This document shows, piece by piece, positions 1 through 64,000 of a DNA stretch of 64,000 bases. The first letter of the stretch is position 1; each line of letters begins with the position of its first letter. The translations under genes were made by a program, and so were the position numbers. Source of the DNA: Thalassospira sp. (GTDB taxonomy: Bacteria > Pseudomonadota > Alphaproteobacteria > Rhodospirillales > Thalassospiraceae); NCBI RefSeq assembly GCF_030690045.1, contig NZ_JAUYHK010000021.1, positions 186,001 to 250,000 on the forward strand, given 5' to 3'. The notes under the pieces were generated by a model. That model did no database searches and was not told the DNA's origin. It worked only from the letters and a program-made list of their open reading frames with translations.

Positions 1-24
1 AATTGAACAGCGGCGACTGACGGA

Positions 25-816
25 TCATTCCGGCAGAACCCGTGGTGCGCTTGCAGCCTTGCGCGGAATGCGTTTTGCCGCCCGGTCCAGAATGCTCTGC
101 GGCAGCAATTTCAGAAATGTCGATGCTATATTCATCTGCCACGGAAAGGCGATGATGCCCTTGTTGCGGGTCAGGCCGCGATCAATGATTTTGGCGGCTT
201 TGTCTGCCTTCATGAAAAACGGCATCGGGAAATCATTGGCATCGGTGATGCGGCTTTGGACAAAACCGGGGCAGATGACATTGACCTTGACCCCGAACGG
301 GGCCAGCGCACCGCGCAATCCTTCGCCATAGACGCGCACGGCGGCCTTGCTGGCGCAATAGGCCGGGGCCGATGGCAGGCCGCGATAGGATGCCTGTGAC
401 GCCATGATGGCGATTTGCCCGCGCCTGCGCAGGGTCATGCAGGCAACAGCCGGATCGATGGTATTCAGAACGCCCGCAACATTGGTGGCAAGGATATCGC
501 GCACCTGTTCGGGGCTTTCGCCATCCTGTCCGGTTCCGGCAGAAATCCCGGCATTGGCGATGACAAGGCTGAGCGGCATGATACCGTCGCACTGGATCAC
601 GTAATCATGCAGGGTTTCGCGCTCTGTCACATCCAGTACATCGGAAAACACATTGGCACCCTTGGCCCGGCAATCATTTTCCACCTGTTTGAGGCGCGCC
701 AGATTGCGCCCGCTCAGAAACAGGGTGGTTCCGGCGCAGGCATAATGCCGGGCCAAAGCCGCCCCGATGCCTGAACTGGCCCCGGTGATCAGAATGGCGC
801 TATATTGCATGGACAT
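25..816 (-). CDS. SDR family NAD(P)-dependent oxidoreductase
   Basis: Classical short-chain dehydrogenase of about 263 residues. The cofactor motif TGASSGIG lies at residues 11-18, NAG follows in 'VIANAGIS', and the active-site YCASK comes after the 'MASQASYRG' strand, so the Ser-Tyr-Lys set is present. The ORF track opens 53 codons earlier, but that extension is non-conserved in character. An AAGGGG sits about 12 nt before the ATG at 816; a second ATG at 810 is also possible. Substrate cannot be read from sequence. The C-terminal part ('GLTRNKGIIAFPWQMNIA') resembles the DltE/YciK-like SDRs found in alphaproteobacteria. It is transcribed divergently from yicC. Confidence 0.85.
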   Translation of the reverse strand: MSMQYSAILITGASSGIGAALARHYACAGTTLFLSGRNLARLKQVENDCRAKGANVFSDVLDVTERETLHDYVIQCDGIMPLSLVIANAGISAGTGQDGESPEQVRDILATNVAGVLNTIDPAVACMTLRRRGQIAIMASQASYRGLPSAPAYCASKAAVRVYGEGLRGALAPFGVKVNVICPGFVQSRITDANDFPMPFFMKADKAAKIIDRGLTRNKGIIAFPWQMNIASTFLKLLPQSILDRAAKRIPRKAASAPRVLPE

Positions 817-998
817 TGGTGTGCGGGTCCCCTTGTTGGTCACATGGTATATCGTGGCCGGGAAAATGAAACATGAATAGGGCATCAATGTGAAAGCGCT
901 GTGTTTTTTTGCGATGATGATGGCGGGCGCATTTTGTTGGCGGGCGGCGGTCAACCCGCTATAAACACCCGGCATTTAAAAAAGGACTGGATAATATC

Positions 999-1883
999 AT
1001 GACCGTTTCAAGTATGACCGGCTTTGCCCGGGCCGATGGTGCCAGAGATGGCTTTGCCTGGACCTGGGAAGTCCGCAGTGTCAATGGCAAGGGACTCGAT
1101 ATCCGGGCCAAGCTGTATGGCGGTTATGAACGGCTGGAACCCGTGGTGCGTGATGCAGTGTCGCAGCGATTTAAACGCGGCAATATCGGGTTGGCGCTGA
1201 ATGTCGTGCGGCCCGGCGAAGGTATGCGCTATCGTATTAACCGCGATTTGCTGAATGAACTGGTCTCCCTTAGCGAAACACTGGATGCCAACAGCAAGAT
1301 GGATGCGGGCACCATTGCCGATTTGCTGAATGTGCGCGGGGTGCTCGAAGCCGTCGAGGAACAGGAAGATGATGACGCCCGCGAGGCACGCGAAGCCGAC
1401 ATTCTGGCGACCCTGTCGGTCGCCCTTGATCAGATGATTGAAAGTCGCGCACAGGAAGGCGGAAAACTTGACGTGCTGTTGACCGGCCATATTGACCAGA
1501 TCGCCCAAACTGTCGCCCGTGCTGAACAGACAGAATCCGCCCGGCCCGATGCCATCCGGGCGCGGCTGCAACGTCAGGTCAGTGAATTGCTGGAAAACGG
1601 GCAATTTGATATCGAACGCCTGCATCAGGAAGCCGCCCTGTTGGCGACAAAAACCGATGTTCGCGAAGAAATCGACCGTCTGAAAGCCCATATTTCAGCG
1701 GCGCGCAGCATGATCAAACAGGGGGGGGCGATTGGCCGCAAACTCGATTTCCTGTGTCAGGAATTCAACCGCGAAGCCAATACCCTGTGTTCCAAGGCCA
1801 ATGATATTGAACTGACCAATTGCGGCATGGAATTAAAGGTCAGCATCGATCAGTTGCGCGAACAGGTGCAAAATGTTGAATAA
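999..1883 (+). CDS. YicC family protein (predicted endoribonuclease)
   Basis: Full-length YicC protein, 294 residues. It shows the N-terminal signature 'SMTGFARADG' (about residues 5-14) and the C-terminal DUF1732 block with 'GRKLDFLCQEFNREANTL' and 'SKANDIELTN'. YicC proteins have been described as endoribonucleases involved in RNA turnover. An AAAGGA lies upstream of the ATG. The gene is followed directly by gmk, with the stop codon 19 bp before the preferred gmk start. This yicC-gmk pairing is widespread in proteobacteria and supports cotranscription. Confidence 0.93.
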   Translation: MTVSSMTGFARADGARDGFAWTWEVRSVNGKGLDIRAKLYGGYERLEPVVRDAVSQRFKRGNIGLALNVVRPGEGMRYRINRDLLNELVSLSETLDANSKMDAGTIADLLNVRGVLEAVEEQEDDDAREAREADILATLSVALDQMIESRAQEGGKLDVLLTGHIDQIAQTVARAEQTESARPDAIRARLQRQVSELLENGQFDIERLHQEAALLATKTDVREEIDRLKAHISAARSMIKQGGAIGRKLDFLCQEFNREANTLCSKANDIELTNCGMELKVSIDQLREQVQNVE

Positions 1884-1902
1884 CGCCGCCGAAGGAAATG
1901 TA

Positions 1903-2538
1903 ATGATCGACGAAACCGCAAAGCGTCGCGGGGTGATGCTGGTTTTTTGTGCGCCGTCCGGGGCCGGTAAAACCACAATTACCCGGCAGTTGCTGGAAAA
2001 AGACAATCAGATTTCGCTGTCGGTTTCGGCAACGACGCGCCCGGCCCGCCCGGGCGAAGATGAAGGCGTTCATTATTTCTTCAAATCGGTTGAGGGCTTC
2101 AAGCACATGATCGCCGATGATGAATTGCTGGAATGGGCCGAGGTCTATGGCAATTATTACGGCACACCGCGCCAGCCTGTCGAAGATGCCCTGTCATCGG
2201 GGCATGATGTGCTGTTTGATATTGACTGGCAAGGGGCGCGGCAATTGCGCGAAAAGGCCGGGGATGACGTGGTGTCGATATTTGTCTTGCCACCATCATC
2301 TGCGGAACTGGAACGCCGCCTGCGGGATCGTGGACAGGACGAAGATGACGTGATCATGAAACGGATGGCCAAGGCCGGAGCGGAAATCAGCCATTGGGCG
2401 GAATTTGATTATGTCCTGATCAATGATGATCTGGACCGCTGTCTGGCATCGGTCGAACATATCATCGGGGCGGAACGCCTCAAGCGTGATCGTCAGCAAC
2501 AGCTTCCGACCTTTGTCAAAAAACTGCTGACGGAATAA
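1903..2538 (+). CDS. gmk: Guanylate kinase
   Basis: Guanylate kinase converts GMP and ATP to GDP and ADP in the cytoplasm. The P-loop 'APSGAGKTT' is near residue 17, followed by the GMP-binding segment 'SATTRPARPGEDEGVHYFF' and the lid-region 'RLRDRGQDEDDVIMKRM'. I chose the ATG at 1903 (MIDETAKRRG, 211 residues) because GAAGGA sits just before it. The ORF-track start at 1873 overlaps the end of yicC and would add ten uncharacteristic residues. It is cotranscribed with yicC and converges on ksgA with a 13 bp gap. Confidence 0.96.
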   Translation: MIDETAKRRGVMLVFCAPSGAGKTTITRQLLEKDNQISLSVSATTRPARPGEDEGVHYFFKSVEGFKHMIADDELLEWAEVYGNYYGTPRQPVEDALSSGHDVLFDIDWQGARQLREKAGDDVVSIFVLPPSSAELERRLRDRGQDEDDVIMKRMAKAGAEISHWAEFDYVLINDDLDRCLASVEHIIGAERLKRDRQQQLPTFVKKLLTE

Positions 2539-2551
2539 GCCTGTTTTGCGG

Positions 2552-3424
2552 TCAGGCGGATTTCAGCTGATCATATATGCGGGTCAGGGCGACGAAATCG
2601 TCAATCGATAATTCTTCGGCCCGTGCCGTTTCGACAATGCCGGTTTGCGTCAGAAGGGCGGAAACATCCACACCAAGGCTTTTCAGGCTGGCGCGCAGCA
2701 TTTTGCGGCGCTGACCAAAGGCGGCCTGTGTCACCTTGCCAAGGCTTTGAAGATCGACCCCGACGGGGCGATCTGCCCGCGGGCGCAATTGCACCACGGC
2801 CGATGTCACCTTGGGCGGCGGGGTGAAGGCGCTACGATGGACTTCAAACAGGATCTGACAATCACACAGATACTGGCACAGTACCGACAGACGGCCATAT
2901 GCTTTGCTTTTGGGGCGGGCAACCACCCGTTCGGCGACTTCTTTCTGGAACATCAATGTCAGGCTGCTGAAATTATCAATGTCATGCAGCCAGTTCAGCA
3001 ATAATTGCGTACCGACATTATAGGGCAGATTGGCAACGATCTTGCGCGGGGCGGGGCCCAGTTTGACAACATCCACTTCCAGCGCATCGCCATCAATCAC
3101 ATGCAGGCAACCGGGATAATGCGCATTGATTTGCGCCAGAACCGGTTGGCAGCGTGGATCGCGTTCGATCACCGTCAGGTTTTTTGCCCCGTGATATAAC
3201 AGGGCGCGGGTCAATCCACCCGGCCCCGGCCCGATTTCAATCACCGTGGCATCGTCCAGCGGGGCGGCGGCACGGGCAATACGCCCTGTCAGATTCAAGT
3301 CAAACAGGAAATTCTGGCCAAATTGCTTTTTGGCCGACAATTCATGCGTTGCGATCACATCGCGCAAGGGCGGCAGACCATCATGGGCCAAAACAGTGTC
3401 GGTTCCGGGGGAATTATCGGTCAA
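2552..3424 (-). CDS. rsmA: 16S rRNA (adenine1518/1519-N6)-dimethyltransferase
   Basis: KsgA/RsmA dimethylates two adjacent adenosines in the 3' hairpin of 16S rRNA during small-subunit maturation. The 290-residue protein has the family hallmark 'KKQFGQNFL' (about residues 31-39), the SAM-binding '[15 protein letters not shown]', the acidic 'VIERD', and the catalytic '[15 protein letters not shown]'. The start codon overlaps the end of pdxA by 11 bp, so it is the last gene of the lptF-to-ksgA operon and is translationally coupled to pdxA. Length is normal for the family. Confidence 0.96.
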
Positions 3425-4445
3425 TTGTCGGCTCTCCGGCCTGCTGGCGGTTACGGGCCATGCTGGCGGCCATGCGGATGGCCGCGATCAGGCTGTCTGG
3501 CCGGGCGATGCCCTTGCCCGCAATATTCAGGGCGGTCCCGTGATCCGGCGATGTCCGGATAAAGGGCAGGCCAAGGGTGACATTGACCCCGCCATGAAAA
3601 TCAAGAGTTTTGACAGGGATCAGGGCCTGATCATGATAGGGGCACAATGCGACATCATAATGTGCCCGTGCCTCGGCATGGAACATGGTGTCGGCGGACA
3701 TCGGGCCCACAACGTTCAAGCCATCCTGTTGCAACTGGCGGATCGCCGGAATCATGACGGTTTGTTCTTCATCGCCCATTGCGCCATCTTCACCGGCATG
3801 CGGGTTTAACCCGGCAATGGCGAGACGGGGGTACGATATGCCGAAATCCTGCGTCAGGGCGCGGGACGTGATATGCGCCAGCCGGATGATCAGATCAATC
3901 GTCAAGGCGTCAGGCACCCTTGAAAGGGCGATATGGATGGTCATCGGAACGACGCGCAACTGGCTGTTGGCGAGCATCATCACGGGAATCGTTCCGGGGC
4001 CTGCCAGTTCGGCCAGAAATTCGGTATGGCCGGGATGGGCGAACCCGGCCTGATAGAGCGCACTTTTCTGGATCGGATTGGTGACAACGGCGCTGGTCGC
4101 CCCCATGCGGGTCAATTCGACGGCTTTCATAATGCTGGCGATGACAATTGCCGCCGTATCAGGCGAAGCCGTTCCACAGTGAACAGAGGGGCAGGGCAGA
4201 TCAAGAGGATAGATCGGTAGTGCCGTTTCAAAGACATCCGCAACATCCCCCGGATTGCTGATTTCGACAATGGGAACATCAAGTTGCAACAAATTTTCCT
4301 GATCCCGCAGGATAGCGGAGGGGGCAATAACGAAAAAAGCAGGGAGCGCTTCGGCCTTGCGTGTCAGCCACGCCTTTAAGGCCAGTTCAGGCCCAATGCC
4401 GCCCGGCTCGCCGATGGTCATCGCCAGTGGCTTGATATCGGCCAT
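3414..4445 (-). CDS. pdxA: 4-hydroxythreonine-4-phosphate dehydrogenase
   Basis: PdxA oxidises 4-phosphohydroxy-L-threonine in the DXP-dependent pyridoxal phosphate pathway. The 343-residue sequence shows '[15 protein letters not shown]' near the N-terminus and the three metal-ligand regions '[10 protein letters not shown]', '[11 protein letters not shown]' and '[11 protein letters not shown]'. A clean GGAG precedes the ATG. It lies 32 bp after surA and overlaps ksgA, the usual surA-pdxA-ksgA order. Nothing suggests the PdxA2-type variants linked to catabolic operons. Confidence 0.96.
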
Positions 4446-4477
4446 TGTTAAGCTCCTGCAAGCCGGATCAATCGGGG

Positions 4478-5752
4478 TCAGATACGCACATCAATAAAGG
4501 CGTTGCGGCGCAATTCCCGCAATTTACGGCGGGCCAGAATTTCAAGGCGTTCCATCATCAGGCGGTTTTCAATCAGTTCGCGCTGTGGTGCTGCTGTTTC
4601 AACCGTCCGGTTACAGATCATCACCACCAATGCACCACCTTCAACCTGTAAAACCTGCGAGATGCTACCGGCATCAAGATTGCCAACCGCATTGCGAATG
4701 ACAGGTGCCAGTTCATCTGGCGAAATGCCTTTGGTCTCGCCACTCAGATCGGAACCAAGATCAACGGCGATGGCGGCCATCTGTTCGCAACTATTGACCG
4801 TCTGGCGGGCGTTTTGGAGGATACCGATTTTGGTTTGGTTTTCTTCCTGCTGCGCGTTGCCGTTCAGCGGCACAAACAACTGATAAAGATCCAGTTTGAC
4901 GCTTTCAAGGGCATTAGCATCCCCCTGACGACGGTCAAGTAACTTCACGATATAATAACCGCGAATGGTGCGGATCGGGTCGCTGATCTGACCGGGTGCC
5001 ATGTTATTGATGACATCTTCAAGTTCGGCGGCCATTTCACCTGATGATACCCATCCCAGTCCGCCGCCATTGGCCGCACTGGTGCTGGCGGAAAATTGAC
5101 GGGCGAGACCCTCGAAACTGGCACCATTGCGCAAGGCCTGAATGACTTCGCGCGCATTATTGCGAATGCGGTCTTCTTCTTGCGGGTTATCGACAGGCAG
5201 AAGAATTTCCTGAATATTGTTACGTGGTTTGCCCTGATTGCGTTCGATCCGGGTCAGAACATCGTCAATTTCGGCATCGGAAATCTGAATTTCGCGGCGC
5301 ATTGATCCCAACAGTTTCTGCCATGCGATTTGCGGTCGCATCTGGGCACGCATGGCGGCCATCGAGATATCGTTCTGCTGCAAATATTGCTCAAGCCCGC
5401 CGGACGGCAAATTGGAATTGCTTTCAACCATATCAAGGGCGCGTTGCATATCCGCATCGGTGACCTCAAAGCCACGCCGCTGTGCCTCCTGCATTTGCAA
5501 TTGCTCGTCAATCAACTGACGCAACATCTGCGGGGCCATTTCCTGACTGAGCGACGGGGTCATCTTCATGTTGGACGTGGCGGCAACCAGTTTGATCCGT
5601 TCGACAAGGTCAACAATCGATATCGGTTCGTCATTGACCACGGCGGCAACACCAATTGCCCCTTGTGCCTTGACCTGTTGTGCCGAAGCCAGAAGCAGAA
5701 TTGCGAGGGCCACAACGTGAAGAAACCAAAAGTTTTTGCAAAAATAACGCAT
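4478..5752 (-). CDS. surA: SurA-type periplasmic chaperone / peptidyl-prolyl isomerase
   Basis: Predicted periplasmic outer-membrane-protein chaperone of 424 residues. A signal peptide covers about residues 1-29 ('VVALAILLLASAQQVKAQ'). A SurA N-domain follows ('AAVVNDEPISIVDLVERIKL', 'QLIDEQLQMQEAQRRGFEV'). One parvulin rotamase domain lies at about 175-275 ('ASFEGLARQFSASTSAANGGGLGWV', 'GQISDPIRTIRGYYIVKL'), then a degenerate C-terminal region. Alphaproteobacterial SurA proteins commonly carry a single parvulin domain. AGGA precedes the ATG, and the gene begins 9 bp after lptD, the LPS transporter whose folding SurA assists. Confidence 0.92.
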   Translation of the reverse strand: MRYFCKNFWFLHVVALAILLLASAQQVKAQGAIGVAAVVNDEPISIVDLVERIKLVAATSNMKMTPSLSQEMAPQMLRQLIDEQLQMQEAQRRGFEVTDADMQRALDMVESNSNLPSGGLEQYLQQNDISMAAMRAQMRPQIAWQKLLGSMRREIQISDAEIDDVLTRIERNQGKPRNNIQEILLPVDNPQEEDRIRNNAREVIQALRNGASFEGLARQFSASTSAANGGGLGWVSSGEMAAELEDVINNMAPGQISDPIRTIRGYYIVKLLDRRQGDANALESVKLDLYQLFVPLNGNAQQEENQTKIGILQNARQTVNSCEQMAAIAVDLGSDLSGETKGISPDELAPVIRNAVGNLDAGSISQVLQVEGGALVVMICNRTVETAAPQRELIENRLMMERLEILARRKLRELRRNAFIDVRI

Positions 5753-5761
5753 TACGTCCTG

Positions 5762-7957
5762 CTACAGTCCGGCTGATGAGGCGACTTCGCCAAGAGTTTT
5801 GAAAACGAGACGGAACACAAATTCGTCAGATTCGCCAAGATCCTGATCCTGATAGAAGGTCCGGCGAATTCTGCCGTCAAATATGAAGCATTCATCTTCG
5901 TAAACAAAGCCAATGCCATATTCAAGGGGGTCGCCGCCTTCATCAAGATCAAAACGGCCATAACCCATACCGCTCCAATATTCCGTGAATTTGCGGCTGG
6001 CGCTGAAATAGATTTCTTCGCGGGAACCAAATTCTTCGGAACCGGCTTCTTCAGCCAGTTGAATATAGGACAGATTGAGGCGAAGAGTCTCCTGTTCTCC
6101 GACATTGGCGGAAACCTGGTTGCGAAGAGCGTTCATATCTTCATTATCAAGGCGAAACCGATAGGACAAATCCACTAATGAGCCCGGCGAAACCGTTACG
6201 CGGCCAACATAATCGGAAAGATGCTCATCAAGGCCTGATCCTTTGGCAAAGGTGTCATTTTTGGCCAGTCGGTAGCTTTGACCAAACAGGGCATTGGTAT
6301 AACCGCCATTATCGCCATAAACACCCCATTCCAGACCATAGCTACCGCGCAGGCCGTCTTCGACCCGGTCAATCCCGCCATAGCGATCATGGGAAAACAG
6401 ATTGATGTCGTCAAATTCAAACGACTGGGCGTCTTCATTCGGAATTTCTGCCGGGTTGCCACCATTCGGCGACCAGGCAATCATGGTTATCGGTTTGATG
6501 ATGTGATGATAACTACCTTCATCGCGCACAAAGGGCATGTTCCAGTCAAACGCCACCAGGGGAACGGCACGGCCAGCATAACCGGAATAAGCATCCTGAT
6601 TGTCGCGCGCCACGTCAGAGACAAGATAACTGTCGCCGCGTAGCGAAACGGTCAGTTTGGTCACATCGCCCATCGAACCAATATAAGGCAATTGCCACCC
6701 CGCCTTGGCCGAAAGGCGGTGCGAATCAGTGCCTTCGTCACGGGTCAAAGACAGGGCATCCATATCCAGCGAGGTATAGCCACCATATTTACCGGGTTCG
6801 GTCTGGCCGTGAAACTGGGCATGCGGCAGGATGATCGGCGTGGTATCGCGATCATCTCTTTCTTTGAGGCCTTGAAAATAATAACCATCAACCCGGCTGT
6901 AACTGGCCCCGCGGAAACCCTCGGTAAAAAGATTCGATGTCAGAACCGAGGGAGACCCAAATCCATAGCGCGACAGATAGGTTTTTTCAGATGCCTGTTC
7001 GGCATCAAAACCCCAGCGCCAGGTATCATCAATGTCAAACCGCCCCTTGGCATCAATATGCCCCTGCCATTCGTCATTATCGTCATTGGTGATGCTGTTA
7101 ACGATATTAATTTCGCCACTATCAAGGCGTTGCCGGTATTCTGTTGCCAGAACAGGGCCTTGATCGACCGTATAAATGGGGGTCAGGGTCAGGTCTTTGC
7201 TGTTGTCTATCGCCCAGAAATAGGGCGTCTGAAAATACTGCCCGACATGGGATGTGCTGCCAAAGGATGGCGCTAAAAAGCCTGACTGGCGTTTGACCGT
7301 AGGGTCGGGATGGCTGAAATAGGGCGTGTACATCACGGGAATTCCGGCAAATTCCAGTCTTGCATCCTCATATTCGATGGTCTGCCCCTGCTGGTCATGC
7401 AGGACCCGGGCGGCGCGAATACGCCATAAGGGCGGTACTTCCGGGGCATCCTCGCACAATTTGCAGGGCGAATAAACGGCCTTGGCCAGTTCGGTGTAAT
7501 TGCCACCACTGCGGCGCGCGCCGCTGCCTGCCAAACGGGTGTTTTCATCAAGCAGGATGTAAATGTCGGAAATCACGCCGTCCTTGAAATTACCACTTAA
7601 TTCGACATGGTTGGCAAACATGACTTCGCCGGTGGGTTCCACCAGGCTGACATTGCCTGATGCCGTGACGACATCCTGCGCCATATTGTAGCTGACTGTA
7701 TCGGCCAGCAAAATCTGGCCGTTTCGCACAATTTCGACATTGCCGCGGGCTGTAACGGTTTGCAAATCCTGATTATGCTCAACTTCATCGGCAGAAAACA
7801 GCAAGGGAACCTGATCGGGATCGGTTTCGGCGTTAACGGGTTGCGTCTGGGCATGGGAAACCCCCGGATGTCCCGTGATCAGGGCACAACCCAGAATCCC
7901 GCTTGCTGCGAGTATTTTCAGACTTCCCCCTGTCAAGTCCGCCATCCCGCTAGCCAT
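5762..7957 (-). CDS. lptD: LPS-assembly outer membrane protein LptD
   Basis: LptD is the outer-membrane beta-barrel that inserts LPS into the outer leaflet. The preferred start is the ATG at 7957, which overlaps the lptG stop (ATGGCTAG), giving 731 residues and a signal peptide 'LAASGILGCALITGHPGVSHAQ'. The longer ORF-track start lies inside lptG and lacks a signal peptide. An OstA/LptA-like jellyroll is at about 45-140 ('LFSADEVEHNQDLQTVTARGNVEI'). The family Cys region 'YSPCKLCEDAPEVPPLWRI' follows, then a long barrel with alternating aromatic strands ending in 'FVFRLVFKTLGEV'. The Cys in 'YEDECFIFDGRI' may serve the interdomain disulfides. Confidence 0.94.
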   Translation of the reverse strand: MASGMADLTGGSLKILAASGILGCALITGHPGVSHAQTQPVNAETDPDQVPLLFSADEVEHNQDLQTVTARGNVEIVRNGQILLADTVSYNMAQDVVTASGNVSLVEPTGEVMFANHVELSGNFKDGVISDIYILLDENTRLAGSGARRSGGNYTELAKAVYSPCKLCEDAPEVPPLWRIRAARVLHDQQGQTIEYEDARLEFAGIPVMYTPYFSHPDPTVKRQSGFLAPSFGSTSHVGQYFQTPYFWAIDNSKDLTLTPIYTVDQGPVLATEYRQRLDSGEINIVNSITNDDNDEWQGHIDAKGRFDIDDTWRWGFDAEQASEKTYLSRYGFGSPSVLTSNLFTEGFRGASYSRVDGYYFQGLKERDDRDTTPIILPHAQFHGQTEPGKYGGYTSLDMDALSLTRDEGTDSHRLSAKAGWQLPYIGSMGDVTKLTVSLRGDSYLVSDVARDNQDAYSGYAGRAVPLVAFDWNMPFVRDEGSYHHIIKPITMIAWSPNGGNPAEIPNEDAQSFEFDDINLFSHDRYGGIDRVEDGLRGSYGLEWGVYGDNGGYTNALFGQSYRLAKNDTFAKGSGLDEHLSDYVGRVTVSPGSLVDLSYRFRLDNEDMNALRNQVSANVGEQETLRLNLSYIQLAEEAGSEEFGSREEIYFSASRKFTEYWSGMGYGRFDLDEGGDPLEYGIGFVYEDECFIFDGRIRRTFYQDQDLGESDEFVFRLVFKTLGEVASSAGL

Positions 7958-9053
7958 CCTCCAGATGCAATAGGGTCGAAACACCCAGTAATGTCGATAT
8001 ACCCGCCGGTGCCCATGCCGACAAGGCCGGAGGCAGTCCGCCCGAAACGCCCAGCGCCGATGTGACATCGGTAAAAAAATACAGGATAAATCCGGTCGTG
8101 ACACCGCCACCGATAACAAGAGAAACCCGGCGGCGTCGAGAAAATTTCAGACAAAAAGCAGCCGCGATCAAAACCATGGCACATAACAGCAGGGGGCGCG
8201 ACAGCAAGCTGTGAAAATGTATGCGGTGACGTTTGGCATTAAAGCCCGCCCGTTCCAGCAGATCGATAAAAGGTTTCAGTTCCCAGAACGACATGGTTTC
8301 AGGTGAGGCAAAACTGTCCTGAATTTTGCGGGCAGTCAGGTTGGTGGGCAGGACCATCTCGGAATCGAACCTGCTTGTCTGACCCGGAACAAAGGTCCAG
8401 CTATTGTAAAAACGCCATGAACCCGGTTCAAGCACGGCCCGTTCTGCATCAATACGGCTGGTGAAATCATCAAGATTTTCAAACTGGAACACTGTGACAT
8501 GGCGCAGATCAATGCGGTCACTTTGCTGGGATCGGACTTCACGGGCATAAATTACCGCCTGTCCATCCTGAGTGCCCTGTCGCAACCACAGGCCAGATGA
8601 GGATAAATTCATCACATTGATATTGCCCTGTAAATAGCGCGCCTCAAGTTTTTCAAACCGTTGCAACAGGATTGATGACAGGGGATTAAGAGCCCCGACT
8701 TGGGCGACACCCAGCAAAACAGCGCAGATCAGTGGCGGCAACATAAACTGCCACGCCGAAACCCCTGCTGCGCGTGTAACAACCAGTTCCTGATTGCCGG
8801 TCAGTTTCCAAAACGAAAACATGGATCCGAACAGAACCGCAAATGGCAGTACTTTTTCAATCATGAATGGAATGCGGGCGGTGGCCATTTGTATGACGAC
8901 CGACATTGTGGCATCGGGTTTGTTGCTGGCGCGGCGTAACAACTCGACCACATCGCCAATCAAAATCAGTCCCGCCAGTAAGGCCAGAATACCAAGGATC
9001 GCAAAAAGGACATGCTTGCCGAAATACCATGTCAGGGTTGGCGAAATTCTCAT
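7950..9053 (-). CDS. lptG: LPS export ABC transporter permease LptG
   Basis: Inner-membrane permease of the LptB2FG complex that extracts LPS for transport. The start at 9053 overlaps the lptF stop as ATGA, giving 367 residues beginning 'MRISPTLTWYFGKHVLFAILG'. The ORF-track start 22 codons earlier lies within lptF. Hydrophobic segments flank a periplasmic beta-jellyroll (about residues 130-265). Three more helices follow, including 'PLLLCAMVLIAAAFCLKFS' and 'GGGVTTGFILYFFTDVTSALG', a typical LptG ending. It overlaps lptD by 8 bp. Confidence 0.94.
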   Translation of the reverse strand: MRISPTLTWYFGKHVLFAILGILALLAGLILIGDVVELLRRASNKPDATMSVVIQMATARIPFMIEKVLPFAVLFGSMFSFWKLTGNQELVVTRAAGVSAWQFMLPPLICAVLLGVAQVGALNPLSSILLQRFEKLEARYLQGNINVMNLSSSGLWLRQGTQDGQAVIYAREVRSQQSDRIDLRHVTVFQFENLDDFTSRIDAERAVLEPGSWRFYNSWTFVPGQTSRFDSEMVLPTNLTARKIQDSFASPETMSFWELKPFIDLLERAGFNAKRHRIHFHSLLSRPLLLCAMVLIAAAFCLKFSRRRRVSLVIGGGVTTGFILYFFTDVTSALGVSGGLPPALSAWAPAGISTLLGVSTLLHLEDG

Positions 9054-10174
9054 GCCGTTTTCCCCGGAAGTTTGCCGATAAGGGCAGGCATATTTATTTT
9101 CGGGGCGCGCATGGTCCAATACAACCCGATCACGATCGGCAGGGTGACATTCAGATACATCATCAACACAAAATAAATGTTTTTGCTGGCAAGATTTTTG
9201 AATGAAATGCCGAGGCTTTGACTGATAATCATCAGGGCAACCGCAAACAGCAAACGTCCGGTTTGTCCGCGCCGCGAAAAACTGCCGGAAACCAGAACAG
9301 CAAGGGCGATAGAAGCAAAGCTCATAGCATAAAGCGGTGATATCAGGCGGTCATGGCCTTCGACCCGAAAGGCAGTGATATCTGATTCATAAATGTCGGG
9401 AGGCTGGCCGGTAAACAGATCAAAGACGCTACGTTCCCGCGCTTCCTGATAGCGCAGGGCCGGGTCTTCGATGCTTTGGTCGATATCTACGGCATATCGG
9501 TCAAAATACAGGATCGACATGGTGCCATCCGCAACGTTGACTTCCTGCCGGTTTCCGTCCTGCAAAACGATGCGCGGTCCCTCATCCGTGCGCAATAACG
9601 CACCATTTTTGGCCATCATGGTCACTTGCTGCGCCGGGTTGCGGCCATCATTGACCATGATGCCCAGCAATTCATTATCCTGGCCAACTTCGCGGACATA
9701 AATGGTCAGGCCATCAATGTCGGTAAAGCTGCCTTCCTGTAACAGGACAGATGAATAATCGTTTCGGATCGAAAATTGCAGTTCCTTGAATTTCTGATAA
9801 CTGTAAGGCAGGTAATACAGCGTCAGAAAATATCCCGCTGCCATCGTTATTCCGGCCAGAATGATCGCGGGTTTGACCAGGGCCCACTGGCTGAGCCCGG
9901 CGGATCGCATCACAATCAGTTCGCGATCCTGAATCAGCTTGTTATAGGAAAAGACCAGCACAAAAAACAGGGCAATCGGCAGGATGATGGTCAGGAAACT
10001 GGGCAGCAACAGCGATGTCAGATTCAGGAATATGCCAATTGACAGGCCGCGATTGACGATCATTTCGACAAAACGCAGGCTTTGCGATAGCCAAATGACA
10101 CTGAGAAGCCCCAGTGTCACAAAGACCATCATGATCAACTGCTGTTTCAGCATATATTTCGTCAAGCGATTCAT
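9050..10174 (-). CDS. lptF: LPS export ABC transporter permease LptF
   Basis: LptF, 374 residues, partner of LptG in the inner-membrane LPS extractor. It opens with 'MNRLTKYMLKQQLIMMVFVTLGLLSVIWLSQSLRF'. Transmembrane helices lie at about 12-32, 48-70 and 98-120, then a periplasmic beta domain ('LLQEGSFTDIDGLTIYVREV') and three C-terminal helices. It is the first gene of the lptF-lptG-lptD-surA-pdxA-ksgA run, so the promoter should lie in the 160 bp upstream (10175-10334). The ATPase LptB is not encoded here. Confidence 0.94.
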   Translation of the reverse strand: MNRLTKYMLKQQLIMMVFVTLGLLSVIWLSQSLRFVEMIVNRGLSIGIFLNLTSLLLPSFLTIILPIALFFVLVFSYNKLIQDRELIVMRSAGLSQWALVKPAIILAGITMAAGYFLTLYYLPYSYQKFKELQFSIRNDYSSVLLQEGSFTDIDGLTIYVREVGQDNELLGIMVNDGRNPAQQVTMMAKNGALLRTDEGPRIVLQDGNRQEVNVADGTMSILYFDRYAVDIDQSIEDPALRYQEARERSVFDLFTGQPPDIYESDITAFRVEGHDRLISPLYAMSFASIALAVLVSGSFSRRGQTGRLLFAVALMIISQSLGISFKNLASKNIYFVLMMYLNVTLPIVIGLYWTMRAPKINMPALIGKLPGKTA

Positions 10175-10334
10175 CGGGCGGATTATAGAGAAGACGGTGA
10201 AAACAGAAACACTAAAATATGACGTTTTTTCACTGTTTTTTCTTGCCTTTCATCGCGATGACCTTGTGTTCCGCATCATGCACATGTCTGATCGCGAAAC
10301 TGTGGCAAAAAAACGGCTGCACCTACGATTGCGT

Positions 10335-12110
10335 TTACCCAAATACCCGTTCGGGGGACGCAAAATCATCGGATGTGCTGTTGTAAATCTGCTGCGCAGC
10401 CGTTTCGGTTTCCGGCAGTATCTGACGTAAAAAAAATTTCGTACTGGCGGTTTTCTGATCGCGAAAGTTTGAGGGTTCTTCGCCGGTTGTCAGGGCATCA
10501 AGGCTACGGATCATTATCCATCCCCCCAGACAGGTTGCAAATAACCGCAAATAAGGCGATGCCACTGCCTGCATCAAAACCGGGTCTTGCGGACAGGTGT
10601 GCAGGATATGGGTCGTTGCCCCATCAAGCTGTTCCATGGCTTTTTGCACACAGGCGGCTTCATCGGGATAGGCAACGCCAAAGGCCGTGCAATCATCGGT
10701 AATTTTCAAGATCAGATGCCGGGCGGCCTTCCCACCATCGCGCAAGACTTTCCGCCCGATCAGGTCCAGCGCCTGAATGCCGTTGGTCCCCTCGTAAATC
10801 GGGGCAATGCGGGAATCGCGCAGATGCTGTGCCGCACCGGTTTCCTCTATAAAACCCATACCGCCATGAATTTGAATGCCAAGCGAGGCATTTTCAACGC
10901 CAAGGTCGGTTGACCATGACTTGACCATCGGGATCAGCAGGTCGGCCTCGGCCTGAGCTGCGTTTTGCATATCACCGTCCGGATGGTGATGGGCAAGGTC
11001 AAGCCGGGATGCGGCATAAAGGGCAAGGGCACGGGCCGCATCGGTTGAACTGCGCATCCGCATCAGCATGCGGTGAATGTCGGGATGATGCAGGATGGTG
11101 CATTCGGTCCTATTGCGCGGATCGCGGCCCTGTTTGCGGGTCTTGGCAAAATCCAGCGCCAGTTGAAAGGCGCGTTCGGAAATGGCAATGCCTTGTTGAC
11201 CAACGGCAAGGCGGGCATTGTTCATCATGGTAAACATGCAGGCAAGTCCACTGCCTTCGGTTCCGACCAGATAGCCCGTCGCCCCATCCGTATCGCCAAA
11301 CGATAAAACCGCCGTCGGGCTGCCATGAATGCCCAGTTTGTGTTCCAGCGAAACACAGCGCACATCATTGTGTTCACCCGGATTGCCATCCGCATTCAGC
11401 CGGAATTTGGGCACAATAAACAGTGAAATCCCGCGTGTGCCCGCCGGGGCATCAGGGGTACGGGCCAAAACCAGATGCACGATATTGTCGGTCAGGTCAT
11501 GATCGCCATAGGTGATGAAAATTTTCTGCCCCCGAATGGCATAAGTACCATCTGCCTGCGGTTCGGCGCGGGTGCGGATATGTGACAGATCCGATCCGGC
11601 CTGCGGTTCGGTTAAATTCATCGTTCCGGTCCATTCACCACTGATCATGCGACGTAAAAACCGTTCTTTTTGATCGGCGCTGGCATGGCGGGCCAAAAGT
11701 TCGATGGCACCGGATGTCAACATCGGACACAGGGCAAAGGCCATATTGGCGGAATGCCACATTTCCGATACCGCCGCCCCCAATAACAAAGGCAACCCCA
11801 TGCCCCCGTCATTCGGCGAGGCACAAATCCCTTGCCAGCCTCCTTCGACGAAATGTTGATAAGCGGTATGCCAGCCATCGGGGGTTTTGACGGTGCCGTC
11901 GGTTGCCAGTTTTGCCCCTTGCAGATCGCCAATGCGATTTAAAGGGGCCAGAATCTGTGACGAAAATTTTCCGGCCTCGTCCAGAATGGCGTCGGCCAGT
12001 TCGGCACTGGTTTCTCTATAAGGCGGCAATGCGGCAATGGCATCCAGCCCGATCACCTTATGGATCAGGAACCTGATATCATTGATAGGGGGTAAATAGC
12101 CGGTCATCAA
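10335..12110 (-). CDS. Acyl-CoA dehydrogenase, DmdC-like
   Basis: Long-form acyl-CoA dehydrogenase of 591 residues. It has an extra N-terminal helical segment ('PPINDIRFLIHKVIGLDAI'), the FAD-binding 'GTMNLTEPQAGSDLSHIRTRAEP', and the late active-site motif 'IAPIYEGTNGIQALDLIGRKVL' with the family glutamate. It ends in the extra C-terminal domain seen in 3-methylmercaptopropionyl-CoA dehydrogenase (DmdC) and related enzymes. The family is large and many members act on other short or medium acyl-CoAs, so a DMSP role is not established. It stands alone, divergent from the S41 protease gene. Confidence 0.88.
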   Translation of the reverse strand: MMTGYLPPINDIRFLIHKVIGLDAIAALPPYRETSAELADAILDEAGKFSSQILAPLNRIGDLQGAKLATDGTVKTPDGWHTAYQHFVEGGWQGICASPNDGGMGLPLLLGAAVSEMWHSANMAFALCPMLTSGAIELLARHASADQKERFLRRMISGEWTGTMNLTEPQAGSDLSHIRTRAEPQADGTYAIRGQKIFITYGDHDLTDNIVHLVLARTPDAPAGTRGISLFIVPKFRLNADGNPGEHNDVRCVSLEHKLGIHGSPTAVLSFGDTDGATGYLVGTEGSGLACMFTMMNNARLAVGQQGIAISERAFQLALDFAKTRKQGRDPRNRTECTILHHPDIHRMLMRMRSSTDAARALALYAASRLDLAHHHPDGDMQNAAQAEADLLIPMVKSWSTDLGVENASLGIQIHGGMGFIEETGAAQHLRDSRIAPIYEGTNGIQALDLIGRKVLRDGGKAARHLILKITDDCTAFGVAYPDEAACVQKAMEQLDGATTHILHTCPQDPVLMQAVASPYLRLFATCLGGWIMIRSLDALTTGEEPSNFRDQKTASTKFFLRQILPETETAAQQIYNSTSDDFASPERVFG

Positions 12111-12387
12111 AAGACGTCTCCCTGAATGGTGAGTCGCCCGCTCGGTTTGGTCCGGTTCATCCGGATCCGCGAATTATTTCATCAAGCATAATCAGGGATT
12201 AGACGAAATTCGAGTCTGTTTCTTGCGTACAGAGGCATATTTTGCATTAAGTAGAACAAAGTTGACCCATCATACTGGCGATGGCGCAGAGTGATGCCGA
12301 TATGAAATCAGCCGTTTGTCCTGATCCGGGCGGCGCGTTACAGGATACCCCGTCAGGGATCAGAACGTAAAAACAAAGGAGCAAGCG

Positions 12388-13887
12388 GTGCTGCGGAAGG
12401 GAATATTGCCAATCATCCTCGGTGTTCTGATCGCCTTTGCCGGAACGCGGCTGGTGGCGTGCGCCGGTCCGGTATGGTCTGGCGATGACGAGCAACGCTT
12501 TATCGAGGCCTACCGCGATTATGTCGAGCCACCGGCCTCCGCCGAGCAACTGCGCCGCGCCGACAAGCTGTTTGTCGAGGTGGTTGGTATTCTGGGCGAT
12601 ACCTATGTCGATGATGTCGATACATCTGCTTTTGTCGATCTGGCAATTGCCCGTCTGCCGGAACTGGAATTTGAAGACAAAAGCCCGGTTGGTGTTGTTG
12701 GTGCCGCCCTTGACGACACATTGCATTCCCTTGATCCGCACAGTGCCTATATGTCGGAGGACATGTTCAAGCGGTTGCAGGAAAGCACCGAAGGCAGTTT
12801 TGCCGGGGTCGGGATTGTCATTGCCCATGATGACAGCAAACGGATTCGCATTGTTTCACCGATTGATAACACCCCGGCGGCCCGCGCCGGTTTGAAACCC
12901 GATGACCGGATCACCCATATCGACGGTTATGACATGACCGGCGAACCGATTGCCGAGGCGGTGCGGCGCATGCGCGGGCGGATCGGCGATCCGGTAACAT
13001 TGACGATTGATCGCGAAAGCAACAGTTTCGATGTGACGGTCAAACGCGCCAAGATCGAAGTTCCTTCGGTGACGGCGGCGGTGATCGACAATGATCTGCC
13101 CTATATCCGGGTATCGCGGTTTGATGCCAATACGCTGGATCAAATGCGCCAGCAGCTTGACGAATTACAGGATAAAGTGGCCTCGCCGCGTGGATTGATT
13201 GTTGATTTGCGACGCAATCCGGGCGGTTTGCTGGATTCTGCGGCCGATCTTGCCGACCAGTTCCTGACGGGCGGGCTAATCGTTGCGACCGAAGGCCGGG
13301 GCGAACGCAAACTGCGCACCTATGACGCAGATCGCAGCAGTTATTTCGACGGCGTACCGATGGTGATTTTGCTGGATCGCGGATCGGCATCGGGGGCGGA
13401 ATTGATGGCGGCGGCCCTGCGTGAAAACGGGCGCGGCATCATCATTGGCGAACGGTCATTTGGCAAAGGTTCGATGCAACGTATCCTGCCGCTATCAACC
13501 GGCGGTGGTGTGAAAATTACCACCGGATATTACACAACGCCGGGCAATCATATTGTTCAGGGCAATGGTGTTGTCCCCGACATCGAAATTCTGACCGAAG
13601 GGGCCGCCGAATTTGAACGCGAGGCCGAATTGCCCCATTCCCTGCCTTCCCGTCGCCGTGACCCGCGAACAACGGTGGCATCCCTTGCCGAAAGCGCCTG
13701 TCGGCAGGATATCGTGATCGAACGTCTGGACCCCTCAAGCGACCGTGCCGAACAGCTTGCCGAAGAACAGGCCGATGGTGAAGTCGCCGGGGACGGAATG
13801 CTGGAATGCGCGGTGGGATATTTCCGCGGTGGCGGACTTGCAACCTATCGCCCTCAGGTGGAACCCCTGTTGCGGGCTGGACTTTAA
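12388..13887 (+). CDS. S41 family C-terminal processing peptidase
   Basis: CtpA-type periplasmic serine protease, 499 residues. It has an N-terminal signal/anchor ('ILPIILGVLIAFAGTRLVACA') and a PDZ domain at about 135-215 ('SFAGVGIVIAHDDSKRIRIV', 'PAARAGLKPDDRITHIDG'). The S41 core carries the Ser in 'DRGSASGAELMAAAL' and the Lys in 'GERSFGKGSMQ'. An atypical 130-residue tail follows 'GVVPDIEIL'. The start is a GTG with AAAGGAG eight bases upstream. The usual alphaproteobacterial partner genes (EnvC-like factor, divergent polysaccharide deacetylase) are absent. Confidence 0.92.
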   Translation: MLRKGILPIILGVLIAFAGTRLVACAGPVWSGDDEQRFIEAYRDYVEPPASAEQLRRADKLFVEVVGILGDTYVDDVDTSAFVDLAIARLPELEFEDKSPVGVVGAALDDTLHSLDPHSAYMSEDMFKRLQESTEGSFAGVGIVIAHDDSKRIRIVSPIDNTPAARAGLKPDDRITHIDGYDMTGEPIAEAVRRMRGRIGDPVTLTIDRESNSFDVTVKRAKIEVPSVTAAVIDNDLPYIRVSRFDANTLDQMRQQLDELQDKVASPRGLIVDLRRNPGGLLDSAADLADQFLTGGLIVATEGRGERKLRTYDADRSSYFDGVPMVILLDRGSASGAELMAAALRENGRGIIIGERSFGKGSMQRILPLSTGGGVKITTGYYTTPGNHIVQGNGVVPDIEILTEGAAEFEREAELPHSLPSRRRDPRTTVASLAESACRQDIVIERLDPSSDRAEQLAEEQADGEVAGDGMLECAVGYFRGGGLATYRPQVEPLLRAGL

Positions 13888-13898
13888 GGTTCTGACAT

Positions 13899-13933
13899 GC
13901 AAAACGCGGCCCAAGTTTAGGGCCGCGTTTTGC
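13899..13933. terminator. Bidirectional intrinsic terminator
   Basis: Perfect 14 bp inverted repeat (arm GCAAAACGCGGCCC) with a 7 nt loop. A-rich and T-rich ends on both strands let it serve both the S41 protease gene (+) and the convergent dehydrogenase (-). Confidence 0.85.
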
Positions 13934-13958
13934 GTTTAATCGAAAAGACAGACCAGAC

Positions 13959-14828
13959 TCAGTCGCGGGCCAGCAGATCAATCAGGCTGGACGTATCCCA
14001 GCGATTGCCGCCCCGGCCCTGCACCTGCGCATAGAATTGATCAATCAGGGCGGTTACCGGCAGGCGGGCACCATTGCGATGCGCCTCTTCCAGACAAATG
14101 CCCAAATCCTTGCGCATCCAGTCAACGGCAAAGCCGAAATCAAACTTGCCATCGACCATGGTTTGGCCGCGATTTTCCATTTGCCAGCTTCCAGCGGCCC
14201 CCTTGGAAATCACATCCAGAACCTTGGTCATATCAAGCCCGGATTTCACGCCGAAATTCATGGCTTCGGCCAATCCTTGCACCAGTCCGGCAATGCAAAT
14301 CTGGTTGACCATTTTGGTCAGTTGGCCGCTGCCGCTGGCCCCCATCAGTTTGCAGGATTTTGAAAAGGCATCGATGATCGGGGCGGCGGCCTCGAACGGG
14401 GCGGGATCGCCACCGCACATTACCGTCAATGCTCCATTTTCGGCCCCTGCCTGTCCGCCGGAAACCGGGGCATCGATGAAGGGAATGCCCTTATCGGCGG
14501 CCGCAGCATAAAGTTCACGGGCCACATCGGCTGATGCGGTGGTGTGATCGACAAGGATCGCACCCTTTGCCATCCCCGCGAGGGCACCGCTATCGCCCAG
14601 AACAACACTTCGCAAATCATCGTCATTGCCAACACAGATAAACACAAAATCGGCACCCTTGGCGGCCTCTGCCGGGGTCGGGGTGGCGGAACCGCCATGA
14701 TCGGCGGCCCATTTTTGCGCCTTGGCCGCGGTGCGGTTATAAACCGTCACAGAATGTCCGGCCTTTTGCAGATGCCCGGCCATCGGATATCCCATGACGC
14801 CAAGACCGATAAATGCACATTTTGCCAT
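13959..14828 (-). CDS. NAD(P)-dependent beta-hydroxyacid dehydrogenase (3-hydroxyisobutyrate dehydrogenase-like)
   Basis: Member of the beta-hydroxyacid dehydrogenase family, 289 residues from the ATG at 14828, which has an AGGGAAG site; the track start is ten codons upstream. It shows the Rossmann motif 'GLGVMGYPMAGHL', the substrate-binding 'DAPVSGGQAGAENGALTVMCGG', and the catalytic Lys in 'GSGQLTKMVNQICIAG'. The substrate could be 3-hydroxyisobutyrate (valine pathway), tartronate semialdehyde or a related semialdehyde. No valine-pathway genes lie alongside, so the exact reaction is open. Confidence 0.88.
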   Translation of the reverse strand: MAKCAFIGLGVMGYPMAGHLQKAGHSVTVYNRTAAKAQKWAADHGGSATPTPAEAAKGADFVFICVGNDDDLRSVVLGDSGALAGMAKGAILVDHTTASADVARELYAAAADKGIPFIDAPVSGGQAGAENGALTVMCGGDPAPFEAAAPIIDAFSKSCKLMGASGSGQLTKMVNQICIAGLVQGLAEAMNFGVKSGLDMTKVLDVISKGAAGSWQMENRGQTMVDGKFDFGFAVDWMRKDLGICLEEAHRNGARLPVTALIDQFYAQVQGRGGNRWDTSSLIDLLARD

Positions 14829-14950
14829 TTTCTTGCTTCCCTGAACTGGTATGACCACTTGTGGATCAAGGTTAAGGCTGCGGGGTTGGCATTGTCAATC
14901 CATCCCCGCAGCTTTCCCGTCAGGTGGAAAAGACCCAAAGAATAATGACC

Positions 14951-16030
14951 CTATTCGTTGCTGCCCAGTTCCTGATCGACTGTATGAACCACACGTTTGT
15001 CCCAGACCAAAAGTTCATCGCGTTTGCCGGGATAGTCAAACTGAGCCAGGAAAAACCGCATGGCGTTGATTCGAGCCCGTTTCTTTTCATCAGATTTAAT
15101 CACGATCCACGGGCTGTCGGCGGTGGAGGTATGAAAAAACATGTCCTGTTTGGCTTCGGTATATTCATCCCACAGATTTTGCGAGGCCAAATCAACCGGG
15201 CTGAGTTTCCATTGTTTCAGCGGGTCTTTCTGGCGCTGGTCAAACCGGCGGGCCTGTTCTTCCTTGCTGACGGAAAAATAGAATTTGGTCATGCGAATGT
15301 GCGACCGGATCAGCATGCGTTCAAATTCGGGAACGGATTGCAAAAATTCACTGACATCGAATTTGCTGCAAAATCCCATCACCCGTTCGACCATCGCCCG
15401 GTTATACCATGACCGGTCAAACAGCACGATTTCGCCCCCCGCAGGCAGATGTTCGACATAGCGCTGAAAATACCATTGGGTCAGTTCGCGGTCATTGGGT
15501 TTGCCAAGGGCAACAACTCGCGCCCCGCGAGGGTTGAGATGTTCGGTAAAGCGTTTGATGGTACCGCCCTTGCCGGCGGCATCTCGCCCCTCGAATATCG
15601 CCAGCGCCTTGATATTCTGATCCTTGACCCAATTTTGCAGTTTCAAAAGTTCAATATGCAACGGTGCAATCAATTCCAGATATTGCTGCGATTTCATTTT
15701 TTGCATCGGTTCATCGTCTGATGCCGGAAGATCGGGCGGCAATTTGGGCTTTCGCGATGATGGAACCTTTACCACAACCGGGGCGGTTTTGGCTTTGTTC
15801 TTGCGCGGAGGGCGGGGGGCTTTGGCCGGGATATCATCCATGCGATCCATCGTCAGATTTTCACTATCCAGCAACAGATGATCTCGTGTTTCACTGTCAA
15901 GTTTGCCATGCCCGGATTTGTCCGACGCACGGGTTCGGCTGCGGGCTGTTTTTTGGACCGCATGCCGCAAGGACGGGTCTTCGTTTTTCATGCCGTTTTT
16001 GGGGGTGGGGCTTTTTTGTTTCGATGCCAT
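14951..16030 (-). CDS. ppk2: Polyphosphate kinase 2
   Basis: PPK2 transfers phosphate between polyphosphate and nucleoside diphosphates. The start at 16030 (MASKQKSPTP, GGAAAG upstream) gives 359 residues. The catalytic domain shows Walker A 'FEGRDAAGKGGTIKR', the 'DRSWYNRAMVERVMGF' motif and the lid 'EEQARRFDQRQKDPLKQWKLSP', typical of class I PPK2. The first roughly 110 residues are a charged, low-complexity extension rich in Lys, Arg, Ser and Pro; the core begins near 'QKMKSQQYLELIAPLHIEL'. The extension is longer than in many PPK2 proteins and has no recognised function. Confidence 0.92.
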   Translation of the reverse strand: MASKQKSPTPKNGMKNEDPSLRHAVQKTARSRTRASDKSGHGKLDSETRDHLLLDSENLTMDRMDDIPAKAPRPPRKNKAKTAPVVVKVPSSRKPKLPPDLPASDDEPMQKMKSQQYLELIAPLHIELLKLQNWVKDQNIKALAIFEGRDAAGKGGTIKRFTEHLNPRGARVVALGKPNDRELTQWYFQRYVEHLPAGGEIVLFDRSWYNRAMVERVMGFCSKFDVSEFLQSVPEFERMLIRSHIRMTKFYFSVSKEEQARRFDQRQKDPLKQWKLSPVDLASQNLWDEYTEAKQDMFFHTSTADSPWIVIKSDEKKRARINAMRFFLAQFDYPGKRDELLVWDKRVVHTVDQELGSNE

Positions 16031-16083
16031 GCCGGTCTTTCCGTCTTGATGTTTCCAACAGGCGAACGGTGGCACAAAAGCAA

Positions 16084-16140
16084 AAGGGCCGGAAGGAAAA
16101 ATCACGTAAAATTCACGTAAAAACCCTTATTCCGGCCCTT
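16084..16140 (-). terminator. Stem-loop with long loop downstream of the DUF1127 gene
   Basis: Eleven-base arms (AAGGGCCGGAA / TTCCGGCCCTT) flank a 35 nt loop containing two TCACGTAAA repeats. Read on the minus strand, it follows the DUF1127 stop by 33 bp and is followed by TTTTG, so it can act as that gene's terminator. The long loop is unusual. Confidence 0.5.
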
Positions 16141-16173
16141 GGGGGCAAAAGAGCCTTAAAAACAGGCCGCAGC

Positions 16174-16431
16174 TTAGAACCATTTGAAAGATTTACGATA
16201 TTCAGCTTCGGCGTCATAGCGGTTGATGCCGATATCGGCCAGTTGATGGGAGTTTAATCGCATCAGGGCGCGGCGTTGCGACCGCAGGGCAAGATAACGT
16301 GCAAACTCATTCGCCAGACTGTTGAGAACTGCAAGGATGCGGTGTACGACATCCGCACTGGAAACCGGCAGGATTGCCATGCCGTGCTGATCGGTCTGGC
16401 ACGAGGTTGACGGGCATTGGGTCATAGCCAT
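16174..16431 (-). CDS. DUF1127 domain-containing small protein
   Basis: Small protein of 85 residues starting at the ATG at 16431 (GAGGAGC upstream); an ATG two codons later is also possible. The C-terminal half is a DUF1127 domain: 'RSQRRALMRLNSHQLADIGINRYDAEAEYRKSFKW', an Arg-rich helix, then the 'L..DIG..R' turn. Some alphaproteobacterial DUF1127 proteins bind RNA (CcaF1 in Rhodobacter) or affect phosphate and carbon metabolism (Agrobacterium). The N-terminal 45 residues are unrelated to the domain. It is divergent from the GcvA-like LysR gene, which may regulate it. Confidence 0.85.
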   Translation of the reverse strand: MAMTQCPSTSCQTDQHGMAILPVSSADVVHRILAVLNSLANEFARYLALRSQRRALMRLNSHQLADIGINRYDAEAEYRKSFKWF

Positions 16432-16573
16432 GATGATGCTCCTCTTAAGGCATTGATCCGTCCAGAGGACAGAAAAGTTTGATGCTGTTGGGGGCATTAT
16501 CGGTCGGAATTAACAGCGTGACAAACCAGTACTTCTGAGGGTAGATATTAGTACAGCTAATGATGAGGCAAAG

Positions 16574-17536
16574 ATGCGACTGCCCCCCTTGCAAGCCCTG
16601 CGTGCCTTTGAGGCCGCGGCGCGACATTTGAATTTTACCCGTGCTGCCGAAGAGCTGTTTGTGACCCAGGGCGCGGTCAGTCAGCAAATCCGCCAGCTTG
16701 AAGAATATCTGGGATTTCGGTTGTTTTACCGGTTACCGCGACGCCTGCAACTGACCGATGAGGGCGACCGTCTGGCGCGTGCCGCCAATGAGGGCTTTAC
16801 CCGGATAGCGGGCGAAATTGAAAGCCTGCTGGCGGTCGAAGAGGCCGGGGTGGTGACGGTCAGCGTGCTGCAATCCTTTGCGGTGAAATGGCTGATCCCG
16901 CGTCTGGGTCATTTCCGCGATCAGCATCCCGATATTGATGTGCGTATTCACGCCGATGACCGGCTGGTCGATTTTCGCACCGAAGGCATTGATCTGGCGG
17001 TGCGGTTTGGCCGGGGGCGGTATCCCAATCTGTATGCCGAACTTTTGATGCGCGACGAGGTGTTTCCGGTGTGCAGTCCGGATTATCTGGCATCGGCCCC
17101 GCCCTTGCACACGCCAGAGGATATTCTTAACCATCAATTGTTGCATGATGCGACAGCGCAGGTTGAATTGCCGCGTGCGGCGGACTGGAATTTCTGGCTG
17201 GAGGGGGTCGGGGTCAATAACATTACCCTACGCCGTGGCTTGCGGTTTAATTCCGGCGATATGGTCATTCAGGCGGCCTTGATGGGGCAGGGGATCGGGA
17301 TGGCGCGGACATCGTTGGCCGCACAGGACCTTAAGGCCGGATTGCTGGTGCGGCCCTTTCCGCAAAAGGTAGCGTCCAGCTATGCCTATTATATCGCCTG
17401 TCCGGAAGAAAATCTGAATCGGCCACGGGTGCAGGCCTTTGTCCGCTGGTTGAAAGAAGAAGTTACCGCAACGCTCAAGGATATCGAGGAAAACCAGCCG
17501 ACATTGGCGGTGACGATTGATCCATCGAAAATCTAG
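16574..17536 (+). CDS. LysR family regulator, GcvA-like
   Basis: LysR-type transcription factor, 320 residues. The winged HTH is at about 5-65 ('LPPLQALRAFEAAARHLNFTRAAEELFVTQGAVSQQIRQLEEYLGFRLF'). The N-terminus 'RLPPLQALRAFEAAARH' and the effector-domain pattern 'DIDVRIHADDRLVDFRTEGIDLAVRFGRGRYP' are characteristic of the GcvA/AmpR-like branch. No gcv genes lie nearby. By the usual LysR arrangement its likely target is the divergently transcribed DUF1127 gene or itself, but its effector is unknown. Confidence 0.9.
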   Translation: MRLPPLQALRAFEAAARHLNFTRAAEELFVTQGAVSQQIRQLEEYLGFRLFYRLPRRLQLTDEGDRLARAANEGFTRIAGEIESLLAVEEAGVVTVSVLQSFAVKWLIPRLGHFRDQHPDIDVRIHADDRLVDFRTEGIDLAVRFGRGRYPNLYAELLMRDEVFPVCSPDYLASAPPLHTPEDILNHQLLHDATAQVELPRAADWNFWLEGVGVNNITLRRGLRFNSGDMVIQAALMGQGIGMARTSLAAQDLKAGLLVRPFPQKVASSYAYYIACPEENLNRPRVQAFVRWLKEEVTATLKDIEENQPTLAVTIDPSKI

Positions 17537-17587
17537 GCGCGGGGTTTCTATCCACAACATTCAAGGCGATATTGGAGTTCTTCGGAT

Positions 17588-18226
17588 ATGCTGAAACTCG
17601 ACCACATCACTGTTATCGCCCCAACGCTGATTGAGGGGGTGGCGCATGTTCAAAATTGCCTGAACCTCGATGTGCCTTTCGGGACACGCCACGATTACAT
17701 GGGTACTCACAATCACCGGCTTCAGCTTGGAAACAACGTCTATCTTGAAATCGTGGCACTTGACCCGGATGGTATAAAGCCGGGACGGGCGCGCTGGTTT
17801 GGTTTCGATAACCCGGAAAAAATCAGATCGGACTGGAATGATGGTCGGCGCTTGCGGGGGTGGGTTGCCAGCACGGATGCTATCGATTCCGTTGTTTCAA
17901 ACCGTCGTGCGATCTTTGGCGACAAGGTTTATCTTCCTGTCATCAACCCGACTTTTGATTTTGCCATTCCCAAGGATGGTTCGCTCCCCCTTGACGGTGC
18001 TGCCCCTTCTCTCATCGATCACCGGGGCGACCCGACATCTATGGCCTCAATTCCCGATCTGGGCGCGCGCCTGTGTTCGCTCACTCTCGAACATCCGGAT
18101 CCTGCTGTTATCGGGAGACTGTATCGTGAACTCTCCATCGATCATCCGCCATCGATTATTCAGGGGGCTTGCGTTCGCTACAGGGCACAAATCGAAACGC
18201 CGACCGGATTGAAAGAACTGACCTGA
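17588..18226 (+). CDS. VOC/glyoxalase-like protein
   Basis: Protein of 212 residues whose N-terminus 'LDHITVIAPTLIEGVAHVQNCLNLDVPFGTRHDYMGTHNHRLQLGNNVYLEI' matches the glyoxalase-like VOC domain, with possible metal ligands His in 'LDHITV', His in 'TRHDYMGTHN' and Glu in 'YLEIV'. The second half ('LSLTLEHPDPAVIGRLYREL' region) gives the paired-domain layout. A GGAG lies upstream. The reaction is unknown; many relatives are annotated only as VOC family. Its stop lies 9 bp from that of the convergent DUF1489 gene. Confidence 0.8.
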   Translation: MLKLDHITVIAPTLIEGVAHVQNCLNLDVPFGTRHDYMGTHNHRLQLGNNVYLEIVALDPDGIKPGRARWFGFDNPEKIRSDWNDGRRLRGWVASTDAIDSVVSNRRAIFGDKVYLPVINPTFDFAIPKDGSLPLDGAAPSLIDHRGDPTSMASIPDLGARLCSLTLEHPDPAVIGRLYRELSIDHPPSIIQGACVRYRAQIETPTGLKELT

Positions 18227-18235
18227 TTGTGTCCC

Positions 18236-18664
18236 CTAAATCAGCCCCAGTTCCCGCAATTGCACGGCCATATCATCGGGCAGGGCGTCTGTGGCGGTGC
18301 CGGTATGGGCATCGGGCGGGCATTTGTCCTGGGTCAGGTAACGCCAGCCCTGAAAGGCCCGGTGCGGGTATGTCGCCGTATCAATCACGTCACGATCCAG
18401 AATGATGCGGCAATATTTGATGCCTTCATCATCGATATAATCTTCAAGATCGGTGATCAGTTGCCGACAGCGGATCGCCCCCTTGATCACCCAGTAAATC
18501 GACCCGCCTGCCAATAATGCGTCGCGCTGTTTCGGCGTCTGACGGGTGGTGTGATAAATCCGCCCCCGGAGTCCCTCATAATGGGCCTGCCATTGGCGCA
18601 GGCTGTCCGGACTTTCGGAACCGACACTGAGTTTGAGAAGATGCAGGGGCATGGGTGCAATCAA
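18236..18664 (-). CDS. DUF1489 family protein
   Basis: Protein of 142 residues (138 if the fifth-codon ATG, MPLHLLKLSVG, is used) matching the alphaproteobacterial DUF1489 family. Recognisable blocks are 'LHLLKLSVG', 'HTTRQTPKQRDALLAGGSIYWVIKG', 'CRQLITDLE' and 'CRIILD', followed by the 'TYPHRAFQGWRYL' segment. The function is not known. It is an isolated gene with no operon partner. Confidence 0.88.
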   Translation of the reverse strand: MIAPMPLHLLKLSVGSESPDSLRQWQAHYEGLRGRIYHTTRQTPKQRDALLAGGSIYWVIKGAIRCRQLITDLEDYIDDEGIKYCRIILDRDVIDTATYPHRAFQGWRYLTQDKCPPDAHTGTATDALPDDMAVQLRELGLI

Positions 18665-18769
18665 CCGGTTTAAGGATCAGGCCTTTGACCTAGCGAGGGA
18701 AGCTGTCACCGTCAAGTTTTGCATTAAAAACACAAATAAATTGTAATTATATGTATTTCACAAAAAAAC

Positions 18770-18799
18770 TTGACCAATAGCATTCGATCCGCACATAAG
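18770..18799 (+). promoter_or_regulatory. Candidate sigma-70-type promoter of the sulfite reductase operon
   Basis: TTGACC and CATAAG are separated by 18 bp, about 60 bp upstream of the DUF2849 start, in a locally AT-rich stretch. Five and four matches to the two consensus hexamers make it plausible but unproven. Confidence 0.35.
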
Positions 18800-18861
18800 A
18801 GTGCAGAAAATGCCCGAGACCAACAGGGCGTATGAGAGAGATGTGGAAGCTGAGAGAAGCG

Positions 18862-19158
18862 ATGTCCCTGCAAATTGTCACTGCGAACCGGCTTGATGAT
18901 GGATTGGTGGTGTTTATGACCGCCAATCATGGCTGGAGCGACGACATCCACCAGGCCGTATTGGCCGAAGATCAGGCGCATGCTGATGATTTGCTGGCCC
19001 GCGCCAGTACTCGTGATCAGGATATTGTCGTTGTCGGTCCCTATCTGATCGAGGTGGAAGCCAGCGAGGCAGGCATTGTGCCGACCAAATATCGTGAAGT
19101 CCTGCGCACCAAAGGCCCAAGTGTGCGACAGGATCTCGGCTATCAGGCCGGGCAGTAA
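18862..19158 (+). CDS. DUF2849 domain protein of the sulfite reductase operon
   Basis: About 98 residues from the ATG at 18862 (MSLQIVTANRL); the track start ten codons earlier lies in non-conserved sequence. It matches DUF2849: 'IVTANRLDDGLVVFMTANHGWSDDI' followed by 'AEDQAHADDLLARA' and 'VVGPYLIEVE'. The family is encoded next to cysI/cysG in alphaproteobacteria and is presumed to support sulfite reduction, but no biochemical role is known to me. It is 11 bp upstream of the reductase gene, with GGAGG in the gap. Confidence 0.85.
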   Translation: MSLQIVTANRLDDGLVVFMTANHGWSDDIHQAVLAEDQAHADDLLARASTRDQDIVVVGPYLIEVEASEAGIVPTKYREVLRTKGPSVRQDLGYQAGQ

Positions 19159-19169
19159 GGAGGCGCCCC

Positions 19170-20825
19170 ATGTATCGCTATGATGATTTTGACCGTCAAC
19201 TGGTGCTGGAACGGACCGAACAGTTTCGTGGACAGGTGGCGCGCCGCCTGTCGGGAGAACTGACCGAAGACCAGTTCCGGCCCCTGCGCCTGATGAATGG
19301 TGTGTATCTGCAATTGCATGCCTATATGCTGCGGGTCGCGGTGCCTTATGGCACGCTGAGCGGGGCGCAATTGCGCCAGCTTGGCTATATCGCCCGCAAA
19401 TATGACAAGGGGTATGGTCATTTCACCACCCGCCAGAATATCCAATATAACTGGCCGAAACTGGCAGAATTACCCGATGCGTTGCTGGACCTTGCCCGCG
19501 TTGAAATGCACGCCATTCAGACATCGGGCAATTGCATCCGCAATACCACCACCGATCAATATGCCGGTGCGGCGGCCGATGAAATCGAAGATCCGCGCCC
19601 CTATTGCGAACTGATCCGGCAATGGTCAACCTTTCATCCGGAATTCACCTATCTGCCGCGCAAATTTAAAATTGCCGTGACCGGGGCACCCAATGACCGG
19701 GCGGCGGTCAGGGTTCATGATATCGGCCTGCGCATGCATCAAAACGCGGAAGGGGAAACCGGGTTCGAGGTGATTGTCGGGGGCGGTCTGGGCCGCACGC
19801 CGTTTGTCGGCAAAACCATTCGCGATTTTATCGGCAAGAATGATCTGTTCAGTTATCTGGAGGCCACCCTGCGGGTGTATAACCGCTTTGGCCGTCGCGA
19901 TAACAAATACAAGGCACGGATCAAAATCCTTGTCCATGAAATCGGGGCCGAAGAAATGGCCCGGCTGGTCGAGGAAGAATGGGCGCAGATCAAGGACGGG
20001 TCGCTGAAAGTCAGTGATGCGGAAATTGCACAATATATTGCGCAATTTGCCCCGCCGTCCTTTGAAACCTTGCCCGATGACGATGCCGAATTTGCCCGTC
20101 GCAAGGTGGAAAATCCCGGTTTTGCAGCCTGGGTGCGCTCCAATGTGGTGGCCCACAAACAGCCAGGTTATGCGATTGCCAATGTGTCGTTAAAGCCTAT
20201 TGGTGGAATTCCGGGCGATGCAACCGCCGACCAGATGGAACGGGTTGCTGATCTGGCTGATCAGTACAGCTTTGGCGATGTGCGTGTCACGCACGAGCAA
20301 AATCTGGTGCTGCCGCATGTCAAAAAGGCCGATCTGTTTTCGCTGTGGGCCGAATTGTCCAATGCCGGTCTGGCGACGGCCAATCTGGGATATGTCACCG
20401 ATATCATCGCCTGTCCGGGGCTGGATTATTGCGCGCTGGCAACGGCGCGGTCGATCCCGCTGTCGCAACGCATTTCCGAACGCTTTGGCGATCTGGATCG
20501 CCAGCATCACATTGGCGAACTGAAAATCAAGATTTCCGGTTGCATCAATGCCTGCGGCCATCATCATGTCGGGCATATCGGCATTCTGGGTCTGGATAAA
20601 CGCGGCAAGGAATTTTACCAGATCACCCTTGGCGGCGATGCCAGCGAAAATGCCGCGATTGGCAAGATCGTCGGTGCCGGTTTTTCCGAGGCCGAGGTGG
20701 TCGATGCGATTGAAGCGATTGTAACCAGATATCTTGAAATCCGCGATGCGGGTGAACGTTTCATCGATACCTATCGCCGGGTTGGCACGGACCCGTTCAA
20801 GGAGGTGCTTTATGGCGATCGTTAA
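19170..20825 (+). CDS. Nitrite/sulfite reductase hemoprotein, CysI-type
   Basis: Sirohaem- and [4Fe-4S]-dependent reductase of 551 residues. The cluster ligands are visible as C-x5-C ('CPGLDYC', C415/C421) and C-x3-C ('GCINACG', C458/C462). The duplicated ferredoxin-like and NIR/SIR repeats are present ('GYGHFTTRQNIQYNWPKL' early, 'FGDVRVTHEQNLVLPHV' in the second half). Position between DUF2849 and DUF934 genes favours assimilatory sulfite reduction to sulfide for cysteine synthesis over nitrite reduction. No flavoprotein CysJ is nearby, so electrons may come from ferredoxin. Confidence 0.92.
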   Translation: MYRYDDFDRQLVLERTEQFRGQVARRLSGELTEDQFRPLRLMNGVYLQLHAYMLRVAVPYGTLSGAQLRQLGYIARKYDKGYGHFTTRQNIQYNWPKLAELPDALLDLARVEMHAIQTSGNCIRNTTTDQYAGAAADEIEDPRPYCELIRQWSTFHPEFTYLPRKFKIAVTGAPNDRAAVRVHDIGLRMHQNAEGETGFEVIVGGGLGRTPFVGKTIRDFIGKNDLFSYLEATLRVYNRFGRRDNKYKARIKILVHEIGAEEMARLVEEEWAQIKDGSLKVSDAEIAQYIAQFAPPSFETLPDDDAEFARRKVENPGFAAWVRSNVVAHKQPGYAIANVSLKPIGGIPGDATADQMERVADLADQYSFGDVRVTHEQNLVLPHVKKADLFSLWAELSNAGLATANLGYVTDIIACPGLDYCALATARSIPLSQRISERFGDLDRQHHIGELKIKISGCINACGHHHVGHIGILGLDKRGKEFYQITLGGDASENAAIGKIVGAGFSEAEVVDAIEAIVTRYLEIRDAGERFIDTYRRVGTDPFKEVLYGDR

Positions 20826-21330
20826 ACATGACACCGTGATCGACAATGACTGGATCACGCTGGATGCCGAAGGCGATCTTCCGGCGGGGGATGTCAATAT
20901 CATTGTGCCGCTGGACCGCTGGAAAGCAGAACAGGACAGCCTCAAGGGCCGCAATGGCGGGGTTGGCGTGTTGCTGGTGCCCGGCGATGCCCCCGAAGAC
21001 ATCGCAGCCGATCTTGACCGGCTGGCGCTGATTGCGATCCGTTTTCCGGCCTATACCGACGGGCGCGGTTATTCCTATGCCCGTGTGCTGCGCGAACGGT
21101 ATGGCTTTGCTGGTGAAATCCGGGCGGTGGGTGATGTATTGCGCGATCAGATTCTGAATATGCATCGGTGCGGCTTTGACGCCTTTGACCTTAAAGACGA
21201 TGCTGATACCGCCCTTGCCAAAGTGCGTGCGGCCATGGCGGAAATGACGGTTTATTATCAGCCCACGGGTGATGGCAGGGCAACGGCAGGATCGCTGCGC
21301 GAACGCCGCCGGGCCGGGCAGGTCGGCTAA
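20812..21330 (+). CDS. DUF934 family protein of the sulfite reductase operon
   Basis: Protein of 172 residues starting at 20812 with a strong AAGGAGGTG; the start overlaps the reductase gene by 14 bp. DUF934 blocks are 'VPLDRWKAEQDSL', 'DLDRLALIAIRFPAYTDGRGYSYARVLRERYGFAGEIRAVGDVLRDQ' and 'MHRCGFDAFDL'. The family accompanies cysI/cysH in many proteobacteria and is thought to assist sulfate assimilation; its molecular role is not settled. Here cysH, cysD/N and cysG do not follow. A terminator lies 34 bp downstream. Confidence 0.88.
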   Translation: MAIVKHDTVIDNDWITLDAEGDLPAGDVNIIVPLDRWKAEQDSLKGRNGGVGVLLVPGDAPEDIAADLDRLALIAIRFPAYTDGRGYSYARVLRERYGFAGEIRAVGDVLRDQILNMHRCGFDAFDLKDDADTALAKVRAAMAEMTVYYQPTGDGRATAGSLRERRRAGQVG

Positions 21331-21363
21331 AATACCATTTCCAATTGATTGGGTCGCGATTTC

Positions 21364-21392
21364 AGGGCGTTCCGTAAGGGACGCCCTTTTTG
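21364..21392 (+). terminator. Intrinsic terminator of the sulfite reductase operon
   Basis: AGGGCGTTCC / GGGACGCCCT stem with one G-T pair and a GTAA loop, followed by five T. It ends the DUF2849-CysI-DUF934 transcript and separates it from the next gene. Confidence 0.85.
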
Positions 21393-21437
21393 TTGCGCGT
21401 ATTTCCAATGTCTGAAAACACGCCAAAATTTTCCTTT

Positions 21438-21467
21438 TTGGTCAATGCCCTTGAAAAGTGTTAAAAT
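21438..21467 (+). promoter_or_regulatory. Candidate promoter for the QW-motif protein/MATE pair
   Basis: TTGGTC and TAAAAT are spaced 18 bp apart in an AT-rich segment between the upstream terminator and the preferred ATG at 21578. The -10 matches five of six consensus positions and the -35 only three. Confidence 0.35.
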
Positions 21468-21577
21468 ATAAATCGCTGAATCTTAGATTGTATCAGTGTG
21501 GGTCATATTATGATCACGATCCGGGCCCAGAATACAGACAGGGATCATCTGGCGGGATATCGGAAGACGGTGCATTC

Positions 21578-22864
21578 ATGCAGGCAGGCAGCAATTGTGT
21601 TATCGATCAGGGTTTTGCGACCTATGATCGGCAATATCGCGATACAGCGCGCAAATATCGCAAGGCCTTGCGCAGCCTTGCCGGAAGCTTGCGCAAGCTG
21701 AGCACCTTTCGGAAAACCTCATTACTGGCCTCGCAGCAACTTTATATCTATGCCAAATGGCTGGCGCGTTATACTGCCTATTGGCCGGAACTGGATGGGA
21801 TGGTCGCACGTCTTGAAGACAGTTTCGATCATCATGATCAAAGTTATGTCGGACGGCAATCGCCGGACGACGGGTCATGGGGCTGGCATTATCAGGAATT
21901 TCATCACAAATTCGATGCGACGATTGTGCGCTTGCATGAACTGGCCGCCGCACGCCGCGCGCCGCGCTATGCACTGGATTTTCTCGAACCGGTGTCTACG
22001 CCACAGAAAATGCGCGATTATCTGGAACATTTGCGGATTTCCGACATCGCCACCACCGGGCGCAACCAGCGCGATGAATATGGCGGGGTGCTGACCTGTC
22101 TGGCGCAATTGTGTTTCAAGCCGACCTTGCGCGCCTATGCTGAACGTCATGTGCGCGGCATCAAGCTGGATCAGGCCTATGTCGATTGCCTTGCTGATTT
22201 TCTCGATGAATCGCAAAACCCCGAAACAGGATATTGGGGGCCGTGGTATCAGGCCGACGGGCAGATACACCGCTATGACGATCTGAGTTATACCTTTCAT
22301 ATCGTGTCCTATCGCAAGGGCGATGTGAAACGCTGGCCCGAGATTATCCGCACCACCTTTGCCAATCGCACGGCGGAATATCCACTGGGCTGGCTGGCCA
22401 ATGGCGAACAGAACAACCACAATAATTACGACGTCGCCAAGATTTTCCGGTTTGGCTGGCCGCATATGAGTTGTGAACAGCGGCAACAGGCCTCACAGGA
22501 AATTGCCTGTATGCTGGAATGGTGTTTGCGGTTTGCCATGGATGAAGAAGGGCGGTTTGTGTGCGAAGGCGGTTTTTATAATTCCCCGGCGGCCTGTTCT
22601 TATTTCGGGGTGTCGTTCCTTGACGAGGTTGGGTATTTCGATAAGGGCAAACGGTTCTGGACCCAAAGAACTTTTCCCGGTTCGGCAAGGGATGCCATGC
22701 GCATCGGTCATCATTTGGCAGAAATGGATCCGAAGGACCCCGGCGTGATGGCGGCAAAATGGAAATTGGGGCATGGGGCCGGAACCACAGAACCCTGTCC
22801 GCCGCAAACAGTTCTTCGGGTGCGCAATCATCATCAGAATGCGCGCCGGATTATTGCTTTATGA
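21578..22864 (+). CDS. Unrecognised protein with two QW-like motifs, coupled to a MATE exporter
   Basis: I do not recognise the family. From the ATG at 21578 (GGAAG upstream) it has 428 residues; the track's GTG start at 21458 falls on promoter-like AT-rich DNA. The protein is rich in Trp, Tyr, His and Arg, without a signal peptide or membrane helix. Two Q-x4-G-x-W motifs ('QSPDDGSW', about residue 94, and 'QNPETGYW', about residue 213) resemble the QW repeats of terpene cyclase/prenyltransferase-type alpha toroids. Later blocks are 'YPLGWLANGEQNNHNNYDVAKIF' and 'EGGFYNSPAACSYFGVSFLDE'. The stop overlaps the MATE start as ATGA, so both are probably translated together. An enzyme on a small molecule exported by the MATE protein is conceivable. 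Confidence 0.75.
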   Translation: MQAGSNCVIDQGFATYDRQYRDTARKYRKALRSLAGSLRKLSTFRKTSLLASQQLYIYAKWLARYTAYWPELDGMVARLEDSFDHHDQSYVGRQSPDDGSWGWHYQEFHHKFDATIVRLHELAAARRAPRYALDFLEPVSTPQKMRDYLEHLRISDIATTGRNQRDEYGGVLTCLAQLCFKPTLRAYAERHVRGIKLDQAYVDCLADFLDESQNPETGYWGPWYQADGQIHRYDDLSYTFHIVSYRKGDVKRWPEIIRTTFANRTAEYPLGWLANGEQNNHNNYDVAKIFRFGWPHMSCEQRQQASQEIACMLEWCLRFAMDEEGRFVCEGGFYNSPAACSYFGVSFLDEVGYFDKGKRFWTQRTFPGSARDAMRIGHHLAEMDPKDPGVMAAKWKLGHGAGTTEPCPPQTVLRVRNHHQNARRIIAL

Positions 22865-24207
22865 AACCGCGCCATTTTGTCGAAGGACCGGTCTTGCGCC
22901 ATATTTTCGGCATGGCGCATACCAGTATGCTGGCGCTGATTGCGTTGGTCGCGGTGGATGCGCTGGATCTGTTTTTCCTCAGCCTGCTGGGTGATGTTGA
23001 AATTGTGGCCGCCCTTGGTTTTGCCTGGCCGGTGATTTTCTTTACCCTTGCAGTGTCGCTCGGCATTTCCATTGCCATGACGGCCCTGGTCGCCAAGGCC
23101 GAAGGCCACGGAGACCGGACACGCGCGCGTATTTACGCCACCCACATTATAATTGTCGGGCTGGCATTGTCGCTGGTGATGACGGCGGTGTTGTGGTTTG
23201 CCGTGCCGGGGTTGTTGTCCCTGTTCGGGGCGACGGGGCGGGTGCATGAATTGGGGCAATCCTATTTGCGCATTGTCGTGATGTGCCTGCCGATCCTGAT
23301 TCTCAGCATGTCTTCGGGGGCTCTGTTGCGCGCCATTGGTGCAAAACAGCGGGCAATGAATGCCAAGCTGGTCGGGGCGGCGGTCAATGCCATATTGGAC
23401 CCGATTTTTATTTTCGGATTTGACTGGGGGGTGGAAGGGGCGGCGTGGGCGACGGTCATTTCGCGCCTTGCCATCATGGCGGTGGCACTGGACGGGGCAA
23501 CACGGGTCTACCGGATGCTGGGACGGTTTGATGCCCGTCTGTTCTGGCGTGACTGCGGCGAAATTGGCCGTATTACTGTGCCGGTCACAATCTCAAAGGC
23601 AGGGGCCCCGGCAGGCAGTGCCTTTGTCATGGCGACGATGGCGCAGTTTGGCGACCATGCGGTGGCGGCCGTTTCGATCATTGAACGGATTGCCCCCTTT
23701 GTCTTTGTCGGGCTGTATGCCTTGCCCCAAGCCATCGGGCCGATTATCGGGCAAAATTTCGCCGCCGGGGAAATGGCACGGGTGCGCACGGTCTGGCACG
23801 ATGCATTAGGGTTGATTGCGGTTTATATGGCGGTGGTTTGGGCGGGGTTGTTCCTGTTTCAGGACGGGTTTGCCAACCTGTTTCGTGCCACCGATGAAAC
23901 GGCATTCTATCTTGCCGTGTTTTGCAGCTTTATCGCACCCCTGTATCTGTTTCAGGGACTGCAATTCATCTCGCAAACTTTCTTTAACGTCACCGGGCGC
24001 TCCTGGGTGGCGATGCTGCTGGACCTTGCCAAGGAATTGCTGGGCGTTGTGCCGTTTGTCTGGTTGGGTAGCCAGTGGTTCGGCGCGGTCGGTGTTTTGG
24101 CCGGGCAGGGGTCGGGTATGGTGGTTTTTGGCACCTTGTCGGCATTGGTCGGATATGGCCTGATCCGGCGGAAACCGGACCGGAGAACGGTGGTAATGGC
24201 AAAGTGA
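22861..24207 (+). CDS. MATE family efflux transporter
   Basis: Multidrug and toxin extrusion family protein, 448 residues from the ATG at 22861, which overlaps the preceding stop. About twelve membrane helices are visible, in two related six-helix halves. N-lobe features include 'DALDLFFLSLLGDVEIVAALGFAWPVIFF', and the C-lobe has 'AVAAVSIIERIAPFVFVGLYALPQAIGPIIGQNF'. Members export cationic drugs or metabolites using Na+ or H+ gradients. Pairing with the preceding cytoplasmic protein suggests a dedicated substrate. It converges on the XRE regulator gene with a 7 bp gap. Confidence 0.92.
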   Translation: MKPRHFVEGPVLRHIFGMAHTSMLALIALVAVDALDLFFLSLLGDVEIVAALGFAWPVIFFTLAVSLGISIAMTALVAKAEGHGDRTRARIYATHIIIVGLALSLVMTAVLWFAVPGLLSLFGATGRVHELGQSYLRIVVMCLPILILSMSSGALLRAIGAKQRAMNAKLVGAAVNAILDPIFIFGFDWGVEGAAWATVISRLAIMAVALDGATRVYRMLGRFDARLFWRDCGEIGRITVPVTISKAGAPAGSAFVMATMAQFGDHAVAAVSIIERIAPFVFVGLYALPQAIGPIIGQNFAAGEMARVRTVWHDALGLIAVYMAVVWAGLFLFQDGFANLFRATDETAFYLAVFCSFIAPLYLFQGLQFISQTFFNVTGRSWVAMLLDLAKELLGVVPFVWLGSQWFGAVGVLAGQGSGMVVFGTLSALVGYGLIRRKPDRRTVVMAK

Positions 24208-24214
24208 CGGCGTG

Positions 24215-24652
24215 TCATAAGGCCGCCGCCTGCATCAGAAAATGCAAGGATGCCGGGTCGGGTATATTACCCTTCTGGCGTTCTGCCGCCATCATGGCAT
24301 AGGCAAGCACGATGATGCGGGCAACTTGGGTGCTGTCCCATGCCGGCTTGTGAGTTTGCCGGAAAGTTTCCAGTTCCTCAATAATGATGCGCAACAAATC
24401 CGGGTCCAGTGGTGTTGTTTCCGGTATATCCCCTTGGGATTGAATCATGCTGCCCTTGCCGGTCAGCAGCCAGTTTGCGTCGATCCCCCTCTCGACCAGC
24501 ATGGACAGGGATGACGCTTTTGGTTCATTTATGTCCAGCTCATAACGCTCCCACGATTTCCGGGTCAGCCCGGCCATGCTGGCGGCTTCAGTCGCACTTA
24601 ACCCGATATGTTTCCGCGCTTTTCTGATGCGCTCGCTAAAACTGCCCGTCAT
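24215..24652 (-). CDS. XRE-type HTH transcriptional regulator
   Basis: Phage-repressor-like regulator of 145 residues beginning at 24652 (AGGAAG upstream). The HTH is 'FSERIRKARKHIGLSATEAASMAGLTRKSWERYELDINEPKASSLSML', followed by 'ERGIDANWLLTGKGSMI', a phrase common in stand-alone CI-like XRE proteins. The C-terminal half is helical and carries no S24 peptidase domain, so it is not a LexA-type self-cleaving repressor. It may bind the AT-rich upstream region and could control the MATE pair, but neither is shown. Confidence 0.85.
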   Translation of the reverse strand: MTGSFSERIRKARKHIGLSATEAASMAGLTRKSWERYELDINEPKASSLSMLVERGIDANWLLTGKGSMIQSQGDIPETTPLDPDLLRIIIEELETFRQTHKPAWDSTQVARIIVLAYAMMAAERQKGNIPDPASLHFLMQAAAL

Positions 24653-25303
24653 GCGGTTGCTTCCTGTACCGGGCTGGCATATCTGAAATAATACGCCCAT
24701 TGATTGAAAATATATAAAAACAAAGATACTTTTTGGTTTAATGGTTCAAAAATATTCCATTTTTCTGATCCGATCTGGTTTTTATTCTTGAAAATGGGTA
24801 TTAATTGATCCATTATTTAGTGGTTCCTGAAATTGAATATCTTCATATGCCAGCATAACTGGTCGGGGCGTTCCAAAAGCAAGTGACCGGTAAGGTACGG
24901 GTGGTGCCACGGCGGTGCAGGTTCTGTTTTGATCCGCACGCTTTTTCATCAGGGCATCAGTCTTGCCAATGTCTGACATCAAATGTCTTCATCTTTTGTC
25001 ATCCGGTTTTTGCCGCAGGACAAATACGGTTGGTGACATCCGTTGCAAATTACCTTCCCGCTTCCCGAACCGGAAAGGGTCTCCCGTCTGAGTCGGCGAT
25101 GATACTTCGTGTTTCATCCGGAGTCACGGGCAAGAGAAATCGTGGCAAAACAAGGGTTTGGTCTTGGAAAAGACGGTTTGTTTTGCAGGCTGCTTTTCCC
25201 ATTCTGACAAATTCTGACAAGTAAATTTATAAATTTTTTAAAATTTCGAGGCATTCCGGCATCGTTTTGTAGAGCTCATCACGGGATAATTTGGGGGGAC
25301 CAA
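24653..25303. other. 650 bp region without a convincing gene
   Basis: The left part (24690-24840) is very AT-rich and probably holds the XRE promoter and operator. The right part is GC-richer and contains an inverted repeat CAAAACAA...TTGTTTTG (about 25145-25185) with an inner GTCTT/AAGAC stem. It also holds a tandem repeat just before the MCP gene. The ORFs listed here (66 and 113 aa) look random in composition and have no ribosome binding sites. Confidence 0.6.
25201..25220. repeat. Tandem 10 bp direct repeat upstream of MCP
   Basis: Two adjacent perfect copies of ATTCTGACAA, 84 bp before the first MCP start. The spacing of one helical turn would suit cooperative protein binding, but this could be chance. 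Confidence 0.6.
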
Positions 25304-26971
25304 ATGTCATTTCTAAAAAATATCAACATCTCAAAAAAGGTGTTTGGAGGCTTTGGGGGCGTTCTGGCCCTGCTTGTCCTTATTGCGGCAATCGGGGTGA
25401 TTTCACTGGAAAGCGCGAACAGTGACTTTGCCCGTTATCGTCAGATTGCCCTGCAATCGAACCAGGCTGCGCGGGTGCAGGTCAACTTGCTTGAAGCCCG
25501 TGTGGCGATCAGAAGCTATCAGGCGACTGCAACGGATGATTTGAAAAACCGGGCTCTGGAACGGTTACAGCAAACACTCAAGCTGAATGAAGAACTTGTC
25601 GGGATGGCAGATTCTCCAGAGAAACAGCAGGTCATTAATGCTGCGGATACGGATTTGAAAGCCTATGTGGCAGCCTTCAACGAGATGTTGGCTGCTTCTG
25701 GTGACGAGGTTTTGCGGACCCGGATCGTCGATGAAAAACTTAATGTGATCGGACCGCGTGTTACAGCTGATCTGGAGGCATTCAAGCTTGGCATTAAGGC
25801 CGAACAGGATGTTCTTGGTCCGCAAGCCACTGTCGATATCCAGAATGCGGTAACTACGGCAACCATTCTTGGCGTGGTAGCCGTTATTTTGGGGGTTGCT
25901 TCGGCATGGCTGATTGGTACCGGCATTTCGCGTCCGATCCGCTCCATCACCGATGCGATGAATGTTCTGGCCGGGGGCGACAAAACGATCCTGATTCCGG
26001 GGCAGGACCATAAGGACGAGATTGGTGATATGGCCAAGGCCGTTCTGGTGTTCAAGGAAAACATGATCAGGGCGGAACAGCTTGCCACACAGGAAGCTGT
26101 TGCGCAGAAACAGCGTGAAGAACGGGCAAAGCTGATCGAAAAACTGACCAACGATTTCGATGCCGATGTATCGATGGTTTTGAAAACCGTGGCATCTGCC
26201 GCAACCGAAATGCAGGCCACCGCAACCTCGATGACGGCAACCGCCGAAGAAACCAGCCGTCAGTCCACCGTGGTCGCCGCCGCCGCCGAACAGGCATCGA
26301 ACAATGTGCAAACGGTCGCCAGCGCCTCTGAACAACTGACCGCCTCGATTGCCGAAATTTCACAGCAGGTGGCCCAATCGGCACAGGTCGCCAGCAAGGC
26401 GGTGGCCGAGGCGGACCGTACCAATACCCAGGTGCGCGGACTGGCCGAAGCCGCCCAGAAAATTGGCGATGTGGTGGGGCTGATCAGCGATATTGCTTCG
26501 CAGACCAATCTTTTGGCCCTGAATGCGACGATTGAAGCCGCCCGTGCCGGCGAGGCGGGCAAGGGCTTTGCCGTTGTGGCGGCAGAGGTTAAAAACCTTG
26601 CGAATGCGACGTCAAAGGCCACCGATGAAATCACCGCCCAGATTACCGGTATTCAGCAGGAAACCGGCAATGCGGTGGGGGCGATCCAGTCGATCAGTGC
26701 GACGATTGCCGAAATCAACGAGATTGCCGCAACCATCGCCAGCGCGGTCGAGGAACAGGGGGCAGCGACAGAGGAAATTACCCGCAATGTGCAGGAAGCC
26801 TCTTCCGGTACAAGCGAGGTGACGTCGAATATCCACGGGGTGAATGAAGCAGCGTCTTCGACCGGGGCCGCAGCAGAACAGGTTTTGGCCGCATCGGGCG
26901 AATTGTCCGAGCAGGCCGAAGATTTACGCCAGAAAGTCGAAACCTTCCTGTCGGCGGTCAAAGCCGCCTGA
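25304..26971 (+). CDS. Methyl-accepting chemotaxis protein (first of tandem pair)
   Basis: Chemoreceptor of 555 residues. TM1 is at about 13-34 ('VFGGFGGVLALLVLIAAIGVI'). A helical periplasmic ligand domain covers about 35-185, and TM2 is at about 187-208 ('TATILGVVAVILGVASAWLIG'). Then come a HAMP domain ('GTGISRPIRSITDAMNVLAGGD') and the MA signalling hairpin with tip '[35 protein letters not shown]'. There is no C-terminal CheR pentapeptide. It is followed by a strong terminator, then a close paralogue. The ligand is unknown. Confidence 0.95.
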   Translation: MSFLKNINISKKVFGGFGGVLALLVLIAAIGVISLESANSDFARYRQIALQSNQAARVQVNLLEARVAIRSYQATATDDLKNRALERLQQTLKLNEELVGMADSPEKQQVINAADTDLKAYVAAFNEMLAASGDEVLRTRIVDEKLNVIGPRVTADLEAFKLGIKAEQDVLGPQATVDIQNAVTTATILGVVAVILGVASAWLIGTGISRPIRSITDAMNVLAGGDKTILIPGQDHKDEIGDMAKAVLVFKENMIRAEQLATQEAVAQKQREERAKLIEKLTNDFDADVSMVLKTVASAATEMQATATSMTATAEETSRQSTVVAAAAEQASNNVQTVASASEQLTASIAEISQQVAQSAQVASKAVAEADRTNTQVRGLAEAAQKIGDVVGLISDIASQTNLLALNATIEAARAGEAGKGFAVVAAEVKNLANATSKATDEITAQITGIQQETGNAVGAIQSISATIAEINEIAATIASAVEEQGAATEEITRNVQEASSGTSEVTSNIHGVNEAASSTGAAAEQVLAASGELSEQAEDLRQKVETFLSAVKAA

Positions 26972-27004
26972 TTACAAACGCATAAAAACACGAGCAAAAA
27001 AAGT

Positions 27005-27036
27005 CGTCCGCCGGGGAAACCTGGCGGGCGTTTTTT
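27005..27036 (+). terminator. Intrinsic terminator after the first MCP
   Basis: CGTCCGCCGGG pairs with CCTGGCGGGCG around a short AAA-containing loop, followed by six T. Confidence 0.85.
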
Positions 27037-27233
27037 GTTTGTGGCGCCAACTGCGATTTACCACCGATCCTTTGGTATAGGAAAATCGCAAGGTCTGTGA
27101 TCGAACCGTCAATTCCCGGCGTACAATTTGCAAAGGCACCACCTTTTTTAGAAAGATGTCGCGGCAATCTGGTTTTTCACCGACTTAATATATTGTTTTT
27201 ATTTTGTTATTTTAGAGATGTGAACGATATCAC

Positions 27234-27262
27234 TTTATGCAGGGTTTAACATTTGGCATAAT
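27234..27262 (+). promoter_or_regulatory. Candidate promoter of the second MCP
   Basis: TTTATG and CATAAT are separated by 17 bp, about 59 bp before the ATG at 27321. The -10 matches five of six consensus positions and the -35 only three. The AT-rich context fits a promoter, but flagellar-type control is not excluded. Confidence 0.3.
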
Positions 27263-27320
27263 ATACTTATGTATATACAATACTGAACTTAATGGGTGCT
27301 TTTGGGTATTGGAGAATGGA

Positions 27321-28985
27321 ATGTCATTTTTTAAGAAAATAAAGATATCGCAAAAAATATTTGGCGGATTTGGTGTGGTCCTCCTTTTGCTGGGAATATT
27401 GTCGATTCTCTCGGTTATGTCACTTTACCGGGCAGAAGATAATTTTGTGAAATATCGGGAACTGGCAGAAATATCGAACCAGTCTTCGTATGTACTGTCA
27501 AACCTTCAGGATGCACGTCTTGCCGCTCTTGCGTATCAGAATAATCCCTCAAATGAGGTAAAAGAACTGGCCGTTGGGAGATTGTCCGCAGCATCCGAGA
27601 TGAACAAAAAACTTCTCGAGATGGTTGTTGATCCTCGTACGATTGAAATCGTGCGTCAGACGGAGGGGGACATAGCAAGCTTTTCCGATGCTTTTGGGAA
27701 ACTGATCGCAAGCAATAACCCGTCCGAAAGACAGGCGATTATTGACAATCAGCTTGACGTGGTTGGCCCGCGAATTGCGGAAGAGATCGAAGAAGTCAAG
27801 ATTTCCAGCAAGAAAGAGCAAGATGTACTTGCTATGAAAACTGTTGAAGAAATTGAATTTGAGGTCGTTGTCGCCGAAATAATTGCCGTTGTCGCCGTTG
27901 TTCTTGGCATCGTCATTGCTTGGTTCATTGGGGTTGGAATTTCGCGCCCAATTGTTGCGATCACGTCGACGATGCGCATACTTGCCAATGGCGACAAATC
28001 GGTCGTCATCCCGGGACAGGATCACAGCGATGAGGTCGGCGAAATGGCCAAGGCTGTTCTGGTGTTCAAGGAAAACATGATCAAGGCCGAAGAGCTGGCC
28101 GCGCAAGAGGCCGAAAACCAGAAACGCCGCGAGGAACGTGCAAAGCTGATTGAGAAACTGACCAATGATTTTGATGGTGATGTTTCGATGGTTCTGAAAA
28201 CCGTGGCCTCGGCCGCGACTGAAATGCAGGCAACTGCAACTTCGATGACGGCAACCGCCGAGGAAACCAGCCGTCAGTCGGCAGTTGTCGCCGCCGCTGC
28301 GGAACAGGCATCGACCAATGTTCAGACTGTTGCCAGCGCGTCGGAAGAACTGAGTGCCTCTATTTCTGAAATCAGCCAGCAGGTCAGTCAGTCGGCACAG
28401 GTTGCCAACAAGGCGGTAGCCGAGGCGGATCGTACCAATGCTCAGGTGCGCGGCCTTGCCGAAGCGGCTCAAAAAATTGGCGATGTGGTGGGGCTGATCA
28501 GCGACATTGCCGCCCAGACCAACCTTTTGGCCCTGAATGCAACGATTGAGGCGGCCCGAGCAGGCGAATCAGGCAAGGGATTTGCCGTGGTCGCGGCAGA
28601 GGTCAAAAACCTGGCCAATGCCACGTCAAAGGCCACAGATGAAATTACCGCCCAGATCAGCGCGATCCAGACTGAAACCGATGGGGCAGTTATCGCCATA
28701 GATTCCATCGGCAAAACCATTGCCGAAATCAGCGAAATTGCAGCAACCATCGCCAGTGCGGTAGAGCAGCAAGGGGCCGCAACCGAGGAAATCAACCGCA
28801 ATGTTCAGGAGGCCTCCGCCGGGACAACAGAGGTGACATCGAATATTCACGGGGTGAATGAAGCAGCGTCTTCAACCGGGGCCGCCGCAGAACAGGTTTT
28901 GGCCGCATCGGGCGAATTGTCCGAACAGGCCGAAGATTTACGCCAGAAAGTCGAAACCTTCCTCTCGGCGGTCAAAGCCGCCTGA
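27321..28985 (+). CDS. Methyl-accepting chemotaxis protein (second of tandem pair)
   Basis: Chemoreceptor of 554 residues from the ATG at 27321 (GGAG upstream); the track start 28 codons earlier lies in AT-rich leader. Its layout is identical to the neighbour: TM1 'IFGGFGVVLLLLGILSILSVM', a helical sensor domain, TM2 'VVVAEIIAVVAVVLGIVIAWFIG', HAMP, and signalling tip '[27 protein letters not shown]'. The sensor half is clearly diverged and AT-richer than the first MCP, while the last 145 bp are nearly identical in DNA. Different ligands with the same downstream partners are likely. Confidence 0.95.
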   Translation: MSFFKKIKISQKIFGGFGVVLLLLGILSILSVMSLYRAEDNFVKYRELAEISNQSSYVLSNLQDARLAALAYQNNPSNEVKELAVGRLSAASEMNKKLLEMVVDPRTIEIVRQTEGDIASFSDAFGKLIASNNPSERQAIIDNQLDVVGPRIAEEIEEVKISSKKEQDVLAMKTVEEIEFEVVVAEIIAVVAVVLGIVIAWFIGVGISRPIVAITSTMRILANGDKSVVIPGQDHSDEVGEMAKAVLVFKENMIKAEELAAQEAENQKRREERAKLIEKLTNDFDGDVSMVLKTVASAATEMQATATSMTATAEETSRQSAVVAAAAEQASTNVQTVASASEELSASISEISQQVSQSAQVANKAVAEADRTNAQVRGLAEAAQKIGDVVGLISDIAAQTNLLALNATIEAARAGESGKGFAVVAAEVKNLANATSKATDEITAQISAIQTETDGAVIAIDSIGKTIAEISEIAATIASAVEQQGAATEEINRNVQEASAGTTEVTSNIHGVNEAASSTGAAAEQVLAASGELSEQAEDLRQKVETFLSAVKAA

Positions 28986-29006
28986 GATCAATATATAAAA
29001 ACACGA

Positions 29007-29054
29007 GCAAACGGCAACAGGCCCGGAAAATTTTCCGGGCCTGTTGCCGTTTGC
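29007..29054. terminator. Perfect 48 bp palindrome, bidirectional terminator
   Basis: Two exact 24-base arms with no spacer (arm begins GCAAACGGCAACAGG; centre CCGGAAAATTTTCCGG). It lies between the convergent second MCP and hmgL-type genes, 22 bp after the MCP stop. The central AAAATTTT would form the loop in RNA. The lack of a downstream U tract makes it an unusual terminator; it may act instead as a 3' end-stabilising hairpin. Confidence 0.65.
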
Positions 29055-29065
29055 GATGCGGTGCT

Positions 29066-29983
29066 TCAGGATTGGGCCAATAGTGCAAGACCGGCCTTTG
29101 ATCCCGGGTGTCTGCCCAGTTGTGTGCTGATCCAGATTCCGGTTTCGACAAGCCCGGATAAATCGACCCCGGTTTCAATGCCAAGACCGTTCAGCATATA
29201 AATCACATCCTCGGTCGCGACATTGCCGCTGGCCCCTTTGGCATAGGGGCAACCGCCAAGGCCCGCGACCGAACTGTCGATGATGGCGACCCCCATTTGC
29301 AATGCCGCCAGAAGATTCGCCAGCGCCTGCCCATAGGTATCGTGGAAATGGGCGGCAAGGTGACGGACCGGAACATGCCGGGTGACGGCATCTATCATCG
29401 CCTGTGCTGTGCCCGGTGTGCCGGTGCCAATCGTATCGCCCAGACTGATTTCATAACATCCCATGTCAAACAGGGCCTTGGCGATGTCGGCGACTTTTGC
29501 CGGGGCAATTTCGCCTTCATAGGGGCAGCCCAGAACACAGGAAACATAACCGCGCACGGCAATATTCCGGGTGTGGGCGGCGGTGATGACCGGGCGGAAA
29601 CGATCCAGACTTTCGGTAATCGAACAATTGATGTTTTTCTGTGAAAAACTTTCAGATGCCGCCCCAAACACGGCGATTTCGGTCGCCCCCGCCGCAATGG
29701 CGGATTCCAGCCCGTGGATATTGGGGGCAAGGACCGGGTAGGTAACACCGGGCTTGCGGGTGATGCGGGCCATCACATCGGTGGCATCGGCCATTTGCGG
29801 CACCCATTTCGGGCTGACAAAGGCGGTGGCCTCGATCACCGGCAGGCCGCAGGCCGCAAGTCGGTTGATCAGCTCAACCTTGATGTCGGTTGCGACCATC
29901 GTTTTTTCATTTTGCAACCCGTCGCGCGGGCCGACCTCGACGATTTTGACAGATTTGGGCAAATCACCCGATTGCAGGCGCAT
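29066..29983 (-). CDS. Hydroxymethylglutaryl-CoA lyase
   Basis: HMG-CoA lyase cleaves 3-hydroxy-3-methylglutaryl-CoA to acetoacetate and acetyl-CoA, the final step of leucine degradation. The 305-residue TIM-barrel protein has '[18 protein letters not shown]' near the N-terminus, metal-binding '[12 protein letters not shown]', and the loop '[27 protein letters not shown]' with the catalytic Cys. The start shares one base with the mccA stop (TGATG), so it is the last gene of the liu-type operon. Confidence 0.95.
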
Positions 29984-31986
29984 CAGGATGCCTCCGTAAT
30001 CGCAATCAGTTCGGCACCATCATCGACCTGATCGCCGACCTGATAGAAAATTTCGGCAATTATGCCCGATACCGGGGCTGAAATGGTGTGCTCCATTTTC
30101 ATGGCCTCCATCACCACCAGTTTGTCACCCGCCTTGACGGTTTGCCCGGCGGTGGTCAGAACCGCAATGATCTTACCGGGCATTGGCGCGGTCAGGCCGC
30201 TGCCTGTGCCTTCGGCTCCCCCCGCAGCGGCGACCGGATCAAAAATTTCCAGAATGTCGGTTTTTCCGCCCCGGAAAATCGTCAGGCGGTTGCCATCGCG
30301 CAGGATGTTGGCCTGTTTGCGGACACCGTCAAGGGTGGCGGCAAGTTTGCCATCTGTGGTGATGTGCGCCTGTACCGTGATCGACATGCCATCGGGCATG
30401 TCTAGAATATAGCCATCGGGGCGATAATGCACCCGCACCGAAATTTCCGCGCCGCCATGACGCAGGATCAGAGTGTGGTGATTATCATCATTTAACCGCC
30501 AGCCACTGGTGAAATGCCAGGGCGACCACGGGTCGCTGCTTTGGGTGGCATGGGCAAGGGCCTCGGCATCGCGGTGCAGAAGGATATCCAGCGCGGCAAA
30601 GGCCAGGGCTTCGTTATCGGGCGGTGTGATGGCCGGGATCAGATCAGAAAGCCAGGTTGGGATAAAACCGGTTTCGACCTCGCCGCGCATAAAGGCCGGA
30701 TGGCGGGCGATATTGGTCAGAAAACCGGTATTGGTTGTCACCCCGACAATCCGGACATCCTCCAGTGCGGATGACAAACGGCGCAGGGCACTGTTGCGAT
30801 CCTGATCATGGACAATCAGTTTGGCGATCATCGGGTCATAATGGATGGAAACTTCGCCTCCTTCATAAACGCCGGTATCAACCCGGATATGGGCCGTTTC
30901 GGCGGGCATGTGCATATGCGTCAGTTTGCCGGTGGCGGGCAGGAAATCATGATGTGGATCTTCGGCATAGATCCGGACTTCAAAGGCATGACCGTTGATC
31001 GTCAGTTGATCCTGGGTTTTTGGCAGGGCTTCGCCATCGGCAACGCGCAATTGCCATTCCACCAGATCCTCGCCGGTGATCATTTCGGTCACCGGATGTT
31101 CGACCTGAAGGCGCGTATTCATTTCCATGAAATAAAATGCGCCGCTGGCATCGAGCAGAAATTCAACCGTGCCCGCCCCCTGATAGCCAATCGCTTTTGC
31201 CGCATCGACGGCGGCCTTGCCCATGCGGGCCCGCAAATCAGCCGATATATGCGGGGCGGGGGCTTCTTCAATCACTTTTTGATGGCGGCGTTGTAATGAA
31301 CAATCACGTTCAAACAGATAAACCGCATTACCGTGACTGTCGGCAAAAACCTGAATTTCAACATGGCGGGGATGGGTGATCAGTTTTTCAATCAGGCAAT
31401 GATCATCGCCAAAACTCGATGCCGCCTCGCGCTGGCAACTGGTCAGGGCATCGGAGAAATCGGCAGGATTCTCAACGGCTCGCATACCCTTGCCACCACC
31501 ACCACTTGATGCCTTGATCAAAACCGGATACCCGATTTGATCGGCCTGACGCGCCAGAAAATCCGGGTCCTGATCGCGCCCGTGATATCCGGGTACCAGC
31601 GGCACACCGGCCTTTTCCATGATTTTCTTGGCTTCGGATTTTGACCCCATCGCCAGAATGGCGGCGGTGGGCGGGCCGACAAACACCGCACCTGCTTTGG
31701 TCACGGCCTCGGCAAAACCGGCATTTTCGGATAAAAATCCATAACCGGGATGTACGGCATCGGCCCCGGATTGTGCAATCACTTCCAAAAGCCGATCCTG
31801 CCGCAAATAGCTGTCACGCGGGGCGGGGCCGCCAATATGCCATGCCTCGTCTGCCATGCGAACATGCAGGGCATGGGCGTCGGCATCGGAATAAACCGCA
31901 ACGGTGGCAATGCCCATGCGCCGGGCGGTTTTGATCACGCGACAGGCGATTTCGCCACGATTGGCAATCAGAAGTTTGCGCGGCAT
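29983..31986 (-). CDS. Methylcrotonyl-CoA carboxylase biotin-containing subunit
   Basis: Biotin carboxylase/biotin carrier subunit, 667 residues. The biotin carboxylase domain opens with '[23 protein letters not shown]' and carries ATP-grasp motifs '[14 protein letters not shown]' and '[30 protein letters not shown]'. The linker BT-like region is followed by the biotinyl domain with 'VMEAMKMEH' (biotinylated K630). Its neighbours (carboxyltransferase, methylglutaconyl-CoA hydratase, HMG-CoA lyase) identify the substrate as 3-methylcrotonyl-CoA rather than propionyl- or acetyl-CoA. It sits 3 bp after the hydratase gene. Confidence 0.94.
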
Positions 31987-31989
31987 CGT

Positions 31990-32796
31990 CTATTCCTTTA
32001 CCCACTGGGCGGCACGTTTTTCAAGAAAGGCGCGGATACCTTCCCTGCCTTCGGCAGAAGCGCGCAGTTTTGCAATGCGGTTGGCGGTATCATCAATCAT
32101 CGCATCGTCAATCGGGCGGTTTGCCACGGCATAAATCAAATCTTTTGCCGCCTGCATGGCGTGCGGGCCGTTTTGCACCAACAGGGCCGCCGTCTCGTCC
32201 CCCCGTGCCAACAGGCGATCCTCGGGAACAATGTCATGGATCAGGCCGATGCGCTGTGCCGTGGCGGCATCAAACCGTTCGGCGCTGAGAAAATAACGCC
32301 GTGCCTGCGCCGTGCCGATTGCCTCAATGACATAGGGCGAAATTACCGCCGGGATCAGGCCCAGTTTGACCTCAGACAGACAAAAAACGGCGCGGTTTGA
32401 TGCAATGGCGATATCGCAACAGGCCGCAAGACCGACCCCGCCGCCAAATGCCGCGCCATTGATCAGGGCGATGGTCGGTTTGGGCAGGAAATTCAGGGTT
32501 TTCATCAAACGGGCGAGGGCTTTGGAATCTGCCAGATTTTCGGCATGTGAATAATCCGCCATCCGTTTCATCCAGTTCAAATCCGCCCCGGCGGAAAAGC
32601 TTTTACCCGCCCCGGTCAATTGCACAACCCGCACCATTGGATCGGTGGCAAGACTGCCCAGCATCGCGGTCAGTCCGGCAATCAGAACATCGTCAAAGGC
32701 ATTGTGGATATCAGGGCGGTTCAGCGTAATGCGTGCCACGCCATCCGGGCGGATATCGCATAAAAGCGCAGTGTCAGGGGCGTTAACATCTTTCAT
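31990..32796 (-). CDS. Methylglutaconyl-CoA hydratase (enoyl-CoA hydratase family)
   Basis: Crotonase-superfamily enzyme of about 268 residues. The start at 32796 (MKDVNAPD) has AAGGGG seven bases upstream; the track start 36 codons earlier lies inside the carboxyltransferase gene. Signature segments are 'GAGKSFSAGADLNWMKRMADY' and 'PTIALINGAAFGGGVGLAACCDIAIAS', the oxyanion-hole regions, followed by 'LSEVKLGLIPAVISPYVIEAIG' with the catalytic Glu. The context assigns hydration of 3-methylglutaconyl-CoA to HMG-CoA. Confidence 0.92.
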   Translation of the reverse strand: MKDVNAPDTALLCDIRPDGVARITLNRPDIHNAFDDVLIAGLTAMLGSLATDPMVRVVQLTGAGKSFSAGADLNWMKRMADYSHAENLADSKALARLMKTLNFLPKPTIALINGAAFGGGVGLAACCDIAIASNRAVFCLSEVKLGLIPAVISPYVIEAIGTAQARRYFLSAERFDAATAQRIGLIHDIVPEDRLLARGDETAALLVQNGPHAMQAAKDLIYAVANRPIDDAMIDDTANRIAKLRASAEGREGIRAFLEKRAAQWVKE

Positions 32797-32806
32797 AACC
32801 ATCCCC

Positions 32807-34417
32807 TTACATCCGGAAAACGCCAAATCGCGTGTTGGCAATGGGCTGATTGAGGGCGGCAGAAATGCCCAACCCCAAAACCATGCGGGTATCGGCGGGG
32901 TCAATCACCCCGTCATCCCACAGCCGGGCCGAGGCATAATAGGGATGCCCCTGTTTTTCATACTGATCGCGGATTGGCCCCTTAAAGGATTCCTGTTCGG
33001 CTTCGGGCCATGTTTCACCGCGTTTTTCAAGGGCATCGGCCTTGATTTGCGTCAGGACATTGGCCGCCTGTTCGCCGCCCATCACCGAAATGCGGGCATT
33101 GGGCCACATCCACAGGAAACGCGGGCCATAGGCGCGACCACACATGCCATAATTTCCCGCCCCGAATGATCCGCCGATCAAAACGGTGAATTTTGGCACG
33201 CTGGCGGTGGCGACCGCTGTGACCAGTTTGGCACCATCCTTGGCGATGCCACCTGATTCATATTTGCGGCCAATCATAAAACCGGTGATGTTTTGCAAAA
33301 ACACCAATGGAATACCGCGTTGACAGCACAGTTCGATGAAATGTGCACCCTTAAGCGCACTTTCGGAAAACAGGATGCCGTTATTGGCGATAATGCCAAC
33401 CGGATAGCCAAAAATGCGGGCAAAACCGGTGACAAGGGTTGTGCCATATTGCGCCTTGAATTCATCAAAGACCGACCCGTCCACAATACGGGCGATGATT
33501 TCGCGCACGTCATAGGGTTTTTTGGCATCCGACGGGATCACGCCATATATTTCCTGCGGATCATAGGCCGGATCTTGCGCTGGAAGCAGGGTCACACCGG
33601 GCTTTTTTACCCAATTCAGGTTTTTGACAATGTTACGTGCAATCGACAGGGCATGGGCATCGTCCTGGGCATAATGGTCGGTGACCCCCGATGTCTTGCA
33701 ATGCACATCCGCCCCGCCAAGATCTTCGGCCGATACAATTTCGCCGGTGGCGGCCCTGACCAGAGGGGGGCCGCCCAGGAAAATCGTTCCCTGTTTGCGA
33801 ACAATGATGCTTTCATCGGACATCGCCGGGACATAAGCCCCGCCCGCAGTGCAGGACCCCATGACAACGGCGATTTGCGGAATACCCTGCGCCGACATAT
33901 TGGCCTGATTGAAAAAAATACGGCCAAAATGATCGCGGTCGGGAAAAACATCATCCTGACGCGGCAAATTCGCCCCGCCACTATCGACCAGATAAACACA
34001 GGGCAGGCGGTTTTCGAGGGCGATTTCCTGGGCGCGCAGATGCTTTTTGACGGTCATCGGGTAATAGGACCCGCCCTTGACCGTGGCATCATTGGCAACC
34101 ACCACACATTCAACGCCGGAAATTCGGCCAATGCCGGTGATAATGCCTGCCGCCGGAACGTCTTCATCGTCATACATGCCAAAGGCGGCCAGTTGCGACA
34201 GTTCCAGAAACGGCGATCCGACATCCAGCAACCGGCGAATGCGTTCACGCGGCAGCAATTTTCCGCGTCCGGTGTGGCGGGTGCGGGCAGTTTCTCCGCC
34301 GCCCAACTTGATGCGGGTCAGTTGACCGCGCAAATCCGCCACCAGTTGCGCCATTTGGGCGGCATTGCGGCGGAATTCTTCGGACCGGATGTTGATCTGG
34401 GATTTCAGTACCGTCAT
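32807..34417 (-). CDS. Methylcrotonyl-CoA carboxylase carboxyltransferase subunit
   Basis: Carboxyltransferase beta subunit, 536 residues, that transfers CO2 from carboxybiotin to 3-methylcrotonyl-CoA. It has the acyl-CoA-binding N-lobe ('[22 protein letters not shown]', '[61 protein letters not shown]') and the biotin-binding C-lobe ('[41 protein letters not shown]'). The first motifs are typical of MCC beta subunits. It is the first gene of the operon, with LiuR-like palindromes about 80-125 bp upstream. Confidence 0.95.
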
Positions 34418-34493
34418 GGCGGTCGATACCGTGTGTTGCGGGGTTGCAGGGCAGACCCACGGGGTTGATGATCTGAGCCCCGTTATGGCGGAA

Positions 34494-34505
34494 GTTTACG
34501 TAAAC
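34494..34505. promoter_or_regulatory. LiuR-like palindromic operator upstream of the leucine degradation operon
   Basis: Perfect 12 bp palindrome GTTTACGTAAAC, 77 bp upstream of the carboxyltransferase start. From memory it resembles the TTTACGT-containing MerR-family LiuR sites described before liu operons. A half-site-like TTTACGTA recurs at 34537-34544. No liuR gene is in the window, so the regulator assignment is inference. Confidence 0.45.
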
Positions 34506-34536
34506 GGCAAGATAAAATTGGTATTCCGGTACCGAA

Positions 34537-34544
34537 TTTACGTA
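34537..34544. promoter_or_regulatory. Second TTTACGTA element upstream of the leucine degradation operon
   Basis: Octamer TTTACGTA, starting 43 bp from the start of the 12 bp palindrome and so about four helical turns away. It may be a second half-operator for the same regulator. On its own it is weak evidence. Confidence 0.3.
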
Positions 34545-34559
34545 TATCAGGTTTTCCGC

Positions 34560-35156
34560 CTAAATCCGTGCCACGATCCAGTGTTCAAGCTGGTCGATGC
34601 GGTCATTGCCAAAAAACGGTTCGCCGTCAAAAAAGAAAAAAGGCGATCCAAAAGCTCCCAGCCCGATGGCTTCTTCTGTCATGTCGCGGACATGCTGTTT
34701 CCATTTGGGGGCGGCAATGGCATCGCGCATGTCGCTGGCATTGATTTCGTGGCGGCTGGCGGTGGCGATCACGACTTCGGGGTCGGACATATCAAGGCCA
34801 TCGGCAAAATATCCGCGATAAATATCATGGGCAAAGCGCACGGCAGCATCGCGATCATAGCTGGCAATCCAGTAAAATCCCCGTGTCGGGGCAAGGGCAG
34901 AATAGGGGAATTTTTCCGGGATCATAAAGGGGATGTTTTGAAGCCGGGCGCAACGTTCCATATCCCGGCGGAAATAGGGGCCGCGAATCGGGTGTTGCAA
35001 AAGGGGTTCCTGCCCGGTCTGTTTGAAGGCTGCGCCGATCATAAAGGGCCGCCAGTCGATTTTAACGCCCGTGCGAGCGGCAACATCACCGATGCGTTCG
35101 CTGGCAAGATAGCCATAAGGCGATGAAAAATCGAAATAGAATGTAATTTCAGACAT
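34560..35156 (-). CDS. 2-hydroxychromene-2-carboxylate isomerase-like protein (DsbA/kappa-GST fold)
   Basis: Protein of 198 residues from the ATG at 35156 (MSEITFYFDFSSPYGYLA). The N-terminal 'FYFDFSSPYGYLASERI' is the HCCA isomerase/kappa GST signature with the active-site Ser. The C-terminal 'GLGAFGSPFFFFDGEPFFGNDRIDQLEHWI' is the conserved thioredoxin-fold end. Characterised HCCA isomerases act in naphthalene catabolism, but most members are uncharacterised GSH-dependent proteins, and no aromatic pathway genes are nearby. A paralogue lies at 42738-43334. Confidence 0.88.
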   Translation of the reverse strand: MSEITFYFDFSSPYGYLASERIGDVAARTGVKIDWRPFMIGAAFKQTGQEPLLQHPIRGPYFRRDMERCARLQNIPFMIPEKFPYSALAPTRGFYWIASYDRDAAVRFAHDIYRGYFADGLDMSDPEVVIATASRHEINASDMRDAIAAPKWKQHVRDMTEEAIGLGAFGSPFFFFDGEPFFGNDRIDQLEHWIVARI

Positions 35157-35261
35157 GGAATATTTCATCCTGCTGTGAACATGCATTCGGCAAAGCCAAA
35201 ACATGCTAACATCATATACTTTGTCTGGGTCAAAAAAGTGTAAACTTGACTGGCTTCACAA

Positions 35262-35735
35262 TCAGGGGATGGTGATGCCGGGCCGGACCTTGACTTCTTC
35301 CATCACGACATAGGTATGGGTCTGGCTGACGCCGGGAACCGATGACAGCCGTTCCAGAAATTCGCGATAGGCATACATATCAGCAACGCGCAATTTCATC
35401 AGATAGTCAAAACCGCCTGCGACCATATGACATTCTTCTATTTCCGGCAATTTGCGCACGGCGGCGGCAAAAATATCAAAGACATCCGGCGTGGTGCGAT
35501 CCAGCGTGATTTCGACAAACACCACCAAAGACTGTTCAAGTTTGCGCGGATCAAGACGGGCCATATAGCCCATGATGAAGCCCTGTTGTTCAAGGCGGCG
35601 CACCCGTTCCAGACAAGGCGTCGGGCTCAGATTGACCCGGCGCGACAGTTCAACATTTGACATGCGGCCATCGCGCTGCAATTCGCGCAGAATCTGTTTG
35701 TCGATTTTATCCAGACTTTTGTGGTTCTTCTGCAT
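35262..35735 (-). CDS. Lrp/AsnC family regulator, probable putA regulator
   Basis: Lrp-type regulator, 157 residues from the ATG at 35735; the ORF track starts two codons earlier at a TTG. The HTH is 'LDKIDKQILRELQRDGRMSNVELSRRVNLSPTPCLERVRRLEQQGFI', and the RAM effector domain includes 'HMVAGGFDYLMKLRVADMYAYREFLERL'. Divergence from putA is the usual arrangement of alphaproteobacterial PutR, which activates putA in response to proline. I infer that role here because PutA itself lacks the RHH autoregulatory domain. Confidence 0.9.
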   Translation of the reverse strand: MQKNHKSLDKIDKQILRELQRDGRMSNVELSRRVNLSPTPCLERVRRLEQQGFIMGYMARLDPRKLEQSLVVFVEITLDRTTPDVFDIFAAAVRKLPEIEECHMVAGGFDYLMKLRVADMYAYREFLERLSSVPGVSQTHTYVVMEEVKVRPGITIP

Positions 35736-35739
35736 TATC

Positions 35740-35757
35740 AAACATTAACCAGTGTTT
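35740..35757. promoter_or_regulatory. Candidate Lrp operator in the lrp-putA intergenic region
   Basis: Inverted repeat AAACA-N8-TGTTT in AT-rich DNA, 5 bp upstream of the Lrp start and on the putA upstream side. It fits a Lrp-type dyad and autoregulation, but the arms are short. Confidence 0.3.
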
Positions 35758-35920
35758 TAAACTATGATATTGGGGTTTGGCTGGATGATATATCGTATTT
35801 TTTGCCAAAATGGCAGCACATTTTTTGAAAACAAAATTAAGGTTGGCCCAATTCAACAGAAATTTGCGCCCTGTCTGCGATGGCATGGCGCACATCCTTG
35901 ATCAGGGAGACATTCGCGCC

Positions 35921-38900
35921 ATGTTCCGCCGTTCCTTGCCCGCCAGTGACATCATACGTGCAAAAATCCGCAATACCTATCGCAGTGACGAGGAAGAAGT
36001 CGTCAACCGCCTGATTGCGGCGGCCACCCTGCCTGCGGAAGACAAAACACGGGTACAGGAACGCGCCCGCCAACTGGTACAGCGCGTACGCGAGGCCAGC
36101 ACCGGTCAGGGTGGTATTGATGCCCTGCTGCATGAATATGAATTGTCCAGCAAGGAAGGCGTCATTCTGATGTGTCTGGCCGAGGCGCTGTTGCGCGTGC
36201 CCGATGCGGTGACGGCGGACAAGCTTATTCAGGACAAGCTGTTTGATGCCGACTGGCACAGCCATCTGGGGCATAGCGAAAGCTTTTTCGTCAATGCCTC
36301 GACCTGGGGGTTGATGTTGACCGGCAAGATGATCCGTTTTGGCAAGGAAGAACGCGACAATCCGTCGGCCCTGGTCAAACGCATGATCGCCCGGTCGGGC
36401 GAACCGGTAATTCGCAAGGCCTTTAATCAGGCGATGCGGATCATGGGCAAGCAGTTTGTCATGGGCCGCACCATTGCCGAAGCCGAAACACGGGCCAAAG
36501 CCAATGAGGAAAAGGGATATCGTTATTCCTATGATATGCTGGGCGAGGCGGCCCGCACGATGGAAGACGCGGATCGTTATTTCCGGTCTTACGAGGATGC
36601 GATTGCCGAAATTGGCAAGGTTGCCAATGGGCGCGGCCCCATCAATTCACCGGGAATTTCGGTCAAATTGTCGGCGATCCATCCGCGTTATGATTTTGCC
36701 AACCGCGAACGGGTGATGGATGAGCTGGTCCCGCGCCTGAAATCGCTGGCGCTTCTGGCCAAAAAACTTGATATCGGTTTTACCGTCGATGCCGAAGAAG
36801 CCAACCGGCTGGATTTGTCGCTTGATGTGATCGAGGCGGTCTTTGCCGATCCCGATCTGGATGGCTGGGAAGGCTTTGGCCTTGCGGTGCAGGCCTATCA
36901 GAAACGGGCGTATCACGTTCTGGAATGGCTGGCCGATTTGTCGGGCCGGGTCGGGCGCAAGATGATGGTGCGTCTGGTCAAGGGGGCCTATTGGGATACC
37001 GAGGTTAAAAACAGTCAGGAAAACGGTTTTGAAGGATATCCGGTCTTTACCCGCAAGGCGGCGACCGATGTGTCCTATCTGGCCTGTGCGCGGTTCATGT
37101 TATCGCGGCGCGATGCCTTTTATTGCCAGTTCGCCAGCCATAACGCGCATTCGGTGGCCTCGATCATCCAGATGGCAGGCAATGATCGTAACTTTGAATT
37201 TCAACGCCTGCATGGCATGGGCGAAGCCCTGTATGAACAGATTGTCGGCAAAAAGGGCGAAGACATTCCGTGCCGCATTTATGCACCGGTCGGCACCCAC
37301 GAAGATCTTCTCGCCTATCTGGTGCGGCGTTTGCTGGAAAACGGGGCGAATACCAGCTTTGTAAACCGTATTCAGGACGAAAAACTACCGGTCGAAGAAA
37401 TGATCGCCGATCCGGTGGAAAAAATGGCTGCGTTGCCGCGCAAGGCACATCCGAAAATTCCGGCCCCGGTCGATCTGTATGGGGCCGGGCGGGTCAATTC
37501 GCGCGGGTTTGATCTGACCGATGTTACTAAATTATTGCCGTTGTCGGAAAAACTGTCGGCGATGGCAGGCAAAATCTGGAAAGCTGCGCCGCTGATTGAC
37601 GGTAAATGGCGGCAAGGTGCGGTGCAAGATGTGTTCAATCCGTCGCGCCGGGCGGAAAAGGTTGGCGAAGTTTGTTTTGCAACTGCCGATGATGTCGAAG
37701 CCGCAATTGTTGCTGCAACCAAAGGCTATCCGGTGTGGAATGCGACCCCGGCTTCGGAACGGGCTGCCTGTTTGCGCCGTCTGGCGGATTTGCTCGAAGA
37801 CAATACCGACGAATTCATTGCCTTGTGTCAGCGCGAAGCCGGCAAATTATATTCCGATGCGGTGGCAGAAGTGCGCGAAGCAGTGGATTTTTGCCGCTAT
37901 TACGCCAACCGTGCCGAAGATTTGTTCCGCGACGGCAGTTCGCTTGAAGGACGCGGGATATTTGTCTGTATCAGCCCGTGGAACTTCCCGCTGGCGATTT
38001 TTCTGGGGCAGGTTTCTGCTGCCCTCGCCGCAGGCAATGCCGTAATCGCCAAACCGGCCGAACAAACATCCCTGATTGCCGCAAAGGCCGGTGAACTTGT
38101 TCTGGCGGCGGGTGTGCCTGCCGGGGCATTTCAATTGTTGCCTGGGTCGGGTCGGTTGATTGGCACGATCCTGACCCATGATCCGCGCATTGGCGGTGTG
38201 GCCTTTACCGGGTCAACCGAAACCGCACAAATCATCAATGCTGCCCTTGCCAAACGGCCCGGCGTACCCCTGCCGCTGATTGCGGAAACAGGTGGTCAGA
38301 ATGCGATGATTGTCGATTCAACCGCCTTGCCTGAACAGGTGGTGCAGGATGTTGTGACATCGGGATTCCAGTCGGCAGGACAACGGTGTTCGGCCCTGCG
38401 TGTGCTGTTTGTGCAGGAAGACATTGCCGACAAGCTGATCCATATGTTGATCGGGGCGATGAAAGAAATCCGGGTCGGTGATCCGTTTTACCTCAACATT
38501 GATGTCGGGCCGGTGATTGATGATGTGGCACGCACCATGTTGCAAAAACATGCCGACCGCATGACCCGCGAGGCGAAATTGCTGTATGCCTGCGAAATGT
38601 TGCCCGAAAGCAAGGATGGCACGTTCTTTGCCCCGCATTGCTTTGAAATCCCGAACCTTGATGTTCTGGAACGCGAGGTGTTCGGCCCGATTGTCCATGT
38701 CGTGCGTTACAAGGCAAAAGACCTTGATGCGGTTCTGAACCAGATCAATGCGTCGGGTTATGGCCTGACACTGGGCATTCATTCGCGCATTGACGGCACG
38801 GCGCGGCACATCGCCAAAACATTGCGGGTCGGCAATTGTTATATCAATCGCAACATGATCGGCGCTGTGGTCGGCGTGCAGCCCTTTGGCGGGCAGGGAA

Positions 38901-39730
38901 AATCAGGTACGGGGCCCAAGGCAGGCGGTCCGCATTATGTCGAACGCTTTGCCAAGCCGGTGGCGCGTCCTGACTCCGTAAATGTGGCTCAGGCACCGGT
39001 CACGGCGGACCGTGAAACGCTGGTGATTACTGCACCGGTGCCGGTCGATGCCCTGACGGCATTGGCCGCCGCACAAAACCGCTGGCAAGCGACAGAGGGA
39101 TTAAGCCGGATCAAGATGCTGGAAAGTTTTGCTGACCGGCTGGAACAGTCCGGCGTGGCGGAACTGGCCGCAGGCCATCAACATATTGCTGATTTTGCGG
39201 CGATTTCCGAAAATGGCTTTGTCCGTCCAACCCGGATGCCCGGACCGACGGGGGAAACCAATGACCTGGAATTGTTGGGGCGCGGTGTTTACCTGATCCA
39301 GATCGACAAGGGGGCCGATGCGGCCCGTGTGTTGCGTCATCTGGGGGCGGCTTTGGCGGCGGGTAATGCGATGATGCTGGCCGGGGATCCCAAATGGCTG
39401 GCGAAATTGCCGGATCTGGCGCGGTCGGCAGGTTTGCCCGATCATCTGATCTGTACGGTCTCGGCCAAAGCCGGGCTTGCGGTGATGAATGATGGTGCGG
39501 TTGCCGGGGTGTCGTGTATTGCGCCGCTTGATCGTGTTACGGTGTTCAAACAGGTTCTGGCCGGGCGCGATGGCGCGATCCTGTCACTGATTTCCGATAG
39601 CGGCGCCGAAGATGACGGGGCCTTGCCCGCCGAAATCTTTCTGCATCGCTTTGCGACCGAAAAAACCGTTTCGATCAACACGACGGCGGCGGGTGGCAAT
39701 GCGTCGCTGATGTCGATGGATGAAGACTAA
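35921..39730 (+). CDS. putA: Bifunctional proline dehydrogenase / L-glutamate gamma-semialdehyde dehydrogenase PutA
   Basis: PutA oxidises proline to glutamate in two steps. I prefer the ATG at 35921 (AGGGAG upstream, 1269 residues), though ATGs at 35885 and 35810 are possible. In ORF-track numbering the PRODH barrel spans about 190-500 ('KLSAIHPRYDFANRERV', 'MVRLVKGAYWDTEVK', 'RIYAPVGTHEDLLAYLVRRLLENGANTSFVN'). The aldehyde dehydrogenase spans about 600-1040 ('ISPWNFPLAIFLGQVSAAL', 'IAETGGQNAMIVDST', nucleophile Cys860 in 'SAGQRCSALR'). A C-terminal domain of about 250 residues follows. It lacks the RHH DNA-binding domain of enteric PutA, so control by the divergent Lrp protein is likely. 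Confidence 0.95.
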   Translation: MFRRSLPASDIIRAKIRNTYRSDEEEVVNRLIAAATLPAEDKTRVQERARQLVQRVREASTGQGGIDALLHEYELSSKEGVILMCLAEALLRVPDAVTADKLIQDKLFDADWHSHLGHSESFFVNASTWGLMLTGKMIRFGKEERDNPSALVKRMIARSGEPVIRKAFNQAMRIMGKQFVMGRTIAEAETRAKANEEKGYRYSYDMLGEAARTMEDADRYFRSYEDAIAEIGKVANGRGPINSPGISVKLSAIHPRYDFANRERVMDELVPRLKSLALLAKKLDIGFTVDAEEANRLDLSLDVIEAVFADPDLDGWEGFGLAVQAYQKRAYHVLEWLADLSGRVGRKMMVRLVKGAYWDTEVKNSQENGFEGYPVFTRKAATDVSYLACARFMLSRRDAFYCQFASHNAHSVASIIQMAGNDRNFEFQRLHGMGEALYEQIVGKKGEDIPCRIYAPVGTHEDLLAYLVRRLLENGANTSFVNRIQDEKLPVEEMIADPVEKMAALPRKAHPKIPAPVDLYGAGRVNSRGFDLTDVTKLLPLSEKLSAMAGKIWKAAPLIDGKWRQGAVQDVFNPSRRAEKVGEVCFATADDVEAAIVAATKGYPVWNATPASERAACLRRLADLLEDNTDEFIALCQREAGKLYSDAVAEVREAVDFCRYYANRAEDLFRDGSSLEGRGIFVCISPWNFPLAIFLGQVSAALAAGNAVIAKPAEQTSLIAAKAGELVLAAGVPAGAFQLLPGSGRLIGTILTHDPRIGGVAFTGSTETAQIINAALAKRPGVPLPLIAETGGQNAMIVDSTALPEQVVQDVVTSGFQSAGQRCSALRVLFVQEDIADKLIHMLIGAMKEIRVGDPFYLNIDVGPVIDDVARTMLQKHADRMTREAKLLYACEMLPESKDGTFFAPHCFEIPNLDVLEREVFGPIVHVVRYKAKDLDAVLNQINASGYGLTLGIHSRIDGTARHIAKTLRVGNCYINRNMIGAVVGVQPFGGQGKSGTGPKAGGPHYVERFAKPVARPDSVNVAQAPVTADRETLVITAPVPVDALTALAAAQNRWQATEGLSRIKMLESFADRLEQSGVAELAAGHQHIADFAAISENGFVRPTRMPGPTGETNDLELLGRGVYLIQIDKGADAARVLRHLGAALAAGNAMMLAGDPKWLAKLPDLARSAGLPDHLICTVSAKAGLAVMNDGAVAGVSCIAPLDRVTVFKQVLAGRDGAILSLISDSGAEDDGALPAEIFLHRFATEKTVSINTTAAGGNASLMSMDED

Positions 39731-39746
39731 CGTGGTTTGAGACGCC

Positions 39747-39782
39747 AAAGCCCGCAGCATTCGATGCTGCGGGCTTTTTTTT
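39747..39782 (+). terminator. Intrinsic terminator of putA
   Basis: Fourteen-base perfect stem AAAGCCCGCAGCAT / ATGCTGCGGGCTTT with a TCG loop and eight T in a row, 16 bp after the putA stop. Confidence 0.92.
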
Positions 39783-39906
39783 GTCATAATCACAAGGCAC
39801 AAACAGCAATCATGACGTGGCATAATCTGGTAACCTTGCCCGGCATAAAACAAATATGGGCATGTCGGGCATGTGCCGGACTGCAAAGGCAAAAGGAGCA
39901 ACCTGG

Positions 39907-40545
39907 ATGACGAATGCATCGCGCGGCTGGCGTCGCATATTACAAACCGTGGCACTGGGTATGATCTTTACCGTGCCGCTTGCGGCATGCGCCCCTGTGC
40001 AAATGATCGTCGAAGACCGCGAAGGCAGCGATCAGTGGCTCGATACCCAGATCAAATCGGGAATCCTGGCCGAATTTGCCAAGGTCGATCACACCTATCT
40101 GATTGATGTCACCGTTGAAATCTGGAAACAGAATGTGATGGTGACCGGTATGGTTGATTCAAAGGGCAAATATCACGATGTCCTGTCGATCATCCGGCGC
40201 GACAACCGGGTCAAGCAGGTTTATGACCATTTGCAGGTTGCCGATTCGGAGGTGATTGCCGCCTATCATGCTGCCGAAGACCAGTATGGCAAAAACGCCG
40301 TCCCGACCGATTCAGCGACCCAGACAGTTTCCGATAACTGGATCGAAGGGCAAATCAAGGCGCTGCTGGTGGTGGAAAAGGGTGTGCGATCAGTCAATTA
40401 TCGTTGGCAGTCGGTTGGCAACATTGTCTATATGATGGGTGATGCCCAGACGCAGAAAGAACTCGATACGGTTCTGGGGATCGTGCGCCGGATCAAGGGT
40501 GTCAAACAGGTGGTCAGCCACATGACGATCGCTCCATCCGTCTGA
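39907..40545 (+). CDS. BON domain lipoprotein
   Basis: Predicted outer-membrane or periplasmic lipoprotein, 212 residues from the ATG at 39907 (AAAAGGAGC upstream). The signal peptide ends in the lipobox 'LAAC'. Two BON domains follow: about 50-120 ('DQWLDTQIKSGILAEFAKVDHTYLIDVTVEIWKQNVMVTGMV') and about 140-205 ('DNWIEGQIKALLVVEKGVRSVNYRWQSVGNIVYMMGDAQTQKEL'). This resembles the dual-BON DolP/YraP family, which supports outer-membrane integrity. It has its own terminator. Confidence 0.88.
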   Translation: MTNASRGWRRILQTVALGMIFTVPLAACAPVQMIVEDREGSDQWLDTQIKSGILAEFAKVDHTYLIDVTVEIWKQNVMVTGMVDSKGKYHDVLSIIRRDNRVKQVYDHLQVADSEVIAAYHAAEDQYGKNAVPTDSATQTVSDNWIEGQIKALLVVEKGVRSVNYRWQSVGNIVYMMGDAQTQKELDTVLGIVRRIKGVKQVVSHMTIAPSV

Positions 40546-40562
40546 TCCTAAATAATATTTTC

Positions 40563-40602
40563 AAAATCCCTCGTTGCCGATGCCGGTGGCGGGGGATTTT
40601 TT
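40563..40602 (+). terminator. Intrinsic terminator of the BON lipoprotein gene
   Basis: AAAATCCC / GGGATTTT stem with an inner imperfect GC-rich part, followed by further T, 18 bp past the stop. Confidence 0.65.
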
Positions 40603-40700
40603 ATGGGAAAAAGACAGAAATTTGATCGAAAGCATTTGAAAGGCAGTCGCAATTGCATTAGATGGGTGGGTGTAACTGATAACTGATTGCATTCAAGCCA

Positions 40701-40925
40701 ATGTATATTTGTGTTTGTAACGCCCTGAATGACCGTGATGTCAAACGCGCTGCCGCCGATGGCGGTGCTGCGCGTCCGGCCGATGTGTTCCGGTTTCACG
40801 GATGTGCGCCACAATGCGGTAAATGCGCCTGTCACATGCGCACCGAACTTGCGCGTCATCATCACAATGGCGGCTGTTGCGGCGGACAGGCAGTGGCAGC
40901 AGATCAGGCGATTGCCGCAGAATAA
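40701..40925 (+). CDS. bfd: Bacterioferritin-associated ferredoxin-like [2Fe-2S] protein
   Basis: Seventy-four residues beginning 'MYICVCNALNDRDVKRA'. The four cluster ligands follow the BFD pattern C-x-C-x32-C-x2-C (C4, C6, C39, C42). In other bacteria Bfd reduces and releases iron from bacterioferritin. Extra Cys residues (C35, C44 and the 'HHHNGGCCGGQ' tail) are unusual; the tail could bind metal. No bfr gene lies nearby. A bidirectional terminator follows. Confidence 0.88.
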   Translation: MYICVCNALNDRDVKRAAADGGAARPADVFRFHGCAPQCGKCACHMRTELARHHHNGGCCGGQAVAADQAIAAE

Positions 40926-40944
40926 CGGCGACGGCGTTCCAAAA

Positions 40945-40980
40945 ACAAAGGGCGAAGCACAATGGGGCTTCGCCCTTTGT
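40945..40980. terminator. Bidirectional terminator between bfd and leucine dehydrogenase
   Basis: Fourteen-base perfect stem ACAAAGGGCGAAGC / GCTTCGCCCTTTGT with an 8 nt loop, between convergent genes. A-rich sequence on the left gives a U tract on the minus-strand transcript. Confidence 0.82.
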
Positions 40981-41004
40981 CATTTTCAGGGCCGATTCCA
41001 TGAC

Positions 41005-42051
41005 TTAACGGGGGGCGAAACGTTCCTCGGCAATACGATCCGCGACAAAGCCGGTCGGCAGGTTTTCGGCTGCTGCGCGTTTAAAAATTTCGCGGGTGGT
41101 GTCGGCAATGCCTTCTATATGTTTGTTGGTGTCGCTGACCGGTTTGCCTTCACGGCCATAATAAACCTCGACCACGCCCCCGGCATTGATCACGTAATCG
41201 GGGGCATACAAAATACCCCGTTCCAGCAACATCTGACCGTGCCGGTCGGATTCAAGCTGGTTATTGGCGGCCCCGGCGATGATGCGGGCACGCAGGGTTT
41301 TGATGCTGCGATCATTGATCACACCGCCCAGCGCACAGGGGGCGAGAATATCGGCATCGACCGACAGAATCTCATCGACTGAAACGGCGGAGGCCCCCAA
41401 TTCGCGCACAGCGCGATCAACAATGTTGGCATTCAGATCGGCGACCACCAGCCGTGCCCCGGCATCATGCAACAACCGGCACAAATGATATCCGACATTG
41501 CCCAGCCCCTGTACGGCAACGCGCAAACCGCCCAGATCATCATGGCCGTTTTTAAACCGCACCGCTTCTTTCAGGCCGATAAAAACCCCATAGGCCGTAA
41601 AAGGTGAAGGATCGCCGGTGCGTGTCGGGTCGCTGCCGTCATTGATGCCGCCGACATGGGATGTCTGGCGGGCGATATTGTGCATGTCATCGGGGCTGGT
41701 GCCGACATCTTCGGCGACGATGTATCGCCCGCCGATCTGTTCAACCGCCCGGCCCATGGCGCGAAACAGTTCGGGGGTTTTCTGGCTGCGCGGGTCGCCC
41801 AGAATCACCGATTTCCCCCCGCCCAGCGGCAGGCGGGCCATCGCCGATTTATAGGTCATGCCGCGTGACAGGCGCAAAACATCGTGAATGGCGTCGGCTT
41901 CGCTGGCATAGGGCCACATGCGGCACCCGCCCAGTGATGGTCCCAGCCGGGTATTGTGAACGGCGATGATCGCCTTCAGGCCGGTGCGGGCATCATGGGC
42001 AAAGACAACCTGTTCGTGATTGTCAAACGCGGGATCGGAAAAGACATTCAT
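41005..42051 (-). CDS. Leucine dehydrogenase-type Glu/Leu/Phe/Val dehydrogenase
   Basis: NAD-dependent amino acid dehydrogenase, 348 residues. The N-terminal domain has 'GLKAIIAVHNTRLGPSLGGCRMWPY' and the catalytic Lys in 'ARLPLGGGKSVILGDP'. The Rossmann domain has 'VAVQGLGNVGYHLCRLLHDAGARLVVADLN' and the cofactor-side motif 'CALGGVINDRSI'. Size and motifs match leucine/valine dehydrogenases. It would convert leucine to 2-oxoisocaproate, feeding the leucine degradation operon about 7 kb away. Confidence 0.92.
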   Translation of the reverse strand: MNVFSDPAFDNHEQVVFAHDARTGLKAIIAVHNTRLGPSLGGCRMWPYASEADAIHDVLRLSRGMTYKSAMARLPLGGGKSVILGDPRSQKTPELFRAMGRAVEQIGGRYIVAEDVGTSPDDMHNIARQTSHVGGINDGSDPTRTGDPSPFTAYGVFIGLKEAVRFKNGHDDLGGLRVAVQGLGNVGYHLCRLLHDAGARLVVADLNANIVDRAVRELGASAVSVDEILSVDADILAPCALGGVINDRSIKTLRARIIAGAANNQLESDRHGQMLLERGILYAPDYVINAGGVVEVYYGREGKPVSDTNKHIEGIADTTREIFKRAAAENLPTGFVADRIAEERFAPR

Positions 42052-42428
42052 GGTGGGGCCTCCCGGGTGGTGTTGTTCTTGTGGCGGGTCTTCCTGTTAT
42101 GTTTGACGTGTTGGCCGCCGGATCAAATGGAAAATCGCGTTGCGGTTAAAAAAGACGGTTTCGACAAAAACCTCAGGAAAACACAGAACTTTATGTCCTG
42201 TGGGGGACGCCTTTGTAATTTTATTTCGTGCGTTTTGTTCAGGCCTCTTATGCAAAAGCGGCAGGAAGTATTCCGGTGAGATTCAATTAAAATGCGATTC
42301 ACGCCGGATGATTCACGGCTCGTTAAACCACTTGTTTCAAACTTGCGGGGTGCATTTCTATTTTCGGGGTGCATATCAGGACAATAAAGGCGTCCGGGCG
42401 GACGTCGATATAAGTAAGGAGACCGGCG
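42052..42428. other. Divergent intergenic region between leucine dehydrogenase and the 77-aa gene
   Basis: 377 bp with no supported CDS; the 173- and 131-aa ORFs crossing it look like shadows. It contains two CGGGGTGCAT direct repeats and three GATTCA copies (42282-42316), and should hold promoters for both flanking genes. Confidence 0.6.
42346..42374. repeat. Direct repeats CGGGGTGCAT
   Basis: Two perfect 10 bp copies (42346-42355 and 42365-42374), 19 bp apart start to start, about two helical turns. They lie 55-83 bp upstream of the 77-aa gene and could be a binding site for an activator. Confidence 0.45.
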
Positions 42429-42662
42429 ATGTCTGCTTTCACAGGACACGGCCACACTGTTTATCGCGTCGGGTTGCACAATCAGGCTGTACGCGAATGC
42501 GTCAAGGAAAACCGTTCCCACGCGATTTTCGATGACCGCTGGGCTGATACCCAAACACATGAAGTTGCCGCCAAAAACAAAACCAGGGCACTTGCCATGA
42601 TCGAAAACACCTATCCCTCGGCCGAGGGATTCGTGGTCGATCACGTCAAACGCCGGGGGTAA
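42429..42662 (+). CDS. Small uncharacterised protein, 77 residues
   Basis: Short gene with a strong TAAGGAG seven bases before its ATG and a clear terminator after it, so it is very likely expressed. The protein 'MSAFTGHGHTVYRVGLHNQAVRECVKENRSHAIFDDRW...' is hydrophilic, without signal peptide or membrane segment, and has one Cys and several His. I do not recognise the family. Its mixed alpha/beta composition suggests a small soluble domain. Confidence 0.75.
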   Translation: MSAFTGHGHTVYRVGLHNQAVRECVKENRSHAIFDDRWADTQTHEVAAKNKTRALAMIENTYPSAEGFVVDHVKRRG

Positions 42663-42686
42663 GGCAACACATAGGGCAAGTTTTCA

Positions 42687-42727
42687 AACCGTCAGAACCG
42701 GACGCCCCGTTCTGACGGTTTTTTCAT
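42687..42727 (+). terminator. Intrinsic terminator of the 77-aa gene
   Basis: Thirteen-base perfect stem AAACCGTCAGAAC / GTTCTGACGGTTT, 10 nt loop, followed by T. It may also stop the convergent isomerase gene. Confidence 0.9.
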
Positions 42728-42737
42728 GGCGGGATGA

Positions 42738-43334
42738 TTATTTCTGCATCAGGGCGCGGTCAACAAAATCAAGGCGATCCTGCCCCCAGAACATTTCGCC
42801 ATTGGCAAAATAGGTCGGCACGCCAAAGATATTGTCGGCCTTTGCTGCCTCTGTATTGGCGGTATAGACCGCATCAATGTCATCGTTGCTGGCCTGGTCC
42901 AGATATCCGGTATCCAGATGTGATGCGCTCAGGGCCTCGCGGATAATGGCGGGATCGGCAATATTGCGTTCCCGCGCCCAGATATCGCCCATCAGGGTTT
43001 CAATCAACAGATCGGCATTTCCACCATCCTGCAAAACGGCAATGATGGTTTTGGCTGCCAGCGTTTCATCAACCGGAAAACTGGCGGGCTGAAGGTTCAG
43101 TGGCAAGCCCAGCAAATCGCGCCAGCGCGCCAGTTCCAGCAAACGGTATTCCTGACGCGGTTTGGGGCGTTGCGCCAAAGGGACACCGCCGCCATGTTTC
43201 CAGATTTCGGCGGCACGCACCGGTTTATGCAGGATCTTAACCCCGTGCCGGGCGGCGATATCGACCGCACGGCGAAATCCGAAATAGGACCAGGGCGACT
43301 GGACGAAAAAATAATGGATGATCGGATTGGTCAT
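42738..43334 (-). CDS. 2-hydroxychromene-2-carboxylate isomerase-like protein (second copy)
   Basis: Protein of 198 residues from the ATG at 43334 (AGGAGC upstream; the track start is 29 codons earlier). The DsbA-like kappa-GST fold is visible in 'HYFFVQSPWSYFGFRRAVDIAARHGV' with the active-site Ser, and in 'NIFGVPTYFANGEMFWGQDRLDFVDRAL' at the end. It is clearly diverged from the copy at 34560-35156. Such proteins may be GSH-linked isomerases or oxidoreductases; the actual substrate is unknown. Confidence 0.88.
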   Translation of the reverse strand: MTNPIIHYFFVQSPWSYFGFRRAVDIAARHGVKILHKPVRAAEIWKHGGGVPLAQRPKPRQEYRLLELARWRDLLGLPLNLQPASFPVDETLAAKTIIAVLQDGGNADLLIETLMGDIWARERNIADPAIIREALSASHLDTGYLDQASNDDIDAVYTANTEAAKADNIFGVPTYFANGEMFWGQDRLDFVDRALMQK

Positions 43335-43359
43335 TGGACGCTCCTGATTTTTGGGTGGC

Positions 43360-44475
43360 TCAGTAATCAAGCCACCATCGATATTCCTCAAGCCCCGACA
43401 GAACGACACCATCAAAACCAAGTTGCATCAATCCTCCCAGATAGCTTTCAGGGGTGCCGAAAATCACATTCTGCCATGCCGGAGCCCAGTAATGGACATG
43501 ATGTTCCTGCCCCCATCGGGCGGTGCTGTTGGGTTCGCTGATAAATTCCGGTGCACCGGGCACCCAGTTTGCCTGCCAGTAATAACGATATGTTTCAGCC
43601 GTTCCGATATTCATCCAGGCCAGCAAGGTGCGCGGCGTACCCAGTTTTTTATAACGCAGACGCTTGATGTCATCAAAGGTTAGGGGCGTCATACCGCGAT
43701 GAAAGGCATCAAAAATCAGGATGTCATAATTACTGTCGGCAAGGGCGGCGACATAGTCTTCCTTGCTGCCAAACGGTGAACTGTCGACAATCACCGCATA
43801 ATTGCGGGCATCGCGAATATTATCAATAGCATGCGGATTTTCACCCATCGGTTTGACCGGGGTACGGGTCAGGGATGAAAGCTGTTTGTCGGGGGGCGGG
43901 GCGGCATAATAAAGCGCATTAAGGCCCGACAGCTTGCCCATGGCGGCGCGCACATCTTCGATCTTGTCGGTGTAATCGATCATGAAATAACGCAGCCCGT
44001 CAGCTTTAAGGCGGTTAAGATAACCCAGAATATAGTCGCTTTCGCTTTTTTCCGTCGCCACGCCATAGCTATCGATGCCGTAAAACGGGCTTTCGATCAT
44101 CAGACCGTCCAGCGACCGGATATAATTTCGTGCCGGTTCGGCGGTGCCGCGGGTTGCAAACAGGCTGGTTTCTAAAAATTCGGTCAGTTCCAGCCCGTTC
44201 AGGGCGATGACTGAGAAATCTGTCCGGTATGTCTTTGCCCAGCGGCTGAGTTTGATGACGAAATTGCGCATTTCTTCTTCAAACGCGACGGCGGGTTTGT
44301 CATCAACCTGCGGGATGCTGTTGGGTGCTGTGCGACTCAGGCTGTTGGGCGGCGGCAGGAACGGTTCAAGCTGTTGCGACCGGGCAAGGTCGGGTGCCGC
44401 CAGCCAAAGGCCGGACAGGGCCAAAAGGCTTGCACAGGCCCGTATTGCAAACTGTCGGCTAAGGGGCTGGATCAT
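43360..44475 (-). CDS. Exported GH114/TM1410-like protein with apparently permuted barrel
   Basis: Predicted secreted protein of 371 residues, ATGA-overlapping the FAD gene; signal peptide about 1-34. The C-terminal half (about 224-371) carries motifs normally found at the start of the GH114/TM1410 barrel: 'YDILIFDAF', 'LLAWMNIGTAETYRYYW', 'HYWAPAWQNVIFG', 'LGFDGVVLSGLEEYRWW'. The N-terminal half (about 66-205) carries motifs normally found at its end: 'FSVIALNGLELTEF', 'LDGLMIESPFYG', 'LRYFMIDYTD', 'LNALYYAAPP'. The order therefore looks circularly permuted. The usual Glu of 'GEAE' is Thr292 and the usual Asp after 'DGVYL' is Ser360, so glycosidase activity is doubtful. It may bind polysaccharide instead. 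Confidence 0.78.
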   Translation of the reverse strand: MIQPLSRQFAIRACASLLALSGLWLAAPDLARSQQLEPFLPPPNSLSRTAPNSIPQVDDKPAVAFEEEMRNFVIKLSRWAKTYRTDFSVIALNGLELTEFLETSLFATRGTAEPARNYIRSLDGLMIESPFYGIDSYGVATEKSESDYILGYLNRLKADGLRYFMIDYTDKIEDVRAAMGKLSGLNALYYAAPPPDKQLSSLTRTPVKPMGENPHAIDNIRDARNYAVIVDSSPFGSKEDYVAALADSNYDILIFDAFHRGMTPLTFDDIKRLRYKKLGTPRTLLAWMNIGTAETYRYYWQANWVPGAPEFISEPNSTARWGQEHHVHYWAPAWQNVIFGTPESYLGGLMQLGFDGVVLSGLEEYRWWLDY

Positions 44476-45605
44476 GCGGTTGCTCGTGCCTGCTGTGGAA
44501 TCAGAAGGTTTTTTACATGGTCGGCGATTGCAAGGCATGACGTCAATCCCGGTGATTCAATCCCGTATAGTGCGATCAGCCCGGACAGACCGTGATCGGC
44601 AGGGGCCGAAATCATGAAATCGCGGGCTTCTTCGCCCCGCGCCTGAATTTTGGGGCGAATACCGGCATATCCGGGCTGCAATGCCGTTTCATCCAGATCG
44701 GGGTAATAGCGCCGGATCGCCTCGGCAAAGGCCGAACGCCTTGCGGGATCGACGCTGTATTCCGGCTGATCAATCCAGGTGACATCGGGGCCAAAACGCG
44801 CCTGTCCCCCCATATCAAGGGTCAGATGAATGCCAAGTCCCGCCTGCTCGGGGGCCGGATAAATCAGGGTAGAAAAGGGCGATTTCCCCGACAGGGTGAA
44901 ATAACTGCCCTTGGCATAATGTTGCGGCGGGATCGCACGCGGATCAAGGCCGGTAATATGATGCGCCAGGGTCTGCCCGTGCAGGCCGGTCGCCAGAACC
45001 AGTTCGGCACAGGTGACTGTCATGGCTTCGCCCCGTGCATCACGGGTTTCAACGGCAAATCCACCCGGAATTGCTGTGGCACCGATAACATCGGTATGCA
45101 GGGCAAGGCTGGCGCCGTTATTTTCGGCATCGCCCAGCAAACTGACCATCAGGGCATGCGAATCGATAATACCGGTAGACGGGCTTTCAAGGGCCGCAAA
45201 ACAGCGCAATGCCGGTTCGCGGGCCATGGCGGTGGCCCCGTCCAGCCATGCCAGATCATCAACCCCGTTACGCCGTGCGGCGGTTTCGATATCGCGCAGT
45301 TTGGCCATTTGTGTTTCATCGCTGGCGACAATCAGTTTGCCGGTGCGTTTGTGCGCAATGCCGCGTTCGGCACAATAGGCATAAAGCGCCTTTCGGCCCT
45401 GGACACAAAATCGTGCCTTGAGGCTACCTTGCGGATAATACAGCCCGGCATGGATCACCTCGCTGTTGCGCGAACTGGTTTCGGTGCCAATCGCGTCATG
45501 GCGTTCGATGATCATGACTTCACGCCCGGCGGACGACAAGGCGCGGGCGCAGGCAAGGCCAATGACGCCGGCACCAATGATGATGGTTTCGATATCGGGT
45601 GTCAT
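44472..45605 (-). CDS. FAD-dependent oxidoreductase, L-2-hydroxyglutarate oxidase-like
   Basis: DAO-family flavoprotein, 377 residues. The dinucleotide motif is 'IIIGAGVIGLACARALSSAG' (about 8-27), followed by 'TSSRNSEVIHAGLYYPQGSLKARFCVQGRKALYAYC', which is close to LhgO/L2HGDH proteins. A C-terminal FAD-contact segment is 'GLSGLIALYGIESPGLTSCLAIADHV'. It probably oxidises L-2-hydroxyglutarate or a similar 2-hydroxyacid, passing electrons to quinone. It lies 6 bp after the exported unknown and overlaps the GH114-like gene, an operon without an obvious common theme. Confidence 0.85.
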   Translation of the reverse strand: MTPDIETIIIGAGVIGLACARALSSAGREVMIIERHDAIGTETSSRNSEVIHAGLYYPQGSLKARFCVQGRKALYAYCAERGIAHKRTGKLIVASDETQMAKLRDIETAARRNGVDDLAWLDGATAMAREPALRCFAALESPSTGIIDSHALMVSLLGDAENNGASLALHTDVIGATAIPGGFAVETRDARGEAMTVTCAELVLATGLHGQTLAHHITGLDPRAIPPQHYAKGSYFTLSGKSPFSTLIYPAPEQAGLGIHLTLDMGGQARFGPDVTWIDQPEYSVDPARRSAFAEAIRRYYPDLDETALQPGYAGIRPKIQARGEEARDFMISAPADHGLSGLIALYGIESPGLTSCLAIADHVKNLLIPQQARATA

Positions 45606-45611
45606 GTCGGC

Positions 45612-46637
45612 TTATTCATCCATCTGACGAAAAAACACGGTCTGGTCCTGATTGTCCTGACCTTCGCCAACCACAATGGTCGGGGACTGGCTGGTGTAAT
45701 GGCCGCGTGCCGATGCACCATCGCTGCAAAAGATATACCAGCGGCCAAAGGGCATGGTGTCGGATTGATAATTGCCGCCTTCATGACGCCAATATCCCTC
45801 GCAATAGCGTGCGCCAATTTCAAGGATCATCGACCCTTCGCCAGAAGGCTGATCAAACTTCAACATGCCATTCCCGGTTTCATTGTTCCAGCGCCCGACG
45901 ATATCAATGCCTTCATTCGGGTCAAGCCGCGCTGCGGCGGTCGGGGTGGCGGTACCCGGTTCGGCAATAATCGCCACGCCAATTTCATCGGGCAGGGTCA
46001 GGTTGAACCGGCCAAAAAAGGATGCGGTAAATTGCTGTGCGTCACCATCGGCAATCGGCATGATTGCGGGGGCCTCGCCCTGTGCAGTTCGGGGTGCTGG
46101 GGCATCAATCGGGCGGGCGGCAAAGGGCAGGCAGTAATAACCCAGCAACCGGCTGCCGCGTTTTTCCGGGGTGGTGGGGCTCCATTCGCCGACAAAGCTG
46201 ATGCATTGGGTATTGTTGCGGATGAACGGGACAACGGCGACCGGGCCAAAACGGGCTTCGTGGACAAAACTTGCGCCATTGACCGTGCTGTTGCCCTGCA
46301 ACCCTTCAAACATGGTCAGCAATTGTTCGGGCGGGGTTTGCGTTGCAAAGGCAAAACCGGGGGCGGATGTTGAAAACACTGATTCCAGAAAAATTTCACG
46401 CGCAACAGCCTGTTCTGGCGTGCTTTTATCAATCCACCGACTGACAAAAACCGTGCTGTTGGGGCGGTATTGGCGCATATGAACGGGTTCGATATCGAAC
46501 GGGGACCGATAGGATGCCGGGCTTTCGGTTTCCGGGATGGTTTCAAACGGGCCGACATCCTGTGCGGAGGCCATGACCGCCTGACTGACAATGGCCAGCA
46601 TGATCAGGCTGCCTGTAACGAGTCCCCGGTAAATCAC
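45612..46637 (-). CDS. Exported protein of unknown function
   Basis: Protein of 341 residues with a clear signal peptide ending 'SQAVMASAQ' near residue 26. I recognise no domain. The mature protein looks beta-rich, with Cys residues in 'NNTQCISFVGEW', 'GYYCLPFAARP', 'ARYCEGYWRHEGG' and 'RWYIFCSDGASARGHY' that could form periplasmic disulfides, and a Pro/Ala linker about 175-190. It is the first gene of a three-gene minus-strand unit, 6 bp before the FAD gene, and divergent from mipZ. Confidence 0.8.
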   Translation of the reverse strand: MIYRGLVTGSLIMLAIVSQAVMASAQDVGPFETIPETESPASYRSPFDIEPVHMRQYRPNSTVFVSRWIDKSTPEQAVAREIFLESVFSTSAPGFAFATQTPPEQLLTMFEGLQGNSTVNGASFVHEARFGPVAVVPFIRNNTQCISFVGEWSPTTPEKRGSRLLGYYCLPFAARPIDAPAPRTAQGEAPAIMPIADGDAQQFTASFFGRFNLTLPDEIGVAIIAEPGTATPTAAARLDPNEGIDIVGRWNNETGNGMLKFDQPSGEGSMILEIGARYCEGYWRHEGGNYQSDTMPFGRWYIFCSDGASARGHYTSQSPTIVVGEGQDNQDQTVFFRQMDE

Positions 46638-46872
46638 TTTTTGCCTCTCCCGATATCGATGCGGTTTCGCACCGGTTTGGTTTCACTACATTATCTTTAC
46701 CTGTGGCGGGTGCATTTGGCTAGCAAAGCGCGATACAAACAAGAGAGATCTGTCATATGCCTTACAGGCAAACAATGCTTCGTCATGTCATTAAGACTTG
46801 ATTTTTGGTTATAAAGGCGTTCATTCACGGATCAGGGACAGTTATGATTCGACCAGAACGGAGCAAGGCGCG

Positions 46873-47754
46873 ATGACGGGGCAGCCGACCGACGCGACGG
46901 GGGAAAACACCACCGCGACAAAGCCGCGCAAGCGTGCGCATGTCATTGTGATTGGCAATGAAAAAGGCGGATCGGGTAAATCGACCACGGCAATGCATTT
47001 GGTCGTTTCCCTGTTAAGAATGGGGTTTCGGGTTGGCTCGATGGATATCGATGCCCGGCAGGGAACCCTGACGCGCTATGTCGAGAACCGGGTAGCTTTT
47101 AATGCGGCGCGCAAATTGTCGATGCCGATGCCCGAACATCGCAGCGTACCGCGCAGTGAGATTGAAGACGGAACCGCCGCCAAACTGGACGAGCGGGACC
47201 GCTTTACCAATGCGCTGGGTGAACTGGTGATGACGTGCGATTTTGTCATCCTCGATTGCCCCGGCAGTGACAATTACCTGTCGCGGCTTGGGCATTCCTG
47301 CGCCGATACGCTGGTGACGCCGATCAATGACAGTTATATTGATCTCGATATGTTGGCCCGTGTCGATTCCGAAACCCTTGAAATCAAGGGACCCAGCATT
47401 TACGCCGAAATGGTCTGGGATGCGCGCAAGCGCCGGGCGGCGGTGGATGGCGGCACCATCGACTGGGTGGTGATGCGCAATCGCCTGTCGCATCTTGATG
47501 CACGCAACAAACGCGATATTGCCGATATCCTTGATAAACTGGCCGAACGCATCCGGTTTCGGGTGGCCCCCGGTTTTGGGGAACGGGTGATTTACCGTGA
47601 ATTGTTCCTCAAAGGGATGACCCTGCTGGATTTGCGGGAAAAGGGCACGGGCATTTCGCTCAGCATGTCGCATATGGCGGCCCGGCAGGAAGTTCGGCAA
47701 TTGCTCGAAGTGATCGGCTTCTCACCTGCCGAGGGTGAAGAGTTGCCGATCTGA
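46873..47754 (+). CDS. mipZ: MipZ division-plane positioning ATPase
   Basis: ParA/MinD-superfamily ATPase, 293 residues from the ATG at 46873 (GGAG upstream); the track start is 25 codons too far left. It has the deviant Walker A 'NEKGGSGKSTTAMHLVVSLLRMG', 'SMDIDARQGTLTRYVENR' (diagnostic of MipZ) and the switch 'DFVILDCPGSDNYLSRLGHSCADTLVTPINDSYID'. In Caulobacter, MipZ forms bipolar gradients from ParB-bound origins and inhibits FtsZ near the poles. Two genes of unknown role follow it. Confidence 0.94.
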   Translation: MTGQPTDATGENTTATKPRKRAHVIVIGNEKGGSGKSTTAMHLVVSLLRMGFRVGSMDIDARQGTLTRYVENRVAFNAARKLSMPMPEHRSVPRSEIEDGTAAKLDERDRFTNALGELVMTCDFVILDCPGSDNYLSRLGHSCADTLVTPINDSYIDLDMLARVDSETLEIKGPSIYAEMVWDARKRRAAVDGGTIDWVVMRNRLSHLDARNKRDIADILDKLAERIRFRVAPGFGERVIYRELFLKGMTLLDLREKGTGISLSMSHMAARQEVRQLLEVIGFSPAEGEELPI

Positions 47755-47803
47755 TGTAAACTGCCGATATTATATCGCAGGATTTCATCACACACAGACC
47801 GGC

Positions 47804-48529
47804 ATGACGAAAAACAAGGACGTAACATCTTCTTCATCCCCTGCGGATGCCGTTGCCGAATTTCTGGGCAAGGCACGGGCCTTGTCGGCTGTTGCTCCGG
47901 CATCGGGTCCCGCACAGGCGCGGCTGATTTTTGCGATGGATGCCACCGCCAGCCGCCAGCCCAGCTGGGACAAGGCCGCCGACATTCAGGCCGGTATGTT
48001 TGACGCGGTGGCGCGTCTGGGCACACTTGATATTCAACTGGTGTATTTTCGCGGTTTTGGCGAATGCAAGGCCAGCAACTGGTGTCGGGATGCCGCGATG
48101 TTGCGCGACCGCATGACGGCGGTGGAGTGTCGGGCCGGGCATACGCAGCTTGGCCGGGTTTTGGAACATGTGATCCGCCAGCATCAAAAAAAGCCGGTCA
48201 ATGCCCTGATTTATGTCGGTGATTGTCTGGAAGAAGATGCCGATCATCTGGGCCATCAGGCCGGGCAACTTGGCCTGACCGGGGTGCGGGCCTTCATGTT
48301 TCACGAAGGATCGGACCAAAAGGCCGAACAGGTTTTTCGCGATATTGCCCGTGTCACCGGTGGGGCATTTGCCCGGTTTGACAGTTCGGCCCCTGACCGG
48401 CTGAAAGAATTGCTGGGCGCGATTGCCGCCTTTGCGATGGGCGGGTTTGATGAACTGACTCGTTATGAGGCCCGTCAGGGGTCGCCGGAATTGCGTTTGT
48501 TGACCGACCAGTTACGGCGGGACCGGTAA
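47804..48529 (+). CDS. VWA-domain protein downstream of mipZ
   Basis: Cytoplasmic protein of about 241 residues from the ATG at 47804; the track start lies in mipZ. A von Willebrand A fold is supported by a complete MIDAS: D-A-T-A-S in 'LIFAMDATASRQPSWD', Thr in 'AGHTQLGRVLEHVI' and Asp in 'ALIYVGDCLEEDADH'. The end 'GAIAAFAMGGFDELTRYEARQGSPELRLLTDQL' is helical. VWA/MIDAS proteins often act as metal-dependent scaffolds. Its stop overlaps the next start by one base, so it is coupled to the J-domain gene. Confidence 0.82.
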   Translation: MTKNKDVTSSSSPADAVAEFLGKARALSAVAPASGPAQARLIFAMDATASRQPSWDKAADIQAGMFDAVARLGTLDIQLVYFRGFGECKASNWCRDAAMLRDRMTAVECRAGHTQLGRVLEHVIRQHQKKPVNALIYVGDCLEEDADHLGHQAGQLGLTGVRAFMFHEGSDQKAEQVFRDIARVTGGAFARFDSSAPDRLKELLGAIAAFAMGGFDELTRYEARQGSPELRLLTDQLRRDR

Positions 48530-49347
48530 TGGCTTGGCTGTTATTGGGAATTGCGTTGTTTGTGGCTGTCGGGTTTGTAGTTCGCTGGGCTGGCAATGCC
48601 GAACCGGCGGATGTCAAAAAGGCCGGATTTTATCTGGTTATTGCGGTTTTTGCCCTGCTTTTGGGCTGGCTTGTGCTGTCGGGCAAGTTGGCGGCGATGA
48701 TTGCTGCCGTATTTGCGTCCCTTCCTTTCCTTTTTCGTGCCCTGAAAATTGGCTTATTGTGGCCATTATTGCGACGCATGGTTGCGGGAACACAGGGTGT
48801 GGGCGGCATGGGACAATCCCGCAACGGGGGTGGTTCCGGTCGTGTTTCTGAAATCAAAACCGCATTTTTGCAGATGCGCCTTGACCATGATTCCGGCCAG
48901 TTGGGTGGATTTGTCGTGGCAGGCAGTCTGGTCGGTCGCGATCTTGACACCTTGGGGATACAAGACTTGCAAACCCTGTTTGTGGAATGTTGCGGGGCAA
49001 CAGATCAAAGCCATTCGGTTCTGGAAACCTATCTGGACCGGCGGCGCGATTGTCCGGGCTGGCGAAACTGGGAATGCGTGCGTCGCGCCAGTGGTTCCGG
49101 CACGTCGTATCACGATCAAACAGGAGATGACCGGGCAGAGGCGGCAGGCAGATTTCAGGATGGCACCATGGATGCGGTCGAGGCTCGCCGCATTTTGGGA
49201 GTTCCTGAAACGGCAAGCCGCGCTGAAATCAATCAGGCGTATCAAAATCTGATCAAGGCCTTTCATCCCGATCATGGCGGTTCGGATTATCTGGCCGCCA
49301 AAATCAACGAGGCGCGCAGTTTGTTACTGAAATTGTGCGGAGATTGA
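48529..49347 (+). CDS. Membrane-anchored J-domain protein
   Basis: Protein of 272 residues with two or three N-terminal membrane helices ('LLLGIALFVAVGFVVRWAG', 'FYLVIAVFALLLGWLVLSGKLAAMIAAVFASLPFLF'). A middle soluble region carries 'EIKTAFLQMRLDHDSGQLGGFVV'. The C-terminal J domain lies at about 213-272 ('MDAVEARRILGVPETASRAEINQAYQNLIKAFHPDHGGSDYLAAKINEA') with the intact HPD that stimulates Hsp70. It may recruit DnaK to the membrane. The start shares one base with the VWA stop. Confidence 0.88.
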   Translation: MAWLLLGIALFVAVGFVVRWAGNAEPADVKKAGFYLVIAVFALLLGWLVLSGKLAAMIAAVFASLPFLFRALKIGLLWPLLRRMVAGTQGVGGMGQSRNGGGSGRVSEIKTAFLQMRLDHDSGQLGGFVVAGSLVGRDLDTLGIQDLQTLFVECCGATDQSHSVLETYLDRRRDCPGWRNWECVRRASGSGTSYHDQTGDDRAEAAGRFQDGTMDAVEARRILGVPETASRAEINQAYQNLIKAFHPDHGGSDYLAAKINEARSLLLKLCGD

Positions 49348-49473
49348 TGCGGATGATCTCACGGCTTGCTTGATTGCCGGTTGTGAAATGTGGCAGAACA
49401 GGGGGCATGGCAATATGCGACCTGATACGGCAAATCCTGCTGTTTATGCCGCTAAAAACAAAGGAAAGAAGGC

Positions 49474-50361
49474 ATGACGAAAAAAATCAGAAAGGCAGTG
49501 TTCCCGGTGGCTGGCATGGGGACGCGGTTTTTACCTGCGACCAAGGCGATGCCCAAGGAAATGTTGCCGGTTGTGGATAAGCCGCTGATTCAATACGCCG
49601 TTGAAGAAGCCGCCGCCGCAGGAATTGAAGAATTTATTTTCGTCACCGGTCGCGGCAAAACCGCGATCGAGGATCATTTCGACCGCTCTGGCGAACTTGA
49701 AGCCATTCTGGAAGAACGCGGCAAACTGGATCTGCTGGAAACCGCGATGGCGATGATTCCCAAGAATGGCCGGGTTTCCTATACCCGTCAGGGTAATCCG
49801 CTGGGGCTGGGGCATGCGGTTTTATGTGCGAAATCGCTGATTGGCGATGAACCCTTTGTGGTGTTGCTGGCCGACGATTTGATTCAGTCAGATACCCCCT
49901 GCATGAAACAGATGATCGAAAGTTATGGCCGGACCGGCGGCAACATGGTTGCCGTGATGGATGTCCCGCGCGAGGAAACCCAACGTTACGGCGTTCTGGA
50001 GGTCGAAGGCACCAATGGCCGTCTGGTCAGTGCGTGCGGCATGGTTGAAAAACCCAAACCCGAAGATGCGCCCTCCACCCTGTCGGCAATTGGTCGCTAT
50101 ATTCTGGATCCGGGTATATTTGAAACTCTGGAAACCATCCCGCGTGGGGCCGGTAATGAAATTCAGCTGACCGATGCACTGGCCGCGATGATCGGCAAGG
50201 TCCCGTTTTACGGATACCGGTTTGAAGGCCGCCGATTTGATTGCGGCAACAAGATAGGCTTTTTGCAGGCGACCATTGCCTTTGCCCTTGAACGTCCGGA
50301 TTTGCGCGATGAAATGCGCGCCGTTGTCCGGGAATTTGTCGAAAGCGGCGCTGCGGAATAA
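49474..50361 (+). CDS. galU: UTP-glucose-1-phosphate uridylyltransferase
   Basis: GalU makes UDP-glucose from UTP and glucose-1-phosphate. The 295-residue protein starts with 'VFPVAGMGTRFLPATKAMPKEMLPVVDKPLIQYAVEEAAAAGI', the nucleotidyltransferase motif, and contains 'EFIFVTGRGKTAIEDHFD', 'FVVLLADDLI' and 'GYRFEGRRFDCGNKIGFLQATI'. AAGGAAAG precedes the ATG. With ugd and the phosphohexomutase immediately downstream, it supplies UDP-glucose and UDP-glucuronate for envelope and exopolysaccharides. Confidence 0.96.
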   Translation: MTKKIRKAVFPVAGMGTRFLPATKAMPKEMLPVVDKPLIQYAVEEAAAAGIEEFIFVTGRGKTAIEDHFDRSGELEAILEERGKLDLLETAMAMIPKNGRVSYTRQGNPLGLGHAVLCAKSLIGDEPFVVLLADDLIQSDTPCMKQMIESYGRTGGNMVAVMDVPREETQRYGVLEVEGTNGRLVSACGMVEKPKPEDAPSTLSAIGRYILDPGIFETLETIPRGAGNEIQLTDALAAMIGKVPFYGYRFEGRRFDCGNKIGFLQATIAFALERPDLRDEMRAVVREFVESGAAE

Positions 50362-50407
50362 TCCTCTTTCACCTCGCTTTGATTAAAAAACATAAGGTAA
50401 AACCTCG

Positions 50408-51730
50408 ATGCGCGTTGCTATGATTGGTACCGGTTATGTCGGTCTTGTGTCCGGTGCCTGTTTTTCGGAATTCGGTACAGATGTGATCTGTGTCGATAAG
50501 GATGCCGAAAAAATCAAACGTCTTGAAGACGGCATCATGCCGATTTACGAGCCGGGTCTTGAGGTTGTCGTTGAAAATAACGTCAAGGCGGGTCGCCTGA
50601 CCTTCACCACTGATCTGAAAGAAGGGGTAAAGGGGGCTGACGCCGTCTTTATCGCCGTGGGAACGCCGACCCGCCGGGGCGACGGCCATGCCGATCTCAG
50701 CTATGTCTATGCCGCCGCCGTCGAAATTGCCGAGGCGATGGAAGGTTTCACCGTGATTGTCACCAAATCGACAGTCCCGGTTGGCACCGGGCGCGAGGTG
50801 GAACGCATCATCCGGGAAACCCGCCCGGATGCCGATTTTGCCGTCGTCTCGAACCCGGAATTCCTGCGCGAAGGATCAGCAATCGAGGATTTCATGCGCC
50901 CGGACCGGGTTGTCATTGGTACCAGTGACGAACGGGCCCGTGAGGTGATGCGCGATCTGTACCGTCCGCTTTTCCTGATCGAAACCCCGATTGTTTTCAC
51001 CACCCGTGAAACATCGGAAATGATCAAATATGCCGCCAATACCTTTTTGGCAGCCAAAATCACCTTCATCAATGAAATCGCCGATCTGTGTGAAAAGGTC
51101 GGGGCCGATGTTCATGATGTCGCCCGCGGCATTGGCCTTGATGGCCGGATTGGCAAGAAGTTTTTGCATGCCGGTCCGGGCTATGGCGGGTCCTGTTTTC
51201 CCAAGGATACGCTGGCACTGGTGCGCACCGCCCAGCAACATTCATCCCCCTTGCGGATTATCGAGGCGGTGGTCGCCGTGAATGATGCCCGCAAGAAATC
51301 AATGGCAGGGCGGATTATCGAGGCCTGCGGCGGGTCGATTGCGGGTAAAACCATCGGTATTCTGGGGTTGGCGTTCAAACCCAATACCGATGACATGCGC
51401 GATTCACCCAGTCTGGATATCGTACCGATGCTGATCGAGGCCGGGGCGACTGTGCGTGGTTATGATCCCGAGGCGATGGGCGAGGCGGCCAAACTGTTGC
51501 CCGATATCACCTTTTGCGACAGCGCCTTTGACACGATCGAAGGGGCCGATGCCATGGTGATTGTCACTGAATGGAACGAGTTTCGCGGTCTTGATCTGAA
51601 ACGGGTCAAGGCGGCATTGAAAACGCCTGTGGTCGTTGATTTGCGCAATGTTTATGAACCGCGCGAAATGCGTGAGCATGGCTTTGCATATAGCTGTATT
51701 GGCCGGGCCAATATTGGAGGTAAGGAATAA
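50408..51730 (+). CDS. ugd: UDP-glucose 6-dehydrogenase
   Basis: Oxidises UDP-glucose to UDP-glucuronate with two NAD+. The 440-residue protein has the Rossmann motif 'AMIGTGYVGLVSGACFSEFG', the middle 'TKSTVPVGTGREVE' and 'VSNPEFLREGSAIEDFMRPDRVVIG', and the catalytic Cys in 'GPGYGGSCFPKDTLALVR'. The C-terminal UDP-binding domain begins 'GILGLAFKPNTDDMRDSPSLDIVPMLIEAGA'. It lies 46 bp after galU, and its last base is the first base of the next gene. Confidence 0.96.
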   Translation: MRVAMIGTGYVGLVSGACFSEFGTDVICVDKDAEKIKRLEDGIMPIYEPGLEVVVENNVKAGRLTFTTDLKEGVKGADAVFIAVGTPTRRGDGHADLSYVYAAAVEIAEAMEGFTVIVTKSTVPVGTGREVERIIRETRPDADFAVVSNPEFLREGSAIEDFMRPDRVVIGTSDERAREVMRDLYRPLFLIETPIVFTTRETSEMIKYAANTFLAAKITFINEIADLCEKVGADVHDVARGIGLDGRIGKKFLHAGPGYGGSCFPKDTLALVRTAQQHSSPLRIIEAVVAVNDARKKSMAGRIIEACGGSIAGKTIGILGLAFKPNTDDMRDSPSLDIVPMLIEAGATVRGYDPEAMGEAAKLLPDITFCDSAFDTIEGADAMVIVTEWNEFRGLDLKRVKAALKTPVVVDLRNVYEPREMREHGFAYSCIGRANIGGKE

Positions 51731-53142
51731 TGGCAGTCTCTGCCGGACATAAATTCGATCCGTCTGTCTTGCGCGAATATGACGTGCGCGGCGTTGTCGG
51801 TAAAACCCTGCATGCCGAAGATGCCCGCGCCCTTGGCAAGGCATTCGGCACCAAGGTTCTGCGCAGCGGTGGCAAACGGGTTGCGGTTGGTCGCGATGGC
51901 CGTCTCAGTTCGCCTGATATGGCCGATGCACTGATCGATGGATTGCGCAGCACGGGTTGTAATGTCATCCGCATCGCGATGGGCCCGACCCCGATGCTGT
52001 ATTTCACGGTCTATGACCAGAAAACAGACGCCGGAATCATGGTTACCGGGTCGCATAATCCGTCGGATTATAATGGTTTTAAAATGCTGAATGGCGGCAA
52101 GTCAGTGTTTGGCGACGCCATTCAGGAATTGGGTAAAATGGCCGCGGCGGGAGATTTTGAAACCGGCAATGGCACGCTGGAAGATGTCGATGTCGAAGAC
52201 CGCTATGTCGAACGTCTTGTCGCGGAACTGGATGTCGATGTTGCCAAACCGATGACGATTGTCTGGGATTGCGGCAATGGTGCCAGTGGCAATGTTGTGC
52301 GCAAACTGACGGCAAAACTGCCGGGGAACCACCATTTACTGTTTGATGATATTGACGGCACTTTCCCCAATCACCATCCGGACCCGACGGTCGAGGCCAA
52401 TCTGGTGGATATCAAGGCCGCCGTTAAGGCCCATAAGGCCGATTGGGGTGTGGCGTTTGACGGCGATGGCGACCGGATTGGTGTGGTCGATGGCCGGGGC
52501 AAGGTTCTGTGGGGCGATCAGCTGTTGCAGATTTATGCTGCCGACGTGTTGCAGCGTCAACCGGGGGCCGCGATCATTGCCGATGTCAAGGCCAGCCAGA
52601 CCCTGTTTGACGAGGTGACCCGTCTGGGGGGCGAGGCCATCATGTGGAAAACCGGCCATTCCCTGATCAAGACAAAAATGATCGAATCCAAAGCCCCGAT
52701 TGCCGGGGAAATGAGTGGCCATATCTTTTTTGCCGAACGGTATTATGGTTATGACGATGCGATGTATGCCGCCGTGCGGCTCTATCGCATTCTGGTACAA
52801 AGCGGCAAAAGCCTTGATATGTGGCATGATGCGATGCCGGTGGCCGTCAATACGCCGGAAACCCGGATAGAGTGCCCCGATGATCGCAAATTTGCCCTGA
52901 TCGAAGAAGTCCGCGCCCGCCTGTCGCAGGCCGGGGCAGAGGTCAATGGCATTGATGGTGTGCGGGTGCGAACCGATGATGGCTGGTGGCTGTTGCGGGC
53001 CTCAAACACCCAGCCCGCCATTGTTGCGCGTTGCGAGGCCGCTGATGAAGCGGGCCTTGTCCGTTTGAAGGAACAGGTGACGATCCAGCTTGCCCAAAGC
53101 GGCCTGCGTGGGGATTTCTTTGCGCCGGGGGGCGGTCACTGA
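51730..53142 (+). CDS. Phosphomannomutase/phosphoglucomutase
   Basis: Alpha-D-phosphohexomutase of 470 residues, AlgC/PgmG-like. The four signature sites are visible: phosphoserine loop 'TGSHNPSDYNGFK', metal site 'FDGDGDRIG', sugar-specificity loop 'GEMSGHIFF', and phosphate-binding 'RASNTQPAIVARCEA'. It interconverts hexose 1- and 6-phosphates, providing glucose-1-phosphate for GalU and mannose-1-phosphate for other sugars. It overlaps ugd as TAATG, consistent with a galU-ugd-mutase operon. Confidence 0.94.
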   Translation: MAVSAGHKFDPSVLREYDVRGVVGKTLHAEDARALGKAFGTKVLRSGGKRVAVGRDGRLSSPDMADALIDGLRSTGCNVIRIAMGPTPMLYFTVYDQKTDAGIMVTGSHNPSDYNGFKMLNGGKSVFGDAIQELGKMAAAGDFETGNGTLEDVDVEDRYVERLVAELDVDVAKPMTIVWDCGNGASGNVVRKLTAKLPGNHHLLFDDIDGTFPNHHPDPTVEANLVDIKAAVKAHKADWGVAFDGDGDRIGVVDGRGKVLWGDQLLQIYAADVLQRQPGAAIIADVKASQTLFDEVTRLGGEAIMWKTGHSLIKTKMIESKAPIAGEMSGHIFFAERYYGYDDAMYAAVRLYRILVQSGKSLDMWHDAMPVAVNTPETRIECPDDRKFALIEEVRARLSQAGAEVNGIDGVRVRTDDGWWLLRASNTQPAIVARCEAADEAGLVRLKEQVTIQLAQSGLRGDFFAPGGGH

Positions 53143-53168
53143 TTTTGTGATTCTCTTCCACCCAAAAC

Positions 53169-53200
53169 AAAAGGCCGCCGAAATTTCCGGCGGCCTTTTT
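53169..53200 (+). terminator. Intrinsic terminator of the galU-ugd-mutase operon
   Basis: AAAAGGCCGCCG / CGGCGGCCTTTT stem with a 7 nt loop and T run. Being symmetrical, it may also serve the convergent carboxypeptidase gene. Confidence 0.9.
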
Positions 53201-53222
53201 CGTGGAGTGTCGCAGAAGAAAC

Positions 53223-54515
53223 TCAGCCAGCTTCACCGGTTGCAACCGGGATGCAGGCAACCTTTTCCTTGATCAGAACACTACATGCATTCCGGGCTTC
53301 GGCTTCGGCCTCAAATCCAATCAGGCGGGCTCGATAGACAACCCCGTTGCTGGAATTTTGCCGTTCAACAGCCGCACGGGTCAGGCGCAGGACATCCGGT
53401 GCACTGCGGGCTGCTGCAAGGACTGCCTCTTGTGCCCGGCGCTGGTCGCTGAATGCGCCAACCTGAATGCCCCAACTGCCTTCAGTCGGACGCAGGCGCG
53501 TCACAACGGTTTCGGTATCGATCCGTGAGGGCTGCTGTTCGGCCTCGGTGGCGTTGTTCAGTTTGGCAATCAGCAATTGGGCATCGGCGGGCAGAATTTT
53601 GTTTTCCGGGCTGAAACGCGGGCGAGGGGGCGCAATGTCGCCGCCTTTTTTCAGATCAAGATAAGCCTGATCCAGTAATTTTTTCATCTGGTCATCGCGC
53701 GACCGCGCCGTGCGGCCACCAAAAACAACCCCGATCAGGCGTTTGTCATTGCGGTTGACCGATGCCAGCAGATTAAAGCCCGATGCATTGATATAGCCGG
53801 TCTTGATGCCATCGGTGCCGTAATAGGACGCCAGCAAATTATTGTGGTTGCCATAGGTGCGGTTGGCATAGGTGAATTTGGCGGTGCTGAAATAATGGTA
53901 ATAATCACCAAAATTTTCACGCAACGCCACACCCAGTCGGATCATGTCCCGCGCCGTGGTCATCTGTCCACGATCCGGAAGGCCCGATGCATTGCGAAAT
54001 GTGGTGCTATTCATGCCAATGGCTCGGGCCTTGGCCGTCATCATCTGGGCAAATTTGATTTCGGTTTCGCCCAGATGTTCGGCGACGACGACCGCAATAT
54101 CATTGGCCGATTTGGTCACCAGCGCAAAAATCGCATCTTTGACGGTAATGGTTTGTCCGGCACTGAGGCCCAGTTTCGACGGTGCCTGACCCCAGGCGCG
54201 TTTGGAAACTTTCATCTTGGTCGACAGGCTGACCTTGCCCGAATCCAGAGCGTCAAACACCATATACAGCGTCATGATCTTGGTCAGGGAGGCCGGATAA
54301 ACTTTTTGATCGGGCAGGTGTTCATACAAAACATTGCCGGTATCGGCATCAATCACCATCCCGGCATAGGTTCGTGCCTGTGCCGGTGTCACCATCATGC
54401 CAAAACACAGCATCAGGGCGAATGCAGCCATCAGGGTACGCAAGACGGGCGTACGCTTGAAAAGGCTGATTTTTTGCATCGCCGGTATCATGGCGACAAG
54501 AAGCGGAAGATGCAT
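53223..54515 (-). CDS. D-alanyl-D-alanine carboxypeptidase with SPOR domain
   Basis: Low-molecular-weight PBP (S11 family), up to 430 residues; an ATG 12 codons in (MQKISLFKR) is a possible alternative start. The signal peptide ends near 'VTPAQAR'. Catalytic motifs are 'PASLTKIM' (SxxK), 'TKSAND' (SxN) and 'DGIKTGYI' (KTG). The C-terminus is a SPOR domain ('GSWGIQVGAFSDQRRAQEAVLAA...VVYRARLIGFEAEAEARNAC') that targets denuded glycan at the septum. It trims peptidoglycan stem peptides. The PBP/SPOR fusion is common in alphaproteobacteria. Confidence 0.93.
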   Translation of the reverse strand: MHLPLLVAMIPAMQKISLFKRTPVLRTLMAAFALMLCFGMMVTPAQARTYAGMVIDADTGNVLYEHLPDQKVYPASLTKIMTLYMVFDALDSGKVSLSTKMKVSKRAWGQAPSKLGLSAGQTITVKDAIFALVTKSANDIAVVVAEHLGETEIKFAQMMTAKARAIGMNSTTFRNASGLPDRGQMTTARDMIRLGVALRENFGDYYHYFSTAKFTYANRTYGNHNNLLASYYGTDGIKTGYINASGFNLLASVNRNDKRLIGVVFGGRTARSRDDQMKKLLDQAYLDLKKGGDIAPPRPRFSPENKILPADAQLLIAKLNNATEAEQQPSRIDTETVVTRLRPTEGSWGIQVGAFSDQRRAQEAVLAAARSAPDVLRLTRAAVERQNSSNGVVYRARLIGFEAEAEARNACSVLIKEKVACIPVATGEAG

Positions 54516-54693
54516 GACGTCTGTCCGACCTGATTAAGGAACCCCGAATAACGAATTACACTAACATGCCCGCATCGTGTTAAAAAAATGCTTAACGGAT
54601 GTTAAATAGGTAGCTTGAAATGCGCCTTGCCGCTGCCTTAATTACACATAACCTTAGGCGCGTATGCGGGGTCTGTCAAAATAGAGGTATGGA

Positions 54694-55446
54694 ATGACAC
54701 ATAAATTTCCCGGAAAAGGCAAAGGGTTGGGCCGGTCTGCCTTGCGGTTTGCGTCGGGGGTATCCCTTGTTGCGGCGGCGGCGATATTGGCCGGATGTGC
54801 GTTTACGGGCACCAATGACATTGCGAATCCTGTGACGCGCAAGGCGACGTGGTTTTCCTTTCTGAATGCCGATGATCTGCGAACGGCCTGCGATGCCGGA
54901 CAGGCCGATGGGTGGATTCGGCTGGTTTATAACGCCAGATATTATGACGAAACCCGCAGCTTTGATCTGAGCCCGGCACCCGATGGTAGTGACCGTTTCG
55001 AGATGACATCGCGGATTTTTGGCCCGATTGATGTCAGTTCGGTTGATGTCACGGTCAATGCGCCGCTGGGCGCGTTTGGCGGTGATGAAGTCCGCAAAAC
55101 CATCAGCCGGGATGACTATCTGGCCCTGACCGATGCCTTGCAGCAGGATGGGTTTGGCTATCAGAGTCGCGACGGCTTGCGGTTGAATTCCAACGATTAT
55201 TACTGGGTTGCGATTGGCTGTTCGACCGGCAATGTCACGCTGGCGGCATGGACATCGGCCAGTGATGATCTTGGCGGCCTGCATTTCCCTGATGTCGTGG
55301 CGCAGATTTCCGGGCAAACCAGCCCGTTGCCACAGCCGCCATCTGCGGATGCTCCCAAATTACCGGACCCGGTTTATGGCGGCAATGATCGCAAAAATGA
55401 CGGGCGTGATTTTTACCGGACGGTGCGCGGCAATATGCTGCGATAA
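54694..55446 (+). CDS. Putative lipoprotein of unknown function
   Basis: Protein of 250 residues with a basic N-region and signal sequence ending in a lipobox 'LAGC' (Cys about residue 34). No domain is recognised. The mature part has 'LRTACDAGQADGWIRLVYNARYYDETRSFDL', 'FEMTSRIFGPIDVSSVDVTVNAP' and 'YYWVAIGCSTGNVTLAAWTS', suggesting a beta-rich fold, then a Pro-rich stretch and a basic tail. It stands alone between the divergent carboxypeptidase and the phasin gene and has its own terminator. Confidence 0.82.
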   Translation: MTHKFPGKGKGLGRSALRFASGVSLVAAAAILAGCAFTGTNDIANPVTRKATWFSFLNADDLRTACDAGQADGWIRLVYNARYYDETRSFDLSPAPDGSDRFEMTSRIFGPIDVSSVDVTVNAPLGAFGGDEVRKTISRDDYLALTDALQQDGFGYQSRDGLRLNSNDYYWVAIGCSTGNVTLAAWTSASDDLGGLHFPDVVAQISGQTSPLPQPPSADAPKLPDPVYGGNDRKNDGRDFYRTVRGNMLR

Positions 55447-55463
55447 CCCGTCACGATAGGGCG

Positions 55464-55507
55464 AAACAGGGCCGCCGGGCGAAAATGCCGGGGGGCCCTG
55501 TTTTTTT
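55464..55507 (+). terminator. Intrinsic terminator of the lipoprotein gene
   Basis: AAACAGGGCC / GGCCCTGTTT stem with an imperfect inner GCCGGGC/GCCGGGG part and a run of seven T. Confidence 0.88.
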
Positions 55508-55681
55508 CTGTGTGTGGGGCTTGAAATTTCTTGCGTGGTCATAAGGGGTTGGCAGAAAGACGCCGACTTTGACGGAATTGTCACCAAACTATCCTTGACG
55601 ATAACGGGTATTTCCATCTAAGGTTATGTTGCGATGCAGCATGATTTCAGTGAATCCCCTTAAATTGTGGAGGACGGCACG

Positions 55682-56689
55682 ATGGTGACGACCCCTAAAA
55701 AAACGTCTGCGAAAACAGCAAAAGTTTCAGGTGGCAAGGCAAAAGCTCCGGTTTCCGGCGTCAAGGCTCCGGTTTCCGGCGTCAAGGCTCCGGAAAGAAA
55801 GGTGATGCCAAAGGCTTCTGCTGCAAGTGCGAGTAATTCCAATATAAAGTCCGTGCCAACACCCCGGACTGTAACCACAGGTTCTGCTTTGGAAGCCAAG
55901 GCGGCGACCAGTGCGCCGGTTTCAGCCAAGCCTCCTGTCGCGGCGGCACCGAAGGCTGCCGAACCGCTGAAAGCGGCTCCCGTCAAGGCGGAGCCGGTGA
56001 CGTCCGAAGCCAAGGCGCCGGAAAAGGCACTTGAAAAACTACCGGAAAAAGCGGTGGCACCCAAAGCGCCTGAGCCGGTGAAAGCGCCGGGGCCCAAAGC
56101 CAGTGCGCCCAAGCCGCAACCGGTTGCCAAGCCTGCGGCGAAGGCAGCAGAAGCACCGCTTGCTACGGCGACGATCCTGCCGTTTGAGCCGTTGCTGGAA
56201 ATCTGGTCATCGCCCGAGATTGATGCGATGGTCGCGGCCAGTCAGGGGGCATTTGAAGACGGCGTTGCCGTTGCCAATGATGCCATTGTTCAGATTACCG
56301 ATGCTTTTTCCGATCAGGCCGGTGTGTTTTCCGATGCCGGTTCCCGGGTTGTCGCCCAATATGAAGATTTGTGGCAGACCCAGCAGAAAAGCTGGAATGA
56401 CATGTGGCAAATGTCGTCCGAACTGCTTGGCAAGGGCGGTTCGTTCGGGGCTGAACTTGTGGCATGGGCCCAGCGTGAAATGGACGCCTCGCAGGCGGAC
56501 CTTGAGGCACTGGCAAAGGTTGAAAGTCTTGAAGAACTTCAGGAGCTCAACGCCCGCATTTTCAAACGCTATGTCGAAAGCGGTATGAGCGAGGCCGAAA
56601 AATTGCAGGCGATGTTGCAGGATTTCATTGATGATGGCCTTGCCACCATCAACAAGGCCACCGAAGAAGCCCTCAAACGCGCAGGCTGA
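55682..56689 (+). CDS. Phasin family protein with Lys/Ala/Pro-rich N-terminal tail
   Basis: Protein of 335 residues from the ATG at 55682 (GGAGG upstream; the track adds five codons). Residues 1-165 are a disordered, histone-H1-like region of Lys, Ala, Pro and Val including two tandem APVSGVK units. Residues about 175-335 form a helical phasin domain ('AFSDQAGVFSDAGSRVVAQYEDLWQTQQKSWNDMWQMS', 'SLEELQELNARIFKRYVESGMSEAEKLQAMLQDF'). Phasins coat polyhydroxyalkanoate granules. The long basic tail could bind DNA, as in PhaM- or PhaF-like proteins, but that is inference. Confidence 0.85.
   Translation: MVTTPKKTSAKTAKVSGGKAKAPVSGVKAPVSGVKAPERKVMPKASAASASNSNIKSVPTPRTVTTGSALEAKAATSAPVSAKPPVAAAPKAAEPLKAAPVKAEPVTSEAKAPEKALEKLPEKAVAPKAPEPVKAPGPKASAPKPQPVAKPAAKAAEAPLATATILPFEPLLEIWSSPEIDAMVAASQGAFEDGVAVANDAIVQITDAFSDQAGVFSDAGSRVVAQYEDLWQTQQKSWNDMWQMSSELLGKGGSFGAELVAWAQREMDASQADLEALAKVESLEELQELNARIFKRYVESGMSEAEKLQAMLQDFIDDGLATINKATEEALKRAG
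55745..55786 (+). repeat. 21 bp tandem repeat within the phasin gene
   Basis: Two perfect copies of a 21 bp unit (GCTCCGGTTTCCGGCGTCAAG) plus a partial third, each encoding APVSGVK. An in-frame repeat of this kind can vary in copy number between strains without disrupting the gene. Confidence 0.9.
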
Positions 56690-56721
56690 TATTGGGGGCA
56701 GGCAGACGACTCGCAAACGGG

Positions 56722-56756
56722 CGGGCATGGTCGATGATCATGCCCGTTTTTGTTTT
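56722..56756 (+). terminator. Intrinsic terminator of the phasin gene
   Basis: CGGGCATG / CATGCCCG stem with a 9 nt loop, followed by T-rich sequence TTTTTGTTTTT. Confidence 0.82.
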
Positions 56757-56941
56757 TCCAGGGCGGCGGCGATGTGCCGGTACAAGGGAACTTTTACATG
56801 CCATCTTGCGCCGGTCTGTTCTTGCCCTACATGACTCAAAGATTGCTTTTAACGAAACGGAATGATGGTTGGCCTTGGAGGCGCGCCATTGTTGACCTAT
56901 CATGGGTCAGGATTGAATGAGAAGGGTTGTAATAAGCGGGT

Positions 56942-57268
56942 ATGAGTGATCAGGGCAATCAGGGTGACGGTCTGCCAACGACAGGGATCGTCACCAAGAC
57001 GCGACCAAAGACCAAAAAACCGGCGATGTACAAGGTGTTGTTGCTCAATGATGACTACACACCGATGGAATTTGTCGTCCATGTGCTGGAACGGTTTTTC
57101 AGCAAGGGCCATGAAGAGGCAACCGAAATCATGTTGCAGGTTCATCGCAAGGGGGTCGGTATTTGCGGTGTCTTTACCTACGAAATTGCCGAGACCAAAG
57201 TTAATCAGGTGATGGATCTTGCTCGTCAGAACCAGCATCCGTTGCAGTGCACGATTGAGAAGGAGTAA
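56942..57268 (+). CDS. clpS: ATP-dependent Clp protease adaptor ClpS
   Basis: ClpS delivers N-degron substrates to ClpAP. The 108-residue protein has a flexible N-terminus, then '[25 protein letters not shown]' with the N-end-residue pocket, and '[37 protein letters not shown]'. Length is usual for the family. Its stop is 3 bp before clpA, the classical clpS-clpA operon. Confidence 0.97.
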
Positions 57269-57271
57269 CCC

Positions 57272-59590
57272 ATGCTCTCACGTAATCTGGAAGAAAGCCT
57301 GCATCGTGCGCTTGGATATGCGTCTGAGCGGCGTCACGAATATGCGACGCTGGAACATTTGCTGTTGTCGCTGACCGAAGATCAGGACGCGATATCGGTC
57401 CTGCGCGCCTGTCGGGTGGATGTGGATCGTCTGCGGGGCGAATTGCTGGAATTCACCGATAGCGAATTGTCCGGCCTGATCAGTGCGCGGCTGGTTGATC
57501 CCAAACCGACCGCCGGGTTCCAGCGGGTTATTCAGCGTGCCGCCATTCATGTGCAATCGTCGGGCCGCGAAGAAGTGACCGGTGCCAATGTTCTGGTCGC
57601 GCTGTTTTCCGAACGGGAATCGCATGCGGTTTATTATCTGCAATTACAGGACATGACGCGCCTTGATGCGGTCAATTATATTTCGCATGGTATCGCAAAA
57701 TCGCCGGAACTGAACGAACGCCGCATTCCGCGGGGGGCTGACGAAGACATCGCCCCGGCAGGGACCAGGGATGCCGAGGATGCGTCTGCCCCCGATGATG
57801 GCGAAGCCCTGAAGGCTTATTGCGTCAATTTGAATGTCAAGGCGCAGGCGGGCAAGATTGACCCGCTGATCGGCCGTCAAAGCGAGATCGAACGCACCAT
57901 TCAGGTCCTGTGCCGCCGCACCAAGAACAATCCGCTTTATGTCGGGGATCCGGGGGTGGGTAAAACCGCCATTGCCGAAGGATTGGCAAAGCGGATTGTC
58001 GAGGGTGATGTGCCTGAAGTTCTGGCCAATGCCACGATCTTTGCGCTGGATATGGGATCGCTTCTGGCCGGGACCCGCTATCGCGGGGATTTTGAAGAGC
58101 GTCTCAAAGCGGTGGTCAAGGAACTGGAAGCGCATGACGGGGCGGTCTTGTTTATTGACGAAATCCATACCGTGATCGGGGCCGGGGCAACGTCGGGCGG
58201 GGCGATGGATGCCTCAAACCTTCTGAAACCTGCCCTTGCCAGCGGCTCGTTGCGCTGCATCGGCTCGACCACCTACAAGGAATTCCGTGGGCATTTTGAA
58301 AAGGACCGCGCACTGGTGCGCCGGTTCCAGAAAATCGATGTCGATGAACCGTCACTGGAAGACACCATCAAGATACTCAAGGGGCTGAAACCCTATTACG
58401 AGGAACATCATCATGTGCGTTACACCAATGAGGCAATCCGCTCGGCGGTTGAACTGGCATCGCGCTATATCAGCGACCGCAAACGGCCTGATAATGCGAT
58501 TGACGTGATTGACGAGGTGGGTGCGTCGCGGATGCTTGTCGCACCCGGCAAGCGCAAACGCACCATCAGCAAACGCGATGTCGAGGAAATTGTCGCCAAA
58601 ATCGCCCGCATTCCGGCAAAATCGGTATCGTCCGATGATCGCAAGGTTCTGCAAACGTTGGAGCGGGACCTTAAAACCGTGGTGTTTGGTCAGGACAAGG
58701 CCATTGAGGCACTGGCAAGTGCAATCAAACTGGCGCGGGCAGGGTTGCGCGAACCGGAAAAGCCGATTGGCAGTTATTTGTTTTCCGGCCCGACCGGGGT
58801 GGGCAAAACCGAAGTCACCAAACAGCTTGCCCATGTCATGGGGATCGAATTTATCCGCTTTGACATGTCGGAATATATGGAACGCCACAGCGTCTCACGC
58901 CTGATCGGGGCACCACCCGGTTATGTCGGGTTTGATCAGGGCGGATTGTTGACCGATGCAGTGGATCAGCATCCCCATGCGGTGGTGTTGCTGGACGAAA
59001 TCGAAAAGGCGCATCCGGACCTGTTCAATATTCTGCTGCAGGTGATGGATCACGGCAAACTGACCGATAATAACGGCAAGAATGTCGATTTCCGCAATAT
59101 CGTTTTGGTGATGACGACCAATGCCGGGGCGTCGGACATGGCTAAACCCGCCATCGGCTTTATGCGCGAACAACGCTTTGGCGAGGATGACGAGGCGATC
59201 AAGCGCACCTTCAGTCCGGAATTCCGCAACCGTCTGGATGCGGTTATTCCGTTCGACAATCTGAAACCCGATGTCGTCAAGATGGTGGTTGATAAATTCA
59301 TCCTGCAACTTGAAGCGCAGCTTGCGGATCGCAATGTGTCGATCGAACTGACCGAGGCCGCGCGGACATGGCTTGCCGACCGGGGATATGACCCGGCCTT
59401 CGGGGCGCGTCCGCTGGGCCGTGTCATTCAGGAATATGTTAAAAAACCACTGGCCGAAGAATTGCTGTTTGGCAAACTTGAAAAAGGCGGGGCTGTTCTG
59501 GTTGATATTGCCGATGGCAAGGTTGTTTTCCATTATTCCGGCATGCCGGGGCAGGTGGCGGAAACCCGCGATCCTGAAATGGTGGAATAA
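57272..59590 (+). CDS. clpA: ATP-dependent Clp protease ATP-binding subunit ClpA
   Basis: Hexameric unfoldase that feeds ClpP, 772 residues. An N-domain with two Clp repeats (about 1-145) is followed by an acidic linker. AAA-1 has Walker A '[18 protein letters not shown]' and Walker B '[12 protein letters not shown]'. AAA-2 has Walker A '[15 protein letters not shown]' and Walker B '[16 protein letters not shown]'. The ClpP-docking loop is '[10 protein letters not shown]', with an IGF in place of IGL. No ClpB-type middle coiled coil is present, which separates it from ClpB/ClpC. Confidence 0.97.
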
Positions 59591-59663
59591 AGCGTGTACC
59601 TATCCTGAATTGCGGGGGCTGTGCCCGGCGCTTGCTATTGGCTGCAAGATAGTATCTTGATGG

Positions 59664-59698
59664 TTGTCCGGATTGCTTTATGATCCGGACAATCTTTT
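59664..59698 (+). terminator. Intrinsic terminator of clpS-clpA
   Basis: TTGTCCGGAT / ATCCGGACAA stem with a 9 nt loop and a short TCTTTT tail, 73 bp after clpA and before the next gene. Confidence 0.7.
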
Positions 59699-59720
59699 CA
59701 TGAGGCGGTTTTAGCGGTTA

Positions 59721-60275
59721 ATGGATTCATCAGCCCGACGACAAAATCTGAAGCAGGTAGAGCATTTTCTCTCGCAGCTTGAAAAACGTGGACGTATTTT
59801 GGTAGCCCTTGCCGCCCGGCTGGAGCGCGAGGCCGATACGCTTGACATTACCGCCTACCGTCCGTTTCGCGAAGAAGTTGATAATTTCAAGGCGCTGTCG
59901 CTGATCCTGACCGAACGGCTGGCGAAAATGGAAAGCCATTCCCGCAAGGACGAACTGGAAATCAATTTCCACCGTTTGCAGGTTCTGATGTTGCGGGTGG
60001 TGATTAAATCCAGCCTGAAATTCTTTTTTGTCATGAGCGCCAAATCCGTGCTGCCGCTGGGTTCCAAGGAACTTTTCCAAAGCGAATTGCGCACCCTTTA
60101 CGAAGCAGAACGGATGTTGTCCGACCCGCGTTATGAAAGCGAACTGGACGAAAGTGCTCGCGATGATCTGGAGCTTGCCAAGGAAATCCTTGAGGAAATT
60201 ATTCAGCATGCACCGACCTTGCTGAATTTTGGCGACCGCAAACCCAAACGGAAAAAAGCCCGTAAGGCCTCCTGA
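59721..60275 (+). CDS. Uncharacterised helical protein downstream of clpA
   Basis: Protein of 184 residues, almost entirely predicted helix and highly charged, without a signal peptide. The middle 'VVIKSSLKFFFVMSAKSVLPLGSKELF' is the only hydrophobic stretch and is too polar for a clear membrane helix. The Lys/Arg-rich tail 'RKPKRKKARKAS' may bind nucleic acid. Family not recognised. A terminator separates it from clpA, so it probably has its own promoter. Confidence 0.75.
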   Translation: MDSSARRQNLKQVEHFLSQLEKRGRILVALAARLEREADTLDITAYRPFREEVDNFKALSLILTERLAKMESHSRKDELEINFHRLQVLMLRVVIKSSLKFFFVMSAKSVLPLGSKELFQSELRTLYEAERMLSDPRYESELDESARDDLELAKEILEEIIQHAPTLLNFGDRKPKRKKARKAS

Positions 60276-60314
60276 TTTCGCATTTTGCAAAATGTGAATT
60301 CGCAAAATGCGAAA
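60276..60314. terminator. Stem-loop after the helical protein gene
   Basis: Thirteen-base perfect stem TTTCGCATTTTGC / GCAAAATGCGAAA, starting at the stop codon. No U tract follows on the plus strand, so it is a moderate terminator or a 3' stabilising hairpin. The AAAATGTGAATT loop and the following GCAAAACGCAATT repeat parts of the same motif. Confidence 0.6.
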
Positions 60315-60421
60315 AAATAATTGCAAAACGCAATTAAATTGGACCTCAGATGGTTGTTTTGTGTCTGGTATGGTAAAAAAACTCCGGAAATTCCCTCTTT
60401 AAGACCCTTGCACAAAACTGG

Positions 60422-60443
60422 CACACCCTATGCATAGGGTGTG
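60422..60443. repeat. Perfect 22 bp palindrome
   Basis: CACACCCTATG joined directly to its reverse complement, with no spacer. It lies at the possible promoter of the candidate small RNA and could be an operator. Confidence 0.7.
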
Positions 60444-60559
60444 TTGGACAGTTGTTCTTTGCAGGGATGCACGCGAGTGTGTCTGGAACAATGTAATCTT
60501 CTGCAGTTTGCTCGTGTCCCAACCAAAACTCGGCGGCGGATTTTTTCCGCCGCTTTTTT
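60443..60559 (+). ncRNA. Candidate small RNA (about 115 nt)
   Basis: A strong intrinsic terminator at 60533-60559 has no coding gene directly upstream on its strand. The segment before it can fold: GTTGGACA (60443-60450) pairs with TGTCCCAAC (60515-60523) with one bulge, and TTGCAG (60459-60464) pairs with CTGCAG (60501-60506). A weak TTGCAC-N17-TGCATA lies just upstream. No known RNA family was recognised; the layout is loosely 6S-like, but that is not claimed. Confidence 0.35.
60533..60559 (+). terminator. Orphan intrinsic terminator
   Basis: GCGGCGGA / TCCGCCGC stem, five-T loop, six-T tail. It is 258 bp past the nearest upstream stop codon, beyond that gene's own hairpin, so it probably ends a separate non-coding transcript. 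Confidence 0.85.
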
Positions 60560-60785
60560 CTTGGGCAAAATTCCCCCTTTCCTATCCTTTTGTGCATTTT
60601 TATCAATCCGGATGGTGTTTTGCGTATTGAAAGCGCAACGCAGCATCCTCATGTGTGCTGCATGGGTATTTTCCATATTTATAATATTCGTTAACTATAC
60701 TTATGTTTAGAATCCACAGGTTTCGGGACGGGCTTTTTATTCCTGTATTGCGCGTTCTGATGATGCACAGGATGGGAGAGAAACG

Positions 60786-61406
60786 ATGAAAATCATCCAC
60801 GCAATAGTGGGTCGCGCCGTGCTGGTGGGCGGGCTGGTCGCCCTGCCACTGGCAAATGCCTGGAGCAAGGCAGAACTACCGGGGGCACCCGCATCCCTGA
60901 TTGATCAAGCCTTTATTGATGATGCTCGCGACTGGCTATCCAACCCGGTTGTGGAATTGTCGGTCCAGTCGCAAAACAAATTGCGCAAAGATATGACCCA
61001 GGCCGATATCGATGCGGCTGACCAGCAATGGCTGGCCGAACGGACGGCAGATGATCAGCCCCTTGTGGCGGCGACGCTGACCAATCCGCTTTCCAGTTAT
61101 CTGACGCAAATTCAGGCGCGGTCAGGCGGGGTGCTGGCCGAAGTTTTCGTTATGGATGCCAATGGACTGAATGTCGGGCAAAGCTCGATTACATCCGATT
61201 TCTGGCAGGGTGACGAAGCCAAATTCCAGAAAACCTATCCTGTCGGTATCGATGCCATTTTCATTGATGAAGCGGAATACAACGAGGACCACGATGCCTG
61301 GTTGTCGCAATTGAATATGACCTTGGCCGATGCGAATGGCGCTGCGATTGGCGCGGTAACCATTGAGATCAATCTCAATGAGTTGGCCCGGCGTCGCGGT
61401 TTATAG
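60786..61406 (+). CDS. Stand-alone periplasmic PDC/Cache-like sensor protein
   Basis: Protein of 206 residues with a signal peptide (about 1-28, 'AVLVGGLVALPLANAWSKA'). The mature part is one domain: a long N-terminal helix, then 'LSSYLTQIQARSGGVLAEVFVMDANGLNVGQSSITSDFWQGDEAKFQKTY' and 'WLSQLNMTLADANGAAIGAVTIEINLNEL', which resemble a PDC/Cache sensor. It has no transmembrane or output domain. The stop is 9 bp before an MCP start, with AGGAGAG between, so it is probably a soluble ligand-binding partner of that receptor. Confidence 0.82.
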   Translation: MKIIHAIVGRAVLVGGLVALPLANAWSKAELPGAPASLIDQAFIDDARDWLSNPVVELSVQSQNKLRKDMTQADIDAADQQWLAERTADDQPLVAATLTNPLSSYLTQIQARSGGVLAEVFVMDANGLNVGQSSITSDFWQGDEAKFQKTYPVGIDAIFIDEAEYNEDHDAWLSQLNMTLADANGAAIGAVTIEINLNELARRRGL

Positions 61407-61415
61407 GAGAGTGGG

Positions 61416-63098
61416 ATGAATTTTTTCAAAAATATGAGCATTCCGGCCAAGCTGACATCGTGTTTTGCGGTGATGGTGGCCGTGATTTTGATGGTGGCCG
61501 TGGCGGGTGTTTTTTCGATCAGCCAGGTCAAAAAGGCCGGTGATCTTCGCAATCAAATGACCGATCTTGAAGATGCCTATCGTGATCTTGACAGGTCCTA
61601 TCTGATCGCGCGTCAGGAACTTGTGTATTTTCTGACCACCGGCGACCGCCGGGGGCTTGATGCCCATCAGGCGGCGTTGGGGGATATTGATCAGCAGGCC
61701 GATGTTCTGAAATCCTTTGCCGGATTTGACGCCGAAATTTCCACCCTTGTCGATGAGATGGATTCGGCTATTGACCGCTGGGAAGAAATCGCGGTCGAGC
61801 AGACACAATTGATGCGTCATTACCTGACGGTCAATCATGCCCGCGCCATTGAGGCATCGGGTGAACCCCGCGAACTGGCCGATAGCGTCAGCCGGATCGC
61901 AACCCAACTTGCCAGCCATATCGATGAAATTCTGACTGAATCGCAGCAAAGCGAACAACAGGCGATGACCCTGTTTGAACTGACGCTGGGTATTGGCGTT
62001 TTGGTTCTGATTGTCATGGCGGTTCTGTTTGGCGGTACTCTGTCGCGGATGATCGCAACACCGATCCGCAAAATGACCGAGGCGATGGGCAGTCTGGCAT
62101 CGGGCAATCTGGATGTCGAAATTCTGGAAATGCAGCGCAATGACGAAGTGGGCGCAATGGCGAAATCCTTGGAGGTTTTCCGCGAAAATGCCCGTGAACG
62201 CGCCCGGATGACCGAACAGGAACGTCTTGAGGCCGAACGGCAGACCCAGCGCAACAAGCGCATGGGCGAACTGACCGCCGGGTTTGACCGCAAGATTCAG
62301 GAAGTTCTGGTGGCGGTCAGCGGTGCCTTGGGCGAAGTACGTCAGGCATCGGAAAAACTGTCGGGCCATTCCGAACAGGCCAATCAGGATGCCCGTAATG
62401 TGGCCGAACAGGCGCATGAATCCTCGGCCAATATCGAAACCGTGGCATCGGCAACCGCCGAATTGTCATCGTCGATTGCCGAAATTTCATCGCAGATCGC
62501 CCGTGTGACCCATGTCACCCAGCAGGCGGTGGCCGATACCGAACGCACCAATGCCCGTGTGGAAATGTTGAACGAGGCCGCGCAAAGTGTCGGCGAGGTT
62601 GTCAGCCTGATCAGCGACATTGCCGATCAGACCAATCTTCTGGCCCTTAATGCCACGATTGAATCGGCGCGGGCCGGTGAGGCGGGCAAGGGTTTTGCTG
62701 TGGTGGCGAACGAGGTCAAAAATCTGGCATCGCAAACCGTCAAGGCAACCGAACAGATCACGGTCAAAATCACCGAAATGCAGTCGGAAACCGGGGCGGC
62801 GGCCGATGCGGTACGCGGATTTGCCCAAACGATTCAGCAGATTGATGAACTGATGGCCGCCGTGGCCAGTGCGGTCGAAGAACAGGGTGCCGCGACCGAG
62901 GAAATATCGCGCAGTGTCGAAGGGGCCGCGAATGGCAATATTGCGATTAGCAATGCCGTTAAAAACGTGGCGCAATCGACCACCGAAAGCGGCAGCCTGT
63001 CACATGGTCAGCTTGATTGTGTCGGGCGTCTTGCCGCCGCCAATGACGAATTGCGCACCCATGTTGATGGTTTTTTAAGCGACGTCAAAAGCGTTTAG
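61416..63098 (+). CDS. Methyl-accepting chemotaxis protein with separate sensor partner
   Basis: Chemoreceptor of 560 residues. TM1 is at about 12-34 ('[21 protein letters not shown]'). A helical periplasmic domain covers about 35-190, and TM2 is at about 192-214 ('[19 protein letters not shown]'). HAMP ('[24 protein letters not shown]') and the MA signalling region follow, with tip '[35 protein letters not shown]'. There is no C-terminal pentapeptide. It is unlike the tandem pair at 25-29 kb. The upstream secreted PDC-like protein is likely to interact with its periplasmic bundle. The stop overlaps the convergent FemAB-like gene by 4 bp. Confidence 0.94.
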
Positions 63099-64000
63099 GT
63101 CCGATCATCGCCCTGTTGCCCGGTTTGGCGATAGGGCGAATGTTCGGTTTTCAGATAGTCAGAACTGGCATATATGCTGGCCCGCTCCTGATCCAGGAAG
63201 CGGGCCACGGCATTTCTAAGGCCGGGATCGCGGATCAGATGGGCGGAATGGGTCAGAACCGGTTCATAACCGCGCTGGATTTTATGTTCGCCCTGTGCCC
63301 CGGCCTCGACGGTTTTCAGGTTCCGGGCAATCGCAATGTCGATGGCCTGATAATAACAGGTTTCAAAATGCAAAAGCGGGGTGCGGTCGATTGTGCCCCA
63401 GTTGCGGCCATAAAGGGTATCCGCCCCGATCAGGTTAAGCGCCCCCGCCACCATCTCGCCATCCTTGTGCGCGCTGACCAGAATCACCTTGTCGCGCAGT
63501 CTTTCATGCAGCAATTCAAAAAAGGCACGGGTCAGATAGGGCGTGCCCCATTTGCGGTCCGATGTATCGCGGTAAAAATGATAAAACCGGTCCCAGTGCC
63601 GGGGATGCAGATCATCCCCCGATAGCGGGGCAAAGCTGTATCCCGCCTCGATCACCTGGCGGCGTTCCTTGCGCAGGTTTTTGCGTTTGCGCGAATTCAG
63701 GGCGCCCAGAAAATCATCAAAGCTCTGATATCCCTGATTTTGCCAGTGATATTGCAAACCGATCCGCCCCAGAAATCCCTGATCCTCCAGCGCGGTTCTC
63801 TCATCTTCGCTGCAAAAGGTAATATGCAGGGATGACACGCCCAGTTTTTCCGGCAATGCCATCAGGCCGCGCATCAAAAGGGCGTGCAATGATGGGGCAT
63901 CGGGATGGTCGGCCTGCACCAGAAGGCGCGGGCCGGGCACCGGCGAAAAAGGAACCGCGACCTGTAATTTCGGGTAATATTGGCCCCCGGCACGCTCAAA
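63095..64000 (-). CDS. FemAB/GNAT-like protein (DUF482 family), 5' end beyond the window
   Basis: Partial gene; the frame stays open to the right edge. Codons upstream of the track's GTG start read '[20 protein letters not shown]', which is conserved in this family, so the start lies outside. Visible motifs are '[23 protein letters not shown]', '[27 protein letters not shown]', '[29 protein letters not shown]' and '[26 protein letters not shown]', characteristic of the DUF482 peptidogalycan/GNAT-fold family. The substrate is unknown. It overlaps the MCP stop tail to tail. Confidence 0.88.

Follow-up and report, generated by a model that had tools for sequence, protein, structure and literature searches.

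The gene torA and the MATE transporter gene that follows it occur together and are missing together, and the MATE-linked toroids of three genera of Alphaproteobacteria make up a single clade; the two genes would thus form a two-gene accessory cassette. The product of torA is predicted to fold as an alpha/alpha toroid. The explanation that fits best is a cytoplasmic toroid enzyme that acts on a small molecule exported by the MATE protein, a reading that we regard as evenly poised between right and wrong. Both genes lie in the window, the 64,000-nucleotide stretch of Thalassospira sp. DNA that was analysed; the names TorA (the 428-residue protein) and TorB (a paralogue) were coined in the present analysis, and the coordinates of all features are collected in Table 1.

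Table 1 Features of the torA-MATE locus and position of the TorB gene
Feature	Position	Strand	Remarks
Terminator-like hairpin with T-run	21364..21387	+	10-pair stem, TTTTG tail; match to consensus only
torA	21578..22864	+	Open reading frame, 428 aa, ends TGA; predicted alpha/alpha-toroid protein; no signal peptide by inspection
First Q-x4-G-x-W motif	21857..21880	+	Residues 94-101, loop ahead of second inner helix of the model
Second Q-x4-G-x-W motif	22214..22237	+	Residues 213-220, loop ahead of fourth inner helix of the model
D235-L-S-Y-T-F-H241	22280..22300	+	Entry to fourth inner helix; D235, S237 and H241 invariant in 68/68 rows
N280-H-N-N-Y-D285	22415..22432	+	Entry to fifth inner helix; no variation at H281 or D285 in readable rows
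MATE-family efflux transporter	22861..24207	+	448 aa; PF01554, TIGR00797; PDB relatives 6idp, 4lz6
XRE/HTH_19 regulator	24215..24700	-	Convergent on the pair; outside the conserved unit
TorB	L031:8444-9688 (own genome, contig C10)	-	Divergent from an SBP_bac_5 gene

The torA-MATE pair and its surroundings

The open reading frame of torA, with its TGA stop, was confirmed, and its product is as unrecognised as the first-pass annotation had held it to be. Pfam, NCBIfam, PHROGs and PADLOC contained no family that TorA matched, whether it was queried singly or as an alignment, and PDB sequences yielded no meaningful hit either; plasmid and phage sequence searches returned zero matches, and Foldseek turned up no meaningful match among viral structures. 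A toroid-MATE pair of this kind was not described in the literature that was searched. The identification of the second gene as a MATE exporter is secure, with PF01554 matching in two stretches (E 2e-42) and TIGR00797 over the full length (E 2e-51, 174.9 bits against a cut-off of 147.4).

TorA-type and MATE genes are present together in 17 of the 29 Thalassospira-group genomes, while the other 12 have neither and keep cysI-DUF934; in the simplest of these pair-less cases (L105) DUF934 is directly followed by a GNAT gene. In every pair-bearing genome the two genes are adjacent and co-directional, and within the genus the TorA-type homologues share 61-68% identity. The same pair is found in Aestuariispira insulae (56% identity for TorA, 55% for MATE) and in G358, a member of the same family (59% and 56%), where the pair is all that is held in common and no other neighbour is shared. 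This amounts to 19 distinct adjacent pairs in three genera with unrelated surroundings. All MATE-linked rows of a 68-row tree, which represent 19 distinct sequences, group in one clade supported at 100/100. TorA and MATE distances are correlated with r = 0.97, a value reached by none of 5000 permutations and owed partly to common species history. The conservation survey called for when the pair was first noticed thus came out in its favour, and the concern that homologues might never sit beside MATE genes was not borne out.

The two genes could also be neighbours through common ancestry, as a neutral leftover without any functional link, since most torA-bearing genomes belong to one genus with a conserved locus; the perfect co-occurrence and co-loss, and the recurrence of the pair in two further genera among other neighbours, make this very improbable. 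Rather, the pairing, the joint gain and loss and the joint change of the two proteins point to a small molecule that is produced or altered and afterwards pumped out. No further biosynthetic gene lies with the pair, and such a pathway would have to draw its precursors from core metabolism.

The start codon of the MATE gene overlaps the torA stop as ATGA, just as first described. This overlap is peculiar to the species, since relatives separate the two genes by 14-80 bp, and the translational coupling proposed earlier therefore does not hold as a general feature. The overlapping C-terminal tail of TorA (residues 404-428) is predicted by AlphaFold2 to be disordered. The two genes are probably co-transcribed.

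The genes around the pair are less constant. An XRE gene does converge on it here, as had been noted, but stands beside it in this genome only; in five other genomes with the pair its relatives are located elsewhere, in three genomes without the pair they occupy the cysI locus, and it was rejected as a dedicated regulator. Across the genus, the XRE gene and a GNAT acetyltransferase gene seem to be alternatives at the same locus. The upstream cysI (sulfite reductase)-DUF934 genes were likewise rejected as part of the system: they are present in 29 of 29 genomes, are not found by the pair in Aestuariispira and G358, and are separated from torA by the terminator-like hairpin. Tandem chemoreceptor (MCP) genes (25304-26971 and 27237-28985) differ between species in number and place at this locus, to either side of the pair.

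Predicted fold and conserved residues of TorA

AlphaFold2, run with a 33-sequence alignment, modelled TorA as an all-helical ring (mean pLDDT 90.1, pTM 0.87) in which each of six inner helices is preceded by a conserved loop, and gave the same fold for a signal-peptide-bearing homologue (pLDDT 91). When the TorA model was compared with the PDB by Foldseek, the top matches were ent-copalyl diphosphate synthase (E 3.5e-3), Rv3377c, GGTase-III and the beta subunits of FTase and RabGGTase, and GH76 ranked next after these terpene and prenyl toroids. The model of the homologue retrieved RabGGTase beta, GH76 (second), complement C3, squalene-hopene cyclase and transcobalamin. All matches of both models are alpha/alpha toroids, none with E < 0.001 and with TM-scores of about 0.3. 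The models support the assignment of TorA to the alpha/alpha-toroid fold class, the six-hairpin ring of terpenoid cyclases and prenyltransferases, at structural E-values above 0.001, and do not single out one nearest family. A toroid had been anticipated from the sequence, and neither model departs from a ring.

That expectation had come from two Q-x4-G-x-W motifs, both of which are exact (Q94-SPDD-G-S-W101 and Q213-NPET-G-Y-W220) and together constitute the repeated turn that defines QW repeats. Two or more such motifs arose in 17 of 20,000 composition shuffles of TorA. Both sites are near-invariant across the family, and 65 of the 68 homologue rows have at least one exact motif. Invariant throughout the family are R165, D235, S237, H241, D285 and Y342, as is H281 wherever the letter is readable, and many Trp and Tyr residues are conserved. 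These seven residues would line a pocket located at the N-termini of the six inner helices.

The earlier likeness to terpene cyclases and prenyltransferases finds no support when it comes to membership in either family. The DxDD catalytic motif of class II terpene cyclases is missing from TorA, as from each of the 27 MATE-linked rows, and is present in 1 of 68 rows overall, and neither of the class I motifs, DDxxD and NSE, occurs in the MATE-linked clade. TorA was not among the matches when the window's own genome was searched with PF13243 and PF00432, and HHalign comparison of the TorA family with squalene-hopene cyclases from alphaproteobacterial genomes gave a probability of 1.6%. As for the zinc site of protein prenyltransferases (D-x-C and a distant His), the Cys position is Ser in 68 of 68 rows, while counterparts of the other ligands are present as D235 and H281, a correspondence drawn by eye. 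By eye, too, D235-L-S-Y-T-F-H and N-H281-N-N-Y look like the FTase beta segments D-G-C-Y-S-F-W and Y-H-T-C-Y, both of which were checked against the FTase beta sequence; the likeness is a lead only.

The wider toroid family and its MATE-linked clade

The paralogue TorB is present in 29 of 29 genomes of the genus at about 40% identity to TorA, and neither TorB nor the distant homologues are ever found beside this MATE. The TorB gene is accompanied by an SBP_bac_5 binding-protein gene, a hybrid histidine kinase, a pair consisting of a Cache-domain kinase and a LuxR-type regulator, and a Crp-type regulator; the locus is possibly a separate sensing system. A further gene nearby (L031:6956-7693, minus strand) encodes a secreted-looking protein that bears a metallopeptidase-like YAHEAQHV motif and that Pfam did not match at 0.01.

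The toroid family was found in 10 of 385 sampled alphaproteobacterial genomes and, in a phylum sample of 399 genomes, in those of the Thalassospira group only; a scan of 84,980 species with just two peptide patterns gave matches in Alphaproteobacteria only. A majority of the distant homologues (Rhodovibrionaceae, Rhizobium, Vineibacter, Reyranella, Xanthobacteraceae and others) have, by eye, signal-peptide-like starts, which TorA and TorB lack. In several of the sequences (L060, L064, L068, L070, L071, L072, L075 and L076) the N-terminus is a hydrophobic stretch ending in an A-x-A-like site, and in a Rhodovibrionaceae metagenome-assembled genome (L077:8001-8491) the homologue is split over two frames by a frameshift or an assembly error. 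Such N-termini suggest that the distant homologues are periplasmic, unlike TorA, which by the look of its own N-terminus would be cytoplasmic. The family is older than the MATE-linked clade and probably largely periplasmic, and the likeliest history that we can infer is that of an envelope toroid family of which one cytoplasmic lineage took on a new job with an exporter.

A periplasmic past would also suit a carbohydrate-active enzyme, as the periplasm is a site of glycan hydrolases. TorA might then be a six-hairpin enzyme of the GH76 type or similar, with the MATE protein exporting a released or modified sugar or glycoside compound. The rank of GH76 mannanases in both Foldseek searches, at weak fold similarity, the invariant Asp pair D235 and D285, the many conserved aromatic residues and the SBP_bac_5 gene adjoining TorB would all agree with this. 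Nevertheless, no family member has a glycosidase Pfam match above threshold, and the Q-x4-G-x-W turns and the D-x-S-Y-T-F entry look closer to cyclase and prenyltransferase toroids. MATE transporters, moreover, mostly carry cationic or amphipathic drugs rather than sugars. We consider a glycosidase-like role unlikely.

The MATE-linked clade has features of its own. All 27 MATE-linked rows have Tyr or His at position 58, where the 38 others with a letter there all have Glu, and His109, His110 and Asp234 are present in 27 of 27 rows of the clade and rare elsewhere. To judge from the alignment, the loss of Glu58 and the gain of these three residues suggest a new activity that became fixed together with the exporter. 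The disappearance of a Glu that is invariant elsewhere could just as well signal that catalysis was lost. TorA might then be a non-catalytic toroid comparable to transcobalamin or C3d, which would bind and sequester a ligand before passing it on to the MATE protein. Transcobalamin and C3/C3d are indeed among the Foldseek matches of the second model. The family-wide invariance of R165, D235, S237, H241, D285 and Y342, the clade included, is what an active site would show, and non-catalytic binding is accordingly judged improbable.

Proposed function and comparison with known systems

We infer, then, that TorA is most likely an enzyme, which would convert or tailor a small molecule in the cytoplasm, and that the MATE antiporter would expel the product across the inner membrane. 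The MATE-linked clade, with no signal peptide, with Tyr or His for Glu58 and with the three gained residues, may be where the new activity arose. Of the make-or-modify-and-export system first proposed, the link between toroid and exporter stands and the proposed function is now better supported, whereas the regulatory role of the XRE gene and the terpene assignment have fallen away.

The compound could also be foreign. A detoxification or resistance unit, in which TorA would alter or trap the toxic compound within the cytoplasm for MATE to expel, would suit the patchy, accessory distribution of the pair and the kinship of the transporter to multidrug exporters (6idp; the MepA and NorM models). 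It seems a rather unlikely reading, given that TorA matches none of the resistance families and that probably periplasmic homologues and a genus-wide TorB suggest a metabolic origin.

A bolder form of the enzyme reading, tentative and on balance doubtful, is that TorA represents a new family of enzymes built on the fold of terpene cyclases and prenyltransferases, with a chemistry not recorded before. D235, S237, H241, H281 and D285 would replace the DxDD motif or the D-x-C zinc site, the clade would have moved from periplasm to cytoplasm and become locked to a dedicated exporter, and two genes would suffice to make and secrete a metabolite. Whatever its chemistry, TorA brings to the toroid fold an unnamed protein family that the present searches met in Alphaproteobacteria only. 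Some members of this one family are linked to an exporter and others are not, and some keep while others lack the family-invariant Glu; this makes a natural comparison of how a toroid comes by a new substrate and a dedicated way out. Thalassospira is culturable and has both pair-bearing and pair-less species, so that their exported metabolites can be compared directly.

Among known systems, the bacterial class II diterpene cyclases (5bp8; Rv3377c, 6vpt; drimenyl diphosphate synthase, 7xq4) are the best Foldseek matches of TorA and have the toroid and QW-like turns in common with it; TorA differs from them in its single toroid, in the missing DxDD of its clade and in the low similarity (E 3.5e-3, TM about 0.3), and from squalene-hopene cyclases in the absence of sequence similarity. 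Prenyltransferase beta subunits (FTase, GGTase, RabGGTase) are likewise toroids of about 330-430 residues, matched at a Foldseek probability of about 1.0, but the TorA family has Ser at the zinc Cys, lacks an alpha subunit, is bacterial and in part carries signal peptides. GH76 and other six-hairpin glycosidases share the alpha/alpha ring, from which TorA is set apart by its QW-like turns, by weaker structural matches and by the lack of a sequence match. The MATE exporters SolL, MbnM, WgkD and GntT, whose NCBIfam models all match the present transporter far below their cut-offs, also stand beside probable metabolite enzymes. Their clusters include known biosynthetic families, whereas here the exporter is partnered by one single unnamed toroid.

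Follow-up and report, generated by a model that had tools for sequence, protein, structure and literature searches.

Does the stretch between two conserved Thalassospira genes, which ends at a terminator of no apparent gene, encode an RNA of its own, and what would control it? A preliminary description of the window (the whole 64,000-nt stretch of DNA that was analysed) proposed a possible novel small RNA (sRNA) at this orphan terminator. That proposal is supported, with transcription inferred: lack of conservation in relatives would have refuted it, this check was run, and the element proved to be conserved. We consider it almost certain that the segment listed in Table 1 is a genuine small regulatory RNA common to every Thalassospira genome examined, its transcription being inferred and not shown.

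Table 1. Features of the sRNA locus and related genes (window positions unless another contig is given)
Feature	Position	Strand	Basis or remark
clpA, upstream syntenic gene	57272–59590	+	name from sequence (ClpA-type ATPase)
184-aa ORF, no known family, flanking gene	59721–60275	+	syntenic in 29/29
LuxO-type UAS site 1, TCGCATTTTGCAA	60278–60290		about −170 to −168 from +1
Weaker half-register copy overlapping UAS site 1	60285–60297		motif match
LuxO-type UAS site 2, TCGCAAAATGCGA	60300–60312		about −147 to −146 from +1
LuxO-type UAS site 3, TTGCAAAACGCAA	60321–60333		about −125 from +1
Sigma-54 promoter, CTGGCACACCCTATGCA	60418–60434	+	GG 60420–60421, GC 60432–60433
22-bp perfect palindrome	60422–60443		in the preliminary description; imperfect in the other 28 genomes
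Small RNA gene, about 115 nt (very likely)	60446–60560	+	+1 inferred from −12 element, at 60445/60446
5' domain	60446–60519	+	closed by invariant GGACA/UGUCC (60446–60450 with 60515–60519)
Variable hairpin (60465–60471 with 60478–60484)	60465–60484	+	compensatory changes across genus
Invariant segment GCAGUUUGCUCGUGUCCCAACC, proposed target-pairing region	60503–60524	+	identical in all aligned genomes
Intrinsic terminator, stem 60532–60554 and T run	60532–60559	+	terminator prediction, compensatory changes
206-aa ORF, probable sensor-like exported protein, no Pfam match	60786–61406	+	flanking, syntenic in 29/29
Methyl-accepting chemotaxis protein (MCP; HAMP, MCPsignal)	61416–63098	+	syntenic in 29/29
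LuxO-family sigma-54 activator, 536 aa	C8:114860–116470 of same genome	−	PDB LuxO and NCBIfam LuxO matches

Conservation of the RNA gene

The RNA is present as one copy, at the same position, in 29/29 Thalassospira genomes, all of which keep the order clpA, 184-aa ORF, sRNA, 206-aa ORF, and MCP. The first of these genes we take to be clpA from its ClpA-type ATPase sequence together with established knowledge. A 201-base query around the terminator recovered the element in 28/28 other Thalassospira genomes; outside the genus, its only match in any other family was a terminator fragment. The aligned loci show a near-invariant RNA with the 5' start GGACAGTTGTTCT and a 3' end at the T run. Averaged over genome pairs, identity reaches 0.905 in the RNA, compared with 0.77 in the promoter and 0.72 across the block of enhancer (UAS) sites; the spacer (0.42) and the downstream DNA (0.38) are far less conserved.

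A covariance model built from the sRNA scored 115–145 bits in all 29 Thalassospira genomes, and among 317 genomes of the order its top score outside the genus was only 33 bits. An 18-mer scan of one genome for each of 84,980 species returned only Thalassospira-annotated loci and about 7 chance matches. The earlier statement that no known RNA family fits also held, with no Rfam match at the gathering threshold; searches at gathering and permissive thresholds gave only subthreshold matches, the best being suhB via the terminator. A novel sRNA ending at an orphan terminator is thus very likely, being supported by conservation in 29/29 genomes, compensatory hairpin changes, a conserved promoter of its own, and the absence of an Rfam family. 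A Thalassospira small-RNA dataset of 18–35-nt reads has been published (PMC6413936, PRJNA505357).

Structure of the RNA and its terminator

The terminator consists of a 9-bp stem followed by TTTTTTC and is the best plus-strand terminator within 58000–63000. Its description as canonical, at 60533–60559, held with the stem placed as in Table 1, as did the claim that no ORF leads into it; the overlapping mechanical ORFs traverse the terminator or run antisense, and none is annotatable. The fold of 60400–60565 is far more stable than that of shuffled sequences (z = −4.7), and the z-score for the RNA with its terminator is −3.4. The 5' domain alone, without the terminator, is not unusually stable in this genome (z = −0.9 versus shuffles), and the status of the sRNA as a gene therefore rests on conservation and promoter, not on folding energy.

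Two nested pairings had been proposed for the 5' domain. The outer one, 60443–60450 with 60515–60523, held as the GGACA/UGUCC stem, which shows no variation in any genome; its first three bases, 60443–60445, probably lie upstream of +1. The inner one, 60459–60464 with 60501–60506 (TTGCAG/CTGCAG), held only in part: it is present in the minimum-energy fold here, but a competing helix, 60451–60457 with 60486–60492 (GUUGUUC/GAACAAC), is preferred in the RNA of another genome. In the alignment, 99.7% of cells are paired for the competing helix versus 99.2% for the proposed pairing. The data do not resolve the two inner foldings, and on these model predictions we lean only slightly toward GUUGUUC/GAACAAC. 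Compensatory changes in the variable hairpin and the terminator amount to 3 pairs and 8 cells, values matched by 4/500 and 0/500 shuffles.

Promoter and enhancer sites

Upstream of the RNA lies a conserved box, [CT]TGGCA[CT]-N5-NTGC[AT], in which GG-N10-GC is found exactly 26 nt before the first invariant G of the RNA in 29/29 genomes. This layout is that of a sigma-54 −24/−12 promoter. In the window alone, a match to the pattern could well arise by chance (2 matches versus 0.57 expected), and the promoter call is convincing because of its position and conservation, not the rarity of the pattern. The second match in the window, TTGGCATCGTCATTGCT, is located at 27904–27920.

The preliminary description had placed a weak promoter here, overlapped by a 22-bp perfect palindrome. 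The first claim partly held, in that a promoter is there, but of the sigma-54 and not the sigma-70 class. The palindrome is present, but is perfect and overlaps the promoter in just 1/29 genomes; we rejected it as an operator on this ground and regard it as probably incidental. The preliminary description was silent on the promoter class, and it named neither the enhancer sites of LuxO type nor the activator of the LuxO family described later.

The published LuxO UAS motif, TTGCAWWWTGCAA (PMC10162802), agrees with the Vibrio cholerae LuxO ChIP-seq sites at qrr1–4 (PMC10328515). Nearly every Thalassospira genome carries two to four copies of it at −170 to −112, spaced by two helical turns. With at most one mismatch allowed, 78 UAS-like sites were found versus 1.6 expected, and a control stretch gave 1. 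The sites of this genome have one to two mismatches to the consensus. A degenerate form of the motif occurs at 11 places in the whole genome, and the sRNA locus is the only one of them with a cluster and with a sigma-54 promoter.

A strict two-site pattern matched 19/317 genomes of the order, 16 of them Thalassospira (16/29 of the genus), and the Thalassospira matches lie at the sRNA locus wherever coordinates were compared. As a positive control, the same pattern in a Vibrio genome led to a UAS pair, a sigma-54 promoter (TTGGCACGCATCGTGCT), and then Qrr (Rfam, 108.5 bits). Only 1/8 Vibrio genomes was matched, which means that the pattern is strict.

Outside Thalassospira, UAS clusters were found in three other genomes of the order; in two of them, G112 and G135, the pattern used detected no sigma-54 promoter. 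In G040, another member of the Rhodospirillales, a gene for an RpoH-like sigma factor is preceded by a UAS pair and a sigma-54 promoter (L103, G040:C22, minus strand) and is predicted to be a different LuxO-family output. In another alphaproteobacterium, a UAS pair precedes a gene for an NAD-dependent epimerase-like protein, with a LuxO-family gene about 5 kb away (L263, G593:C65:17745); here, too, the pattern used detected no sigma-54 promoter.

The clpS–clpA pair (window 56942–59590) lies directly 5' of the sRNA, and a V. cholerae LuxO ChIP peak is also located between cspD and clpS (PMC10328515). This shared proximity to clpS is likely a coincidence.

The LuxO-family activator

The genome encodes a dozen sigma-54 activators, one of which is LuxO-like (Table 1). 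It scores 490 bits against PDB LuxO (next activator, 305) and 638 bits against NCBIfam LuxO, NF041946 (next 381, NtrC); the latter score is below the curated cut-off of 800 bits, the Vibrio controls being at 848–866. In a phylogenetic tree, Vibrio LuxO and the activator form one clade (support 100/99) that excludes nine other activators encoded in the same genome; the branching order within it is not resolved, and the outgroups sit on long branches. The protein comprises a receiver domain, an AAA+ domain with GAFTGA, and HTH_8, with an insertion before the HTH. Alanine scanning of V. cholerae LuxO has identified 11 critical residues (PMC11407668), 8 of which are kept in the C-terminal HTH region, GSIPRAAEALGVSPSTLYRKKQ, and 9 in most of the genus. 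The LuxO-type recognition helix SPST[IL]YRK is unique to this protein among the activator C termini read from the genome.

The activator gene adjoins STAS and SypE-like genes, not luxU; all 11 genomes inspected have it in divergent orientation to a gene for a STAS protein and one for a HATPase–receiver–SpoIIE protein. Together these domains correspond to those of SypA (STAS) and SypE, whose layout is HATPase–receiver–SpoIIE. SypE acts via the STAS protein SypA (PMC3843225). Based on the below-cut-off score, the insertion before the HTH, and these neighbors, the activator could possibly be closer in role to SypG.

At a strict cut-off of 1e-170, LuxO-family activators were found in 26/29 Thalassospira genomes; G006, G011, and G026 gave no match at this cut-off. 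In the order, 92/317 genomes have LuxO-family activators that pass the strict cut-off (570–690 bits, with LuxO as the best model), mostly without detectable UAS clusters. G009 has a second LuxO-family activator gene (G009:C2:254800–256194) besides the syntenic one.

Predicted pairing and targets

The leaders of luxO were chosen for a pairing test because Qrr represses luxO in Vibrio (PMC3262071). A conserved GGGAYRYGA about 13–18 nt before the luxO start codon is predicted to pair with UCGUGUCCC, with G–U pairs allowed. The mean duplex energy was −18.3 versus −14.1 for shuffles (16 genomes), and z averaged −1.8 over 26 genomes, compared with −0.9 to +0.5 when six other genes were tried. The luxO leader of this genome gave −23.0 kcal/mol, equal to the top value among 98 sampled leaders of the same genome. 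This genome uses a different site, and in the G020/G027 clade there is little or no pairing. Most changes at the variable positions are transitions, a frequent kind of substitution in any case. The middle segment of the RNA (36–58) paired with luxO leaders no better than shuffles, and pairing with the leaders of the STAS, SypE-like, MCP, 206-aa, and 184-aa genes and of icd was weak or none. Pairing with the luxO leader, with feedback as in Vibrio, is a possibility that the model predictions merely suggest, the pairing itself being untested. The genome contains an hfq gene.

In seven Thalassospira genomes, a stretch adjacent to icd, directly before a strong terminator, is antisense to the invariant segment (TTGGGACACGTGCAAACT or TTGGGACACGCAGCAAACT; loci L154–L158 and L161 in G027, G026, G023, G020, G011, and G010, and L164 in G016). 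By analogy with QrrX in vibrios, it may be an RNA sponge or a 3'-UTR target. G020 also has, about 80 nt ahead of an outer-membrane-protein-like ORF, a 20-nt stretch perfectly antisense to the sRNA (L160:1458–1477; G020:C2:1489458), which might represent a species-specific target.

Proposed mechanism and rival explanations

Conservation, synteny, the promoter and enhancer sites, the uniqueness of the cluster, and the LuxO-family gene in 26/29 genomes at the cut-off used are shown. The reading that we favor as likely is that of a trans-acting sRNA activated by a LuxO-family protein and sigma-54, a functional counterpart of Qrr, in which expression, activator binding, Hfq dependence, pairing, targets, and signal are inferred. 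The phosphorylated LuxO-like protein would bind the three UAS sites and remodel sigma-54 polymerase at the promoter, thereby switching on the 115-nt RNA. The RNA would pair in trans through its invariant segment, probably with Hfq, and the one predicted target, luxO mRNA just upstream of the start codon, would create negative feedback. Such a circuit would be a phosphorelay output acting through an RNA; we do not claim quorum sensing.

The alternative closest to this reading is a sigma-54-dependent sRNA driven by another enhancer-binding protein, for example of the SypG or NtrC type, the LuxO link being no more than a resemblance of DNA sites. In its favor, the genome has a dozen such activators, Vibrio fischeri SypG and LuxO use the same UAS at qrr1 (PMC10162802), and the LuxO-like gene stands in a SypA/SypE setting. 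However, the recognition helix is found in only this activator among the C termini read, and the observed sites match the LuxO motif rather than the SypG motif that has been published, TTCTCANNNTGMDWN; we consider this alternative unlikely. The RNA could also be the 5' leader or attenuator of the downstream 206-aa and MCP genes, or the 3' UTR of the 184-aa gene, as would fit the synteny with both neighbors in 29/29 genomes and the lack of a predicted terminator between 60275 and 60446. This is very unlikely, since the sRNA has its own conserved sigma-54 promoter and UAS cluster, and since its strong terminator is followed by more than 200 poorly conserved bases (identity 0.38) before the next gene.

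Two further explanations are all but excluded. Membership, if distant, in the alpha-r8/suhB/MmgR family is suggested by the best Rfam match, suhB/mmgR, over 60502–60569 (24.6 bits, E = 0.0064). This score is below the gathering score of 41, and the alignment is mostly terminator; 13/14 unrelated control genomes also match at the same loose threshold, and a proper suhB copy (49.9 bits) is located elsewhere, at C5:158291. A short peptide gene or dual-function RNA might be read from a 13-codon TTG-start frame inside the RNA and from the alignment, in which length changes in the variable hairpin are mostly multiples of three. The TTG start, however, lies only 6 nt past the inferred +1 and has no ribosome-binding site, one locus (L028) shifts the frame by 2, and the changes preserve pairing.

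The circuit of LuxO and Qrr is a textbook sRNA circuit that is regarded as peculiar to vibrios. Returning to the proposed LuxO-family-activated sRNA, a bolder reading, which we hold to be as likely wrong as right, is that a LuxO–sRNA circuit is not an invention of the Vibrionaceae. In this reading, an alphaproteobacterial genus would have the same wiring (LuxO-type activator, sigma-54, a single RNA, and luxO feedback) around a completely unrelated RNA, by convergence or by turnover of the RNA with the activator and enhancer sites retained, and with input on SypA/SypE-like partner switching. In this marine alphaproteobacterium, the promoter and enhancer letters are nearly those of vibrios, the RNA behind them is unrelated, and the system allows one to ask whether wiring outlives the RNA that it drives. 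LuxO-family activators, common as they are in the order, have no known output, and the sRNA is their first concrete predicted target. The prediction is testable in culturable Thalassospira.

Comparison with known systems

In the open-access literature searched, no paper unites Thalassospira, quorum sensing, and LuxO, and LuxO in alphaproteobacteria has annotation-level mentions only; subscription papers could have been missed. Like alpha-r8/suhB/MmgR (RF00519), the present RNA is an alphaproteobacterial sRNA with a GC-rich terminator hairpin; unlike that family, of which the genome has a separate genuine copy, its match is subthreshold and driven by the terminator. The activator resembles the LuxO/SypG group in its receiver, AAA+ domain with GAFTGA, and HTH_8; LuxO is its best match by far, and the recognition helix is nearly identical. 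It differs from LuxO in falling under the curated cut-off, in the insertion before the HTH, and in its STAS plus HATPase–REC–SpoIIE context, which is sypA/sypE-like rather than luxU.

The Qrr model (RF00378) gave no match at E ≤ 10 in the window region and none when three further Thalassospira loci were searched at E ≤ 1, and sequence similarity to Qrr reached a score of 16, which was attained by 65/300 shuffles. The sRNA, found only in Thalassospira, an alphaproteobacterium, thus differs from Vibrionaceae Qrr in having no sequence or covariance-model match to it; it is single copy, is not beside luxO, and is linked to no known autoinducer receptor, LuxU, or LuxR/HapR target. It likely works like Qrr without being a Qrr homologue, its function being inferred. 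Like Qrr, it is an sRNA of about 110 nt with a single sigma-54 promoter and an intrinsic terminator; the Qrr promoter has nearly the same letters (TTGGCACGCATC[C/G]TGCT), and two or more TTGCAWWWTGCAA sites lie 100–170 nt upstream in both. As for Qrr (PMC3262071), the proposed activator belongs to the LuxO family, and pairing of the sRNA with luxO mRNA, here only predicted, would complete the likeness.
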